Assembly (NCBI GenBank): GCA_003280085.1
Contig: QCFY01000001.1
Coordinates: forward strand, 124,001-188,000
Direction: 5' to 3'
Source: Prochlorococcus sp. AG-363-O06
GTDB lineage: Bacteria > Cyanobacteriota > Cyanobacteriia > PCC-6307 > Cyanobiaceae
DNA length: 64,000 nt
In this document: piece by piece, positions 1 to 64,000 of the stretch
Layout of the letters: every line of letters starts with the position of its first letter
Numbering within the stretch: position 1 is the first letter of the stretch
Made by a program: the position numbers and the translations under genes
Notes under the pieces: generated by a model
Databases searched by the model: none
What the model was told of the DNA's origin: nothing
The model's input: the letters and a program-made list of their open reading frames with translations, nothing else

Positions 1-34
1 CGGCCTGATCGATCAAGTGGTAACCAGTCTTTAG
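1..34 (+). CDS. clpP: ClpP protease subunit, 3' end only
   Basis: Only the last ten codons and a TAG stop are inside the window; they read GLIDQVVTSL. This matches the C-terminal part of the ClpP serine protease, where GLID is a common motif. The gene stops 113 bp before clpX, which fits the conserved cyanobacterial order tig-clpP-clpX. The partner relation (ClpX unfolds substrates and feeds them to ClpP) supports the call. Which ClpP paralog this is cannot be told from ten residues. Confidence 0.7.
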   Translation, partial: GLIDQVVTSL

Positions 35-147
35 AAAACAGGAACATTACGGATGGCTGACGAAGTAGTTATCTCGGACGATCCTGGTAAAGAAGACTGA
101 CAACATTCGTCAGATCCTGTTCCCTTTATTGAGCTGCTTAAAAGCCG

Positions 148-1509
148 ATGGCAAAGTTCGATGCTCATCTGAAGTGTTCCTTTTGTGGCAAGTCCCAGGA
201 TCAAGTCAGAAAGTTAATCGCAGGCCCTGGGGTCTATATCTGCGATGAATGCATAGATCTATGCAATGAAATTTTGGATGAAGAGCTATTAGATGGCCAA
301 GGTAATCCTCGAAATAGTAATGATCCACATCGCAAATCAACTTCAGAAGCTGCTTCAACAAACAAGCCTGCGCCCACACTTGCGTCGATTCCAAAACCCC
401 TCGAAATCAAAGGTTTTCTTGATGAACAAGTAGTTGGTCAAGAATCAGCCAAGAAAGTACTTTCAGTTGCCGTATACAACCACTACAAACGGCTTGCTTG
501 GCAAGGTGATGGAACTGGAGAAATTGAAAAAACTGCCACCAAGCTCCATAAATCGAACATTCTTCTTATTGGGCCAACTGGTTGCGGCAAGACTTTGCTT
601 GCTCAAACACTTGCTGAAATGCTTGATGTACCTTTTGCAGTCGCAGATGCAACAACACTCACAGAAGCAGGCTATGTAGGTGAAGACGTAGAAAACATTC
701 TTTTAAGACTCCTGCAAAAAGCAGATATGGATATTCAACATGCTCAAAGAGGAATTATATATATCGATGAAATCGACAAAATCGCAAGAAAAAGTGAAAA
801 CCCATCAATCACAAGAGACGTCTCAGGTGAAGGGGTACAGCAGGCACTTCTGAAAATGCTTGAAGGGACTGTTGCGAATGTCCCTCCTCAAGGCGGAAGA
901 AAGCACCCATACCATGACTGTATTCAAATTGATACAAGTCAAATCCTTTTCATATGCGGGGGAGCATTTGTAGGACTAGAAGATGTTGTTCAAAGAAGAT
1001 TGGGAAAAAATTCAATTGGTTTTATGCAAAGCGAACAACGAGGACGGAGCACGCGTAATCATCGTGACATCGACGCCAGTGAAGTTCTCAAGCACCTTGA
1101 ACCTGATGATCTTGTTAAATATGGACTAATTCCTGAATTTATCGGCCGCATGCCTGTTAGTGCTGTCCTAGAGCCATTAGATGCTCAAGCACTTGAATCG
1201 ATTCTCACCGAACCGAGAGATGCACTGGTCAAACAATTCAGAACCTTAATGAGCATGGATAATGTGAAACTAGACTTTGAAGCCGATGCTGTTCAAGCAA
1301 TAGCTCAGGAAGCACATCGTCGCAAAACAGGCGCACGCGCTTTAAGAGGCATAGTTGAAGAATTAATGCTTGATCTTATGTATGATCTGCCATCTCAAAA
1401 AGATGTTCAGAGCTTCACTGTAACCAGTGCAATGGTTGACAAACATACTGGCACCAAAGTTTTGTCACTTCCTCCAAACGAGGAAATTCAACAACAAGAG
1501 TCGGCATAA
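148..1509 (+). CDS. clpX: ATP-dependent Clp protease ATP-binding subunit ClpX
   Basis: AAA+ unfoldase that recognises tagged proteins and threads them into ClpP in the cytoplasm. The 453-residue protein shows the N-terminal zinc-binding domain (Cys10, Cys13, Cys32, Cys35), Walker A GPTGCGKT at 142-149, the GYVG pore loop at 175-178, Walker B IIYIDEID at 203-210 and the IGF loop that docks on ClpP (SIGF near 289-292). Length is slightly above that of E. coli ClpX (424) because of a longer linker at residues 50-80. It follows clpP and is 3 bp from the next gene, so co-transcription is likely. The start has no strong Shine-Dalgarno but fits the family N-terminus. Confidence 0.97.
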
Positions 1510-1512
1510 ATT

Positions 1513-2217
1513 ATGGCTGCTGCAGATCACCTGCAGGTTCTTCGACAGCATGGCCTTTTCTATCACCATGGAATAGACCTAGGAGATGGTTCAGTAGCCC
1601 ATTACCTTGAAGGTCGTGAAATCTTAAGAAGCCCAGTAATTGATTTCTGTAAAGGGCAAGATATCGAAGTTATCAATCATGCAATAGCTTCATCTAAATC
1701 AACAACTCTAAGGCGAGCCATGAGTCGCATAGGCGAAAAGAACTACAACTTACTATTCAATAATTGTGAACATTTTGCGAATTGGTGCAAGACAGGCTTG
1801 CACCATAGCCAACAAATGGATCAATTTATTCAAACTGGAATGTTAGGAATAACAGCTATGAGTAAGTTACTTCCATTAACGGCAATATCAAAATTACAAA
1901 ATATAGTAACCCAAACTTTTTTAGATGAAAAGTCAAAAGATAATGCAAAGAAAGAACTTGAAAAGCTAGAGGAACTTCGGATTAGATTATTTAAAAAGCT
2001 AGATGAAATACTAGAAAAAGTAATTATGAAAGTTCAGAGTGAGCCCCATACCCTAGAAATCACCCCGAAGATTAATCACTCACGTGATCTTTTGGTTAAA
2101 GGTCAACATATTGAAGATGCATTAACGGCATTAGCAAGTTTAGAAAGCAGAATTACTGCTCTACTTAACAATTCAAATGAAAAAACTGAGTATTCTCACA
2201 GTCCCCGAAGGTTCTAA
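1513..2217 (+). CDS. LRAT-domain (NlpC/P60-like fold) protein
   Basis: A 234-residue protein with the signature of the LRAT/HRASLS thiol acyltransferase-hydrolase group. It has HHGIDLGDG with His18, VAH with His30, and NNCEHF with Cys85 as the likely nucleophile. The spacing His18-His30 equals that of the His60-His72 pair in animal LRAT. A hydrophobic stretch lies around 106-130 and a charged, probably coiled-coil region at 138-175. Family members transfer or hydrolyse acyl groups on lipids or peptides; the substrate here is unknown. It begins 3 bp after clpX and its stop overlaps the dnaX start by one base, so it is probably made together with both. It is probably not an ordinary Clp or replication subunit. 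Confidence 0.75.
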   Translation: MAAADHLQVLRQHGLFYHHGIDLGDGSVAHYLEGREILRSPVIDFCKGQDIEVINHAIASSKSTTLRRAMSRIGEKNYNLLFNNCEHFANWCKTGLHHSQQMDQFIQTGMLGITAMSKLLPLTAISKLQNIVTQTFLDEKSKDNAKKELEKLEELRIRLFKKLDEILEKVIMKVQSEPHTLEITPKINHSRDLLVKGQHIEDALTALASLESRITALLNNSNEKTEYSHSPRRF

Positions 2218-3965
2218 TGAGCCAGGCCTATCAACCACTTCACCATAAGTACCGTCCAGAGCGCTTTGATGATCTCATCGGGCAGGAAGCAATAGCGTCT
2301 ACTCTGAAGCAGGCACTCAAAACAAATAGAATTGCGCCTGCCTACCTTTTTAGCGGTCCAAGAGGCACAGGGAAAACATCAAGCGCAAGGATACTGGCAC
2401 GTTCACTAAACTGCCTAAAAAGTGAACTGCCTACTACAGAGCCATGTGGTCAATGCGATTTATGTCATTCGATTTCAACTAGTAGCTCATTAGATGTAAT
2501 AGAAATTGACGCTGCATCTAACACCGGTGTTGACAATATACGGGAACTTATTGAGAAATCTAAATTCTCACCTGTACAAGCTCGATGGAAAGTTTATGTA
2601 ATAGATGAATGCCATATGTTATCGACAGCAGCCTTTAATGCATTACTAAAAACTCTTGAAGAACCGCCTAACAAAGTCATTTTTATTTTAGCTACAACGG
2701 ATCCACAACGTGTTCTTCCAACCATCATAAGTAGATGCCAAAGATTTGAATTTAGGCGTATTAAATTCAATGAGCTCACAAATCATTTACAAGTAATTGC
2801 AACAAAAGAAAATATTGAGATTGAATCAGCCGCTATTGAATTAATTGCTCAGAGAGCAGAAGGAGGACTCCGTGATGCAGAAAGCATGCTCGACCAATTA
2901 AGTCTTTTAACCCAACCTATAATGTCATCATCTGTATGGGATTTATTAGGTGCAGTTCCAGAAGAAGAACTACTCTTAATTGCATCAGCAATTGCCAGAA
3001 AAGATCCCGAATTGATATTAGAAACTACTAGGAAATTAATGAATTATGGCAAAGAACCTATTTCCATTCTGGAAGGCATAGTATCGATATTGAGAGATCT
3101 AATTATTATAAATGCAAATCGTACCAAGAAAAATCTACTTAGCTGTTCACAAAACCTACATGAGCAACTAGAAGATATTTCAGAGCAGATTAGCTTAGAG
3201 AAGCTACTTAAATGGCAATCAAAGTTAAGAGGAGCTGAAATTCAACTTCGTCAAAGTGTACAACCAAGACTCTGGCTAGAAGTTATTCTTTTGGGCTTAT
3301 TGGCTGAAGGAAGTAATGAGAATCAAAGAAACATAGAAAAAGCAAAAATTAACTCCACTTTTAAAGAAAAATCTTCAACCGATAAAAAGATTCAGGAAGA
3401 GAAGTCTGAAAATAAAAATAAAACAATCGTAAAAGATAAAGCTCAACAATACAATCTCAATGAATTATGGCAAGAAATACTAAGCAGATTGGAGCTCCCT
3501 TCAACTCGAATGTTGCTTTCACAACAAGCCAATTTAGTACGCTTGACAAGTGATACTGCTGTTATCAATGTAGCCAGCAATTGGATGGGTATGGTACAAA
3601 GTCGAAGCAATCTTTTAGAGCAAGCAATTAATTCAACCCTATCAAGCTCTAGGAAACTAATTATAGAGAATTGCAATAGCAAGGAATTTAAATTAGAAAA
3701 AAAAGAATTAAATAAAAAGCAAGATATTATTATTGAAGGTCTGCCGGAAAAATCTGAAAACAAGCCAAAGGTCGAAAATAATTCTTTATCAGAAACGCTC
3801 CCAATGCAAAAAGCGGGAATAGCAAGTAATAATGACTCTGATAACAAGGTAAGCACTCAAGAAGTATCAACGTCCCAAGAAACCTTTAAAGGGCTTGACC
3901 AAGATGCAAAAAGATTTGCTGATTTCTTTAATGGGGAACTATTAGATGGTGAGGAAAAAAATTAA
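2217..3965 (+). CDS. dnaX: DNA polymerase III subunit gamma/tau
   Basis: Clamp-loader ATPase that loads the sliding clamp and ties it to the polymerase core. The 582-residue protein has Walker A GPRGTGKT at 47-54, a zinc-binding cluster with Cys77, Cys80 and Cys83, a DECH Walker B at 130-133 and the sensor region with SRC at 172-174. Domain III follows to about residue 370. A low-complexity Lys/Glu linker (about 375-410) and a helical C-terminal domain (about 412-480) follow, then a poorly conserved acidic/polar tail. The ATG overlaps the stop of the LRAT-like gene by one base (TAATG), suggesting translational coupling. No intein is present. An A8 run at 3697-3704 is discussed as a possible frameshift site. 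Confidence 0.95.
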   Translation: MSQAYQPLHHKYRPERFDDLIGQEAIASTLKQALKTNRIAPAYLFSGPRGTGKTSSARILARSLNCLKSELPTTEPCGQCDLCHSISTSSSLDVIEIDAASNTGVDNIRELIEKSKFSPVQARWKVYVIDECHMLSTAAFNALLKTLEEPPNKVIFILATTDPQRVLPTIISRCQRFEFRRIKFNELTNHLQVIATKENIEIESAAIELIAQRAEGGLRDAESMLDQLSLLTQPIMSSSVWDLLGAVPEEELLLIASAIARKDPELILETTRKLMNYGKEPISILEGIVSILRDLIIINANRTKKNLLSCSQNLHEQLEDISEQISLEKLLKWQSKLRGAEIQLRQSVQPRLWLEVILLGLLAEGSNENQRNIEKAKINSTFKEKSSTDKKIQEEKSENKNKTIVKDKAQQYNLNELWQEILSRLELPSTRMLLSQQANLVRLTSDTAVINVASNWMGMVQSRSNLLEQAINSTLSSSRKLIIENCNSKEFKLEKKELNKKQDIIIEGLPEKSENKPKVENNSLSETLPMQKAGIASNNDSDNKVSTQEVSTSQETFKGLDQDAKRFADFFNGELLDGEEKN

Positions 3966-3968
3966 AAG

Positions 3969-5297
3969 TCATGCCTTAATAATTTGTTGACCTTGATGAC
4001 TTGTCTTTGCCCATACCAAATTCTTTTGAAATAAGGCCATCTTGATAGTTACCCAAGGAATAACAACAAACCAATGTGCTAAATAAATGATTGCGACCAA
4101 CAATGAAAATGCATTTGGGATTGGCAAGGCTGGTCCCTCACTTTTAGTGCTGCACCCCCGCCAATATGCAAGTCCAGAAATACTAAATGCAACGAAAGAC
4201 AGAGGCCAATAAGTTGGCATCGACTTAGTCAAAAGAGATGCAATCAAGTCAATCAACGAAATGACTGGAAGTGCATATTGGAGAAGAAAGAAGCAAAGCA
4301 AATCTATACGCTTAATCAATGTCAGCTGACCAAATAAGAAAAAAGGCCAATAATCAAAAAACCTCTGCAAACCTCCTTCAGCCCATCTCAGTCTTTGCCT
4401 CCAGAGCGCATGTATAGAAAGAACAGCTTCCTCATGAACTGGAGGGTCCCACAGGATCCCCACGAAAGCGTGGCAAGTCAATAAGCGAAAACTCAAGTCA
4501 AGATCATCAGTAACGGTTTCCTCATTAAATCCTCCACATTTCTCGAGAACACTTCTTTTGATTAATTGACCATTGCCACGCAGTTCAACAACACCTCCAG
4601 TCGCTAAGCGGCCTTGTTGAATAACCGCATCCATAGCCATCTCCATTGACTGGCAAAGAGTCAGAAGGTTCTGTCGAGAATTAACTACAGATTTCCTCAA
4701 CTGAACTGCAGACCAACCACCTTGCCGAGCAAAAAGAATTAATCGCTTTAAAGTGTCATCTTGAAGCTGAGCATCAGCATCAAGGATAAATAACCATTCA
4801 CCATTGGCATAAGTCAATGCCTGATTGAGGGCACCAGACTTTCCACCACCGGCATTTCTTGAGCGATTAATAACATTTAAATCCGGGAAATCACCTTGCA
4901 ACTGAGATAATAAATTTGTAGTCTCATCTTGACTTCCATCATCAATAATCCATACTTTAAGTTTATCTTTTGGGTATACAAGAGTATGTAATTGCTCTAC
5001 AAGTCTAGCTATAACCGTTTCTTCATCTCTGGCAGCAACAAAAATATCAATAGTAGGGAAGACCTCTTCTAACCCCCCAGCCATATAGGGTTTTGCATTT
5101 TGCAAAATCTTTTTCCTATCGCGTAAAACAGTTTGCAAGCCATAACCGCCTAACAAAACAGCCAAAACAATTGCTGGAAAAAACCTCCGTAAACCTTCAA
5201 ACCAATGGGGAGAAAAGCCAGCCCAGGCACAAGCAACTAAAAACAAGGCTGTCTTAAACCGCCTTTGTTCTCCAGTCACAGCAGCCTTAAGGGCCAT
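3969..5297 (-). CDS. Family 2 glycosyltransferase, membrane-bound, processive type
   Basis: A 442-residue inner-membrane glycosyltransferase. It has hydrophobic N-terminal segments (about 15-55) and a GT-A catalytic domain with IDDGS (Asp119, Asp120), DADA at 173-176, TDDLDL from 263 and the acceptor motif QRLRW at 301-305. At least three membrane spans follow at about 318-425. This is the architecture of polysaccharide synthases such as cellulose, N-acetylglucosamine or hyaluronan synthases; the sugar cannot be named. It lies 38 bp downstream of the SpoIID-like gene on the same strand, so the two probably form an envelope-related operon. Its 3' end is only 3 bp from the end of dnaX. Confidence 0.85.
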   Translation of the reverse strand: MALKAAVTGEQRRFKTALFLVACAWAGFSPHWFEGLRRFFPAIVLAVLLGGYGLQTVLRDRKKILQNAKPYMAGGLEEVFPTIDIFVAARDEETVIARLVEQLHTLVYPKDKLKVWIIDDGSQDETTNLLSQLQGDFPDLNVINRSRNAGGGKSGALNQALTYANGEWLFILDADAQLQDDTLKRLILFARQGGWSAVQLRKSVVNSRQNLLTLCQSMEMAMDAVIQQGRLATGGVVELRGNGQLIKRSVLEKCGGFNEETVTDDLDLSFRLLTCHAFVGILWDPPVHEEAVLSIHALWRQRLRWAEGGLQRFFDYWPFFLFGQLTLIKRIDLLCFFLLQYALPVISLIDLIASLLTKSMPTYWPLSFVAFSISGLAYWRGCSTKSEGPALPIPNAFSLLVAIIYLAHWFVVIPWVTIKMALFQKNLVWAKTSHQGQQIIKA

Positions 5298-5335
5298 GGG
5301 TTTCTCAAAGTTGAGGGACTTTAAATGGATTTTCC

Positions 5336-6901
5336 TTACTCAAGCAAAGACCCATAAGTTGTTCCAGGGTAGTAATACTTCAGAATTTGCTTAGGGCTCC
5401 AACCCTGTTGAGCTAAATCAATTGCACCAGCTTGTGAAAGTCCTGCCCCATGGCCAAAACCTCCACCTAAAAACTCCCATGTTTCTTCACCTACTTTATT
5501 AACTACAAATAAAGTACTAGGCAAAATCGTTAAATACCGACGAATTTCATCCAGTTTCAAAATAATCGGAGGCTCTTCAGCTGGGAAACCAATCTCTAAA
5601 GCAACCACTCTTCCACTAGGACCTCTTTCAAGAACCTTAATCGTTTCGGGAACAAAAGCACTTTTTCTTAGAGGAAGCAAGAAAGTTTTGAACTGAAAAG
5701 AGGATACTTTGCGTGCCCAGCGAAAACGAGGATGTTTAGTGCCATTCGCACCTTCTTGCCTTTGAAGCATTTCCTTAAGTCTATTGTTATCGAGTGGAGT
5801 TCTAAAACTTTGATTCCACTGAACAGAGCCATCTGGATAAGATCTTAAATAGGGCAATGGATCAATAGCCCAAGCTTCTGTACCAGCAGCTGAAACGCCA
5901 CCATTGCTTGCATGATAAACAGCATTAATTGGTTTACCTTTCCAACGCAATATCTTTCCAGCAGTATTAATGATTGAACTTTTGATGCGACTAGAGGCTT
6001 TACTTGGATCCTTATAAACCTGACATTGAGTATCACTACAAAGATGATACCCATCAACAGAAAACCTCTTGCTATTAGCTAATGCCCATGTCCTCGCTAA
6101 AACAGCTTGAGCAGACAATGCAGCGGAGGGAGATCCCGAACCAATTTCATGGGGAACCACTCCCTGCAAATACCTTTCAAGAGGTACATGCTCTACAAAA
6201 GTCCACGTCCCATAAGCATCAGGTTTCAAGGAAAAAGGCCCCCAATAAACACCACCCTTCCAAAGCAAGCCCTCAGGAGCTTCAATTTGTATAGGACCTG
6301 ACAACAACAGTTCACCGCCAGTCCCCCTTAAAACTGGGCGAATTTCATCCTTCAATAGAGTGGTCAATGTAAATGCTTCGGAATTATTTAATAAAGGCCC
6401 CTGATTTACTAGCCATACCTCCCAATCCTTGGGCCTAGCTATGACTGCACTTTCCTTCTGATTCTTATTCAACTTTAAAAAAACCCTTTGGGCAGACTCA
6501 TAACTTGAAAAAGGGCCAAGAACTTGACGAGAAAATTTTTGAGCCGCTTGTAATGGCACTTTTCGCCACTTAATTGTGATTTGAGATGACTTGTGCACTA
6601 ACCCATCGGCATCCTTAAGGACCAAAGGCTTAGCGCCAGCACTGACTAGACGCAATTCAGATGCGCTAAAGGTTTCTTTGATTCCTTGGCCTAAATAAGC
6701 TTGCAGCCCAACTAATAAAACAGGATTGGACTTCGTCAAGCGAGGGGCCATAGGCACATGCCTGTGAGTTGATCTTTGAGATGGTTCAGAAGCAAAAGAG
6801 AAAGTATTTACATCACACCCCCAACTAATAAAAGCCGCTGTTAACACAGCAAGGCCTGATGAAAACTTGCGGGAAGTAAGCAAAAAAGACTTTATGGGCA
6901 T
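5336..6901 (-). CDS. SpoIID/LytB-domain exported protein
   Basis: A 521-residue exported protein. The N-terminus has a basic stretch and a hydrophobic core (about 15-28) ending at Cys29, so it is secreted or possibly a lipoprotein, although the lipobox is imperfect. Residues about 126-146 (GPFSSYESAQ) resemble a SPOR peptidoglycan-binding repeat. A SpoIID domain follows, with LERYLQGVVPHEIG (Glu252 is the likely catalytic acid) and a C-terminal GFGHGAGLSQAGA block near 482-495. SpoIID is a lytic transglycosylase acting on denuded glycan strands during Bacillus sporulation; cyanobacterial relatives presumably remodel peptidoglycan. The gene is upstream of a membrane glycosyltransferase in the same direction. 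Confidence 0.88.
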   Translation of the reverse strand: MPIKSFLLTSRKFSSGLAVLTAAFISWGCDVNTFSFASEPSQRSTHRHVPMAPRLTKSNPVLLVGLQAYLGQGIKETFSASELRLVSAGAKPLVLKDADGLVHKSSQITIKWRKVPLQAAQKFSRQVLGPFSSYESAQRVFLKLNKNQKESAVIARPKDWEVWLVNQGPLLNNSEAFTLTTLLKDEIRPVLRGTGGELLLSGPIQIEAPEGLLWKGGVYWGPFSLKPDAYGTWTFVEHVPLERYLQGVVPHEIGSGSPSAALSAQAVLARTWALANSKRFSVDGYHLCSDTQCQVYKDPSKASSRIKSSIINTAGKILRWKGKPINAVYHASNGGVSAAGTEAWAIDPLPYLRSYPDGSVQWNQSFRTPLDNNRLKEMLQRQEGANGTKHPRFRWARKVSSFQFKTFLLPLRKSAFVPETIKVLERGPSGRVVALEIGFPAEEPPIILKLDEIRRYLTILPSTLFVVNKVGEETWEFLGGGFGHGAGLSQAGAIDLAQQGWSPKQILKYYYPGTTYGSLLE

Positions 6902-6995
6902 TGCAAATGTTGACTAGTGAAGAAAGTGGAATGAATTAAATTTGCTTCTTGCAAGCCAAAGTCGTAATCTAGTCAATTGTGCATATGGCAAAAGC

Positions 6996-7193
6996 ATGCC
7001 AAAGCTAAAGACCCGCAAAGCTGCTGCGAAGCGGTTCAAAGCAACCAGTACTGGAAAATTCATGCGTCGTCGTGCATTCCGCAATCACCTGCTTGACCAC
7101 AAAAGTCCAAAGCTAAAACGTCATCTAGCAACCAAAGCAGTTGTAGATGAAAGAGATGCGGAGAATGTAAGCCTTATGCTTCCGTATGCATGA
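6996..7193 (+). CDS. rpmI: 50S ribosomal protein L35
   Basis: Sixty-five residues, the usual L35 length, starting [15 protein letters not shown] and rich in Lys/Arg. The open frame extends upstream for 18 codons to 6942, but the ATG at 6996 gives the family N-terminus. The protein binds 23S rRNA in the large subunit. It precedes rplT by 62 bp, the normal rpmI-rplT pair; infC is not adjacent, as is common in this lineage. Confidence 0.96.
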
Positions 7194-7255
7194 TGAATCT
7201 TCTTACATAAAGATTCCAGTCCAAGACTTTTAAATTCTTCAAGTTAATTTTCGCT

Positions 7256-7600
7256 ATGGCAAGAGTAAAAAGAGGCAATGTTGCAAGAAAACGCCGCAAC
7301 AAAATTCTGAGATTAGCAAGAGGCTTCCAAGGAAGTAATGGAAGGCTTTTCAGGACCGCTAACCAGAGGGTTATGAAAGCATTATGCAATGCATATCGAG
7401 ACAGAAGAAGACGTAAGCGTGACTTCAGACGCTTATGGATTGCAAGAATAAATGCAGCAGCAAGAATAAATGGCGTAAGTTATAGCCGCTTTATGGGTAG
7501 TCTTAAAAAAGCAGACATACGTTTAAATAGGAAGATGCTTTCTCAGCTTTCATTAATTGATCCTAAAAGCTTTGAAGAAATTGTATCTAGTGCAAAATAA
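7256..7600 (+). CDS. rplT: 50S ribosomal protein L20
   Basis: A 114-residue, very basic protein starting [16 protein letters not shown] and containing the conserved GFQG and [14 protein letters not shown] blocks. It is needed for early 50S assembly. It lies 62 bp after rpmI. In enterobacteria and Bacillus, L20 or its leader regulates this operon; I see no clear leader structure here. Confidence 0.97.
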
Positions 7601-7734
7601 CAAGCAGGTAAGTTACTTTTATCTAAGAGGTGAATTAAATATTCTATTTAGCCTGTACTGAAAAATTAAATTAATTCACAATTACAATATAAATAGTAAA
7701 CTTAGTCTTATTTTAAGTGCAAAGTAAATACCTG

Positions 7735-8292
7735 ATGAAGACTATCCTCCCAGAAACTTATTTAATCGTATTAATTAGCTTATTGGCTATCATTGCGGTT
7801 CTAGTTGGCCGCCAACTTATAAGTGTACGTCGCGACGAGGGAAAACTAATTAAGCTTGAGAAAAGTGGCTCTGCAGAGTCAAAAGAAGCAAGTGAATTGT
7901 ATGAATTAGCTTCCGTACAGTTACGGAAAAGACTTTACCCTCAAGCACTAACTACGCTGAAGAAAGCTCTAAAATTTCTTGAAAATGAACCACCAGAAGC
8001 AAAGGCACTAATTGAAAATGCAATTGGCTTTGCACTAGCCGCTCAAGACAATTTTGAATCAGCTATAAATCACTATAAAACTGCTATCCAAGCAAAACCA
8101 GACTATCCAGTTGCATTAAATAATCTCGCTTTTGCAAAGCAAAAACTTCAGCAAGTCGACGAGGCAATCGAATTGTATAAACAAGTTTTGGAACTTGAGC
8201 CAAAAAATAAAACTGCCAAAAAGCAGATCAACAAACTGGAACAGATAAAATCTAATAAATTACCAAGTCGTGATGACAGCAGGGGCTTTTGA
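7735..8292 (+). CDS. ycf37: Ycf37-like tetratricopeptide protein (photosystem I assembly)
   Basis: A membrane-anchored TPR protein of 185 residues from the ATG at 7735; a GTG at 7717 would add six residues, and neither has a clear ribosome-binding site. A hydrophobic anchor at about residues 4-24 (LPETYLIVLISLLAIIAVLV) is followed by GRQ and then three TPR-like repeats from about 60 to 165; the last includes DEAIELYKQVLELEPKNKTA. This matches the layout of cyanobacterial/plastid Ycf37, a photosystem I accumulation factor of about 170-180 residues. The family assignment rests on architecture and the N-terminal motif, so a generic TPR protein remains possible. Its end overlaps the convergent downstream gene by 33 bp. 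Confidence 0.6.
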   Translation: MKTILPETYLIVLISLLAIIAVLVGRQLISVRRDEGKLIKLEKSGSAESKEASELYELASVQLRKRLYPQALTTLKKALKFLENEPPEAKALIENAIGFALAAQDNFESAINHYKTAIQAKPDYPVALNNLAFAKQKLQQVDEAIELYKQVLELEPKNKTAKKQINKLEQIKSNKLPSRDDSRGF

Positions 8293-8868
8293 AAGCTTAT
8301 TGATGCATTGTTTTCTCAATTCAAGCCTACCCCCAGGATGAGTCAATCTTGGTGAATTCCATGCAAGCAATCGAGCCCCTTGCAATCCCAAGAATGATCC
8401 TCCATCTTCTAATCCAGGAATGTCATTATTAGAATTCAACAAAATTTCTAATTGATCTGACTTTGCATTTAAATATCCACGAATTGGTATTTTTACATCA
8501 TCTATAAACATTTCTCCACGTAAATCTAGTATTTTGCCGATTGATTTGATACCAGAAAAATTTATTATAACGTCTATATTTGAATCATCCTCAAAAGAAC
8601 GATATACACCACACCATTTCCTAGGAAATGTGTTCACTAGCCCAGTAGCTCTTTTGACAGGGTCAAAATTATTTACAGATCCTTCCAATACAAACGGCTT
8701 GACTTCGAGATTGGTTTTGAGAAGCAAGTCTGTTTCGGCAACATCTTTCTCTGAATCTGACTTGAGGACCTTCTCAATGGGAGGTTGATTAGTAATGTCT
8801 GGAGTCAGAGATTGCTGAATAGCAGCCTCATTAGCTATCCAAAGATCCATTGAACTCAAAAAATGCAT
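8260..8868 (-). CDS. Conserved-type hypothetical protein
   Basis: A 202-residue protein I do not recognise. There is no signal peptide or membrane span. The N-terminal 60 residues are polar and acidic (possible linker). The C-terminal part from VKRATGLVNTFPRKWCGVYRSF onward is richer in beta-type residues and contains GLQGARLLAW and LTHPGGRLELRK. The coding frame is open with codon use like its neighbours. It is divergent from thiG (91 bp apart) and overlaps the end of the ycf37-like gene by 33 bp. The WCGVYRSFEDDSNI stretch is the best handle for a homology search. Confidence 0.6.
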   Translation of the reverse strand: MHFLSSMDLWIANEAAIQQSLTPDITNQPPIEKVLKSDSEKDVAETDLLLKTNLEVKPFVLEGSVNNFDPVKRATGLVNTFPRKWCGVYRSFEDDSNIDVIINFSGIKSIGKILDLRGEMFIDDVKIPIRGYLNAKSDQLEILLNSNNDIPGLEDGGSFLGLQGARLLAWNSPRLTHPGGRLELRKQCINKLSKAPAVITTW

Positions 8869-8959
8869 TGAACCACAGGATGATTACAACACGCTATAAC
8901 CAAATGGGCTAAACAATCTTGCTCAAAAAAGAGTTTTCAAATACAACCGATCTCAAATA

Positions 8960-9790
8960 ATGGCTGAAACGCTCAACAACACTGATCTACTAAAAATTGG
9001 TCCGAAAACCTTCAAAAGCAGACTCTTTACTGGAACAGGAAAGTTCAACAGCACAGATGAGATGCAAAAAAGCCTGGCATGCTCTCAAAGCGAAATGGTA
9101 ACCGTTGCAGTAAGAAGAGTTCAATCTAATGAAATAGGGCATCAAGGCCTTATAGAAAAAATCAACTGGTCTAGATTTTGGATGCTGCCAAACACTGCAG
9201 GGTGTGCCAATTATGAAGACGCAATCCGAGTCGCTCGCCTGGGTAGAGAATTAGCAAAAATTGCTGGTCAAGAAGACAATAATTTCATCAAGCTAGAAGT
9301 AATTCCGGATAAAAAATATCTGTTACCAGATCCATTTGGGACATTAAAAGCAGCAGAAGAGCTTATTAAAGAGGGTTTTACTGTTCTGCCATATATCAAT
9401 GCAGATCCATTACTTGCTAAAAAACTAGAGGAGATTGGATGCGCAACTGTTATGCCTCTTGGCTCCCCTATTGGATCAGGACAGGGACTCCGAAACAAAG
9501 CAAATATTTCATTAATAATTGAAAATTCCAAAATTCCTGTGGTTGTAGATGCAGGAATTGGTGTGCCCAGCGAAGCCTCTATCGCGATGGAGATGGGCGC
9601 AGATGCAGTTCTGATCAACAGCGCCATTGCCTTGGCTCAAAAACCTAGTCTGATGGCAAAGGCAATGGCCAAGGCCGTTCAGGCAGGCAGAGAGGCCTTC
9701 TTGGCGGGTCGATTACCTGTCCGAGAGGATGCCTCCCCAAGCTCTCCCCAAAGAGGGGTTGTTGAACCCGGTAAACATCAAAACGCGTAA
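8960..9790 (+). CDS. thiG: Thiazole synthase
   Basis: Forms the thiazole phosphate of thiamine from deoxyxylulose phosphate, ThiS thiocarboxylate and an imine donor. The 276-residue TIM-barrel protein shows the expected [14 protein letters not shown] (Lys111 as Schiff-base lysine), [22 protein letters not shown] and [12 protein letters not shown] blocks. The tail after GREAFLAGR is about 15 residues longer than in some homologs. No other thiamine gene is adjacent, and the 91-bp upstream region shows no recognisable TPP riboswitch. The psb34-like gene follows after 77 bp. Confidence 0.96.
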
Positions 9791-9867
9791 AGGAAAGTAA
9801 CAGTAAGTAACGGAATAGACCTTTGTGCATAGCAAGTCCATAAGGTCCGCCGAGATGAAAAAGGCCT

Positions 9868-10035
9868 ATGCCTGTTACTCAAGAAGAAGGCGGACGACTA
9901 AATGCCTTTGCGAGAGAACCCAAGATTCAATTGATTGAACAAGGTGTTACTCCCACTAACTCCTATCGCCTAATCATTTTTGCTGGAACACTGATTTTGG
10001 TGGCTCTAATTGTCTTCGGGATTAACATCACCTGA
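9868..10035 (+). CDS. psb34: Psb34-like small photosystem II assembly protein (Hlip-related)
   Basis: A 55-residue ORF with a conserved cyanobacterial N-terminal motif, EEGGRLNAFAREPKI, followed by one membrane span at about 34-51. The motif closely resembles Psb34 of Thermosynechococcus/Synechocystis, a one-helix protein related to high-light-inducible proteins that binds the CP47 side of photosystem II intermediates. The chlorophyll-binding ExxNGR motif of true Hlips is absent. The gene sits alone between thiG and sqdB in the same direction. The assignment is from remembered family sequence, not a search. Confidence 0.65.
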   Translation: MPVTQEEGGRLNAFAREPKIQLIEQGVTPTNSYRLIIFAGTLILVALIVFGINIT

Positions 10036-10092
10036 AAACCCTGTAGTAGCTTGCTTAATAGAAAGAATGGCACTTACCTTCTGGAGTTTTGA

Positions 10093-11289
10093 GTGAAAGT
10101 ACTCGTTCTTGGTGGTGACGGCTTCTGCGGATGGCCTTGTTCAGTCAATCTTGCTGAGCAAGGACATGATGTATTAATCGTCGACAACCTAAGCCGTCGC
10201 AAAATAGATGTCGATCTAGAGGTTGAGTCACTGACTCCTATCTCAAGCATCGGCGATCGCCTAAAAGCTTGGGAGGCAACAGGCGGGAAACCTATGCGCT
10301 TTGTTCATCTGGATATAGCGCATGAATATCAAACTCTTCTGGATCTCCTATTAGAAGAAAAACCAGACTCAGTTGTTCACTTTGCTGAACAACGCGCAGC
10401 ACCCTATTCAATGAAAAGCAGTGCGACAAAGCGTTACACAGTAGATAACAACGTGAATGGTACGCACAATTTACTTGCTGCAATTGTTGAAAGTGGACTA
10501 GATATCCATATCGTCCACCTTGGAACCATGGGAGTTTATGGATACGGCTCTCACCGTGGCGCAACGATTCCTGAAGGGTATTTAAAAGTTGAAGTTCCAC
10601 AACCAGATGGGAGCAGATTCGAAGAGGAAATTCTTCATCCCGCAAGTCCTGGAAGTGTGTATCACATGACTAAAACGTTAGACCAACTGTTATTTCTTTA
10701 CTACAACAAAAATGACAACATTCGTATAACCGATCTTCACCAAGGGATTGTTTGGGGAACAAATACAGAGGCTACAAGTAAAGACCCTCGCCTTACCAAT
10801 CGCTTTGATTACGACGGTGACTATGGAACTGTGCTTAATCGTTTCCTAATGCAAGCAGCTATTGGCTATCCCTTAACGGTGCATGGCACTGGTGGACAAA
10901 CCAGAGCATTCATACATATCCGTGATTCTGTCAAATGTGTTCAACTTGCCCTAGAGAATCCTCCAGAAAAAGGCGAGAGAGTCAAAATCTTTAATCAAAT
11001 GACAGAAAGCCATCAAGTTGGCGAACTAGCTAAAAAAGTTGCTGCTCTTACCGAAGCGGAGATCAACTATCTACCAAATCCAAGGAATGAAGCCGTTGAA
11101 AATGATCTTATAGTTGACAATAGATGCTTTATAGAACTAGGGCTGAAACCAACTACTCTTGATGATGGACTCCTAGAAGAGGTTGTAGGTGTAGCTCGTA
11201 AATTTGCAAATCGATGTGACCTCAAACGCATACCATGTATTTCTGCCTGGACTTCAACCCAAGCCAAAGCAATCAATAAGCCTTCCTGA
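10093..11289 (+). CDS. sqdB: UDP-sulfoquinovose synthase
   Basis: Converts UDP-glucose and sulfite to UDP-sulfoquinovose, the head-group donor of the thylakoid sulfolipid SQDG. The 398-residue short-chain dehydrogenase-type protein begins with the NAD-binding motif GGDGFCGWP, has HFAEQRAAPYSM, a TMGVYGYG segment and the catalytic pair in YHMTK. This is the SQD1/SqdB signature. The start is GTG at 10093, which gives the family N-terminus. sqdX follows after 25 bp, forming a two-gene sulfolipid operon, which spares phosphate by replacing phospholipid in oligotrophic cyanobacteria. Confidence 0.95.
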   Translation: MKVLVLGGDGFCGWPCSVNLAEQGHDVLIVDNLSRRKIDVDLEVESLTPISSIGDRLKAWEATGGKPMRFVHLDIAHEYQTLLDLLLEEKPDSVVHFAEQRAAPYSMKSSATKRYTVDNNVNGTHNLLAAIVESGLDIHIVHLGTMGVYGYGSHRGATIPEGYLKVEVPQPDGSRFEEEILHPASPGSVYHMTKTLDQLLFLYYNKNDNIRITDLHQGIVWGTNTEATSKDPRLTNRFDYDGDYGTVLNRFLMQAAIGYPLTVHGTGGQTRAFIHIRDSVKCVQLALENPPEKGERVKIFNQMTESHQVGELAKKVAALTEAEINYLPNPRNEAVENDLIVDNRCFIELGLKPTTLDDGLLEEVVGVARKFANRCDLKRIPCISAWTSTQAKAINKPS

Positions 11290-11314
11290 AGGCCTAAAAT
11301 AACTACCAAGTCAC

Positions 11315-12460
11315 GTGAAAATAGCCTTTTTTACTGAGACATTTCTCCCAAAAGTGGATGGAATAGTTACTCGACTTACCAAAACAATTAAACACTTGAT
11401 CGACTCTGGGGATGAAGTAATTATCTTTTGCCCAGAGGGAGGGCCTAGTAATTACTTAGGAGCCAAAGTTGTAGGCGTTCCAGCAATGCCTTTACCCCTT
11501 TATCCTGAACTAAAACTAGGTCTGCCAGGACCAGCGGTCTCTGAAGCCTTAGAAGATCTACATCCTGATTTAATTCATGTAGTCAATCCAGCAGTACTTG
11601 GACTAGGAGGAATATGGCTTGCAAAAACCAATGGAATCCCTCTAATTGCTAGTTATCACACCCATCTCCCCAAATACCTTGAACACTATGGAATGGGCAT
11701 GCTTGAACCTCTTCTCTGGGAGCTTTTAAAAGCGGCACACAATCAAGCAGTTTTGAATCTCTGTACCTCAACCGCAATGGTCTCTGAGCTGAGCGAAAAA
11801 GGTATTCAAAATACTGCTCTTTGGCAAAGGGGAGTTGATACTGAATCTTTTCGACCTGAGTTGCGAAATGAAGCAATGCGAGCTCGCTTATTAGGAAGCA
11901 ATGATGATCAAGGATCTCTACTTATATACGTAGGAAGATTATCCGCAGAAAAGCAAATTGAAAGAATAAAGCCAGTCCTTGATGCCCTTCCAGCAACTCG
12001 GTTAGCTTTAGTCGGAGATGGACCTTATAGACAACAATTGGAAAAGATTTTTGAAGGCACTGCCACTACATTTGTTGGATATTTATGCGGAGAAGAGTTA
12101 GCCAGTGCTTATGCAAGTGGGGATGCATTTCTTTTCCCGTCCAGTACTGAAACTCTTGGGTTAGTCCTCTTAGAAGCAATGGCAGCTGGCTGTCCGGTTG
12201 TAGGAGCTAATAAGGGTGGAATCCCTGACATCATTACTGATGGAAAAAATGGTTGTCTCTATAATCCAGATGGACCAAATGATGGTTCTGAAAGTTTAAT
12301 TAAGGCAACAAAAAGGCTCCTGGGTAATGATTTAGAAAGACAAGCGATGCGTCATGCTGCAAGGGAAGAAGCAGAAAGGTGGGGCTGGAAAGCAGCAACT
12401 GAACAATTAAGAAGCTATTACCAACAAGTACTTGAAAAGTCTATAAAACTAGCTGCGTAA
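11315..12460 (+). CDS. sqdX: Sulfoquinovosyltransferase, GT4 family
   Basis: Transfers sulfoquinovose from UDP-sulfoquinovose to diacylglycerol. The 381-residue GT-B protein starts (GTG at 11315) with KIAFFTETFLPKVDGIVTRL, has the SYHTHLPKY motif, RGVDTESF, YVGRLSAEKQ and the E-x7-E type motif in PSSTETLGLVLLEAMA. These are typical of SqdX. It is 25 bp downstream of sqdB. A hairpin followed by a T-run, 77 bp past the stop, probably terminates the operon. Confidence 0.93.
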   Translation: MKIAFFTETFLPKVDGIVTRLTKTIKHLIDSGDEVIIFCPEGGPSNYLGAKVVGVPAMPLPLYPELKLGLPGPAVSEALEDLHPDLIHVVNPAVLGLGGIWLAKTNGIPLIASYHTHLPKYLEHYGMGMLEPLLWELLKAAHNQAVLNLCTSTAMVSELSEKGIQNTALWQRGVDTESFRPELRNEAMRARLLGSNDDQGSLLIYVGRLSAEKQIERIKPVLDALPATRLALVGDGPYRQQLEKIFEGTATTFVGYLCGEELASAYASGDAFLFPSSTETLGLVLLEAMAAGCPVVGANKGGIPDIITDGKNGCLYNPDGPNDGSESLIKATKRLLGNDLERQAMRHAAREEAERWGWKAATEQLRSYYQQVLEKSIKLAA

Positions 12461-12464
12461 AAAA

Positions 12465-12725
12465 TTAAGCTGCCTGTGGAGGGGGTGTTGGAGAACCCAA
12501 TGGCTGAAAAGGTATCACCAATGTTGCCCATCTTTCAGGCCTTTCTGGCCTTTTTTTAAGAGGTTGTCTGATGCCAAATGGAACTCTAACTACATTAGTT
12601 CCATCAACTTTTATGGACTTGCCTGAATTAAATACAGATTCAACTTCATTTGAAAAAGAAGGCAAATGCAAAAATTCCTTTGATTCTTTTTTGCGAAGTT
12701 GCTTGATTGGATTTTCTTTAGCCAT
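12465..12725 (-). CDS. Small hypothetical protein
   Basis: From the ATG at 12725 the product is 86 residues (MAKENPIKQLRKKESKEF...); a GGAGGGGA-like ribosome-binding site lies about 6 bases upstream and supports this start over the longer frame beginning at 12743. The protein is basic at the N-terminus, with a central VVRVPFGIRQPLKKRPERPERW and a Pro-rich end. No known domain, signal or membrane span is recognised. It is convergent with sqdX, only 4 bp away, and lies downstream of gcvP on the same strand. Picocyanobacteria carry many such short conserved proteins, but I cannot name a family. Confidence 0.55.
   Translation of the reverse strand: MAKENPIKQLRKKESKEFLHLPSFSNEVESVFNSGKSIKVDGTNVVRVPFGIRQPLKKRPERPERWATLVIPFQPLGSPTPPPQAA
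12537..12557 (+). terminator. Intrinsic terminator-like hairpin after sqdX
   Basis: The five-base stem AGGCC (12537-12541) and GGCCT (12547-12551) encloses a five-base loop and runs into seven T residues. It is correctly oriented to end the sqdB-sqdX transcript. It lies inside the coding region of the opposing hypothetical gene. Confidence 0.5.
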
Positions 12726-12822
12726 GTGCTGTCCCCTCCCCAAAATGAGAACTGCTGCCGTAAAGGATAGTCAAATTAGGTCATAAGGCAACAAAATAAA
12801 ACCAAAAATTCGGTTTTCAGTG

Positions 12823-12861
12823 AAAATTTACCTCTTAAAGGTGATTTATGCCAGAGGTAAA
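12823..12861 (-). terminator. Probable terminator of gcvP
   Basis: A perfect nine-base inverted repeat, TTTACCTCT (12827-12835) and AGAGGTAAA (12853-12861), with a 17-base spacer, lies 17 bp beyond the gcvP stop. On the gcvP strand it is followed by TTTT. A second weaker hairpin (AAAACC...GGTTTT) lies just beyond, near 12800-12816. Confidence 0.5.
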
Positions 12862-12877
12862 AAATTTGGAGGGAATT

Positions 12878-15790
12878 TTAAATCTCATCCATGGGTGGAC
12901 AAGAACAAATCAAATTTCGATCACCATAAACATTGTTAATACGGGACACTGCAGGCCAGAACTTGTTTCTGCGCAATTCATCCGAAGGAAACGCAGCGAC
13001 TTGACGAGAGTATGGCCTATTCCACACCTCTTGCGTTACAGCAAACAAAGTGTGTGGGGACTTTTTCAAAGGATTGTTCTGAGGATCAATCTCACCCAAC
13101 TCAATTGCTTCTATCTCAGAACGAATAGCAATCATGGCTTCACAAAAGCGATCTAACTCTTTTAATGCTTCGCTTTCAGTTGGTTCAACCATCAAAGTCC
13201 CTGCGACAGGCCAACTGACAGTTGGAGCATGAAACCCATAATCCATTAATCGCTTGGCTACATCATCAACTTCAATACCAGAACTACTTTTCAAAGGTCT
13301 CAGATCTAAAATGCATTCATGAGCAACTAATCCCCTCTGTCCTTTAAAAAGAACTGGAAAAAAAAAGTCCAACCTTTTTGCAATGTAATTAGCAGAAAGC
13401 AAAGCTACTGAACTTGCCTGGCACAAACCTTTAACGCCCATCATTCGTATATACATCCAACTAATAGACAAAATCCCTGCACTTCCCCACGGGGCTGCAG
13501 AAATCGCACCAATGGCCTTTTCCCCACGAGCACAATCAAGCAAAGGATGGCCTGGCAAATAAGGTTCTAAATGCATTGCCACAGCAATAGGTCCCACTCC
13601 TGGTCCCCCACCCCCATGAGGAATGCAAAAAGTTTTATGAAGGTTGAGATGACACACATCTGCACCATACAAACCAGGTTTGCAAAGACCAACTTGTGCA
13701 TTCAGATTTGCACCATCTAAATAAACTTGTCCTCCATGAGAATGAATTAAATCACAGATTTCTCGAATCTTTGGTTCAAAAACCCCATGCGTTGATGGAT
13801 AAGTAAGCATTAAAGCCGAAAGAGAAGGTGAATATAATTCCGCCTTATTTGTTAAATCATCAAAATCAATGTTCCCATCTTGATCACAAGCCACAGCAAC
13901 AACTTTCATGCCAGCCATTACTGAGCTTGCCGGATTGGTTCCATGCGCACTGGTGGGAATTAAACAAATATCCCTATGACCTTGTCCTCGATCTTTATGC
14001 CAAGCCTGAATAACTAATAATCCAGCAAACTCACCTTGAGAACCTGCATTTGGTTGCAATGAGGTGGCAGCAAAACCTGTTAAAGCAGCTATCCATTTTT
14101 CAAGATCTTTAAATAAATGAAGATATCCACCAACTTGAGAGATAGGAGAAAAAGGATGAACATCTGCAAACTCCTTCCAGCCAATAGGAATCAATTCAGA
14201 TGTGGCATTTAATTTCATAGTGCAACTACCTAGAGGAATCATCCCGTTTATTAATGAAAAATCTCGTTGTACCAAGCGCTGGATATAGCGTCGCAACTCA
14301 GTTTCACTACGAAAATCATTAAATACTGATTGTTTCAGCCAAGGTTCATTCCTTAAAGGTATGGAAGACAAGTAATCAGAAAGTTCGAAATTAATATCTG
14401 CAAATGGTGGCAAAGGTTGTTGAATTGCCTCAGCAAAAACCTTTTGCAACCGCAAAAACTCCTCCTCAGAAGTTAATTCATCAAAAGTAATTCCAAATCC
14501 GGTGGAATTCTCAACGGCTGCACCCAAAGGCAATACCCGCAAATTAAAGCCAGCAACTTTTGCTAGTTCATGAACAAGTGGAGACCGATCAAAACAAACC
14601 TCAATAGTGTCAAAACTAGGTTGACTCTCAAAAGAATACCCAAGCTGCTTTAAACATTTCTCAAATCTGACTCGATACAAAAAAATGCGCCTGGCTATTG
14701 ACTCAAGACCTTCTGGACCATGGTTGACTGCATAAAAAGAGGCAATTACAGCCAACAAAACTTGTGCCGTACAAATATTACTAGTGGCTTTATCCCTTCG
14801 AATGTGTTGCTCCCTTGTCTGAAGAGCCAATCTGAGTGCTGCTTCCCCATCTGAATCAACTGACTGACCAACTAAGCGTCCTGGAACCTGTCTCTTGAAA
14901 GTTTCACGAGTTGCAAAAAATGCAGCATGAGGGCCACCAAATGCCATTGGCAAGCCAAATCTTTGAATACTGCCTACAGCTATATCAACGCCAAGATTTC
15001 CAACAGGTGCAAGTAAAACTTGAGCCATAGGATCTATTGCAATTGAAACCAAAGCATCTACTTGATGAGCACTATTTATAAATTTGGATGGGTCAAATAA
15101 AGAGCCCCTACATCCAGGTAGCTGAAGAAATAATCCAAAAATATTTTTGTCTAAATTAAAATCACTTAAAGAGCAAAGATCTATTTGAATACCCAATGGT
15201 TCTGCTCGAGTTCGCAGTACCGCCAATGTTTGAGGTAAAACTTCTTCATGGATAAGAAAGCGGCGCGCATCGGGATTCTTACGAACAGAAAAACTCAAAC
15301 TCATTGCCTCAGCAGCAGCAGTTGCCTCATCCAGCAAAGACGCATTAGCAATTGGTAGGCCTGTCAACTCGCTAATAAGAGTTTGAAAATTAAATAAAGC
15401 CTCTAGCCTTCCTTGAGAAATTTCTGCTTGATAAGGGGTATAAGCGGTATACCAAGCAGGATTTTCTAAAACATCTCTCTGAATTAAAGGAGGCAGAATG
15501 GTGCCGTGATAACCAAGCCCAATAAGAGATCGAAGTACTTTATTTTTTCTTGCAATCCCAAGTAATTCTTCTATTGCCTTGGATTCATTACAAGAATTGG
15601 GCAAACAGCCTTTTGGAAAATCTCTATCTAGGATCTCAGAAGGAACAACAGCCTGAACAAACTCTTCCAAAGACGGATATTCCAGGAAGTCCAACATCTC
15701 CTGCTGGTCCTTTGAAGTAGGACCAATATGTCGCTGTAGAAACTCGGACGACCCAAACCCTGAAGATTGAGAAAGCTGATTCCCCAGCAC
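12878..15790 (-). CDS. gcvP: Glycine dehydrogenase (decarboxylating), P protein
   Basis: PLP enzyme that decarboxylates glycine and passes the aminomethyl group to lipoyl-GcvH; important for photorespiratory glycine. The 970-residue single-chain form carries both halves: an N-terminal half with [25 protein letters not shown] and the [16 protein letters not shown]-like block, and a C-terminal half with [16 protein letters not shown], and [16 protein letters not shown] where Lys719 binds PLP. The start is GTG at 15790. It is 80 bp downstream of gcvH in the same direction. gcvT is 22 kb away at 38.0 kb. Confidence 0.97.
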
Positions 15791-15870
15791 TTTTCAATGA
15801 AACCAAAATATGTATTTAAGGTTATAAACGAATTCCGAAAGGTGTTAAGAAACTTTTGAAGTCAAACATT

Positions 15871-16260
15871 TTACTTAGCATTTACCTTGTTGGTATAGAC
15901 CTTGGAATCCATCAATTGCTCTAATTGGGATAAATCGATAGGGCGCATTACAAGAAGCCAACCTGCTCCATGAGGATCATCCTGCAAGGCTTCAGGGCTC
16001 GCAAGAACTGATTCATTGCGTTGGACAACTTCTCCACTGATTGGCGAGTACATCTCCTCAACAGCCTTCACAGACTCCACTGAGCCAAAGCTAGAGCCCT
16101 GATTTATTGAAGTGCCAACCTCAGGAAGATCGACAAAAACAATGTCACCCAATTGATCAACTGCAAAAGCACTGATCCCTAATCGAACAAGCTCTCCTTC
16201 TTGGTGAGCATATTCATGGCTATCGGCAAAGCGAAATTGTTCGGGAAATGAAAAGGCCAT
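15871..16260 (-). CDS. gcvH: Glycine cleavage system H protein
   Basis: Lipoyl carrier that shuttles the aminomethyl group between GcvP and GcvT. The 129 residues match the usual length, with the lipoylation site Lys65 in VESVKAVEEMYSP and the preceding GDIVFVDLPEVG strand. It starts 20 bp after the PLP-lyase gene and precedes gcvP by 80 bp, so a three-gene leftward operon is likely. Confidence 0.97.
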   Translation of the reverse strand: MAFSFPEQFRFADSHEYAHQEGELVRLGISAFAVDQLGDIVFVDLPEVGTSINQGSSFGSVESVKAVEEMYSPISGEVVQRNESVLASPEALQDDPHGAGWLLVMRPIDLSQLEQLMDSKVYTNKVNAK

Positions 16261-16280
16261 CGAAAAGGGCCAAACGAAGC

Positions 16281-17561
16281 TTATTCACCAGTCTGAGGCA
16301 AATCCAAGAATCCTGCTTTCACTAAATCAGAAAGTGCGCGAATTAAAGCAATTTTTATATGAGCTCTATGGGTACCCCCTTGCACAAAAATGTTGTATGG
16401 AGGCCTAAAAGGTGCATCAGCAGAAAACTCACTTGTACTTCCATCAATAAACGTACCTCCTGCCATAACTAAATCCGCCTCATAACCAGGCATCGATGCA
16501 GGTATAGGCTCTAAATAAGCCCCAATAGGGGAACAAGCTTGAAAAGATCGACATACAACCTTTAAAGCTTCCGGACTCTTCAAACATACGCCCTGAATAA
16601 TGTCTGACCTTGTTTCTCCAAATGAGGGATTGACAGAAAAGCCCAATTCCTCAAAAACACATGCAACCAAATCAGCACCAATCAACGCTTCTGCAACCAT
16701 CTGAGGAGCAAGAAATAACCCTTGTAAAACTAAACGATTTAGATCAAAACAAGTCCCTCCGTCACTGCCAATACCTGGGGCGGTAAGTCTGCAGCAAGCC
16801 TTCTCAACAAGCTCAAGGCGACCAGCCAAATAACCACCGGTAGGAACTATTGTTCCACCAAGATTTTTAATTAATGAACCAGCAATCAAATCTGCTCCAA
16901 CCTCTGTGGGCTCCCTGTCCTCGACAAACTCTCCATAACAATTGTCAACAAAACAAACAGTCTCAGGCTGTTTTCTATGAACTCTCTTACAAATTTCACC
17001 TATTAAATCAATCGACAGAGCATTTCTCCAGGAGTAACCGCAGCTTCTCTGAATAAACACAATCCCCCTAGGTCTTTCTAAAGCCTTTTCAAGGCCCGTC
17101 CAATCGATCGTGCCCTCATGAGCAAGTGATAGCTCTTCATAATTAATCCCAAATTCGGTGAGAGAACCATGGCCAGAGCCTCTTAAGCCTATTACCTCTT
17201 CAAGGGTTTCATAAGGCCTACCAGTTACAGAAAGCATCGACTCACCCGGTCTTAAGACGCCAAATAAAGCCGAAGCAATCGCATGGGTACCGCTAACAAA
17301 TTGGAGTCTTACAGCTGCTTTTTCAGCACCTAAAACCCTTGCAAAAACTTTGTCTAAGACTTCTCTCCCTTTATCTCCATGTCCATAGCCACTCGCTGAG
17401 GCAAAATGATGAGTTGAAACCCGCTCTGCAGCAAAAGCATCTAAAACCTTTTCCAAACGATTCATAACGGCTTTAGTTCTTATCTCTGCCAAGGTCTGCA
17501 AACGATCTGATACTGATAAGACATAATCCTCTGCCCAATCATGTACTAAATCCGTATCCAT
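16281..17561 (-). CDS. Methionine gamma-lyase family PLP enzyme (aluminium-resistance protein family)
   Basis: A fold-type I PLP enzyme of the family once called aluminium resistance protein, related to cystathionine/methionine gamma-lyases. Motifs include QFVSGTHAIASALFGVLRPGE, FVDNCYGEF with the PLP-ring aspartate, and SLIKNLGG with the PLP lysine. From the ATG at 17561 the product is 426 residues; TTG at 17591 would add ten. None of the starts has a clear ribosome-binding site. The true substrate in cyanobacteria is not established. It precedes gcvH by 20 bp, so it is probably in the glycine-cleavage operon, suggesting a link to amino-acid breakdown. Confidence 0.83.
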   Translation of the reverse strand: MDTDLVHDWAEDYVLSVSDRLQTLAEIRTKAVMNRLEKVLDAFAAERVSTHHFASASGYGHGDKGREVLDKVFARVLGAEKAAVRLQFVSGTHAIASALFGVLRPGESMLSVTGRPYETLEEVIGLRGSGHGSLTEFGINYEELSLAHEGTIDWTGLEKALERPRGIVFIQRSCGYSWRNALSIDLIGEICKRVHRKQPETVCFVDNCYGEFVEDREPTEVGADLIAGSLIKNLGGTIVPTGGYLAGRLELVEKACCRLTAPGIGSDGGTCFDLNRLVLQGLFLAPQMVAEALIGADLVACVFEELGFSVNPSFGETRSDIIQGVCLKSPEALKVVCRSFQACSPIGAYLEPIPASMPGYEADLVMAGGTFIDGSTSEFSADAPFRPPYNIFVQGGTHRAHIKIALIRALSDLVKAGFLDLPQTGE

Positions 17562-17703
17562 TTGATGAAGATGGAATTTGGCCACAAACAATCAAGAGCG
17601 AGGTTTACAGTTCCTTAAAGATATTGATCCTTACTTTTCAATTTCCTATCCAGCTCACAGGAATTTGTGAAGCAGCATTTTTTATTACCTGAAGGAGTTC
17701 ATC

Positions 17704-18606
17704 TTGGTTTCCCATTCCTCTAAAACTGAATCTAAAACCAGAGATCTACGTTTAAGAGCAGGAATCGTCAGCCCACGCAAACCACTTCCTGCAACTCAAC
17801 GTAAATACCGACTGGGGACAACCACTTTCATGCTTGTAATGCATATTGGCGCAACATTTGCCCTACTCCCAAGGTTTTGGAGCTTGCAAGCAATCGCAAT
17901 TTTTGCTGTTTTGTATTGGACAACAGTTTTAGGAGTAACACTTGGCCTTCATAGACTAGTCGCCCACAGAAGTTTTCTCACCCCAAATTGGGTTGAAAAA
18001 ATCTTGGTGCTAATGGGAGCCCTTGCTTGCCAAAGCGGACCTATTGAGTGGGTAGCCCTTCATAGACACCATCACAAATTTTCGGATCAACCCAATGATC
18101 ATCACGATGCAGGCAGAGGTTTTTGGTGGAGTCATAGCGAATGGATGCTGCACGAAATTCCAGTATTAAAGGATTCATATCGACTTGCTGGAGACCTCCT
18201 AGCAGATCCATTCTTCCGTTGGCTAGATCATTGGTTCCTCCTATTGCAAATCCCTTTAGGACTTTTTCTTTACTGGTTCGGGGAATTAGCACAAGTCCAT
18301 GGTGGAGGGCTAGGGCTAGTGCTATGGGGCATACCTCTTCGCCTTGTAATCGTTTATCACGTCACATGGCTTGTCAATTCTGCAACTCATACTTTTGGCT
18401 ATAGAAATTTTGACTGTCCAGATTTATCTAGAAATTGCTGGTGGGTGGCAATTCTTTCCTTTGGAGAAGGTTGGCATAATAATCACCATGCCTATCCTCA
18501 AAGCGCAAGGCATGGCCTTAGATGGTTTGAATTTGACATCACTTGGCAGCATATAAAGCTTTTAAAACACTTCGGTCTTGCGAGGCAAGTGCGGCAAGCT
18601 AAATAA
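17704..18606 (+). CDS. Acyl-lipid delta-9-type fatty acid desaturase (copy 1)
   Basis: Membrane di-iron desaturase that puts the first double bond into acyl chains of thylakoid lipids using reduced ferredoxin. The three histidine boxes are HRLVAH (83-88), HRHHH (120-124) and HNNHH (in EGWHNNHHAYP), the delta-9 (DesC) arrangement. Four to six hydrophobic segments surround them. The start is TTG at 17704, supported by GAAGGAG six bases upstream; no in-frame ATG is nearby. A paralog lies at 19411. The gene is divergent from the PLP-lyase gene, so the intervening 142 bp probably hold two promoters. Confidence 0.9.
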   Translation: MVSHSSKTESKTRDLRLRAGIVSPRKPLPATQRKYRLGTTTFMLVMHIGATFALLPRFWSLQAIAIFAVLYWTTVLGVTLGLHRLVAHRSFLTPNWVEKILVLMGALACQSGPIEWVALHRHHHKFSDQPNDHHDAGRGFWWSHSEWMLHEIPVLKDSYRLAGDLLADPFFRWLDHWFLLLQIPLGLFLYWFGELAQVHGGGLGLVLWGIPLRLVIVYHVTWLVNSATHTFGYRNFDCPDLSRNCWWVAILSFGEGWHNNHHAYPQSARHGLRWFEFDITWQHIKLLKHFGLARQVRQAK

Positions 18607-18623
18607 ATTTAGTCCTACCACCT

Positions 18624-19355
18624 TCATCTCCCTAGTAATCTTGCTCTTGCTCTAAGGTCTTGAAGAAATAGATTCATGCCAACTGAATCTGAACCTACAA
18701 GATTTCTATGAGTTGCATATAAATCAAATAATTCACCATCTAAATCATTAGCGCTGTAATCATTCAAACCAGCCATAACCTCAGCAAATCTCTCTCGTCT
18801 AGAAGACTTAATAACTGGATAAGCTGCCAAAACTTTTTCCCTGCATTCTCTCCAAGACTTCCCCTGACAGAAACAATCTGCAATAGCTGCACACAAACTA
18901 CTTGCTTCATCATCATCTTCAATAAACCAATCAAAACTTTCTGGTAAAGAAGCTAAGCCAACAAAAATTTCAAAAAATTCTCCTGCCTTGAGAGGCTGTC
19001 CATAATCATTTTCTAAAGGAATAGCTGATTCCAGTAAAACCTTCAAAAGTTCAGGGTGCACATCCTGAAGTTGTTGACTGATACTTTCAATGCCTTCAGA
19101 AATAACTTCATTTGATTTTGCTAATGCTAAAAAAACTTCAGGTCCAGGTGAAAATAACTTCCCATTACGAAGATTAGAAATTTGAGAATTATGAACTTTT
19201 CCTAAATTCAGACTTTCTGACAATGCAGGTAAAACTTTGTGGGACCAACCATTGCGCTCATGCCAAACCCTAATCAAATGAGCCATAGCCCTACGGCCAC
19301 TTGCAAGCTGATCGCGAAAATCATTAGTCACAGAATCAGGCAAAAGATCAGGCAA
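18624..19355 (-). CDS. Hypothetical protein with possible HTH segment, between two desaturase genes
   Basis: A 243-residue protein that I cannot assign. Residues about 40-75 (LPALSESLNLGKVHNSQISNLRNGKL) look like an XRE-type helix-turn-helix, with the second helix near HNSQISNLRNG. The rest is helical and acidic, with an EDDDEASSLCAAIADCFCQGKSW segment and no membrane span. The start is uncertain: TTG at 19355 or an internal ATG at 19286. It is divergent from desaturase copy 2 (55 bp apart using its ATG) and convergent with copy 1. Position plus HTH-like region suggest, but do not show, control of desaturase expression. Confidence 0.6.
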   Translation of the reverse strand: MPDLLPDSVTNDFRDQLASGRRAMAHLIRVWHERNGWSHKVLPALSESLNLGKVHNSQISNLRNGKLFSPGPEVFLALAKSNEVISEGIESISQQLQDVHPELLKVLLESAIPLENDYGQPLKAGEFFEIFVGLASLPESFDWFIEDDDEASSLCAAIADCFCQGKSWRECREKVLAAYPVIKSSRRERFAEVMAGLNDYSANDLDGELFDLYATHRNLVGSDSVGMNLFLQDLRARARLLGR

Positions 19356-19410
19356 GGGATTGATATTGATCCTTATCAGCTATGGTAAACAACCATTTGT
19401 CGGATCAGCA

Positions 19411-20340
19411 ATGGTTTCTAGTGGAATCACTATTGCGCATAGAAGTAAGCCAATAGCAAATGATAAAGCTATTGCTGCATCGGCAAAGCTACAAAATAGC
19501 TTAAGAAATTGGTCCAGTAATCACAAAAAAGAACGTCTTCGCTGGGGAGCGATCATATTCATGATCGCAATACATTCATTAACTATATATGCCTTATTCC
19601 CAAAATTTTGGTCTTTCCAATCAATCGGAACCTTACTGACTTTGTATTGGGTCACAGCTTGTCTTGGGGTCACACTTGGATATCACAGGCTTTTGTCACA
19701 CAGATCATTTCACGTACCGAAATGGCTGGAACGCATCTTTGCAACTTGTGGTGCCTTGAGTTGCCAGCATGGCCCTATTGACTGGGTCGGACTTCACCGC
19801 CACCACCATATCTTTTCAGACACTGCAGCAGATCACCACAACAGTAATAAAGGATTCTGGTGGAGTCACATGGGATGGATGTTTGAACCTATTCCAGCCA
19901 TGAAAGCTGTGCCAAGATTAAGTCGTGATCTCAGTAAAGATAGATATTATCGCTGGCTAAATAAATACTTTCTCCTACTTCAAATCCCATTAGGTGTAGT
20001 TCTTTACTGGATTGGACATTTCAGTGGATTAAATAGCTGGAGCCTTGTCCTATGGGGTATTCCAATGCGATTGGTGATTGTTTATCACGTCACCTGGCTT
20101 GTCAATTCAGCTACTCATTGCTGGGGAACTATTGCGTTTGATAGTGGTGATGGATCACGCAATAACGCTTGGGTAGCGGCACTGACTTTTGGAGAAGGAT
20201 GGCATAACAACCACCATGCCTTCCCAAATTCAGCACTACAAGGACTTGGCAGAGGGCAAATTGATCTCACTTGGCAACATATTCGGTTGCTAAGAGCTTT
20301 AGGCCTAGCAAGCAAAATTCGCCTACCAGTAAAGTCATAA
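19411..20340 (+). CDS. Acyl-lipid delta-9-type fatty acid desaturase (copy 2)
   Basis: Paralog of the desaturase at 17704: the C-terminal third shares RLVIVYHVTWLVNSATH and FGEGWHNNHHAFP nearly unchanged. Histidine boxes HRLLSH, HRHHH and HNNHH are complete, so it should be active. From the ATG at 19411 it has 309 residues; an upstream TTG at 19360 would place the start 4 bp from the divergent gene and is less likely. Having two delta-9-type enzymes suggests different acyl positions, lipid classes or temperatures. rplI follows after 44 bp. Confidence 0.9.
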   Translation: MVSSGITIAHRSKPIANDKAIAASAKLQNSLRNWSSNHKKERLRWGAIIFMIAIHSLTIYALFPKFWSFQSIGTLLTLYWVTACLGVTLGYHRLLSHRSFHVPKWLERIFATCGALSCQHGPIDWVGLHRHHHIFSDTAADHHNSNKGFWWSHMGWMFEPIPAMKAVPRLSRDLSKDRYYRWLNKYFLLLQIPLGVVLYWIGHFSGLNSWSLVLWGIPMRLVIVYHVTWLVNSATHCWGTIAFDSGDGSRNNAWVAALTFGEGWHNNHHAFPNSALQGLGRGQIDLTWQHIRLLRALGLASKIRLPVKS

Positions 20341-20384
20341 AATTGAAAAAGTAGAACTCTCAAGTTTTTCCTCCTAAAAGACCC

Positions 20385-20843
20385 ATGCCAAAGCGCGTAC
20401 AGTTAGTTCTCAACGAAGACGTCCTAAGCCTTGGCAAGGAGGGAGATCTTGTAGAAGTAGCACCTGGCTACGCACGCAACTTTTTATTGCCATATGGGAA
20501 GGCCCTTCCTGTTACTCCAGCAGTAATGAAGCAAGTGCAACATCGAAAAGCCAAACAATTAGAACAAGAAGCAGCTTTAAAACAAGAGGCTTTAGATTTC
20601 CAAACAGCACTGATCACCATTGGACGCTTCACTGTCAAAAAACAAATTGGCGAAGATGATGTCCTTTTCGGTACAGTCACAAATGGTGATGTTGCTGAGG
20701 TAATCGAAGAAGCCACCAAAAAGAAAATTGATAGAAGAGATATAAATGTCCCTGAAATCCATAGAACAGGTAAATACAAGGTCCAAGTTAAGCTCCATAG
20801 CGAAGTCACAGCCGAAATCAACCTAGAAGTGATTAGCTACTAA
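20385..20843 (+). CDS. rplI: 50S ribosomal protein L9
   Basis: A 152-residue L9 with the N-terminal [30 protein letters not shown] block that binds 23S rRNA, the long connecting helix (about 50-75) and the C-terminal domain with [11 protein letters not shown]. dnaB follows after 57 bp, the classic rplI-dnaB neighbourhood. Confidence 0.97.
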
Positions 20844-20900
20844 ATGAGTTGCATAGAAGCGCCAACCAGCCAAAGTAGAAAAAGCAAAAGGCATAGATAA

Positions 20901-22319
20901 ATGGTGATTGCCCCAGTTCCCAACAATGGTGATATCGACCCAAAAAAAGGATCTAGGTCAACTGAACAAACCTCGAAATCACGTGAGCCAAGGTTTGAGG
21001 CACCACCAGACTCAATACCACCTCAGAATCTTGAAGCTGAAGAAGCCGTTCTTGGGGGAATCCTCTTAGACCCTGACGCAATCAGTCGTATCGCAGACAT
21101 ACTGCAACCAGAAGCTTTTTATCTAAATGCACATAGGGAGATATACCGCACAGCTTTAATGCTTCATAGCCAGGGTAAGCCGACTGACCTAACAGCCATG
21201 AGTGCATGGTTAGCAGATACAGGATCATTAGAAAAAATTGGGGGTAGCAATCGGCTAGTTGAATTAGTTGAACGAATTGCATCCACAGCCTCAATAGAAC
21301 AAGTCGCAAAGTTAGTTATGGATAAATTCCTTCGACGACAACTAATTCGATCAGGCAACGAAGTCATCAAACTTGGTTTCGATCAAAACCAACCAATGGA
21401 AGAAGTTTTAGATAAGGCCGAACAAACAATCTTTGCTATTAGCCAAGAAAAACCTTCAAAAGGACTTACACCTACAGCTGAAATCCTTACAAGCACATTT
21501 AATGAAATTGAAAGTCGCTCTCTAGGAACTTCGGTTGCAGGTATACCTGTAAATTTCTACGACCTTGATGCAATGACGCAAGGACTGCAAAGAAGTGATT
21601 TGATCATTGTGGCGGGAAGACCTGCAATGGGAAAAACATCTATCGTCCTCAATCTTGCCAAAAATGTAGCTCAACTTCATAACCTTCCAGTCTGTGTTTT
21701 CAGTCTAGAAATGAGCAAAGAGCAACTTACCTACAGACTTCTATCTATGGAAGTGGGAATTGAAAGTGGGAGACTCCGAACAGGCCGATTACAACAGGAT
21801 GAATGGCCTCTCCTTGGCCAAGGAATTAATACCCTCGGCCAGTTGCCTATATATATAGATGATAAGCCCAATTTAAGTATTTTAGAAATGCGATCTTTAT
21901 GTAGGAGATTAATCGCAGAACAGGGCAAAGAACTAGGTCTAGTAGTTATTGATTATCTCCAGCTTATGGAGGGTTCTACACCTGATAATCGAGTTCAAGA
22001 GCTATCAAGAATTACTAGAGGCTTAAAAGCTATGGCAAGAGAAATGAAGGTGCCTGTTATTGCTCTTTCTCAACTTAGTAGAGGCGTTGAATCAAGAACA
22101 AATAAACGCCCTATGTTAAGTGATCTTCGTGAGTCAGGTTCAATTGAGCAAGATGCAGATTTAGTCTTAATGATCTATCGAGATGAATATTATAATCCTG
22201 AAACTCCAGACAGAGGGATCACTGAAGTGATCGTCACAAAGCATCGAAATGGTCCCGTTGGAACAGTAAAGCTTCTTTTTGAACCACAATTCACTCGATT
22301 CAGAAATCTTGCAGCATAA
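20901..22319 (+). CDS. dnaB: Replicative DNA helicase
   Basis: Hexameric helicase that unwinds the replication fork. The 472 residues include the N-terminal domain (PPQNLEAEEAVLGGILLD), the linker, Walker A GRPAMGKT at 239-246, the VIDYLQLM Walker B strand and the LSQLSRGVESR arginine-finger region. There is no intein, unlike some other cyanobacterial DnaB proteins. Start ATG at 20901. It is 57 bp downstream of rplI. Confidence 0.97.
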   Translation: MVIAPVPNNGDIDPKKGSRSTEQTSKSREPRFEAPPDSIPPQNLEAEEAVLGGILLDPDAISRIADILQPEAFYLNAHREIYRTALMLHSQGKPTDLTAMSAWLADTGSLEKIGGSNRLVELVERIASTASIEQVAKLVMDKFLRRQLIRSGNEVIKLGFDQNQPMEEVLDKAEQTIFAISQEKPSKGLTPTAEILTSTFNEIESRSLGTSVAGIPVNFYDLDAMTQGLQRSDLIIVAGRPAMGKTSIVLNLAKNVAQLHNLPVCVFSLEMSKEQLTYRLLSMEVGIESGRLRTGRLQQDEWPLLGQGINTLGQLPIYIDDKPNLSILEMRSLCRRLIAEQGKELGLVVIDYLQLMEGSTPDNRVQELSRITRGLKAMAREMKVPVIALSQLSRGVESRTNKRPMLSDLRESGSIEQDADLVLMIYRDEYYNPETPDRGITEVIVTKHRNGPVGTVKLLFEPQFTRFRNLAA

Positions 22320-22369
22320 AACATGAATTATCTACTGAAATACAAGCTGCTAATTAAAATCAAGTAAGA

Positions 22370-24331
22370 ATGAGTCAACCAACTGAAATTTTTGATGTAA
22401 TAGTTGTTGGCGGCGGCCATGCTGGTTGCGAGTCAGCAGTAACAACTGCAAGGCTGGGCTTGTCAACAGCTTTAATTACTCTCAACTTAGACAGGATTGC
22501 TTGGCAACCATGCAATCCTGCCATAGGCGGCCCTGCAAAAAGTCAACTCGTCCATGAAGTTGATGCATTGGGAGGTATTATTGGGAAATTAGCAGATGCA
22601 ACAGCAATACAAAAAAGAATACTGAATGCAAGTCGAGGGCCAGCAGTTTGGGCGCTAAGGGCTCAAACTGATAAAAAAAAATATTCACAAGAAATGCTGC
22701 GTTTACTTCAAGAAACACCAAACTTAGTCATTAGAGAAGCAATGATTACAGGACTCGAAATAGATAACAATATTGAAACTTGTAATTCTATAATTAAGGA
22801 TTCTAAAATCGCAAATATAACAGGTGTTAAAACATACTTTGGCAGTACATACTCAGCAAAAGTAGTAATACTTACTACAGGTACCTTTCTAGATGGAAAA
22901 ATTTGGGTAGGAAGCAAATCAATGTCAGCTGGACGTGCTGGAGAACAAGCTGCTACAGGTCTGACTAAAGAATTAGAGAGATTAGGATTTACCACTGAAC
23001 GATTAAAAACGGGAACCCCACCAAGAATCGATAGAAGAAGTATTGATCTTGATTCGCTACAAGAACAGCCAAGTGATGCCTCAAATAAATTTTTTTCATT
23101 TGATCCTTCGAGTTGGACCAGTGGAAGGCAAATCAGCTGTCATATAACAAGAACGACAGAAAAAACTCATAAGTTAATAGCAGATAATTTAAACTTGACA
23201 CCAATATATGGAGGTTTTATTGATAGCAAAGGCCCTAGATATTGCCCTTCAATTGAAGATAAGATTGTGCGTTTTAAAGACAAAGCATCACATCAGATAT
23301 TTTTAGAGCCTGAAGGTTTAGATACGCCAGAGATTTATGTTCAAGGCTTCTCTACAGGATTGCCAGAAAATTTACAACTTGAACTATTGCGAACATTACC
23401 TGGCTTAGAAAAATGCCTCATGCTAAGGCCAGCATATGCAGTTGAATATAATTACTTACCTGCAACACAACTTAAGCCTTCTCTTGAAACAAAAAGAATT
23501 GGAGGTTTGTTTAGTGCTGGCCAACTAAATGGAACAACAGGCTATGAAGAGGCAGCTGCTCAAGGGTTAGTAGCAGGAATCAATGCAGCTCGTCTAATAC
23601 ATAACAAAGAAGCGATTTATTTCTCTAGAGGAGAAAGCTATATTGGCACAATGATTGATGACCTTGTGAACAAAGACCTGAAAGAACCATATAGAGTCTT
23701 AACAAGTAGAAGTGAATATCGTTTAGTTCTACGTGGTGACAATGCCGACAGAAGGATGACTCCAACAGGCTATAAACTAGGGTTAATAGACGAAAGAAGA
23801 TGGATGTTATTTCAAGAAAAGCAAGATTTACTCAAGCAAGAAAAAAAGCGAATGATCACTACCCGAATAAAAGAGAGCGATCCAATTGCAACTGCATTAG
23901 CAAAAGAAACTGGAGGTCCAATCAAAGGTTCCATAACACTTGCAGATTTACTAAAAAGAACTGGAGTACATATTGATGATCTAAAAAAATATAACTTAGT
24001 AGATTCAAGATTAGATATAAGCGTTCTGGAGGGGACAGAAATAGATATTAAATACAGTGGGTACTTAGAAAGACAGCAAGCTCAAATAGATCAACTCGAA
24101 AAGCAAAGGAAGTTAATGCTTCCCGAAGGAATTAATTATAATTTGATTAATACAATCTCACAAGAAGCCCGTGAAAAGTTAACTAAAAAAAGACCAAAGA
24201 ATTTTGGACAAGCAGCTGATCTCCCGGGAGTCAGTAAAGCAGATTTAACTGCTTTACTAATTTGGTTAAAACTTCAAAAGAAAAAAAATTCAAAGGACCA
24301 TGTTTTAAACAAAATAGCATCAACTTCATAA
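22370..24331 (+). CDS. mnmG: tRNA uridine 5-carboxymethylaminomethyl modification enzyme MnmG
   Basis: FAD enzyme that with MnmE modifies the wobble uridine of several tRNAs. The 653 residues begin with the FAD-binding motif [10 protein letters not shown] (12-21), followed by [37 protein letters not shown] and the C-terminal [20 protein letters not shown] block. Length is normal for GidA/MnmG. It starts 50 bp after dnaB in the same direction. Confidence 0.97.
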
Positions 24332-24354
24332 CTATGAAATATCTACTATTCAGC

Positions 24355-24361
24355 AGGAGGT
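24355..24361 (+). promoter_or_regulatory. Strong ribosome-binding site without a nearby ATG
   Basis: AGGAGGT is an almost perfect match to the anti-Shine-Dalgarno. No ATG, GTG or TTG lies in frame at 5-10 bases downstream; the in-frame candidates at that distance are CTG at 24367 and ATT at 24370. It bears on the start of the chorismate-lyase-like gene. Confidence 0.6.
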
Positions 24362-24423
24362 AATTTCTGATTCATTCATTATTTCACTCCCCAAAACCGA
24401 TTTGGGAAACACCTTCAGAAGCC

Positions 24424-24945
24424 GTGCTCGCTGGTCATATCCCACAAAGCCTTTCCGGGCCTTGGAAATTACTACTTCTTGGGGATGGCAGTCCAACTCG
24501 ACATCTCCATTTATTGACCGGTCATCAAGTGGAAGTAAAGCTTATTGGGATGGCAGCAATCCCTTCAGCAAATGATCAAGCCCCAAAAGAAGTAAAAGAC
24601 CTCAAGCCTCCGTTGCTCCGTCGCCAAGTCTGGTTAACTTGCAACGCACAAACACTTGCATGGGCTGAAAGTTGGTGGAATCAAAATGAAGCAGAAGAGC
24701 ATCTTCAAAAAAAAGATGAGCCGATCTGGAGAAGTCTTACTAAAGGCAGATCAGAACTATTTAGAGAAGTGGATGGTCTGGCATTAGTTCGAGGAGATTG
24801 GCTTGAGACTGAATTTGAAAGAAAAGGCCCTTTCTGGAGCAGGCATTATCGTTTCTTTCGTAACGCAAAAGAATTGACTGTTATTAGAGAAGTTTTCAGT
24901 CCAAATCTTGAAACCTGGCTAGGACCACAGACTGACAGCGACTAG
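24424..24945 (+). CDS. Chorismate-pyruvate-lyase-like protein (DUF98 family)
   Basis: Resembles the cyanobacterial/plastid chorismate lyase that releases 4-hydroxybenzoate for plastoquinone synthesis. Supporting segments are LLLGDGSPTRHLHLLTG near the N-terminus, RRQVWLTC, and FEREGPFWSRHYRFFR-like text (here FERKGPFWSRHYRFFRN) near the C-terminus. From the GTG at 24424 it has 173 residues. The frame stays open upstream to a TAA at 24361, encoding IHSLFHSPKPIWETPSEA, which looks like genuine protein and lies behind the AGGAGGT at 24355, so translation may begin at ATT 24370 or CTG 24367. No quinone gene is adjacent. Function is inferred from family resemblance. Confidence 0.7.
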   Translation: MLAGHIPQSLSGPWKLLLLGDGSPTRHLHLLTGHQVEVKLIGMAAIPSANDQAPKEVKDLKPPLLRRQVWLTCNAQTLAWAESWWNQNEAEEHLQKKDEPIWRSLTKGRSELFREVDGLALVRGDWLETEFERKGPFWSRHYRFFRNAKELTVIREVFSPNLETWLGPQTDSD

Positions 24946-25046
24946 ATTTAAGACAATTTAAGAATTTCTAAAGTTAAGTAATATTTACTTGACAACTTGC
25001 CAATCTAAATGGTTGCCGGAATATAGGAGCAGTGGTTCCTTTACTC

Positions 25047-25493
25047 ATGGCAACCTCTTCTAATTGGCTAAATCTGACAGATCTAGGCCGACTGTATGGA
25101 ATCTCAGCCTTGCGGTGTGGTCGAGAATTGCAATATCAAGGCTGGAGAGATCGTTATGGCAGGCCCACCCCTGAAGCACTAGAAGCAGGAGCGGCTTCAG
25201 AGCATGGCCCCAATAACCCACCAAGAGCAGCCCTATGGAACACTAAACTTTGCAGTGAATTACTAGAAAAAATAGGTTTTCAGCCTATAAGCAAAAAGCT
25301 TCAAATCGAACAATGGGTAAGCCTCTTAGAAGCAATCAATGAAGGATCGCCATCTATAAATACAACCACCGATCAAATGGCTGAAGAATTGCCAAGTGAC
25401 TTAGTTGAAGATGTAAATACTCAGTTAAAATTAAGAGGCAGTAATTTCAAGGTACGGAAAAAAACAAATGAATTTAGTTATAAAGCGGCTTGA
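25047..25493 (+). CDS. Hypothetical protein
   Basis: A 148-residue protein from the ATG at 25047 (MATSSNWLNLTDLGR); a GTG at 25032 would add five residues. The N-terminal 60 residues (LTDLGRLYGISALRCGRELQYQGWRDRYGRPTPEAL) have a winged-helix-like pattern, as in proteins that read a small DNA or phage-antirepressor-type KilA/AntA domain, but I cannot confirm this. The C-terminal part is helical and polar. There is no membrane span. It lies alone between the chorismate-lyase-like gene and a convergent hypothetical. Confidence 0.5.
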   Translation: MATSSNWLNLTDLGRLYGISALRCGRELQYQGWRDRYGRPTPEALEAGAASEHGPNNPPRAALWNTKLCSELLEKIGFQPISKKLQIEQWVSLLEAINEGSPSINTTTDQMAEELPSDLVEDVNTQLKLRGSNFKVRKKTNEFSYKAA

Positions 25494-25552
25494 AAATAAA
25501 ATTTGAAGAAGGTTCAAGATATCGGAAGAAAATGATACATAATTTTTTTGGA

Positions 25553-26086
25553 TCATTCATTTCGCCTGCGACTAGATCTTGGCAAAGGCCTCCTCTTTGA
25601 AGATGTTGGCTGACGCCTAATAGCAGATTGATTCGAAGATTCTTGCTTGCTAGCAACATTGCCACGCTTCCACTGATTAACTTTATATGATGATGATTCT
25701 GGCCAAGTTTCATCCTGGCAATCATCTTCTATCTTGCCAGAAGACGGTGGCAGTGCCTTAGGAACTCTTAAAGATATTGCTTCTAAAGGTTTCTTTTTAC
25801 TCGAATCTAAAAATTCCCGCCCAGTAACTTCCTTCTCCCAAGGCTCTAACCATTCATCCTCGTCTTCAAGAAACCAATCAAGCTTATCTCCGACCCAACG
25901 CCCCAAGTTGTCTAATCTTGAGCTTGCAATCCTTGCTTGATTAGCGTCACGCCTTTTACTCCCTGGTCTTGTTCCTGCAACACCATCGACAAATTGTCTG
26001 CCAGTCTCAATCCATTTATCCACTTTTCTATCCAAAGGATCCCTGGAACGAAAACGGCGCTGCTGATTTGGACGACTCGAGTTCAT
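25553..26086 (-). CDS. Basic hypothetical protein with Arg/Ser-rich tail
   Basis: A 177-residue protein with no recognised enzyme motif. The core DRKVDKWIETGRQFVDGVAGTRPGSKR and LGRWVGDKLDWFLEDEDEWLEPWE looks well conserved in type and suggests a small folded unit with tryptophan-rich acidic helix. The C-terminal 60 residues are disordered and strongly basic (RRQPTSSKRRPLPRSSRRR), typical of nucleic-acid contact. It lies downstream of sprT-like and the 31-codon ORF on the same strand, so the three may be one transcript. Confidence 0.6.
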   Translation of the reverse strand: MNSSRPNQQRRFRSRDPLDRKVDKWIETGRQFVDGVAGTRPGSKRRDANQARIASSRLDNLGRWVGDKLDWFLEDEDEWLEPWEKEVTGREFLDSSKKKPLEAISLRVPKALPPSSGKIEDDCQDETWPESSSYKVNQWKRGNVASKQESSNQSAIRRQPTSSKRRPLPRSSRRRNE

Positions 26087-26095
26087 ATATTTAAC

Positions 26096-26191
26096 TTAGC
26101 GATGTCGGCGCTTTAACCAACACTCTCGATGAAAACCAATAACAACAATTGAAATTCCACAAATTTGAAGAACCAAAAAGAAAATATCCAT
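26096..26191 (-). CDS. Candidate 31-residue single-span membrane protein
   Basis: ATG at 26191 to a stop at 26096 encodes MDIFFLVLQICGISIVVIGF followed by a basic, His/Cys-containing tail HRECWLKRRHR. About 19 hydrophobic residues then a positive end is the pattern of cyanobacterial one-helix subunits, but it matches no PSII or cytochrome b6f subunit I know. It starts two bases after the SprT-like stop, consistent with translational coupling, and fills the space before the next gene. Too short to be sure. Confidence 0.35.
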   Translation of the reverse strand: MDIFFLVLQICGISIVVIGFHRECWLKRRHR

Positions 26192-26193
26192 TC

Positions 26194-26742
26194 TCAGGAA
26201 TTTGATGCTGCAGGCTCAAAAGCCAATAAAAACTTTGAGTCCCACATTCCAGAGCTATAAGTTTCACAGCATTTTCTACAAGCCACCTTACGAACAATGC
26301 GTTTATATGGAAATCGAAGCCCACAATTGGGACACATCGCCCACCATTTTGGAACACTTATTGGCACGGGGAATGAATGACGTAAGGTCACCTGAAACTT
26401 GTTCTGTGCTGAGTTAATAGCAGACATGCGGGCTCGGAAATTAGCACCATGAACTTCTTTCTTCTTCAAAACCAAATCAATCCAGGCATGGATCATTTCA
26501 TGGCATAAGGTGCTCTTAGTAGCAGACAAAGGAAGATGCTCTAAAAGGGGTTGAGATAAAACAATTTCACATCCATAATCTCCAGCGACCCCTCGCCCTC
26601 GTCTGTAAACACCAGCTGTCTTACGCAATTTGCCATCACTCCATCGCACAGGTACAAGTGTTTTTTTTCCAACTACTAGAGCACCGTCAAAATGTTCTCG
26701 ATTGAAACAATGAAAAAGTGGCAGGAGAGGAACCAGTGGCAT
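26194..26742 (-). CDS. SprT-like zinc metalloprotease
   Basis: A 182-residue SprT/Spartan-like protein. The zinc site is HEMIH (81-85) with His98 as likely third ligand, and a C-terminal zinc ribbon has CPNC (137-140) and CRKC (155-158). The N-terminal part has the FNREHFDG strand that opens SprT domains. Eukaryotic SPRTN removes DNA-protein crosslinks; the role of bacterial SprT is not settled. It is divergent from the gene at 26862 and heads a leftward group of small genes. Confidence 0.85.
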   Translation of the reverse strand: MPLVPLLPLFHCFNREHFDGALVVGKKTLVPVRWSDGKLRKTAGVYRRGRGVAGDYGCEIVLSQPLLEHLPLSATKSTLCHEMIHAWIDLVLKKKEVHGANFRARMSAINSAQNKFQVTLRHSFPVPISVPKWWAMCPNCGLRFPYKRIVRKVACRKCCETYSSGMWDSKFLLAFEPAASNS

Positions 26743-26861
26743 TAAGGGGGTTCAGAGAATCGCCAAAGACAATCTATGCAAATTTGCCTAAAAATCAGCC
26801 AAGCTGATACCAATTTCTTTCTACAGTGACCACATAACAAACCTGTTTTTGAATTCAAACG

Positions 26862-27278
26862 ATGGATGGGGCTTTAGTACAACAAATAGGAATCAAGGCA
26901 CTTCTGGCTGGTGCTGGTGTGCTTCTGATCTTCTGGACGGTCAATGCCGTAAAACTTGTGATAAGTGCGCGAGGCATCAACCCTCTAGTCAAAAAGTTCT
27001 TCAATCAAATAGCGGCAGGAAGAATAGATGCTGCATATTTGCTTACATCTAAAACCTATAAGCAACATGTAAATCGCCAAGATTTCCTCAAATTTCTAGC
27101 CGGATTAGAACTCAATCGTTATAGAAATCTAAAATCAGGTCGGCCTAGAATTCAAGATGAACAAATTATTCTTACACTAAAGCTAAAGTCAGAAGATAAA
27201 AAGTCAGAATTACCTCTAGATTTTACATTTATAAAAATCGAAAAAGCATGGCAAATAGATCGGATAGCTAGAGCATAG
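26862..27278 (+). CDS. Hypothetical membrane-anchored protein
   Basis: A 138-residue protein with one N-terminal membrane segment (about 9-32: IKALLAGAGVLLIFWTVNAVKLVI) and a soluble C-terminal domain. The latter contains FFNQIAAGRIDAAYLLTSKTYKQHVNRQDFLKFL and a final KAWQIDRIARA. This layout (a short helix pair then a curved sheet) recalls NTF2-like or DUF4864-type extracytoplasmic domains; the assignment is tentative. It sits 22 bp upstream of ligA in the same direction but has no obvious functional link to it. Confidence 0.6.
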   Translation: MDGALVQQIGIKALLAGAGVLLIFWTVNAVKLVISARGINPLVKKFFNQIAAGRIDAAYLLTSKTYKQHVNRQDFLKFLAGLELNRYRNLKSGRPRIQDEQIILTLKLKSEDKKSELPLDFTFIKIEKAWQIDRIARA

Positions 27279-27294
27279 AAAAATATAATAATAA

Positions 27295-29397
<2,103 letters not shown>

Positions 29398-29432
29398 TAT
29401 TAATAGTAGATTCCCTGAACACTACATACAAC

Positions 29433-29612
29433 ATGAACGCCACCAAAATCAATTTCTGGATAAAAACCGAATGTGGGCGTCTTAAATACAAAACATTAGC
29501 AAGTAGAACTGGTTTTTTCAATAAGATGAGGCTTTATTGGTATATTTTATTTGCAAGCATTAGAGACTTAAGCATTAAGAATGCAGATCAAATAGAAGAA
29601 TCAAAATCTTGA
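29433..29612 (+). CDS. Possible 59-residue hypothetical protein
   Basis: An ATG-started ORF in the otherwise empty stretch after ligA. The product has a short hydrophobic piece (RLYWYILFASIRDL) and no recognised motif. Its end overlaps the convergent VTT-domain gene by 25 bp. No strong ribosome-binding site precedes it and the composition is not decisive, so this may be a chance frame. Confidence 0.22.
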   Translation: MNATKINFWIKTECGRLKYKTLASRTGFFNKMRLYWYILFASIRDLSIKNADQIEESKS

Positions 29613-30208
29613 ATTGCAATAGTCGCTGCTCTAGTAATTATGAAAATGATAGCCAAAGTTGAAATTAAGCCAAGCAAACTTACTAAAGAATAGTTAGAGC
29701 TTTGGTTATTATTCAGAACCTCGCTAAATTTAGAAAAATTACCGGCTAACTTACCCAAGCCACAATAGAAAATTGTTCCTGGCAAAATACCTGCAAGTCC
29801 AATACTATAATCTATAGGTTTGATATCACTTAAGCCATAGGCAAAATTCATCAAACTAAAAGGAAAAACTGGTGAAAGCCTTGATAAAAAAACAATCTGT
29901 AAACCCTGGCGACTAATAGCTTTCTGAACAAAATCAAACTTTGGGAATTGGGATATTCGTGCTTTGATCCAATTCCGAAAAATACTTCTGCTAATCCAAA
30001 ATGCTGCTTGTGCTCCGAAAAATGCACCTAGGAAAACCACCGCACTACCTACCCAAGTCCCATACAAAACTCCAGCAAGCATTGAGCCCCAGATTCCAGG
30101 CAGCAATAAAGTTACCCAAAGAGCGTATAAAATTATGAACGCAAATAATCCAACTGGTGTTTGAAGAAATTGAGATAAGCTTTCTAAAGGTAAGTTACTA
30201 ATATGCAT
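29588..30208 (-). CDS. TVP38/TMEM64 (VTT-domain) membrane protein
   Basis: A 206-residue polytopic membrane protein of the DedA/VTT superfamily. The signature block runs from LPGIWGSMLAGVLYG through FLGAFFGAQAAFWISR, then FLSRLSPVFPFSLMNFAYGLSDI and LAGILPGTIFYCGLG. Members are lipid scramblase or membrane-homeostasis proteins; the specific role is unknown. It lies 5 bp downstream of valS on the same strand. Confidence 0.85.
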   Translation of the reverse strand: MHISNLPLESLSQFLQTPVGLFAFIILYALWVTLLLPGIWGSMLAGVLYGTWVGSAVVFLGAFFGAQAAFWISRSIFRNWIKARISQFPKFDFVQKAISRQGLQIVFLSRLSPVFPFSLMNFAYGLSDIKPIDYSIGLAGILPGTIFYCGLGKLAGNFSKFSEVLNNNQSSNYSLVSLLGLISTLAIIFIITRAATIAIQDFDSSI

Positions 30209-30213
30209 TCAAA

Positions 30214-33045
30214 TCAACCAAGCAAATCAGATATACGCTTAAGCGCTAAAGATTTCTGTGACTGAGCTTCAAGTAAATTTTTTCTACATTCATTCACAAC
30301 ATCAACTGGGGCTTTTTCTACAAATTTAGAATTTGCCAACCGATTAGTTAGGCTCAAAATCTCCTTATCAGCTTTGACAATATCAGTCTGAAGTCTCTTA
30401 TGCAATTCATCTAAATCCACTAAACCTTCTATAGGCAAGACAACCTCCAACTCTCCAACAACGCCTGCCAAGGCTTTAATAGGGGGCTTCAAAGAAGCTG
30501 ATTTCGGATCTAAAATCTCTAGATCGCTACATCTAGTAAGCGATTTAATATTATCTTGAGTCTTTAAAATCATATCAATCAAATCTTTTTTGTTAGTAAT
30601 AATCGTCACTGGAATGTATTGAGAAGGCTTCAAACCTGCCACTGATCTGAGATTTCTAACCAAGCGAATAAATGAAAATAGCTTAGAAAAAGAGCCCTCA
30701 AGTTCATCGCTTATATACTTCTCGTCATTTTCGGGCCAAGCCTGTAATGCAAGCAACTCATTGTCCGAGTTACCAGTCAATGCATGCCATAATTCCTCTG
30801 TTAAATGAGGCATAAGAGGGTGCATCATTACTAATAAGTCATTGAGAACTTTTACTAAAACACACCTAGCAATTCTTTGATCTTCTTCTAGCAATGACTC
30901 ATTCTTAAAATTCTTAGGGTTCAACCTTGGTTTAACTAGCTCCAAATACCAATCACAAAAATCATTCCATACAAATTCATATAGGCCTTTTGCAGCCTCT
31001 CCAAGAGAATATTGTTCATAACGATTGGCTGTGTCACGATTGACTCTTGCTAATCGAGACAAAATCCAACAATCTGATGGCTTTAATTCAGAAGTGTTTA
31101 TCTTCTCCAAACCCTCATTAGGAACAGAGCCTAAATTCATCAACGTGAAACGAGTCGCATTCCACAACTTGTTAGCAAAATTCCTCGAAGCTTCGACCGT
31201 CGCAGATGTTTCGTTCTTACGGTCGAAATCAAGACGAATGTCCTGCCCAGCGCCAGCTACCTCGCGAACTAATGCAAAGCGCAAAGCATCTGTTCCATAA
31301 CGATCAATCAGCAAAATTGGATCAATTCCATTACCTGCACTTTTACTCATCTTGCGGTTCTGCTCATCACGCACTAAACCGTGGATATAAACATCTGAAA
31401 AAGGCATCCGCCCAGTAAAGGCGCTAGCCATCATTGTCATTCTTGCAACCCAAAAGAAAATGATGTCAAATCCAGTCACCAAAGTACTGGTGGGATACCA
31501 ACGTGCAAAATCTGCATTGCTTTCATCAGGCCAACCTAAAGTTGAAAATGGCCATAACCCACTTGAAAACCAAGTATCTAAAACATCTTCATCTCTCTGA
31601 ATTTGGGCCGCGTTGCCAAATTTCTTCTTTGCTTGACTTAGCGCCTCAGCTTCAGAACAAGCAACAACATATGGAGTCTTATTGGTCAAATCTCCATCAG
31701 TTTGACTAATCACATACCAAGCAGGAATCCTGTGCCCCCACCAGAGCTGTCTACTTATGCACCAATCACGTATATCAGTTAACCAATCTCGATAAACCTT
31801 TTCCCAACGACTTGGAAGAAAACGAGGTTCACCTTTCGATAGGGAATCTCGGCATTTGGCTGCCAATGGTTCCATATGAACAAACCATTGTGTTGAAAGC
31901 AAAGGCTCGACTGGAACTTTGCCTCTATCTGAGAAAGGAACACTGTGGCGGTAAGGCTCAATTTTTCCTAAGAAGCCCTTATCTTCCAAAGCTGCAACTA
32001 CTGCTTTCCTTGCCTCAAAACGATCAAGATCTTTGAAACAACCAGCCTGCTCATTCATTGTGCCGTCTTTATTCATAACAGTTATCTGAGGTAACCCATG
32101 CCTCTGACCTATCACAAAATCATTTGGGTCATGAGCCGGAGTGACCTTTACGCATCCTGTTCCGAAATCTTTATCCACATGTTCATCAGCAATAACAGGA
32201 ATCTGTCTTCCAGTTAATGGCAGGTCAACTAAAGCTCCAACTAAATTCTGATATCTCTCATCAGAAGGGTTCACAGCTATAGCTACATCGCCCAACATTG
32301 TTTCAGGGCGAGTAGTTGCGACTTCTATAAATTCAATTGGACTGCTCAAAGAAGAAGGAACAAGTGGATATTTGAAATGCCAGAGAAATCCATCTACTTC
32401 TTTCATCTCAACTTCTAGATCACTAACTGCTGAGCCTGAAGCAGGACACCAATTAACTAAATACTCACCCCGATAAATTAAGCCCTGATCATGAAGTCGA
32501 ACAAAAGCTTCTGTTACGGCTTTGCTCAATGTTTCATCAAGCGTGAATCTTTCCCTTAACCAATCAACAGAATAACCAAGTCGGCGAAGCTGCTGAACAA
32601 TTTGCCCGCCACTTTGAGATTTCCAATCCCATGCAAGCTTGAGGAAATCCTCTCTTCCAACATCTTCTAGCTGAAGGCCTTCCTTCTTTAATTGCTTTTC
32701 AAGAATATTTTGAACAGCAATAGAAGCGTGATCAGTTCCTGGCAAGCAAAGAACATTTTTTCCTTGTAATCGCTGAAACCTAACAACAGTGTCAATCAAA
32801 GCTGTATTAAAGGCATGTCCCATATGGAGAGTGCCTGTCACATTTGGAGGTGGAATAACTACAGAAAAAGCCTTGCCTGATGAATTTGGATCTGGATGAA
32901 ACGCTTCATATTTGTCCCAAGCTTCCTGCCAACGACTTTCTGTTCCAGCAGGGTCGTAGGTTTTAGGTAAATCATTTGGCCCCTGCATAAGGCCTGCAGT
33001 TTCTGACAAATCAGTCACAGGCGAAAAAATAGGCATGGCAACCAT
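30214..33045 (-). CDS. valS: Valyl-tRNA synthetase
   Basis: Class I synthetase charging tRNA-Val. It has the HIGH-type motif in [12 protein letters not shown], the CP1 editing domain with [15 protein letters not shown] and a [15 protein letters not shown] block, the KMSKS loop (RKMSKSAGN) and a C-terminal coiled coil with [11 protein letters not shown]. The product is 943 residues from the ATG at 33045; TTG at 33060 would add five. No feature fixes the start. The only tRNA in the window, tRNA-Val(UAC), is its substrate but lies 1.3 kb upstream as a separate unit. Confidence 0.97.
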
Positions 33046-33082
33046 GCTCGCAAAAGACAACTACAAATGGTTGATTCAAGAT

Positions 33083-33550
33083 TCAACTACCAATTGAAGA
33101 GGACTTCCAAGGTATGGAAATCATTGCATCAAACACTTCCCATGAACTTCGATCAAGTTCCACTCTTTGAACTAATCCAACACGATCCAATGCTAAGGCT
33201 GCTTGATCTTCTGTGATTTGACTAGCACCTCTTAAAGACATCACCAAAACCTTCGATTCAGCTGGATCTGCCATTAAACGAATAGAAAGATTTTCCAAAG
33301 TTCTTTCAAAAAAAATCCTTCTCATTCTTTTGGACAGCGAAGGGCCTAAAGCATCAGCAAACAATTCAAGACTTTCCCCTTCCCCAGATAAACCGCAATT
33401 TAATGTCATCCAAATTAAAAACTTGGCCCAACTATCTAATGTCCAAAAGGGCTCAAAGCTATTTCTATGGCGAATAACCAAATCTGTCAAAGCAAAGTCA
33501 AAAATCTTTGCCTGAAGAACAATTTTCTTTGAATCGTGGTTAGTGGACAT
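33083..33550 (-). CDS. Hypothetical protein upstream of valS
   Basis: A 155-residue soluble protein of unknown function. The start is well supported: AGGAGGAG lies four bases before the ATG at 33550. Segments FWTLDSWAKFLIWMTLNCGLSG and LSIRLMADPAESKVLVMSLRG suggest an alpha-beta fold; no catalytic motif is visible. It is 37 bp upstream of valS in the same direction and divergent from the 84-residue gene at 33603. Confidence 0.65.
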   Translation of the reverse strand: MSTNHDSKKIVLQAKIFDFALTDLVIRHRNSFEPFWTLDSWAKFLIWMTLNCGLSGEGESLELFADALGPSLSKRMRRIFFERTLENLSIRLMADPAESKVLVMSLRGASQITEDQAALALDRVGLVQRVELDRSSWEVFDAMISIPWKSSSIGS

Positions 33551-33602
33551 CTTCTCCTCCTAAAATCATTATGGTGTCGCCTTTAAACAGGCACTAATTA
33601 TC

Positions 33603-33857
33603 ATGATGGATCTAAACGACCCCGAACTTGAGTTTGCCGATCTCGTATATGCCTATCAAAGCTGGGTAATTGCGGTCATTAATGATGAAAAGTTAGAAAG
33701 CGAAGAAAAGCTTCTCTCTGATGAGATTACAGAAGAAGCATTGAATGCCATGCGTTTTCTACCAGGAGAAGTGACCAGTGCGATTGAAACCAGCTTGGCA
33801 AGGGTCTATGAAGTCGATGCTGATGAACTAGCAGCATTGCTATTCCCCGAAGATTAA
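33603..33857 (+). CDS. Small acidic hypothetical protein
   Basis: An 84-residue, very acidic protein (DLNDPELEFADLVYAYQSWVIAVINDEKL...ADELAALLFPED). Predicted mostly helical with no membrane segment. The start could be either of two adjacent ATGs. It is divergent from the 155-residue gene (52 bp between starts). The good codon pattern and dense charge suggest a real picocyanobacterial small protein, but no family is recognised. Confidence 0.6.
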   Translation: MMDLNDPELEFADLVYAYQSWVIAVINDEKLESEEKLLSDEITEEALNAMRFLPGEVTSAIETSLARVYEVDADELAALLFPED

Positions 33858-33905
33858 AAGAGAGAATCTCTAATAAATAACTTGCCATAAAGCATAATGA
33901 AAAAA

Positions 33906-33930
33906 GTTTTTAAAAACTGAATGCATTCAG
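33906..33930. repeat. Two adjoining perfect palindromes
   Basis: AGTTTTTAAAAACT (33906-33919) is a perfect 14-base palindrome and TGAATGCATTCA (33919-33930) a perfect 12-base palindrome, sharing one base. They lie in the 163-bp gap between convergent genes. Neither has a loop or T-run like an ordinary terminator. Confidence 0.5.
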
Positions 33931-34020
33931 GCATTTCATCTTTTAAGCTTGTCAAATAATTTAATTAATCAAATTGGCTAGAATTGATTGATATCAGTTG
34001 GTTTAGAAGAATCAGTACTC

Positions 34021-34359
34021 TCAATGACACCTAAATCCACTGCCGCAAGCGCATCCTTCAGCACTCTCAGGCGTACTAATTAAAAAACCACCACCACTTA
34101 AATCACCATAATAATTTAATTTCAGACCCTGAAGTAACTCAACTTGCTGAGAAGGCGCATACAAAGTTATTCCATCAGTTCGTGCAATAGGCACACCTCC
34201 ATGTATCCCAGGCCTCAATCTGATGTGCAACCATCCTTCGCCACAACTATCTTCTTGCAAGTCAAGATGCATTACACCAGGTGAGCCCCCAAAGGCTGCC
34301 TGACGACCAAGCTCAGATGCTGCCTCTCGAGTAATCAATAAACTCAAACCTTTTTGCAT
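34021..34359 (-). CDS. HesB/IscA-like A-type iron-sulfur carrier
   Basis: A 112-residue A-type carrier that would bind a transient Fe-S cluster and pass it to apo-enzymes. The three family cysteines are present: Cys39 in QEDSCGEG and Cys103/Cys105 in GCACGSGF. The open frame runs upstream into the tRNA gene, so the ATG at 34359 (MQKGLSLLITREAA) is the sensible start; it has no clear ribosome-binding site and lies 21 bp after the tRNA 3' end. Cyanobacteria have several such proteins; which one this is cannot be decided here. Confidence 0.8.
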   Translation of the reverse strand: MQKGLSLLITREAASELGRQAAFGGSPGVMHLDLQEDSCGEGWLHIRLRPGIHGGVPIARTDGITLYAPSQQVELLQGLKLNYYGDLSGGGFLISTPESAEGCACGSGFRCH

Positions 34360-34380
34360 ATGCAAAAACAAAAAAATAAA

Positions 34381-34452
<72 letters not shown>

Positions 34453-34506
34453 ATACATACAATTCTGCCATTATTAAGGCAGGCTGCACTACACCTTTAT
34501 ACAGCA

Positions 34507-34998
34507 ATGGCCTCCGGGCAAGAACATGACAAGTCAACCAAGCTATGGAGTGTGCCCTTCGGCCTTGTAATAGGCATTTTATTTGGCTTTAAAAGTGGAG
34601 TAATTGCATCAATATCATTTACCTTTGGCGGATTATGGCTTTCACCAGACCTAGACACATACTCAAAGGCTCTTAAGCGTTGGGGACTTATTCAATTTAT
34701 TTGGTGGCCATATCGAAAAGCTATCCCACACAGATCTGTCCTATCTCACGGTCCATTCATAGGTACTGCATTCAGAATAATCTATTTAATATGTATTGCA
34801 GTCTTAATGATTTTAATTTCAGAGTCACTGGGAGGTCCAAAGCTATTTCTTACAATTCAGACAATTCAAGAGCTTTTTAGTTTATATAAGAATTATCTCC
34901 TAATCGCTTTTTTTGGAATTGAAGCAAGTGCATGGCTTCATTTGATTAAAGATGGCGATCCATTACCCCATGAATGGCACAAGTGGAATCGTCGTTAA
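34507..34998 (+). CDS. DUF2227-type putative metal-binding membrane protein
   Basis: A 163-residue protein with two or three hydrophobic segments (about 16-45, 88-107, 128-140) and His/Asp-rich motifs SPDLDTYSKA, HRSVLSHGP and HLIKDGDPLPHEWH. These match the layout of cyanobacterial DUF2227 proteins, thought to bind metal, possibly as hydrolases. The function is unknown. It starts 55 bp from the divergent tRNA and is 28 bp upstream of mazG. Confidence 0.7.
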   Translation: MASGQEHDKSTKLWSVPFGLVIGILFGFKSGVIASISFTFGGLWLSPDLDTYSKALKRWGLIQFIWWPYRKAIPHRSVLSHGPFIGTAFRIIYLICIAVLMILISESLGGPKLFLTIQTIQELFSLYKNYLLIAFFGIEASAWLHLIKDGDPLPHEWHKWNRR

Positions 34999-35026
34999 GG
35001 TGTAAGACTTAAATTATTTTAACAAC

Positions 35027-35854
35027 ATGGAAAGGGATTTAAATTCTGCAGAAGCATTATCAGATTTGATTAATACAGTGTCGAAGCTAAGGGACCCATT
35101 AAATGGTTGCCCCTGGGACCTAGAGCAATCTCATACTTCTCTAATACCATTTGTAATAGAAGAAGCTTATGAAGTCGTTGATGCAATAAGGAATCAGAGT
35201 GACAGTAATCTTAAAGAAGAGCTTGGAGATCTATTGCTACAAATAATCTTGCATTCACAAATTGCAAGTGAAGACAAACGTTTCAATTTCAAAGACATAG
35301 TTCTAGAAATAAATAAAAAACTGATTCGAAGACACCCACATGTCTTCGAAACGCCTCAAAAATTATCAGCACAAGAAGTTAAGCTGAAATGGGAAGAGAG
35401 GAAGTCAATCGAAAAATCAATTCCAAAATCTAAGAGCCCAATAAGCGATAATCTGAAGAGAAGAATTAGATCTCAACCACCATTATCTAGTGCAATGAAA
35501 ATCTCAAAAAAAGTTTGCAGCTTAGGCTTTGACTGGAAATCAGTAGATGATATCTGGAAGAAAATATTTGAAGAAATTAACGAGCTTAAATACGCATTAA
35601 ATAATAATGATCTTAATAGTGCAGAAGAAGAGCTGGGAGACGTATTGTTTACACTCATAAATATTGCTCGTTGGTACCGCTTATGTCCTGAGGAAGGCCT
35701 TGCGGGGACAAACAAAAGATTTCTTGATAGGTTTGCATATATAGAATCATCTATTGATGGAGTAGTCTCAAAACAAGATCATCGAAAACTTGAAATCCTA
35801 TGGGAAGAAGCCAAGCAAATACTGCAAGCTAAAGAGAAAGGAGTTTCTCAATAA
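35027..35854 (+). CDS. mazG: Nucleoside triphosphate pyrophosphohydrolase MazG
   Basis: All-alpha NTP pyrophosphatase that hydrolyses NTPs to NMP and pyrophosphate. The 275-residue form has two MazG domains: the first with GCPWDLEQSHTSL and EEAYEVVDAI...EELGDLLLQ (the ExxE...ExxD metal motif), the second with EINELKYAL and EEELGDVLFTLIN. Start ATG at 35027. It may act in housecleaning or alarmone control. speE follows after 35 bp. Confidence 0.93.
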   Translation: MERDLNSAEALSDLINTVSKLRDPLNGCPWDLEQSHTSLIPFVIEEAYEVVDAIRNQSDSNLKEELGDLLLQIILHSQIASEDKRFNFKDIVLEINKKLIRRHPHVFETPQKLSAQEVKLKWEERKSIEKSIPKSKSPISDNLKRRIRSQPPLSSAMKISKKVCSLGFDWKSVDDIWKKIFEEINELKYALNNNDLNSAEEELGDVLFTLINIARWYRLCPEEGLAGTNKRFLDRFAYIESSIDGVVSKQDHRKLEILWEEAKQILQAKEKGVSQ

Positions 35855-35889
35855 AATTTTTATTCAGCACTATATAAGCAAGGATTAAA

Positions 35890-36771
35890 ATGAATAACAA
35901 TCAAACCAATAGCAGTATCACAAAGCAAGGCAGTAAATGGATTGATGAATGTCATCAAGGCATTAGATATGGAATGGAAGGGAAAGTATTGATTAAAGAA
36001 AAAAGTAAATTTCAGGAAATTATGGTTATTGAAAGTACAAGGTACGGGAAAGGGCTCCTGCTAGATGGTTGCTGGATGACTGCAGAAAAGCAAGAAAGGC
36101 ATTATCACGAATGCCTGGTACATCCGGCCTTATGTAGTGCTCACGAAATCAAGAAAGTACTAATTATTGGTGGTGGTGATGGAGGAAGCGCTAAGGAGTG
36201 TCTCAGATATAGTGAATTAGAACACCTAGATATGGTAGAAATAGACGAGAAAGTGATTCAGATTAGTAAAAAGTATCTACAAGAAATAGGGGGTATGGCT
36301 TGGCAAGATAATCGTCTTCACGTGAAAATCGAAAATGGAATTAATTGGGCTGCCAATGCAACAGACAATTCATATGACGTGGTAATCGTGGACGGTTCAG
36401 ACCCTAATGGCCCTGCAGAAGGTTTGTTTAACCGAGACTTTTATAAAAATTGCAAGCGAATACTTCGTAAAGGTGGAGTATTCGCAACACAAAGTGAGTC
36501 ACCCGAAGCATTCAAGAATGTACATATTCAAGTAATAAAACTTCTAAGAGAAGTTTTTGGTAATGCGGATCCTACATATGGATGCGTACCAATGTATCCA
36601 AGCGGCTGGTGGAGCTGGACATTCGCATCCACAGAGAGCCCAAGGTATCAAAAACCAAATTCAAAAAGGGCTCAGGACATCGCAAAACAATGTGAAATCT
36701 GGAGCCCCCGCTGGCAAGCAGGTGCTTTTCAAGCCATCCCAGCATTTATTGACAGGGAGATAAACAAATGA
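35890..36771 (+). CDS. speE: Spermidine synthase (polyamine aminopropyltransferase)
   Basis: Transfers aminopropyl from decarboxylated SAM to putrescine. The 293-residue protein has the family motifs [28 protein letters not shown] and [16 protein letters not shown], and a [19 protein letters not shown]-terminal block. It overlaps speB by four bases (ATGA), so the two are co-translated and form a polyamine unit. Confidence 0.95.
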
Positions 36772-37658
36772 ATAAAAAGATTGATTACCAACACTTATTT
36801 AATAATGATGGATCAATCTTTATGGGGGCAAAAAGAAGCATAGAGAATTGTAAGGTTGCTATCTATGGTGTTCCTTATGATGGGACTACTTCATTTAAAC
36901 CTGGCACAAGGTTTGGTCCATCAGCCATTAGAGAAGTAAGTCATAGTTTAGAGAGTTACTGCCCTCAATTAAATCAAGACTTAAATGATATTAATTTTGC
37001 TGACTTGGGAGAATTAGAAATTACATATGGAGCCCCAGAGCCAGTCGTAGCAGCAGTTAAAAGCTCAACTCAAAAAATACTTTCGTTAGACTTAAAACCA
37101 TTAATGCTCGGTGGAGAGCACTCAATTAGTTCAGGGGCAGTTGCTGCTGCTGCAGAAATTCACAAAGATCTCATACTCATTCAATTGGATGCGCATGCAG
37201 ATCTCCGAGATAATTGGCTAGGCAGTAGACATAGTCATGCTTGTGCAATGCGAAGGTGCCTTGAGGTATTACCTAGTGAAAAACTTTTTCAAATAGGTAT
37301 TAGAAGTGGAAGCAAAGAAGAATTTAAAGAACTACATCAGCAAAATAGATTAATTCAACAAATATCTGGAAATCCTTCAACAGATCTATCAAAGGCGTTA
37401 AAACCCTTTTTAGGTAAACCCATTTACATCACAGTTGACCTCGATTGGTTCGATCCCAGTGTGCTTCCAGGAACTGGCACGCCTGAACCAGGAGGTTATT
37501 TCTGGAAAGACTTTGCTTCAGTCATTGATGTATTAAAGAATCACACATTAATAGGAGCAGATATAGTAGAACTATCTCCTCAACTAGATACAAGTGGAAT
37601 AAGTAGTGTGCTTGCTGCAAAAGTAGTAAGAAGCCTGACAATGGTTCTCACTTACTAA
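36768..37658 (+). CDS. speB: Agmatinase
   Basis: Ureohydrolase that makes putrescine from agmatine with release of urea. The 296 residues contain the di-manganese ligands in [26 protein letters not shown] and [22 protein letters not shown]. It overlaps speE by four bases, so putrescine is made next to the enzyme that uses it. Arginase is the alternative family member, but the pairing with speE favours agmatinase. Confidence 0.93.
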
Positions 37659-37672
37659 GTGATCAAATCCTG

Positions 37673-37903
37673 TTAATTATCAATCACAGCTAATTGGCGA
37701 TCAATCTCTAACTGATGGTCTAACAAAGAATTAGTATTTTTTGTTTGCACCATTGGCAAAACAGGTTCTTTCTTGGTCCAATGGTGGCAAAAAGCAATAT
37801 TGGAAATTTCAGAGTGCACGCGAATTTGCCTTAACCGACACCAAGTATCCACAGCTGACTGAGCACCACAACAGTGTTTACAGCTAATGCAGGATTTTTT
37901 CAT
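37673..37903 (-). CDS. Cysteine-rich small protein
   Basis: From the ATG at 37903 (AGGA about ten bases upstream) the product is 76 residues; the open frame extends to 38062 but would then overlap gcvT. Six cysteines lie in a compact set: SCISCKHCCG, DTWC and FCHHW, which suggests zinc or iron-sulfur binding. No known family is recognised. It lies between convergent speB and divergent gcvT. Confidence 0.55.
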   Translation of the reverse strand: MKKSCISCKHCCGAQSAVDTWCRLRQIRVHSEISNIAFCHHWTKKEPVLPMVQTKNTNSLLDHQLEIDRQLAVIDN

Positions 37904-38047
37904 AGCAATAAAATCCTCTGAGTAATTCAGGTTAGTGAAGGTTTTGTTATGAGCCACAATTGTTAAAAAATCTCCGGCTTTCCTTCCAGTTTGAATTTGC
38001 CTGTACTTGTTCTGGCAATCACAAAGAATTTTTCTTAGCCTCAAAAG

Positions 38048-39163
38048 ATGAAGCTTAAGCAAACCCCCTTATACGAAACCTGCCTCAATTCAGGGGCTCG
38101 CATGGTCCCATTCGCAGGATGGGAAATGCCTGTTCAATTTTCAGGCGTGATCAATGAGCATCAAGCAGTTCGCCAAAAGGCAGGCATCTTTGATATCTCT
38201 CATATGGGCGTACTATCACTTGAAGGGGCACAAGTAAAAAGAGCACTTCAAAAACTTGTACCAACTGACCTTGATCGAATTGGTCCTGGCGAAGCTTGTT
38301 ATACCGTGCTTCTGAATGAGGAAGGGGGGATAATTGATGACTTAATTGTTTATGATCTTGGAGCCAAAGATGACAAAAAAGATACATTATTAATCGTATT
38401 AAATGCTGCTTGTTTCGAAACAGATCTTGATTGGCTAAACAAACACCTTGAACCAGAAGAAGTGAATATTCAAAATGCCAAAGAAAACAAAGTATTAATT
38501 GCTTTGCAGGGTCCAAATGCCCTAAAATTACTTAATCAATTTAGCAAAGAAAGCCTTGATCAGATTCCTCGTTTTGGTCATAAGCAAATTACATTTAATA
38601 ACCTTGGGGGAAGAGACTCTATCCAAAGTCTTGTTGCCAAAACAGGTTATACAGGCGAAGAAGGTTTTGAAATACTAGTACCTGAAGAAATTGGGAAAAA
38701 ATTGTGGGTTGACCTTCTTGAACTTGGAGTGCAGCCTTGTGGCCTTGGTGCAAGAGACACATTGAGACTAGAGGCAGCAATGCATCTCTATGGTCAAGAT
38801 ATGAATATAGAAACTACACCCTTTGAAGCAGGTCTAGGCTGGCTAGTCCACCTTGAAATCCCAACAAACTTCATAGGTAGAAATGCATTAGAAAAACAAG
38901 TAAAAAATAAACCTAACCGACGGCTTGTTGGCTTAATGCTTGAAAGCCGGGTGATTGCGCGGACTGGCTACAAGGTAAAAGCCGAAGGAAAGACTATTGG
39001 TCAAATCACTAGTGGAAGTTGGTCTCCAACCTTAGAGAAAGCTATTGGAATGGCATATGTACCTATGAGCCACAGCAAGCCAGGAACATTGCTTGAAGTC
39101 GAGATACGAAACACAAGCCATCCAGCAATGGTAGTAAAACGCCCCTTTTATTCGCGAACTTGA
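38048..39163 (+). CDS. gcvT: Aminomethyltransferase (glycine cleavage T protein)
   Basis: Tetrahydrofolate-dependent step of glycine cleavage, releasing ammonia and forming methylene-THF. The 371 residues have FAGWEMPVQF, GIFDISHMG, GETSF-like TGYTGEEGFEIL, GARDTLRLEAAM and IGQITSGSWSP blocks. Separated from gcvH-gcvP by 22 kb, as is common in cyanobacteria. Start ATG at 38048. Confidence 0.96.
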   Translation: MKLKQTPLYETCLNSGARMVPFAGWEMPVQFSGVINEHQAVRQKAGIFDISHMGVLSLEGAQVKRALQKLVPTDLDRIGPGEACYTVLLNEEGGIIDDLIVYDLGAKDDKKDTLLIVLNAACFETDLDWLNKHLEPEEVNIQNAKENKVLIALQGPNALKLLNQFSKESLDQIPRFGHKQITFNNLGGRDSIQSLVAKTGYTGEEGFEILVPEEIGKKLWVDLLELGVQPCGLGARDTLRLEAAMHLYGQDMNIETTPFEAGLGWLVHLEIPTNFIGRNALEKQVKNKPNRRLVGLMLESRVIARTGYKVKAEGKTIGQITSGSWSPTLEKAIGMAYVPMSHSKPGTLLEVEIRNTSHPAMVVKRPFYSRT

Positions 39164-39235
39164 TATGCATTCCCAAAAGTTGCATAAAGACCAATAGAGT
39201 CATATGGGAAACTTTATTTATGTTGTTTACTGAAG

Positions 39236-41057
39236 ATGCGGAGCAACGGTTGCGGTGAATTACGTAATAAAGACATCAGCAGCAAAGTAGAACTCTGTGG
39301 CTGGGTAGATCGATGCCGTGATCATGGTGGGGTCATATTTGTTGATCTCAGAGACCAAAGTGGAACCATACAAATAACTGCAGACCCCGATCAAGGTAAG
39401 AAGCTGTTTGAAATCGCAGAAACGCTGCGGAATGAAACAGTGGTAAAAATCAAAGGTGTAGTTAGATCAAGACCAAAAGAGTCAATCAACAAAAAACTTG
39501 GAACTGGCGATATTGAAATATTGGCAGACGAAATAAAAATCCTTAATCCAATCAGAGGCAATCTACCTTTTACAGTTTCTGTGCATGATGAAGAGCCCGT
39601 CAAAGAAGAGCTGAGATTGCGCCATAGATATTTAGATCTGCGACGAGAGCGAATGAATCAAAACCTAAGATTGCGCCATAAGACTATTCACACTGCTAGA
39701 AATTTCCTTGAAAAAGAAGGATTCATTGAAGTAGAAACCCCAATACTGACGCGCTCTACTCCCGAAGGGGCCAGAGATTATCTTGTGCCCTCAAGAGTAT
39801 GCGGAGGCGAATGGTTTGCTTTGCCTCAATCACCACAACTTTTTAAACAACTACTAATGGTTGGTGGCATAGAGCGTTACTACCAAGTAGCTCGCTGCTT
39901 CCGCGATGAAGATTTGCGTTCCGATCGTCAACCAGAATTTACGCAATTAGATATAGAAATGAGCTTCATGGAGCAAGAAGAAATTCTTGCGCTCAATGAA
40001 AAATTAATTGTTGCTATTTGGAAAGCGATTAAAGGGATAGATATACCTACACCTTTCCCAAGAATGACATGGGAAGAATCAATGAATATGTATGGAACTG
40101 ACCGACCAGATACCAGGTTTGACATGAAATTGGAAGACGTTAGTGAAGTTGTCAAAAATCTCGGATTCAAAGTCTTTTCAGGGGCCATCGCAAAAGGCGG
40201 GTCAGTTAAATGTATTACCGTAAAAAATGGAAACAGCACTATTAGTAATGTAAGAATCAAGCCAGGTGGAGATATTTTCAAAGAAGCCCAAGAAGCAGGT
40301 GCAGGAGGCTTGGCCTTTATAAGGGTTAGAGAAAAAGGGGAAATAGATACGATTGGAGCAATAAAAGAAAGCCTAAGTAATTCTCAAAAGGAAGATCTTC
40401 TAAAGATAACTAAAGCTAAAGCAGGTGATTTAATTCTTTTTGGCGCTGGTGAAACAAGTACGGTTAATAAAACACTAGATAGAATTAGACAATTTCTTGC
40501 TAACGAACTAAAGCTAATTTCAGACAAAAATGAACCTAAGGCATGGAATTTCCTCTGGATTGTTGACTTCCCAATGTTTGAATTTAATTCAGAAGAAAAT
40601 CGTTTAGAGGCATTACATCATCCTTTTTGTGCTCCAAAAGCAGAAGACCTGACGAAAAATTCAGAATCAATTGAGATTAATCTTCCTAAGGCCCATGCTC
40701 AAGCCTATGACCTTGTCTTAAACGGCCTAGAGCTTGGTGGTGGATCATTGCGAATACATGACCCGGATCTGCAAAAGCAAGTTTTCACTGCTATAGGCCT
40801 TTCAAGCAAAGAAGCATCAGAACAATTTGGTTTTCTAACTGATGCACTAAACATGGGTGCCCCCCCCTCATGGGGGAATCGCTTTTGGGTTGGACAGAAT
40901 TGTAATGCTATTAACTGGAGAAGAATCTATTCGTGACACAATAGCGTTTCCAAAAACTCAACAAGCACGTTGTCTCATGACTGATGCTCCTTCAGATGTA
41001 TCTACAAATCAATTGGATGAATTGCATGTCAGTAGTACTTGGACTGATTTAGATTAA
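39236..41057 (+). CDS. aspS: Aspartyl-tRNA synthetase, frameshifted as read
   Basis: Class IIb synthetase, about 606 residues if the frame is restored. The first frame, 39236-40936, encodes the OB-fold domain ([18 protein letters not shown]), motif 1, motif 2 with [18 protein letters not shown] and most of the catalytic domain. At residue 544 it runs out of phase: A8 C-tract (40860-40867) carries one C too many. The +1 frame continues at once with [23 protein letters not shown], the motif 3 arginine region, to a stop at 41057. As read, the in-frame product is 566 residues with an aberrant 22-residue end and no motif 3. The gene is essential, so a sequencing or assembly error in the homopolymer is the simplest explanation. 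Confidence 0.93.
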
Positions 41058-41163
41058 CGGTAGCTGAAAGATTTTTACTATCTATAATTTAGCAATCTTT
41101 TCACAAATAAAAATTTTTTATTTCTTTATTGGAAATTAAACATATCTAGGCAGAACCTCAAAA

Positions 41164-41183
41164 ATTACAAAAACCTTTGTAAT
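41164..41183. repeat. Inverted repeat upstream of pyrG
   Basis: ATTACAAA (41164-41171) and TTTGTAAT (41176-41183) form a perfect eight-base inverted repeat around a four-base centre, 53 bp before the pyrG start. It could be an operator or a leader hairpin; no T-run follows, so it is not a terminator of aspS. Confidence 0.4.
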
Positions 41184-41218
41184 CTAACTTGGCCTTAGCC
41201 ATCTACGAGGTAACTTAA

Positions 41219-43584
<2,366 letters not shown>

Positions 43585-43600
43585 ACGAACAAACTCAAAC

Positions 43601-44272
43601 ATGAAAGGGTCTACAACTATCGCCTTACTATCTGGAGGCCTTGATTCGGCAACTGCAACTGCATTGGCATTAGAAAATGGGCACAAAGTAATTGGCCTGT
43701 CTTTTGACTATGGTCAAAGACATCGTCGAGAACTTCAAGCTGCAGTTGAGATTGCTGCTCATCTAAATCTTGAAGAGCACCAAATAATCAATGTAAACAT
43801 TGGGAGCTGGGGAGGGTCATCTCTAACCGACATGCAAACTGCTATTCCTACTGAAGGAACTGCAGAAGGAGTGATTCCAAGTACATACGTTCCAGGAAGA
43901 AATACTGTTTTTATTGCTATTGGTCTAAGTCTTGCAGAAGCACGAAAAGCCAATCAATTAGTTCTAGGTATCAATGCTATGGACTACTCAGGATATCCCG
44001 ATTGTAGGCCTGACTATATTGATGCATACCAGAAACTAGCAAATCTAGCAACTAAAACTGGTCGAGAAGGGCATGGAGCACAATTATGGGCTCCTCTTCT
44101 ACATTGGAGCAAAGTAAAAATCGTCCAAGAAGCATTACGTCTTGGTATTCCTATTGAAAAAACATGGAGTTGCTATAGCGCACAAGCTCATGCTTGTGGA
44201 ATTTGCGATAGCTGTCGAATCCGAAACAAAGCACTAAAAGCAGCAGGACGACTTGATCTTTGTAGTAATTGA
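43601..44272 (+). CDS. queC: 7-cyano-7-deazaguanine synthase
   Basis: Converts carboxy-deazaguanine to preQ0 with ATP and ammonia. The 223 residues start with the pyrophosphatase motif [15 protein letters not shown] (SGGLDS at 11-16) and end with a zinc-binding cysteine group ([16 protein letters not shown]). It is directly downstream of queE and one base upstream of pabB, so co-transcription is likely. Confidence 0.95.
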
Positions 44273-44273
44273 A

Positions 44274-45614
44274 ATGTCATCTACAAAAAAAACAAAATGT
44301 AAATGGCACGAACCCCAAAAGTTGGCTACTGCATTAATGGCAATTAAAGGTGATGCAGGATTGATATGGCTAGATGGTGATGGCAGTGCTCTTGGGCGCT
44401 GGGTGACATTGGCCGTAAATCCAGTTGAAGTAATATGTTGCCGCGGATTACCAAATAATCCACAAGCTTCCAATCCATTTCAAGTACTAAAACATCTAAG
44501 CCCAGGGCACTGGACAGGCTGGTTGAATTACGAAGCAGGTGCTTGGGTTGAGCCTCTAAACCCGTGGAGAACATCTGATCTAGCAACCCTCTGGATTGCT
44601 CGCCACGACCCAATTCTTAAATTCGACCTTAAAAAGCGTGAACTTTGGATAGAAGGAGAAAGTCCTCTTGGCATGCAAGAGCTACTTAGCCTGGTGGAAA
44701 AGATCGATACTCAAAACAAAAATGAAAATAAAACCTCCCTAATATCCCAACCTAAAAGTAGTCAAGGGATCTCTATAGATAGCTGGGAATGGCTCGCCTC
44801 AAAAAATCAATACATCAACAATGTTAAAAATATTTGTCAACTAATAGCAAGTGGAGATATCTTCCAAGCAAACCTATCTAATAGTTGTTTTACAACATTA
44901 CAGTCGAATATCACACCACTTGAGATATTCCAAAAGTTGCGAAGTCATTGTCCAGCTCCATTTGGAGGATTAGTTATTGCTAGTGGAGATGCCTATGGCG
45001 AAGCAGTCATATCGTCATCACCCGAGCGGTTTATCAAAGTACTGCCGAATGGCAAAGCAGAAAGTAGGCCCATAAAAGGAACTCGTCCTCGCCACACAAA
45101 CCCCATTAAAGATGCCGCAATGGCAGCAGAGTTAATAACTAGCACTAAAGACAGGGCAGAAAATATAATGATTGTAGATTTATTGAGAAATGATCTAAGC
45201 AAAGTATGCCTTCCAGGGTCTATTTCTGTGCCGGAACTAATCAAACTTGAAAGTTTCCAACAAGTACATCATTTAACTTCTGTGATAACTGGCCAGCTCC
45301 AAAAACAACATACGTGGGTAGATCTACTACAAGCTTCTTGGCCAGGCGGATCTATTAGTGGTGCACCAAAGCCAAGAGCATGTCAACGACTCCATGACCT
45401 CGAACCAATTGCAAGAGGTCCTTATTGTGGCTGTTTAATCAATATTGACTGGAGTGGAAAGTTTGATAGCAGTATCATTATTAGATCTCTAATTAAAAAA
45501 GACACTAAGCTTCAAGCTTATGCAGGTTGTGGAATTGTGGCTGATTCAGATCCTTTTAACGAAGCAGATGAATTGAATTGGAAGTTAATGCCTTTACTAA
45601 AAGCACTTGAATAA
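44274..45614 (+). CDS. pabB: Aminodeoxychorismate synthase component I
   Basis: Converts chorismate to aminodeoxychorismate for folate, using ammonia from a PabA/TrpG partner that is not in this window. From the ATG at 44274 it has 446 residues; a TTG at 44253 inside queC is less likely. The PIKGTRPR motif (lysine typical of PabB, not alanine as in TrpE), LIVDLLRNDLSK-type MIVDLLRNDLSKVC and WPGGSISGAPKPRA are all present. It overlaps or abuts pabC, forming a folate pair. Confidence 0.9.
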   Translation: MSSTKKTKCKWHEPQKLATALMAIKGDAGLIWLDGDGSALGRWVTLAVNPVEVICCRGLPNNPQASNPFQVLKHLSPGHWTGWLNYEAGAWVEPLNPWRTSDLATLWIARHDPILKFDLKKRELWIEGESPLGMQELLSLVEKIDTQNKNENKTSLISQPKSSQGISIDSWEWLASKNQYINNVKNICQLIASGDIFQANLSNSCFTTLQSNITPLEIFQKLRSHCPAPFGGLVIASGDAYGEAVISSSPERFIKVLPNGKAESRPIKGTRPRHTNPIKDAAMAAELITSTKDRAENIMIVDLLRNDLSKVCLPGSISVPELIKLESFQQVHHLTSVITGQLQKQHTWVDLLQASWPGGSISGAPKPRACQRLHDLEPIARGPYCGCLINIDWSGKFDSSIIIRSLIKKDTKLQAYAGCGIVADSDPFNEADELNWKLMPLLKALE

Positions 45615-45618
45615 AATA

Positions 45619-46458
45619 ATGTCAAGAAAAATCTACTGGTTGAATGGGGAATGGGGATCCGAAAAAGAGTTGAGAATCCCTATATCTGATCGAGGTCTAA
45701 ATCTTGGAGATGGTCTGTTTGAAACAATACTCATACTCAATGGCTATCCACAACTTCTAACAGCCCATTTAGATCGATTATATCGTGGTGCATCCTTACT
45801 TGGCATGGATGCACCACCAAAGAGAAACTATATCCACTCTTTAATTAAAGAAGGTATTCAGCAATTATTTCTGAAGAACTTGAATGGAGCTGTGCGACTA
45901 AATTGGAGTCGCGGTGACAGTAGTCAAAGAGGAATTAGTATTACTCAAGGAAAAAGAAGCGATCAAAATCATCGATTCTGGGTTGAAATGAACTCGTTTG
46001 AGCCAATATTTAATCCTATATCTACAATGATTAGTCAATATGAACAAAGGAATGCATATAGTCGAATCAGTACTTGCAAAACCTTAAGCTATTCACAAGC
46101 AATACAAGCAAGGCATGAAGCTAATTTAGCTGGCTTTGATGATGCCTTATTGCTAAGCACTAAGGGTGAAATGAGTTGTGGAAGCACATCCAATATTTTA
46201 ATAAAGCGAGCCAATCAATGGTTAACACCAAGATTAGAGAGTGGTTGCTTACCAGGCATAATGAGACAGCAAGGGTTAAATGCAGGACTTATTAAAGAAG
46301 CAAAAATCATGCCAGCGCCAGAAGAAAATGACGAATGGCTATTAATAAATAGCCTTAGTTGTCAGCCCATAATCAGATTAAATAAGATGGCATTACAATC
46401 AGTCTCAAACCCATATCAAATTTGGTTCTCCTTGCTAGGCAAGTCGACTATCAATTAA
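45619..46458 (+). CDS. pabC: Aminodeoxychorismate lyase (class IV PLP enzyme)
   Basis: Releases pyruvate from aminodeoxychorismate to give para-aminobenzoate. From the ATG at 45619 it has 279 residues; TTG at 45607 would add four. Motifs are ISDRGLNLGDGLFETI at the N-terminus and the PLP lysine in STCKTLSYSQAIQAR, then GEMSCGSTSNILI. It starts 4 bp after the pabB stop. D-amino-acid or branched-chain aminotransferase function is possible within class IV, but adjacency to pabB supports PabC. The end overlaps convergent cobA by four bases. Confidence 0.85.
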   Translation: MSRKIYWLNGEWGSEKELRIPISDRGLNLGDGLFETILILNGYPQLLTAHLDRLYRGASLLGMDAPPKRNYIHSLIKEGIQQLFLKNLNGAVRLNWSRGDSSQRGISITQGKRSDQNHRFWVEMNSFEPIFNPISTMISQYEQRNAYSRISTCKTLSYSQAIQARHEANLAGFDDALLLSTKGEMSCGSTSNILIKRANQWLTPRLESGCLPGIMRQQGLNAGLIKEAKIMPAPEENDEWLLINSLSCQPIIRLNKMALQSVSNPYQIWFSLLGKSTIN

Positions 46459-47240
46459 AAATCAATTGGCATTGTGACATTCGCAGGTTGAGGGCAACAT
46501 TCTTCGATCTGATACTTAACTACATCTCCAATTATCAAAATTGACGGCGACTGAATTCCTAGTAGCTGTATTTCATTCGACAGCTGACTTAACGTTGAGG
46601 TTATGCATCTTTGACCAATAACTGTACCTTGCTGAATTACTGCGGCTGGAGTTGTCGAGTCCAACCCGCCAATCAACAACTGTTCCGTAATGAACTGAAG
46701 GTTATGCAATCCCATATAAATGACCAAACCATCACTAGCCTTAGCTAGAGCTTGCCAATTTACTGATGGACGGCGTTTATCAATTCCCTCATGACCAGTA
46801 ACGAAAGTAACTGATGAGCCGGCGAGTCGATGTGTCACAGGAATTCCAGCATATGCTGGAACAGCTATACCTGCTGTCACACCTGGGACAACTTCAACAG
46901 CAACTCCCTTGGCAGCCAAATAAGCAGCCTCCTCTGCGCCACGACCAAATACAAAAGGGTCTCCTCCTTTCAATCGAACAACACAAACATGCCTCATAGA
47001 CATCTGATAAAGGATGGTATTTATTTTGGACTGAGGAAAAGAATGATGCCCTCGTCTTTTTCCAACAAATTGAATCTCACAATCATTGGGAACTAAATCC
47101 AAAAACTCCTGAGGCACGAGCGAATCGTAAACAAGGCCTCTACACTGCCTCAAAACACGTTCTGCCTTAATAGTTAGTAAATCAGGGTCTCCTGGTCCAG
47201 CACCAACAAGATAAACACCAGCAAATTGGACGTTTGTCAT
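46455..47240 (-). CDS. cobA: Uroporphyrinogen-III C-methyltransferase
   Basis: SAM-dependent enzyme making precorrin-2, the precursor of siroheme and cobalamin. The 261 residues have VYLVGAGPGDPDLLTIKAERVL, VRLKGGDPFVFGRGAEEA, VVPGVTAGIAVPAYAGIPVTHR and VTGHE. It is divergent from the nirA region, and nitrite reductase needs siroheme. Its own C-terminal dehydrogenase/ferrochelatase domain is absent, so those steps are elsewhere. Start ATG at 47240. Confidence 0.94.
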   Translation of the reverse strand: MTNVQFAGVYLVGAGPGDPDLLTIKAERVLRQCRGLVYDSLVPQEFLDLVPNDCEIQFVGKRRGHHSFPQSKINTILYQMSMRHVCVVRLKGGDPFVFGRGAEEAAYLAAKGVAVEVVPGVTAGIAVPAYAGIPVTHRLAGSSVTFVTGHEGIDKRRPSVNWQALAKASDGLVIYMGLHNLQFITEQLLIGGLDSTTPAAVIQQGTVIGQRCITSTLSQLSNEIQLLGIQSPSILIIGDVVKYQIEECCPQPANVTMPIDF

Positions 47241-47503
47241 GAAATAAGCCTCGAATCTTTTCTATTCAAAACAGATGGCCTTGATGCTCATCAAAGGAAA
47301 TTCGAAAATCTATGAAGTGGATCATGCCTGAAACAGGCAAAATGACAAAAACGAGCTATCTTCTTCAAATCACAACACTAGTCATAGCAAGAAGATAACG
47401 TAGAAGAACAATACAAAAATGAAAGCATTTGTATCAACCGTAACGGATGGAAACTCAGATTAGATGATGAAGTTATGGTTGTACAAACTAAATGTAATTT
47501 AAA

Positions 47504-47701
47504 ATGCAAAACGATTATCTAAGTAAGAAAAACCTTATAACAGAACACTTTCCGCACAGAGCCAGTAGGAAATTAGGTAATAGGAAAATAGTAGACGTCA
47601 AAAGCCCATTCGAGAAAGATCTGCTGGCAATGCAAGAGGTTTGGAAGATGTTGAAGACTGGTGTTATCAGATGGTTTGGAGAAGTCGGAAGACGCTACTA
47701 A
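47504..47701 (+). CDS. Possible 65-residue hypothetical protein upstream of nirA
   Basis: ATG at 47504 to 47701, basic product (HRASRKLGNRKIVDVKSPFEKDLLAMQEVWKMLKTGVIRWFGEVGRRY at the C-terminus, in parts) with an amphipathic helix near SPFEKDLLAMQEVWKML. It is not recognised. If it is not real, the stretch 47241-47878 is a 638-bp gap holding only regulatory sequence. It ends 177 bp before nirA. The flanking DNA carries two similar NtcA-like sequences. Confidence 0.4.
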   Translation: MQNDYLSKKNLITEHFPHRASRKLGNRKIVDVKSPFEKDLLAMQEVWKMLKTGVIRWFGEVGRRY

Positions 47702-47774
47702 AACAATCAGTTTAGATAAAATCAATTTGTATCGATTGCAACCAAATATACAATTTCCACCAGTTTGATAAAAT

Positions 47775-47818
47775 GTATTTTCGGATACTAATTAGATCAA
47801 GATTATATTAGTTAATAT
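47775..47818 (+). promoter_or_regulatory. NtcA-activated promoter of nirA
   Basis: GTA (47775-47777), eight bases, TAC (47786-47788) is an exact match to the NtcA consensus. A TAN3T -10 element, TAATAT (47813-47818), begins 24 bases further on, within the 20-24 spacing of NtcA-activated cyanobacterial promoters. The nirA start is at 47879, leaving a leader of about 55 bases. Confidence 0.75.
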
Positions 47819-47878
47819 ATTCAGTCATCTTCAAAGCTAAGAAATGAGCGTTAGAGCAATCTTTCATTTTTAAAGACT

Positions 47879-49498
47879 ATGGAGAAAGTATTATCTACTG
47901 CTTTGAACCTAAAAGAGCAAAAGCTAAACAAGATAGAGCAAAATAAGGCTGCAAAAGATGGATTAGAGATAGGGAAGCAGATTGAAAGTTTTGCGGATAT
48001 GAGCTGGGAAGATCTTGATAAAACTGATTTAGAACTTCGCTTAAAATGGTATGGTTTATTTTGGAGGCCAAAGACACCAGGTAAATTTATGCTGCGGTTA
48101 AGAGTTCCTAATGGAACTCTTAACTACAAACAAATTGATGTTATAGCTTCAATTGTGGCAAGATATGGTGAAGATGGGAGTTGTGATATTACTACACGTC
48201 AGAATATACAAATTCGTGGTGTTCTTTTAAATGATTTTCCAGAAATTTTAATTCGTTTAGAAGAAGTTGGTATAACAACAATACAATCAGGGTTTGATAA
48301 TCCAAGAAATGTAACTGGTAATCCTTTGGCTGGAATTGATCCAAATGAAATTGTTGATACCAGACCATTTGTTAAAGAGCTTCACAATTTTCTAACAAAT
48401 AATGGGAAAGGTAATCCAGATTTCTCAAATCTACCCAGAAAATGGAATACAGCAGTAGCAGGAGCAAAAGATAATTTCTTATTACATAATGATCTTGTTT
48501 TTCATCCAGTAGAAAATAATAATGTCAAGGGGTTTAGCATTTGGTTAGGAGGAATACTTTCATCTCAACTAAATGAATATGCTATTCCTCTTGATGCCTG
48601 GATTGAAGAAAAGAATGTTTGTAAGATTACAGGCATAATACTGACATTATGGCGTGACCATGGCGAAAGGAATAGGCGACCAAAAGGAAGATTTAGGTTC
48701 TACATAGATGAAATTGGCATTCAAAAGTTTCGAAAACTAATTGAAGAGAAATATGGACCTCTAACTAAAGATCCAGGATCAATTTTTTCCCAAGAGCCAA
48801 GAACATTCTTAGGAATACATCCACAAAAGCAAAAAAGCAAGTTTTTTGCAGGCCTGCACATACCTGTTGGCAGATTGAATGCGGAAGATCTACAAGATAT
48901 CTCTATGGCCAGCCAAACGTATGGCTGTGGAGAAGTTAGGCTTACAGAAGATCAGAATTTAATTATAATTGGTATTCATGATTCGAAAATAAATAACTTT
49001 AAATCTGATCCAATACTAAATAGATTTGCACTGAATCCAAGCAAAATTGCTGCAGGTACTGTTTCTTGCACAGGCAACAGTTACTGTAGTTTTGCTCTAA
49101 CAAATACAAAAGATACTGCTTTAAAGATATCCATGGAATTAGAAAGAGAATTGGATTTAGAAAAAGAACTTAAAATACACTGGACTGGGTGCCCAAATAG
49201 TTGCGGGCAAGCCTACATGGGAGCAATTGGTTTAACCGGAACAAAAGGGAAAGATTCGAATGGCAATATAGTTGAAGCTTATGATATAAGTATTGGTGGA
49301 TCTCAAGGAGTTGTACAAAAAATTGGCGAGTTAAAACATAAATCCATTCCTAAAGGTGAAATAAAAGAAGTCCTCAAAGAAATCTTGATAAGTAATTTTA
49401 ATGCAAAAAAGTTAGGAAGTAAAAGAAATATAGGTGCCAGGTTTTCAATAAGAAGAATTTTACAGAGTCTATTTAGAAAAGGCAGTAACTCTCCTTGA
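47879..49498 (+). CDS. nirA: Ferredoxin-nitrite reductase
   Basis: Reduces nitrite to ammonium with six electrons from ferredoxin, using siroheme and a 4Fe-4S cluster. The 539-residue protein has the siroheme/cluster cysteines Cys397 and Cys403 (CTGNSYC) and Cys438 and Cys442 (CPNSC), and the GEDGSCDITTRQNIQIRG block near the N-terminus. A sulfite reductase would share the cysteines, but the neighbouring FocA and the NtcA site support NirA. The gene heads a rightward group with a 47-residue ORF and focA. Confidence 0.96.
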   Translation: MEKVLSTALNLKEQKLNKIEQNKAAKDGLEIGKQIESFADMSWEDLDKTDLELRLKWYGLFWRPKTPGKFMLRLRVPNGTLNYKQIDVIASIVARYGEDGSCDITTRQNIQIRGVLLNDFPEILIRLEEVGITTIQSGFDNPRNVTGNPLAGIDPNEIVDTRPFVKELHNFLTNNGKGNPDFSNLPRKWNTAVAGAKDNFLLHNDLVFHPVENNNVKGFSIWLGGILSSQLNEYAIPLDAWIEEKNVCKITGIILTLWRDHGERNRRPKGRFRFYIDEIGIQKFRKLIEEKYGPLTKDPGSIFSQEPRTFLGIHPQKQKSKFFAGLHIPVGRLNAEDLQDISMASQTYGCGEVRLTEDQNLIIIGIHDSKINNFKSDPILNRFALNPSKIAAGTVSCTGNSYCSFALTNTKDTALKISMELERELDLEKELKIHWTGCPNSCGQAYMGAIGLTGTKGKDSNGNIVEAYDISIGGSQGVVQKIGELKHKSIPKGEIKEVLKEILISNFNAKKLGSKRNIGARFSIRRILQSLFRKGSNSP

Positions 49499-49539
49499 AC
49501 TGCCTTCTAATTCCTTCTTAAAACTAACTAACATCAACA

Positions 49540-49683
49540 ATGAACAAATTTTTAATCCCAAAAGAACTTTTCTCTCGTTTTAGAGATTGGTTTCGCACCC
49601 TTGACGAAGAAAAACCACCGACCCATAGAGAAGGGGGAAGTCAGGATTTCTTTTCAAAGCTAATGAATCGAATTAGTAGTTAA
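49540..49683 (+). CDS. 47-residue hypothetical protein between nirA and focA
   Basis: ATG at 49540 to TAA at 49683. The product MNKFLIPKELFSRFRDWFRT then LDEEKPPTHREGGSQDFFSKLMNRISS has two short amphipathic helices around a disordered middle and no membrane span. It lies 41 bp after nirA and 34 bp before focA in the same direction, so it is probably co-transcribed. Position suggests a role in nitrite use, but no family is recognised. Confidence 0.5.
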   Translation: MNKFLIPKELFSRFRDWFRTLDEEKPPTHREGGSQDFFSKLMNRISS

Positions 49684-49717
49684 TTGCATTTTTCCACCTC
49701 TTCATAAATTAAAACCT

Positions 49718-50629
49718 ATGGCTTATTCAGCTTCACAAATGGACTATGTACTTCCGAATGAACTAGTGGATGGAATGATAGCCGCAGGCGGCAAAAAATC
49801 TACCGTGAGTGTAAAAAACTTACTTGTTAGAGGTTTTTATTCAGGTGCAATTCTTGGATTGGCAACCTGTCTTGCTATCACAGTAGGTATTCAATCAGGA
49901 ATGCCATTTCTAGGATCTGTAATTTTTCCATTTGGCTTTGCAAGTATCGTACTTTTTGGTATGGAACTTGTTACCGGTAATTTTGCTTTATTGCCTATGG
50001 CAACATGGGCAGGCAAAAGTTCATGGCGAGCTACATTTAGAAATTGGATGTGGGTTTGGATAGGAAACTTTCTAGGCACAGTTCTTGTAGCACTTTTATT
50101 ATCAATTAGCCTCACTAGCGCAGGAACAGTAGAGCCGTTAGCTGCTGCTGCAGGTGGAAAAGGCTGGGCTGTTGTAGCAGCAAAGATAATTGCTATCAAC
50201 AAAGCAAATGTCCTATTAAAATATGAAGCATTAGGGCGGACTGGATTTTTTCTCGCATTTATTAGAGGAGTAATTGCTAATTGGCTAGTCTGCCTTGGCG
50301 TAACGATGGCACTAGTAAGTAAAAGCGTGCCAGGCAAAATCCTTGCCTGCTGGCTACCTATAACTGCATTCCAAACAATGGGTATGGAGCATATTGTTGT
50401 AAATATGTTTCTGCATACTACTGGGCCTCTACTAGGATCAGGAGTTCCATTAACCAAGATATTCTTTTGGAATTTTCTACCTGTTACATTAGGGAATATC
50501 CTAGGTGGGATGGTGTTTATAGGTATGCTTTTCTATAGTACACATAGAACAAAAATGACGAATGTTCTACCTAGTGTGCATGACGAAAAACTTGAAAGAG
50601 AGCTTGCCGCAGAGCTAGGAGCCCGCTAA
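49718..50629 (+). CDS. focA: Formate/nitrite transporter family protein (nitrite uptake)
   Basis: A 303-residue channel of the FNT family with six membrane spans. Family motifs are GAILGLATCLAIT, MELVTGNFALLP, RGVIANWLVCLGV and a GMEHIVVNMF block. FNT proteins carry formate, nitrite or hydrosulfide; the place after nirA makes nitrite the likely substrate in this organism. It is 34 bp past the 47-residue ORF. Confidence 0.92.
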   Translation: MAYSASQMDYVLPNELVDGMIAAGGKKSTVSVKNLLVRGFYSGAILGLATCLAITVGIQSGMPFLGSVIFPFGFASIVLFGMELVTGNFALLPMATWAGKSSWRATFRNWMWVWIGNFLGTVLVALLLSISLTSAGTVEPLAAAAGGKGWAVVAAKIIAINKANVLLKYEALGRTGFFLAFIRGVIANWLVCLGVTMALVSKSVPGKILACWLPITAFQTMGMEHIVVNMFLHTTGPLLGSGVPLTKIFFWNFLPVTLGNILGGMVFIGMLFYSTHRTKMTNVLPSVHDEKLERELAAELGAR

Positions 50630-50705
50630 GGCTTATTATTCTAAGATACTGAATAAGAGAATAAAACTATTAACATTCAGCGAAAGATATACAACGTATT
50701 GATGG

Positions 50706-50999
50706 TTAATTTTTGAATAAGTCCTCATATAGCAAATCAGTTTCAAGCATTGCAATATCATCATCATGCAAAGAGCATCGATACATTAAATTGAGAATTC
50801 TCTCAATATCAAAATCATTATCAACTACTGATTGCCATAATCTGTTTGTCAATTCTTGATCAGCAAGCTCAAATTGAGCATGTACCAATTCTCTTGCAAT
50901 AGAAAAAATCTTCTGTCGATCCTTGCCCAAAGCAAGATCTAGGTGTTTTTTACCAGAATAGCTTGTGGTTTTCTGTCTAGATTGAACCTTGTTAATCAT
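50706..50999 (-). CDS. Hypothetical protein
   Basis: A 97-residue soluble, helical and acidic protein from the ATG at 50999; a GTG three bases upstream is also possible. Contains KIFSIARELVHAQFELADQELTNRLW and ends SLHDDDIAMLETDLLYEDLFKN. No domain is recognised. It faces away from the HEAT gene, with 148 bp between the starts, and converges on focA. It interrupts the nitrite block but is read from the opposite strand. Confidence 0.5.
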   Translation of the reverse strand: MINKVQSRQKTTSYSGKKHLDLALGKDRQKIFSIARELVHAQFELADQELTNRLWQSVVDNDFDIERILNLMYRCSLHDDDIAMLETDLLYEDLFKN

Positions 51000-51147
51000 C
51001 ACCTTTGTGGCATCCTTTATTTTTTTTATACCCTTAGAGCATGATGGTCGCTTTAATTAACAAAAACTCAATGATTGACTTAGAAATTAGTTGTAAAAGT
51101 CAAAATCAATAGACTCTCAAAGCTAGCCCGCAACTAAATAAAATCGT

Positions 51148-51876
51148 ATGGACACAAAAGAGGCAATGATTTGGCAAAAAATAAACAATGTCCGCAAGAC
51201 AAAGCTCAGTCCTGAATGGCTAGGAGAGGCCTACACAAGTAGTGACTCTTTAAGTCTGCGAATAGCAATAGCTGAGCAACTAGGTTTTTTATCTAAAGAA
51301 GGTTGGATCACTCTGAAGCAATTACTTAAGACGCATGGCCTGCAACCAGAACTAATTCAAGCTGCAGGTGCATGTCATCAGCAAGAAGCCAAAAGCTTTC
51401 TACTGCAGACTTTAAAAAAAGAAAATGAAATGAATATAGTCATCCTGGAAGCATTAGCCTGCTGGGGGGCTTCTATATCAGAAGATCTAATTAAAAGAGT
51501 TCTAAGAGAACCAGCGCTAAGATTTCGCCTTGCTGGATTAGAATTGCTGAAATTCAAAGCTCATCAACTTAATGATTCTGATCTACTATGGCTATCAAAA
51601 GAACTCTTAAGTGATATACGGGAACAGGTAGTAATTAAAACTATAAAGATTCTTCAACGTCGAGATTCTATAGACATTTGCAATTCAATTGGCACAGTAG
51701 CCCTGCATGGAACTGACTGTTCAGCAGAGGTTGCGCTAATGGCACTTGGCTCCATTGGATCAATGAACAGCAAAAAAATACTAAAAGAGCTAGCTAACAA
51801 GTTGCCAAAAGGTAGACGGCTAGATCTGACTAAAAAACAAATCCTTCATCAAAGTCAATCATCAAGTACTCTTTAA
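51148..51876 (+). CDS. HEAT-repeat-like protein next to the nitrite genes
   Basis: A 242-residue, all-helical protein with about five degenerate HEAT-type repeats (for example SLRIAIAEQLGFLSKEGWITLKQLL, then IVILEALACWG, then LRFRLAGLELLKF). Related cyanobacterial HEAT proteins include bilin lyases and NblB-like factors, which bind partner proteins or bilins. There is no phycobilisome context here, so the partner is unknown. It lies 127 bp upstream of the TrpD-like gene. Confidence 0.6.
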   Translation: MDTKEAMIWQKINNVRKTKLSPEWLGEAYTSSDSLSLRIAIAEQLGFLSKEGWITLKQLLKTHGLQPELIQAAGACHQQEAKSFLLQTLKKENEMNIVILEALACWGASISEDLIKRVLREPALRFRLAGLELLKFKAHQLNDSDLLWLSKELLSDIREQVVIKTIKILQRRDSIDICNSIGTVALHGTDCSAEVALMALGSIGSMNSKKILKELANKLPKGRRLDLTKKQILHQSQSSSTL

Positions 51877-51968
51877 ATCGGTTAAAGAGTTAAAAGATAA
51901 TCTTAGAGAAAGATTAAGTGACAAAAAAGTGCAAAGGTAAACTTGAGAAGATCCTTATTTCGCCTTTT

Positions 51969-51982
51969 GTAGCAAATGATAC
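51969..51982 (+). promoter_or_regulatory. Exact NtcA-type box before the TrpD-like gene
   Basis: GTA-GCAAATGA-TAC is an exact GTA-N8-TAC. It is centred 28 bases before the ATG at 52004. The TAN3T element TAATCT (51996-52001) starts 13 bases after the box, shorter than the usual 20-24, so it may regulate in an unusual way, use another -10, or be coincidental. Confidence 0.5.
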
Positions 51983-52003
51983 TTCGGAAAAGGTCTAATC
52001 TAA

Positions 52004-53092
52004 ATGACGATAATTTCTATCAATCGCGATCATAAGGTGAGTCAAGGGAAAGAACTCTTCAAGCAATATCTCCGCAAAGTAGGAAGTGGCGAAAAAACTA
52101 GTTGTTCTTTGAGCCGTGAAGAAGCAGCTAATGCACTCAGATTAATATTAGAAGCCAAAGCAACTCCGGCACAAATCGGGGCATTTATGATTGCTCACCG
52201 CATTAAACGCCCAGAGCCACAAGAACTAGCAGGAATGCTTGATACATACTTAAGCCTTGGTCCCAAAATTAAATCAAATAAAAAGAACCACCTACCTTTA
52301 GCCTTTGGCATGCCATTTGATGGAAGAAAACGCACTGCTCCAATATTTCCATTGACAACGCTTGTACTCCTTAGTGCAAACCAACCAATCTTATTAGTGG
52401 GAGGCAAAAGAATGCCAATCAAATTTGGAGTAACTACAGAAGAACTATTTAACGAGCTAGGGCTAAAACTTAAAGGCTTATCAATAAAGGAAGTACAGAC
52501 CGGTTTTGAAAAAAATAATTTTGCTTTTATCTATCAACCGGAACACTTTCCATTAGGAGATACCTTAATTAATTATCGAGATGAAATAGGAAAACGTCCT
52601 CCACTAGCGAGCATGGAGCTTCTTTGGAGTCCACTGAAAGGGGATCATATACTGATAAGCGGTTTTGTACATCCTCCAACAGAAGAAAGAGCAAAAAATA
52701 CTATAAAATTCTTTAAAAATATAAAATTAATATCGGTCAAAGGGCTTGAGGGCAGTATAGATCTTCCAACTAGCCGTCCATGCATTACTGGAAATATGAG
52801 CAATGAAAAATCTAGCCGATTAATTCTTTATCCACGTAAATATCAATTGAATGGCAAGGATATTGAGTTCGGGAATCTGAATGAATGGCGCAAGAATGCT
52901 TTTGATGCTCTCAACAACAAAGGTCCATTTCTTCAGCCCTTAATATGGAACGCAGGAGTTTATCTATGGTTTTCTAAGAATGCAATTAGTCTTCAAGAAG
53001 GATTAGATAAGGCGAAGATATATATTCGTGAAGGTTTAGCGAAGAAAAAGCTTGAAGAATTGATAAGTTGGAGATGCCAATACAATAGTTAA
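52004..53092 (+). CDS. TrpD-like (anthranilate phosphoribosyltransferase family) protein
   Basis: A 362-residue protein of the nucleoside phosphorylase/TrpD fold. An N-terminal helical domain (about 28-85, REEAANALRLILEAKATPAQIGAFMIAHRIK) is followed by the alpha/beta domain. The catalytic PRPP loop GTGGD is replaced by MPFDG and the KHGN motif by GKRMPIKFG, so it is unlikely to be a true TrpD. It resembles the TrpD2/YbiB group in this respect. The start may be the ATG at 52004 or a GTG at 52037. Its position at the end of the nitrite block and the NtcA box upstream suggest nitrogen control. It overlaps the convergent GNAT gene by four bases. Confidence 0.75.
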   Translation: MTIISINRDHKVSQGKELFKQYLRKVGSGEKTSCSLSREEAANALRLILEAKATPAQIGAFMIAHRIKRPEPQELAGMLDTYLSLGPKIKSNKKNHLPLAFGMPFDGRKRTAPIFPLTTLVLLSANQPILLVGGKRMPIKFGVTTEELFNELGLKLKGLSIKEVQTGFEKNNFAFIYQPEHFPLGDTLINYRDEIGKRPPLASMELLWSPLKGDHILISGFVHPPTEERAKNTIKFFKNIKLISVKGLEGSIDLPTSRPCITGNMSNEKSSRLILYPRKYQLNGKDIEFGNLNEWRKNAFDALNNKGPFLQPLIWNAGVYLWFSKNAISLQEGLDKAKIYIREGLAKKKLEELISWRCQYNS

Positions 53093-53571
53093 TCACTAGA
53101 AAGTTTTTTCTTCATTAAGTAGCGTGTAAATCTTACACCACCTATTTCTATAGTTTCAGGCCGTATATAAATCCATCCATTCTTAAGTAGCAAAGCAAAG
53201 CTAAATGAACTTGCTTCTGTAAACAAATAAGCTTGTCGTTCTTTGAATGCATCAAATTCAATTTGAGATAACAACAAAGATCCATGCCCTAACCGACTGG
53301 CACTACCTCGACAATAAAGCAAAGCCAACCGATTAGGAGGATACCTAACAGCAAACGCCATGGGCAACTCATTATCTAAACTCACCCATCCCATACCTTC
53401 CCGAAGAGGTCGGTCAAGAACTCCTGGCAACCAAGCTAATGCTGACCATGCCCTAATTTGTTCTATGGAATAACAAACATTTCCTTGCGACTCCACAGCA
53501 TCTGCATAAATGTCTCTAGCATCCCAATGGTCAGATTCTCGAAGTGGCTTTAAAGAACGTCTATTAGTCAT
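53089..53571 (-). CDS. GNAT-type acetyltransferase-like protein
   Basis: A 160-residue protein with the GNAT pattern: YCRGSASRLGHGSLLLSQIEFDAFKE corresponds to the acetyl-CoA pyrophosphate loop and following helix, with a C-terminal FALLLKNGW strand-helix. The substrate is unknown. It is divergent from the MFS gene (53 bp between starts) and overlaps the TrpD-like gene by four bases at the 3' end. Confidence 0.65.
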   Translation of the reverse strand: MTNRRSLKPLRESDHWDARDIYADAVESQGNVCYSIEQIRAWSALAWLPGVLDRPLREGMGWVSLDNELPMAFAVRYPPNRLALLYCRGSASRLGHGSLLLSQIEFDAFKERQAYLFTEASSFSFALLLKNGWIYIRPETIEIGGVRFTRYLMKKKLSSD

Positions 53572-53623
53572 TTACCTTGAATCTCCACAATATATATAAG
53601 TCAATTTGAGGAAAATCAGCACA

Positions 53624-54886
53624 ATGGAACAAACAACCTCAGGACACAAAACCAAGAGTTCAACACTTATAAGTGCATTTATTACTCTATTAAATGATCG
53701 TCTAGGAGAAACTATAGTTTTCCCATTGCTGCCTTTCTTGCTGGAACAATTTACAAAAAGTGGTAGCACTCTTGGGCTACTAGCAGGAACATATGCAATT
53801 TCACAATTTACTGTAGCGCCCTTAATTGGTGCTCTTAGTGATCGCTATGGACGGAAGCCAGTGATAATCACTTGTGTGTTTGGATCAGTCATCGGATTAT
53901 CCCTATTTGCATTAACGGTTAGTTTAGATTGGACACAATGGCTACCTGCATGGGCAGCCAGTCTTCCGTTGTTATTACTCTTCCTCGCAAGGATAATTGA
54001 TGGTGCTAGCGGAGGAACAGCTGCTACTGCTACTGCAATTCTTGCAGATATATCAACCCCAGCGAATCGGGCTAAAACATTTGGCTTGATCGGTGTGGCA
54101 TTTGGACTGGGCTTTGTTCTAGGTCCTGGATTAGGAACAACACTAGCCAAATTCAGCGTTACATTGCCTGTTTGGGCTGCAACCGTATTTGCACTAATAA
54201 ACCTTGCTTTAGTCGTGTGGATCTTACCCGAAACCCTACCAAAATCATTACGTAATTCTTTACCCAGAAAAAGAGATCTAAATCCTGTAAATCAACTTCG
54301 ATTGGTTTTTAGTAACCCGCATACAAGAAAACTTTGTCTGGCCTTTTTTATATTCTTCATGGCATTTAATGGATTTACAGCAATTTTAGTACTGTACCTA
54401 AAAGAAGCCTTTGATTGGGGTCCTCAACTATCTAGTCAAGCCTTCATAGTTGTTGGCTTAATCGCAATGTTTGTTCAAGGAATATTAATTGGTCCATTAG
54501 TGATTCGCTTTGGCGAATCACGACTAACTCGTAATGGAATTGGATTTGTCATTACTGGTTGCCTGCTTTTAATAATTGCAAATAAACAGAATTCAATTCC
54601 TATGGTATTTAGCTCAGTAACTTTTTTAGCTATAGGCACTGGCTTAGTAACTCCATGTTTAAGAGCATTAATTTCCAAACGCCTTGACTCCTCAGGTCAA
54701 GGTACAGTTTTAGGAAGCCTTCAAGGCCTGCAAAGCTTAGGAACCTTTATAGGAGCAGCAGCCGCTGGACTAACCTATGATTTTTTCGGCCAAAAAAGTC
54801 CTTTTTTGCTAACGGGAGTATGCTTGATATTTGTCATCACACTACTTAATAGCAGTCGATCAATAGTGGAAAGAAAAACATCCTAA
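53624..54886 (+). CDS. MFS transporter, TetA-like
   Basis: A 420-residue, 12-span transporter with the major facilitator motif A GALSDRYGRKPV after span 2 and the antiporter motif C-like GLGFVLGPGLG in span 5. These are typical of drug/proton exporters; no real substrate can be inferred. The ATG at 53624 is favoured over a TTG at 53606, with GAGGA about eleven bases upstream. It is divergent from the GNAT gene and precedes ppk1. Confidence 0.85.
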   Translation: MEQTTSGHKTKSSTLISAFITLLNDRLGETIVFPLLPFLLEQFTKSGSTLGLLAGTYAISQFTVAPLIGALSDRYGRKPVIITCVFGSVIGLSLFALTVSLDWTQWLPAWAASLPLLLLFLARIIDGASGGTAATATAILADISTPANRAKTFGLIGVAFGLGFVLGPGLGTTLAKFSVTLPVWAATVFALINLALVVWILPETLPKSLRNSLPRKRDLNPVNQLRLVFSNPHTRKLCLAFFIFFMAFNGFTAILVLYLKEAFDWGPQLSSQAFIVVGLIAMFVQGILIGPLVIRFGESRLTRNGIGFVITGCLLLIIANKQNSIPMVFSSVTFLAIGTGLVTPCLRALISKRLDSSGQGTVLGSLQGLQSLGTFIGAAAAGLTYDFFGQKSPFLLTGVCLIFVITLLNSSRSIVERKTS

Positions 54887-54908
54887 TTTCCACAATTCAA
54901 AACTTAAC

Positions 54909-54932
54909 CCTATTTGCAAACTAGCAAATAGG
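54909..54932. repeat. Hairpin upstream of ppk1
   Basis: CCTATTTGC (54909-54917) and GCAAATAGG (54924-54932) form a perfect nine-base stem with a six-base loop between the MFS gene and ppk1. There is no T-run. CTTAACC (54903-54909) just before it matches one half of the cyanobacterial Pho box, but the second half is missing. Confidence 0.45.
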
Positions 54933-54958
54933 CATCGCACTTTACTTATTGTAGGTAA

Positions 54959-57088
54959 ATGTCGAAAGAAGTCACAGAAAAGAGCCTTTACATCAATCGG
55001 GAACTCAGTTGGATTAATTTCAATGAAAGAGTGCTGAATCAAGCCCTAGATACTAGGGTTCCACTAATTGAACAAGCAAAATTTAGTGCTATTTTTAGCA
55101 ACAATCTTGATGAATTCTTCATGGTTAGAGTAGCTTCACTAAAATCACAAATAGAAGCAGGAATAAGTAAAAAAAGCGAAGATGGACTCACTCCTAAAGA
55201 GCAAATAGTCGCAATAAGAGAAAAGCTATTACCTCTTCTTGAAAAACAACAAAATCATTATCTCAACTATTTAAAAAAGGAGCTAAAAAAAACAAATGTA
55301 CATCTTCTCAAGTATGGGGAGCTAAATAAGCGTCAGAAAGTATGGGTCAAGAATTACTTTAAGACTGCGATTTTCCCTGTCCTAACTCCTTTAGCAGTTG
55401 ATCCTGCACATCCCTTCCCATTCGTTAGCAATTTAAGCTTAAATATTGCAGCAATTATTAAAGATCCAGACAACAAAAAGAATCAATTTGCAAGAGTAAA
55501 AGTGCCGCAAAAAACCATAGATAGATTCATACAAATACCACAAGACTTATCTAACGAGCTAAACGAGCCTATATTTACTGGAGTAGCCATAGAAGAGGTT
55601 GTTGGATTTAACTTGGAATTGCTTTTCCCAGGGATGGAAATAGAAGAACATTATTACTTCCGTGTTACAAGAGATGCAGATCTAGAGCTTAGAGATATTG
55701 AAGCTGATGACCTAATGAGCGCTCTTGAAGAAGGTTTAAGAAAACGTCGAATGGGAGGTGAAGTGGTAAGGCTTGAAGTCTCTGATCAAATGCCTGAAGA
55801 CATAATTAATTTATTACTGGAAGGTATGGATATACAAGAAAAGGATTTATATAAAATTAAAGGGTTATTAGGTTTGGATGAATTAATCAATCTATCTAGA
55901 ATTCCTTTAGAAAACCTAAAATATCCTGCCCACCAAGGGGTTACCCATCCTGACCTTAAAGGTCTACAATTAAGCCCTGAGGAAGGTCAATCATCAAAGC
56001 CTGGTGAACATAAAAGCATTTTCTCGATTATTAAACGCAAAGATTTATTAGTTCATCATCCTTATGATCTATTTTCAACATCTATAGAAGAATTTATAAA
56101 TCAAGCCGCTGCAGATAAACGTGTTATGGGTATCAAAATGACTCTTTATAGAACATCAAGAGATTCACCAATCATAGCGGCACTAATACGTGCAGCAGAA
56201 AATGGGAAGCAGGTAATGGCACTTGTAGAGCTAAAGGCACGCTTTGACGAGGACAATAATATCCAATGGGCTAAACAATTAGAGAATGCTGGAGTACATG
56301 TAGTTTATGGTGTTTTAGGACTTAAAACACATACAAAAATAGCTTTAATAGTAAGAAAAGAAAAATCAAGGCTAAGGAGTTATTTTCATATTGGAACTGG
56401 CAATTATAATTCCAAGACTTCAAAGGTATACACCGATTTAGGTTTATTATCTTCAGATCCAGAGCTAGGAAAAGACCTAATAGAACTATTTAATTATCTA
56501 ACAGGCTGTTCAAAACCACAAGTATTTAGAAAATTACTCGTAGCACCCGTCACATTAAGATCTGGAATAGAATTGCTCATAAGCAGAGAGATTAAACATG
56601 CGAAAAATGGAAATGCAGGGCATATACGAGCAAAAATGAATTCTTTGGTTGATCCAAAGATTGTGAAACTTCTCTACGAAGCATCAGAAGCAGGAGTCAA
56701 AACTGAATTAATCGTAAGAGGTATGTGTTGCCTTTACCCAGGACGCAAAAAAATCAGTGAAAACATTAGAGTAGTCAGCATTATTGGGAGATTTTTAGAG
56801 CACTCAAGAATCTTCTGGTTTAAAAATAATGATCAACCAGAAGTATATATCGGGAGTGCAGATTGGATGAGACGCAACTTAGACCGGCGAATAGAAGCAG
56901 TTACTCCAGTAAGTGATCCAGCCTTAAGAAGACAATTAGAAGATCTATTAGATGTCTATTTCTCTGACAACCGTAGTGCATGGGAGATGAAAAGCGATGG
57001 GAGTTTTCAGCAACTGCAGCCAAAAGATGAGGTAAGGTGCTCCCAAAATCAATTAATTAATATCTGGAATAAAAGGGCTCAAAATTAA
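54959..57088 (+). CDS. ppk1: Polyphosphate kinase
   Basis: Makes inorganic polyphosphate from ATP. The 709 residues show the N-terminal NRELSWINFNERVL, LDEFFMVRVA, the phosphohistidine region HHPYDLFSTSIEEFINQAA and VYGVLGLKTHTKIALIVRKE, and the C-terminal IGSADWMRRNLDRRIE block. All match PPK1. Polyphosphate storage is relevant in phosphate-poor oceans. Start ATG at 54959. Confidence 0.96.
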   Translation: MSKEVTEKSLYINRELSWINFNERVLNQALDTRVPLIEQAKFSAIFSNNLDEFFMVRVASLKSQIEAGISKKSEDGLTPKEQIVAIREKLLPLLEKQQNHYLNYLKKELKKTNVHLLKYGELNKRQKVWVKNYFKTAIFPVLTPLAVDPAHPFPFVSNLSLNIAAIIKDPDNKKNQFARVKVPQKTIDRFIQIPQDLSNELNEPIFTGVAIEEVVGFNLELLFPGMEIEEHYYFRVTRDADLELRDIEADDLMSALEEGLRKRRMGGEVVRLEVSDQMPEDIINLLLEGMDIQEKDLYKIKGLLGLDELINLSRIPLENLKYPAHQGVTHPDLKGLQLSPEEGQSSKPGEHKSIFSIIKRKDLLVHHPYDLFSTSIEEFINQAAADKRVMGIKMTLYRTSRDSPIIAALIRAAENGKQVMALVELKARFDEDNNIQWAKQLENAGVHVVYGVLGLKTHTKIALIVRKEKSRLRSYFHIGTGNYNSKTSKVYTDLGLLSSDPELGKDLIELFNYLTGCSKPQVFRKLLVAPVTLRSGIELLISREIKHAKNGNAGHIRAKMNSLVDPKIVKLLYEASEAGVKTELIVRGMCCLYPGRKKISENIRVVSIIGRFLEHSRIFWFKNNDQPEVYIGSADWMRRNLDRRIEAVTPVSDPALRRQLEDLLDVYFSDNRSAWEMKSDGSFQQLQPKDEVRCSQNQLINIWNKRAQN

Positions 57089-57278
57089 ACAAGTCTCTAA
57101 TTAAAGTCTGATTAAGCCCATCCAAATTCCACTCAAGTCCTTTAGGTATTTTAACTTTAGAAATAATAGAAAATTTGAGAATTGCGATGAGTTACGGAAA
57201 AATTTCAGTTTTTCTACCAACTTAATTGATTTAAAAGTGCTAAATTCCGGCCAAATCTAACTTTAGGAGGACAGGGTG

Positions 57279-58304
57279 ATGGGGATCCCTCTGAAATCTG
57301 GGGAGACTAGCTGTAATGAACAGCCAGATCCATCAGTGTTGTCATCAAAATCAAAACGTCGATCTGAGAGCAGCAATAAAAAAGGTAATGGCTCACGTGC
57401 ACAACATCGCCAAGCTGGCCGATTAGGCACTGATGCGATTGGCTTCTATCTCAGTAGTATTGGCAGGATTCCACTACTAACTCCAGCTGAAGAGATTGAA
57501 TTGGCTCATCACGTTCAGACAATGAAGAAATTGATGGAGCTCTCAGCAGAAGAACGTACTCCTCGCCAAAAGCATCAAATACGTATGGGTAAACGCGCTC
57601 GTGATCGAATGATGGCAGCAAATTTACGACTTGTTGTGAGTGTTGCTAAAAAATACCAAAATCAAGGCCTAGAGCTTCTCGATCTTGTACAAGAAGGAGC
57701 AATAGGTCTCGAACGAGCCGTAGATAAATTTGATCCTGCTATGGGATATAAATTCTCTACTTATGCCTACTGGTGGATCAGACAAGGTATGACTAGAGCA
57801 ATCGATAATAGTGCTCGCACTATTCGTTTGCCAATTCATATCAGTGAGAAGCTTTCTAAAATGCGTCGAATTTCAAGAGAGCTCTCTCATAGATTTGGAC
57901 GTCAACCAAATCGCCTAGAACTGGCAAATGCAATGGGCATTGAACCAAGTGATCTGGAAGATCTCGTCGGTCAAAGTGCTCCATGTGCTTCTCTAGATGC
58001 ACATGCCAGGGGTGAAGAAGATAGAAGCACACTAGGAGAGTTGATTCCAGATCCCAACTGTGGAGAGCCGATGGAAGGCATGGATCGAAGCATCCAAAAA
58101 GAACACTTAGGTGGCTGGCTTTCTCAACTTAACGAAAGAGAGCAAAAAATACTTAGATTAAGGTTTGGACTTGATGGAGAAGAACCATTGACTCTTGCTG
58201 AGATAGGTCGACAAATTAATGTTTCGAGGGAGCGAGTTAGGCAGCTTGAAGCAAAAGCAATCTTAAAGTTGAGAGTCATGACAACTCATCAACAAGCAGC
58301 CTGA
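57279..58304 (+). CDS. Group 2 RNA polymerase sigma-70 factor
   Basis: A sigma factor of the RpoD-like group 2 type. From the ATG at 57279 it has 341 residues; TAGGAGG eight bases upstream supports it, and a GTG at 57276 adds one. A polar, disordered N-terminus of about 50 residues precedes region 1.2 (DAIGFYLSSIGRIPLLTPAEEIELA), 2 (LRLVVSVAKKYQNQGLELLDLVQEGAIGLERAVDKFDP and KFSTYAYWWIRQ), 3 and 4 (SLAEIGR-type TLAEIGRQINVSRERVRQLEAKA). The usual region 1.1 is missing, as in group 2 factors for stress or circadian genes. Confidence 0.92.
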   Translation: MGIPLKSGETSCNEQPDPSVLSSKSKRRSESSNKKGNGSRAQHRQAGRLGTDAIGFYLSSIGRIPLLTPAEEIELAHHVQTMKKLMELSAEERTPRQKHQIRMGKRARDRMMAANLRLVVSVAKKYQNQGLELLDLVQEGAIGLERAVDKFDPAMGYKFSTYAYWWIRQGMTRAIDNSARTIRLPIHISEKLSKMRRISRELSHRFGRQPNRLELANAMGIEPSDLEDLVGQSAPCASLDAHARGEEDRSTLGELIPDPNCGEPMEGMDRSIQKEHLGGWLSQLNEREQKILRLRFGLDGEEPLTLAEIGRQINVSRERVRQLEAKAILKLRVMTTHQQAA

Positions 58305-58311
58305 TAATAGA

Positions 58312-58965
58312 TTGATAAATATCTACCATTTATTAACTATTTTAAGTTGGATAATTGTAATCATCTCGATATCTGTTTTATGTAGAAAATATTTACCCTC
58401 TCAAAAAGAGTTAAGTCGCAAAGTCGTACATATAGGGATAGGCCCAGTAATTGTCTTAGCTTGGTGGTTTAATATATCTTCAACAATAGCCATTATCACA
58501 TCATTGACTATAACTATAGGTCTGATATTGAACTACAAAGTCAAAATGTTACCTGCTTTAGAGGATATTCCTCGTAAAAGCTTTGGCACAATTGCATATG
58601 GGGTAAGCATTACATTGCTTTTAATTCTTTTTTGGCCTGAAAATGCAAATGCAGTAAGCGCAGGCATATTAGTTATGGCGTTTGGAGATGGACTAGCAGG
58701 TTTAATTGGACCTCAAATAAAATCCCCATCATGGAAAATATTTAATCAACGAAAATCAATTGCAGGGACAGCAACTATGGCCATGACTTCAATAATAGTT
58801 CTAATATTAATCAATGCATTGAGCTATTCATCACTTCAACCAGTAAGAATATTCGTAATTTCTATTATGGCAGTGGCTCTAGAACAAATCAGTCTCTGGG
58901 GAATAGATAATTTAACAGTACCTATATCCGTAGCATATGGCTCTATTTGGATGCTAAATCAATAA
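58312..58965 (+). CDS. Phytol/dolichol-kinase-like membrane protein
   Basis: A 217-residue protein with about six membrane spans. The motif ELSRKVVHIGIGP near residue 33 and FGDGLAGLIG match the CTP-dependent phytol kinase (VTE5/FolK-like) family, which returns phytol from chlorophyll to phytyl phosphate for tocopherol or chlorophyll. The start is TTG at 58312, eight bases after the sigma stop, so it may be coupled to it. A dolichol kinase or related CTP enzyme cannot be ruled out by motif alone. Confidence 0.78.
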   Translation: MINIYHLLTILSWIIVIISISVLCRKYLPSQKELSRKVVHIGIGPVIVLAWWFNISSTIAIITSLTITIGLILNYKVKMLPALEDIPRKSFGTIAYGVSITLLLILFWPENANAVSAGILVMAFGDGLAGLIGPQIKSPSWKIFNQRKSIAGTATMAMTSIIVLILINALSYSSLQPVRIFVISIMAVALEQISLWGIDNLTVPISVAYGSIWMLNQ

Positions 58966-58980
58966 GTCTAAAGGGTTCAT

Positions 58981-60042
58981 TCAAGAAGCCACTACTTTTG
59001 CCAATTGTTCAAGAAGTTTTTCCGTAGTAAGCATATCTATGCACGCATCAGTAATACTTTGCCCATAAACAAGATCAGAAGGGTCCGAAGATAATTTTTG
59101 ATTACCCTCTACAAGATGACTCTCAAGCATCACACCCATCAAATTTTTAGATCCTTGATGAATCTGAGTCGTGATTTCATGAAGCACATGAGCCTGACGT
59201 CGAAAATCCTTATTGGAATTCCCATGACTACAGTCAACCATTAAACGTGCAGAAAGCCCTGCCTGTGTTAACTCTTCAGCAACCTGGTCAATAGCTTCAA
59301 CATGGTAATTAGATCCACGCTTCCCTCCTCTTAAAACCAAATGACCATCAGGATTACCAGTCGTACTGACAATTGAAGCATTCCCATTTGAATTAATGCC
59401 AAGAAAATGATGTGGGCGTGAAGCAGCTTCCATGGCATTTATTGCAATAGTTGCAGTGCCGTCTGTACCATTTTTATATCCAATTGGCATAGACAAGCCT
59501 GAGGCCATTTCACGATGAGTTTGGCTTTCAGTAGTTCTTGCACCAATAGCAGTCCAACTAATTAAATCCGCAATATATTGAGGAACAACTGGATCTAGTA
59601 ATTCTGTGGCAGCAGGCATACCTTCTCTTGCAAGATCTAATAGTAAAGATCTTGCAAGTCTTAAGCCTGTATTGATGTCATAAGAACCATCTAAATGGGG
59701 ATCGTTAATCAAACCTTTCCATCCAACTGTTGTTCTTGGCTTCTCAAAATAAACTCGCATCACCACCTCTAACTCAGAGGCATAACGCTTCCGTAAAGGC
59801 TTTAGCTTGCTTGCATACTCTTTAGCAGCATTAATATCATGAACTGAACAGGGTCCAACAATCACTAATAGCCGAGAATCCTGTCCTCTTAGAATGGATT
59901 GAATATTTTTTCTTGTAACAGCAACAGTTTGAGCGGATTTAGCATCTATAGGCAGATCACTATGCAAGAGAGCTGGTGGAACCAGTGGTCGGGTCTCCAC
60001 CACATGCAAATCGGAAGTGGTGGTCATTTCTCCTTTTTTCAT
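58981..60042 (-). CDS. aroF: 3-deoxy-7-phosphoheptulonate (DAHP) synthase, class I
   Basis: First enzyme of the shikimate route, joining PEP and erythrose 4-phosphate. The 353 residues match the AroFGH type: LLVIVGPCSVHD, MRVYFEKPRTTVGWKGLINDP, GARTTESQTHREMASGLSMPIGYKNGTDG and HGNSNKDFRRQ. The isozyme cannot be told from this alone; the feedback site near the N-terminus is not diagnostic here. An ATG at 60027 is an alternative start. It is divergent from acnB. Confidence 0.93.
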   Translation of the reverse strand: MKKGEMTTTSDLHVVETRPLVPPALLHSDLPIDAKSAQTVAVTRKNIQSILRGQDSRLLVIVGPCSVHDINAAKEYASKLKPLRKRYASELEVVMRVYFEKPRTTVGWKGLINDPHLDGSYDINTGLRLARSLLLDLAREGMPAATELLDPVVPQYIADLISWTAIGARTTESQTHREMASGLSMPIGYKNGTDGTATIAINAMEAASRPHHFLGINSNGNASIVSTTGNPDGHLVLRGGKRGSNYHVEAIDQVAEELTQAGLSARLMVDCSHGNSNKDFRRQAHVLHEITTQIHQGSKNLMGVMLESHLVEGNQKLSSDPSDLVYGQSITDACIDMLTTEKLLEQLAKVVAS

Positions 60043-60078
60043 ATCTATTAGGCTAAATAAATTCGAGCAGATTTACAT

Positions 60079-60098
60079 TGCTGAATTGGATTTCAGCA
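60079..60098. repeat. Inverted repeat between divergent aroF and acnB
   Basis: TGCTGAA (60079-60085) and TTCAGCA (60092-60098) form a perfect seven-base inverted repeat around six bases, in the 125-bp space between the two divergent starts. It could be an operator shared by both genes; no regulator is identified. Confidence 0.35.
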
Positions 60099-60173
60099 TG
60101 TATCTCACCCTCAATCATGGGAAGGTAGGAAGGAAGAACGAGAATTTTCCAAATTCATCAAGGAGTCTTGAGA

Positions 60174-62786
60174 ATGCTGAGTGACTACAGAAAGTATGCA
60201 AAAGAAAGAGAAGCGATGGGAATTCCACCACTTCCTCTTAATGCAGAACAAACTCAAAGCCTCACAAAGCTATTAGAGAACCCTCCTGCAGGAGAAAAAG
60301 AAGCATTGCTTCATCTCCTAACCGAAAGGATTCCTCCTGGAGTGGATGAAGCTGCTTATATAAAAGCCACATGGCTTAGCGCAATCGCCCAAAGCTCAAC
60401 TCACTGTCCAATAGTTGACCCATTAGCAGCTACTAAACTCTTAGGGACAATGGTTGGGGGATATAACGTTACTGCCCTAATTGAATTACTTCAAAGTAAG
60501 GACGAAAAGCTAGCAAACGCAGCAGCAGAAGGCCTGAGTCACACCTTATTAGTTTATGACGCAGTTAACGAAATCTTCGAGCTAGCAAAAAGTAATCATT
60601 TTGCTAAATCAGTAATAGAAAATTGGGCAAGTGCTCAATGGTTCATCAACAAAACAGCACTTGCCGAAGAAATAACTATCACAGTATTCAAAGTTGATGG
60701 GGAAACTAATACTGATGACCTTTCACCAGCAACGCATGCTACTAGCAGGCCTGACATACCGTTGCATGCATTGGCAATGCTTGAAAGTCGCAAACCCAAT
60801 GGACTAAAAGAAATTAGCTTGCTCAAAAGAAAAGGATATCCAATTGCTTACGTAGGTGATGTTGTAGGTACAGGAAGTTCACGAAAGTCAGCCATAAATT
60901 CTGTTCTTTGGCACACAGGTAATGACATACCTTTTATTCCAAACAAAAAATCAGGAGGAGTAATTTTAGGAGGCAAGATTGCTCCTATTTTCTTTAACAC
61001 AGCAGAAGATTCTGGAGCACTGCCAATTGAATGTGATGTAACGACCTTGAAAAGTGGAGATGTAATTACGATCAAACCATACAAAGGCACTATTGAAAGG
61101 GCAACAAATGAAGTCAACGCAGGTGAAATAATCTCTAAATTTGAACTAAAGCCAATAACTATTAGCGATGAAATTAGGGCAGGAGGTCGCATCCCACTGA
61201 TGATTGGTCGAGCACTAACAGACAAAATACGAGCAAAACTAAATTTCGAGCCTATAGACATATTCATTCGACCCAGCAAACCCGATATTCATTTAGGAGG
61301 ATTCACTCAAGCTCAAAAAATCGTAGGGCGAGCATGTGGCCTAAAAGGAATTTCTCCTGGAACAAGCTGTGAGCCACTCATCACAACTGTGGGCAGCCAA
61401 GACACAACAGGACCTATGACTAGAGATGAGATGAAAGAACTTGCCTGTTTAGGCTTTTCATCAGATTTAGTCATGCAAAGCTTTTGCCATACTGCTGCTT
61501 ATCCAAAACCAATAGATATAGCGACCCAAAAAGAATTGCCTGATTTCTTTTCAGAAAGAGGAGGTGTCGCCCTTCGTCCAGGAGATGGAATTATCCATAG
61601 CTGGCTTAACCGCATGTTGCTCCCCGACACAGTTGGAACAGGTGGCGATAGTCATACAAGATTTCCACTAGGCATATCTTTCCCAGGGGGGTCAGGGGTC
61701 GTCGCATTTGCAGCTGCTATTGGTGCTATGCCTTTAGATATGCCTGAATCTGTTCTTGTACGTTTCAATGGTGTTTTGCAACCAGGTATAACGCTCAGAG
61801 ACGTTGTAAATGCAATTCCACTAATAGCAATTGAAAAAGGCCTACTAACTGTAGAAAAAGCCAACAAAATTAATGTATTTAATGGAAGGATTATGGAAAT
61901 AGAAGGCTTATCAGAATTAAAACTAGAACAAGCATTTGAATTAACTGATGCGAGTGCTGAGCGTTCATGTGCTGGATGCACAATCCAACTTTCCGAGACC
62001 ACAGTTTCTGAATACCTACGTAGCAATGTGGCCCTATTGAAAAATATGATTGCACGAGGCTATCAAGATGCTCGAACTTTAGGAAGACGAATTAAAGCAA
62101 TGGAGTCATGGTTATTAAATCCAGAACTAATTCATGCTGATTCAAATGCTCTTTATGCTGAAAAAATAGACATTGATCTCAATGAACTAAATGTACCAGT
62201 TGTAGCGTGTCCTAACGATCCAGATAACGTTAAGCGTCTAAATGAAGTTGCTGATGAGCCAATTCAAGAAGTATTTATTGGTTCATGCATGACAAATATT
62301 GGACATTATAGAGCTGCTGCAAATATTCTTAAGGGAGCAGGAAAAATGAAAGCCAAGCTTTGGGTATGCCCTCCCACTCGAATGGACGAACAAACCCTAA
62401 AGGATGAAGGTTATTACAAAATCTTTGAAGATGCTGGTAGTCAGATGGAAATGCCAGGCTGCTCTTTATGTATGGGGAATCAAGCCCGTGTAGAAGATAA
62501 TGCAACAGTATTCTCAACGAGTACAAGAAATTTCAACAATCGACTTGGTGCAGGTGCTCAAGTTTACTTGGGAAGTGCTGAACTAGCCGCAGTATGTGCT
62601 CTCCTCGGAAGGATTCCTCAACCTGATGAATATCTAGATATTGCATCCAAAAAAATTACGCCAAATTCAAATAAGCTATACAAATACCTTAATTTCAATG
62701 AGATCAGTGGATTTGAAGATCAAGGAAGAATAGTTAGTACCGAAGATCAAGAAAAGATTTTAGAGGTCAATAAGAAAAATGCGTAA
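60174..62786 (+). CDS. acnB: Aconitate hydratase B
   Basis: Isomerises citrate to isocitrate. From the ATG at 60174 the product is 870 residues, near the 860 of AcnB; AAGGAG eight bases upstream supports it over a TTG at 60168. The AcnB-specific N-terminal HEAT-like domain is present, then [46 protein letters not shown] and the cluster cysteines in CAGCTIQ and CSLCMGNQ. It ends in an eight-base overlap with the ClC-like gene. Confidence 0.96.
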
Positions 62787-64000
62787 AAATATCAAGTTAG
62801 AAAGTGGTCAGATTTTCATTAAATCAAACAAAAGTATTCGCAAGTTGCTGAAACAGCGCTGGTTCGTTGTTGCATTAGCTTTGATACTAACTGGCTTAGG
62901 AGCTGCATTAACTGGTGTTCTATTCCAAGCTGGCATTCATACTTTTGATGAATGGCGGTTAAATCTACTGACAATGTCACCATCTTGGTTTGTCTTGCCA
63001 ACAATTGGAGGCCTCGGCGGATTTATTTCTGGATCATTGATCAGTAACCTTGCACCAGCAGCAGGCGGGTCTGGAGTTAGTCACATCATGGCATTTTTGA
63101 GGCATAAAAAAGTACCAATGGGACTAAGAGTAGGACTAGTAAAATTAATCTCTGGAACAATTGCGATAGGAAGTGGTTTCCCTCTAGGGCCAGAAGGACC
63201 GTCTGTGCAGATGGGTGGCTCAGTTGCATGGCAAATGGCAAGTTGGTTAAAAGCTCCTACAGCTTTTCGCAGAGTAATTGTGGCAGCGGGAGGTGGGGCT
63301 GGTTTAGCAGCAGTTTTTAGTGCCCCAATAGGCGGTTTTATCTACACAATTGAAGAGCTTCTCCACTCTGCTCGGCCAGTCGTACTTTTATTAGTAGTTG
63401 TCACCACCTTTTGGGCAGATACTTGGGCCGATGTGCTGCAAACAATTGGACTTGATACAAAAGCTGGTGGATTTGATTTCAGGCTAGGTTTTCAAGTAGA
63501 AAGGGCTTATTCACCTGATTTAACATTTCACCCAATTGATTTTTTTTACTTGATAACTCTTGGAATTATTGTAGGAATTCTTGCAGAACTTTATTGCCGT
63601 TATGTTCTAAAAATGCAAAGGTGTGGTTCCACTTGGTTTAACAATCAATTAACTCTCAGAATGGTAATTTGTGGAATAATTCTTGGAGTATTTTATTCAT
63701 TTCTACCAGAGATATTTCATCACACCTCAGAACTTCAAAAATTAATAGCGACAGGTCAAATCAATACGAATATGGCTGTATTAACTTTCTGCATCATATT
63801 TATAACTACTGGTCTAGCAGCCGCCTCTGGTGCTCCAGGAGGTTTATTTTACCCAATGCTAACGCTAGGTGGAGCAATCGGTTTGGCCTGGGGTGGTTGC
63901 ATTGAGCAAATGAATGGACATGTGCCAAGTAGCTATGTTTTTGCTGGAATGGGGGGGTTTGTTGCGGCCTGTTCGCGCACACCAATTACTGCAATGTTTT
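62779..64000 (+). CDS. ClC-family chloride channel/antiporter, truncated by window end
   Basis: Open from the ATG at 62779 to the window edge without a stop (407 codons seen). The product is a multi-span membrane protein with the ClC filter segments GGSGVSH (usually GSGIP), [15 protein letters not shown] (usually GKEGP) and [17 protein letters not shown], plus [14 protein letters not shown]. The glutamate of GPEGP is at the place of the gating glutamate, suggesting H+/Cl- exchange, but this is a guess. The start overlaps acnB by eight bases. The C-terminus, including any CBS domains, is not in the window. Confidence 0.87.

Follow-up and report, generated by a model that had tools for sequence, protein, structure and literature searches.

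The TrpD-like gene that closes the nitrite cluster of the DNA analysed here is cnaT, identified from family profile and gene order as the ortholog of the gene that genomes of the Nostoc type carry next to ntcB and the nir operon. Because all three PRPP- and magnesium-binding motifs of TrpD are replaced in its product, with conserved basic residues in their place, CnaT is predicted not to be an anthranilate phosphoribosyltransferase. Nitrite and sulfite reductases use siroheme as their iron cofactor; like sirohydrochlorin, it carries eight carboxylates. Tentatively, and with somewhat less than even confidence, we propose that CnaT is a non-catalytic TrpD2-type fold that binds siroheme or a precursor of it on behalf of the siroheme-dependent reductases. 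The gene itself is unexceptional within an already described family. The window is the whole 64,000-nucleotide stretch of Prochlorococcus sp. AG-363-O06 that was analysed (contig QCFY01000001.1, positions 124,001 to 188,000).

Table 1. Features of the cnaT region, in positions of the window
Feature	Position	Strand	Remark
cobA, uroporphyrinogen-III C-methyltransferase (tetrapyrrole methylase)	46455..47240	-	stays beside cnaT where nirA is absent
NtcA-type site GTATTTTCGGATAC	47775..47788	+	upstream of nirA; match to consensus only
nirA, ferredoxin-nitrite reductase (siroheme enzyme)	47879..49498	+	
focA, formate/nitrite transporter	49718..50629	+	
98-aa ORF, function not assigned by family match	50706..51002	-	recurs next to nirA/focA
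242-aa HEAT/alpha-rep protein	51148..51876	+	travels with nirA; probable nirX; best candidate for NirB counterpart
NtcA-type site GTAGCAAATGATAC	51969..51982	+	21 bp before the cnaT ATG; match to consensus only
cnaT, CnaT-family protein (NF005635/PRK07394)	52004..53092	+	362 aa; TrpD2-type fold without PRPP motifs
MPFDG, residues 103-107	52310..52324	+	at the place of TrpD GTGGD; alignment with TrpD
GKRMPIKFG, residues 134-142	52403..52429	+	at the place of TrpD KHGN; alignment with TrpD

The nitrite cluster around cnaT

An earlier note on this DNA had placed the gene next to nitrite genes, and it does lie in a nitrite cluster together with cobA, nirA, focA and the 242-aa gene. The nitrite genes stand between cobA and cnaT, as they do in related LL and marine Synechococcus-like loci. 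The 98-aa ORF recurs beside nirA/focA in two further loci (L057 and L036), again as an ORF lacking a family match, and may be a small partner in that cassette. In several relatives a CbiX-like gene stands between cobA and nirA (L057:3858-4547(-) and L066:3487-4272(-)) and likely provides the siroheme ferrochelatase step; it is missing from this interval in the window (47240-47879). The NtcA-type site upstream of cnaT was considered as a conserved control element and set aside, because such a site precedes the gene in 8 of 49 orthologs against a background of 5.8%, a weak excess, and none is present in the nirA-less orthologs among the 49 scanned.

Motifs and predicted fold of CnaT

The open reading frame is intact and begins with ATG, and since the NF005635 model begins at residue 16, the GTG at 52037 may be the true start. 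In the alignment with TrpD, the GTGGDG motif pairs with (M)PFDGR and KHGNR with VGGKR...K, so the replacements of GTGGD by MPFDG and of KHGN by GKRMPIKFG described in the earlier note were read correctly; the third motif, the magnesium-binding DE, is also changed, to KGLEGSID. A P(F/Y)DGR and K-G motif takes the place of GTGGD and KHGN in all 49 cyanobacterial orthologs, and residues P104, D106, R108, K140 and G142 are invariant in 49/49, which places the change beyond chance; the motif replacement is thus a signature of the CnaT family and not a peculiarity of the window copy. The window protein carries the family motifs P(F/Y)DGR, K.G, GKRPP, HPPTE and KGLEG, and 39 invariant family columns hold in 47 sequences.

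AlphaFold2 predicts an intact TrpD-type fold for the window protein (pLDDT 92.2, pTM 0.91), in agreement with the earlier expectation, and the Foldseek matches listed for this model are all TrpD (E 1e-17 to 1e-22, TM ~0.78). In overall fold and two-domain layout CnaT therefore resembles TrpD (TIGR01245), whereas all three PRPP/Mg motifs differ. A TrpD fold that lacks the PRPP motif, which is how TrpD2 is defined (PMC9835598), is what alignment, AlphaFold2 and Foldseek show for CnaT. The only Pfam Glycos_transf_3 match in the source draft genome of the window (77% complete) is cnaT itself, and true TrpD is present separately in the CnaT-bearing genomes checked.

Family assignment

Against NCBIfam NF005635 (PRK07394, 'hypothetical protein') the window protein scores 502.6 bits over residues 16-358, with a cut-off of 287, while it falls below the cut-offs of TIGR01245 (TrpD; 69 against 199 bits), NF006005 (YbiB; 82 against 185) and NF006564 (PRK09071; 89 against 257). 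In the tree CnaT forms a clade of its own (100/99), separate from the TrpD clade (100/100) and sister to a gammaproteobacterial family designated X3, with the YbiB and PRK09071 clades apart; TrpD_L204, YbiB_L230, YbiB_L231, X3_L233 and X3_L237 were left out of it as antisense or wrongly extended ORFs. The earlier interpretation as a whole is thereby upheld in one part, a TrpD fold outside the catalytically competent TrpD, with TrpD2 hallmarks and a link to nirA, and fails in another, the identity with NirB discussed below.

The name of the gene follows from synteny and from the literature. A Nostoc PCC 7120-like genome carries the cnaT ortholog next to ntcB, a gene for a 400-aa HEAT-repeat protein, a Rieske gene and nirA, a layout that presumably matches that of all0601 (cnaT) and ntcB in Anabaena. 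One source (PMC9430850) gives all0601 the name cnaT, reports that nir operon expression requires it and describes it as a positive element of nirA-operon expression; it also places cnaT near the nitrate cluster of Synechococcus WH7803. The window gene agrees with all0601, its best-supported ortholog, in its motifs, in its full-length family match and in the company of nirA, NirB and NarM; it differs in that ntcB is a neighbour in Anabaena, whereas the window-type gene has no adjoining ntcB and has cobA as its constant neighbour instead, and in that part of Prochlorococcus keeps the gene without nirA.

CnaT shares with YbiB/TrpD2 (NF006005) the TrpD fold, the loss of GTGGD and KHGN with basic residues in their place, and a (K/R)G.EG motif where TrpD has HG..G.DE, but the two form separate clades, so that CnaT is TrpD2-like and not a YbiB. 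YbiB has highly positive grooves, and two of its conserved arginines, Arg92 and Arg123, bind an acidic peptide (PMC10123104). By alignment, Arg123 corresponds to the invariant K140 of CnaT, and Arg92 to K109, which is variable in the family and stands next to the invariant R108 in the region R108-K109-R110. PRK09071 (NF006564, glycosyl transferase family protein) has TrpD2-type motifs like those of CnaT, with YAGKRRH where CnaT has P(Y/F)DGR, and occurs in nirB-nirD-nasA-cobA or dsr operons.

Co-occurrence with nirA

A link of gene presence to nirA across genomes had been anticipated, and it is found. Sorting of 186 Cyanobacteriia genomes by curated profile cut-offs gives 156 with both CnaT and NirA, 6 with CnaT only, 5 with NirA only and 19 with neither; the two thus agree in 175/186, and NirA is present in 156/162 CnaT genomes. 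The association (Fisher 1.5e-16, or 1.8e-8 without 16 HL Prochlorococcus) is stated in p-values that both ignore relatedness, and both genes are lacking together in at least five different genera besides HL Prochlorococcus. The exceptions are G114, G223, G165 and three Nostocaceae-like genomes (G051, G087, G153), with CnaT and no NirA, and four HL Prochlorococcus and G284, with NirA and no CnaT. Several Nostocaceae-like genomes (L042-L046, L050) encode a second NirA-like protein that reaches ~230-290 bits against NF007125 and may be a precorrin-3B synthase, and some of these genomes keep CnaT though they lack true NirA.

In Prochlorococcus the two genes can be seen to part in both directions. 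LL strains without nirA have cobA and cnaT back to back (L052, L053, L054), and strains with nirA elsewhere also keep them side by side (L055, L056). Between nirA-less strains the dN/dS of cnaT is ~0.22 (0.222/0.986 and 0.270/1.250, with dS near saturation), which points to purifying selection on cnaT in nirA-less LL Prochlorococcus. In HL strains an MFS gene directly follows cobA in the 1.5-kb flanks, so that cnaT is cleanly missing from its usual place; since HL strains carry nirA without CnaT, CnaT is not indispensable for NirA. Among non-marine cyanobacteria the most frequent neighbour of cnaT is the regulator gene ntcB (27 loci), which was not seen at marine picocyanobacterial cnaT loci.

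The neighbouring HEAT-repeat gene

The earlier note had raised the possibility that the window gene is the counterpart of NirB of Synechococcus elongatus, needed for full NirA activity. The adjacency of cnaT to the nirA cluster would fit such a role, but one S. elongatus-like genome (G036) has NirB and CnaT as distinct genes, and this reading, already contradicted, is very improbable. In that genome a 351-aa HEAT protein (L198:7558-8613(-); HEAT_2 match 62 bits) is divergent from nirA and precedes ntcB, a layout matching what we take to be that of NirB (~350 aa, divergent from nirA, with ntcB), while CnaT is encoded at a separate locus, L065, beside narM. There, cnaT and narM, whose product serves nitrate reductase maturation, are divergently arranged (L065:10135-10623(+)).

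Profile comparison connects the 351-aa NirB-type protein with the Nostoc 400-aa HEAT family (98.5%, E 4e-15), and the latter with the family of the 242-aa neighbour of cnaT (hhalign 95.8%, E 8e-9), HEAT repeats being able to align without orthology; reversed-profile controls stay below 1%. The link runs via the 400-aa family, because the single 351-aa sequence gives no significant match when compared directly with the 242-aa family, and the NirB/HEAT profiles give no match to CnaT. AlphaFold2 predicts an all-helical alpha-rep fold for the 242-aa protein (pLDDT 93.5). These comparisons make the 242-aa gene the strongest candidate for a marine picocyanobacterial counterpart of NirB. It is probably also the published nirX, since its position directly beside nirA in HL Prochlorococcus fits the published descriptions of nirX as part of a cassette that includes focA and nirA (PMC6370341) and of nirA and nirX as a single gene cluster group (PMC10119275). 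CnaT is unlikely to be nirX, as HL genomes with nirA lack CnaT and have the 242-aa gene in that place.

Siroheme genes beside other TrpD2-type clades

Beyond cyanobacteria, three TrpD2-type clades (YbiB, PRK09071 and X3) are recurrently found beside siroheme genes. In Catenovulum and at 22 related loci of Alteromonadales type, PRK09071 genes belong to complete or partial nirB-nirD-nasA-cobA clusters. Of 274 evenly sampled gammaproteobacterial genomes, 41 carry PRK09071; in the 40 loci examined from this sample the gene is in dsr operons in 13/40, typically in the order dsrL-dsrJ-dsrO-dsrP-[gene]-CbiA/dsrN-IscA-like, and within 8 kb of cobA/cysG in 8 of 40. A nas linkage of all PRK09071 proteins was rejected, being seen at only 1/40 loci of this sample (L197); two 'nas' matches, L189 (27% identity) and L256 (30%), were not counted, as they are probably other molybdenum enzymes. 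YbiB-family genes stand in nirB-nasA-ybiB-cobA operons in 4/6 cases, with one more beside cobA, and in one order (that of G495) in nas clusters in 9/20, again with one more beside cobA; the nas-cluster genes are scattered over the YbiB clade in the tree. At the X3 loci, cobA/cysG lies within 7 kb in 6/20 and is immediately divergent in 3, the same arrangement as that of cobA and cnaT in Prochlorococcus.

As a control, true TrpD of the same class is beside siroheme genes in 0/14 cases, and the chance of cobA/cysG within plus or minus 7 kb is ~1%, as estimated from genome sizes; neighbour counts that come from related genomes are not independent of one another. The cobA/cysG gene is present in 66/67 genomes with a TrpD2-type gene and in 130/207 others, an association to which genome size contributes, small genomes lacking both. 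The sister family X3 (L250-L269) consists of proteins of ~370 aa with PYNGY..H and HG....PKYG motifs, and the two members scanned both fall below every curated cut-off. In the dsr operons of sulfur oxidisers (L158-L197; e.g. L174, L176) the dsrN position is held by a CbiA-like gene, and a TrpD2-type gene is repeatedly found between this gene and dsrP.

A published neighbourhood network of the superfamily gives only a DNA helicase context for YbiB (PMC5445326). The siroheme link was not found in the literature searched, most subscription papers lying outside its reach, and the siroheme neighbourhoods shared by the four TrpD2-type clades appear to be new.

Proposed role and alternatives

Siroheme is proposed as the ligand because it is the item shared among nirA, nirB, dsrAB, cobA/cysG and dsrN, and we infer the function of CnaT from the same surroundings. 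With the PRPP motifs swapped for basic residues, and with the grooves of YbiB positive, the groove of CnaT could hold a polyanion such as siroheme or sirohydrochlorin. CnaT would assist the nitrite reductase system that depends on siroheme: polyanionic siroheme, or a precursor made by the neighbouring CobA, would be held in the cleft that formerly took PRPP and anthranilate, with R108, R110, K140 and K246 as its lining, and the bound tetrapyrrole would be presented to NirA or to the last siroheme enzymes. The HEAT protein NirB/NirX would serve as the protein-protein partner of NirA, and lowered nir-operon expression in a cnaT mutant would be a consequence of poor nitrite reduction. The position of cobA beside cnaT in nirA-less LL Prochlorococcus and the CbiX-like gene of relatives speak for siroheme handling. 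Against it, HL Prochlorococcus run NirA without CnaT, which makes CnaT dispensable for siroheme loading in those strains, and CnaT tracks NirA and not the other siroheme enzyme, ferredoxin-sulfite reductase.

The adjacency to ntcB in 27 loci favours regulation, and with it a different, possible though less probable, account in which CnaT binds nucleic acid and co-activates transcription of the nir operon, as a YbiB-like TrpD2 acting with NtcB and NtcA, and the siroheme neighbourhoods arise from the regulation of such operons. This would suit the positive effect on nirA expression described in PMC9430850, the nucleic-acid binding of E. coli YbiB (PMC10123104) and the description of the YbiB family as DNA-binding (PMC9835598). 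The binding by YbiB is, however, reported to be seemingly sequence-independent (PMC10123104), marine picocyanobacterial loci keep cnaT where ntcB is not seen, the gene persists under constraint in nirA-less Prochlorococcus, and a cofactor common to nas, dsr and cobA/cysG loci explains them more economically than a single DNA regulator would; siroheme handling is rated above co-activation. The retained cobA-cnaT pair in LL strains without nirA, and in those with nirA elsewhere, could also mean that cnaT has a nitrite-independent core role in Prochlorococcus and owes its place in the nitrite cluster solely to the adjoining cassette, an account made improbable by the strong CnaT/NirA linkage across the class, with its separate joint absences, and by the cluster order shared with marine Synechococcus-like loci. 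Quite improbable, too, is that CnaT has kept glycosyl or phosphoribosyl transferase activity, with a remodelled site and a changed substrate, for example a tetrapyrrole or a nucleotide: the intact predicted fold and the strong conservation of D106, R108, K140, E249 and D253 are compatible with catalysis, but changes affect the PRPP loop, the KHGN loop and the magnesium-binding DE pair alike, and TrpD2 members reportedly lack TrpD and NP-II catalysis (PMC10123104).

Siroheme handling by CnaT may extend, although we consider this rather unlikely, to the whole TrpD2 group (CnaT, YbiB, PRK09071 and X3) as proteins that handle siroheme or precorrin-2, whose basic groove would have evolved for an eight-carboxylate tetrapyrrole and in which the nucleic-acid and acidic-peptide binding of YbiB would be a by-product or derived. 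The result also points to the adjoining HEAT gene as the NirB counterpart in marine picocyanobacteria. If siroheme handling is correct, CnaT and YbiB would gain a function, nitrite and sulfite reductases would gain a cofactor-delivery step, and the retention of cnaT by LL Prochlorococcus without nirA would be explained.
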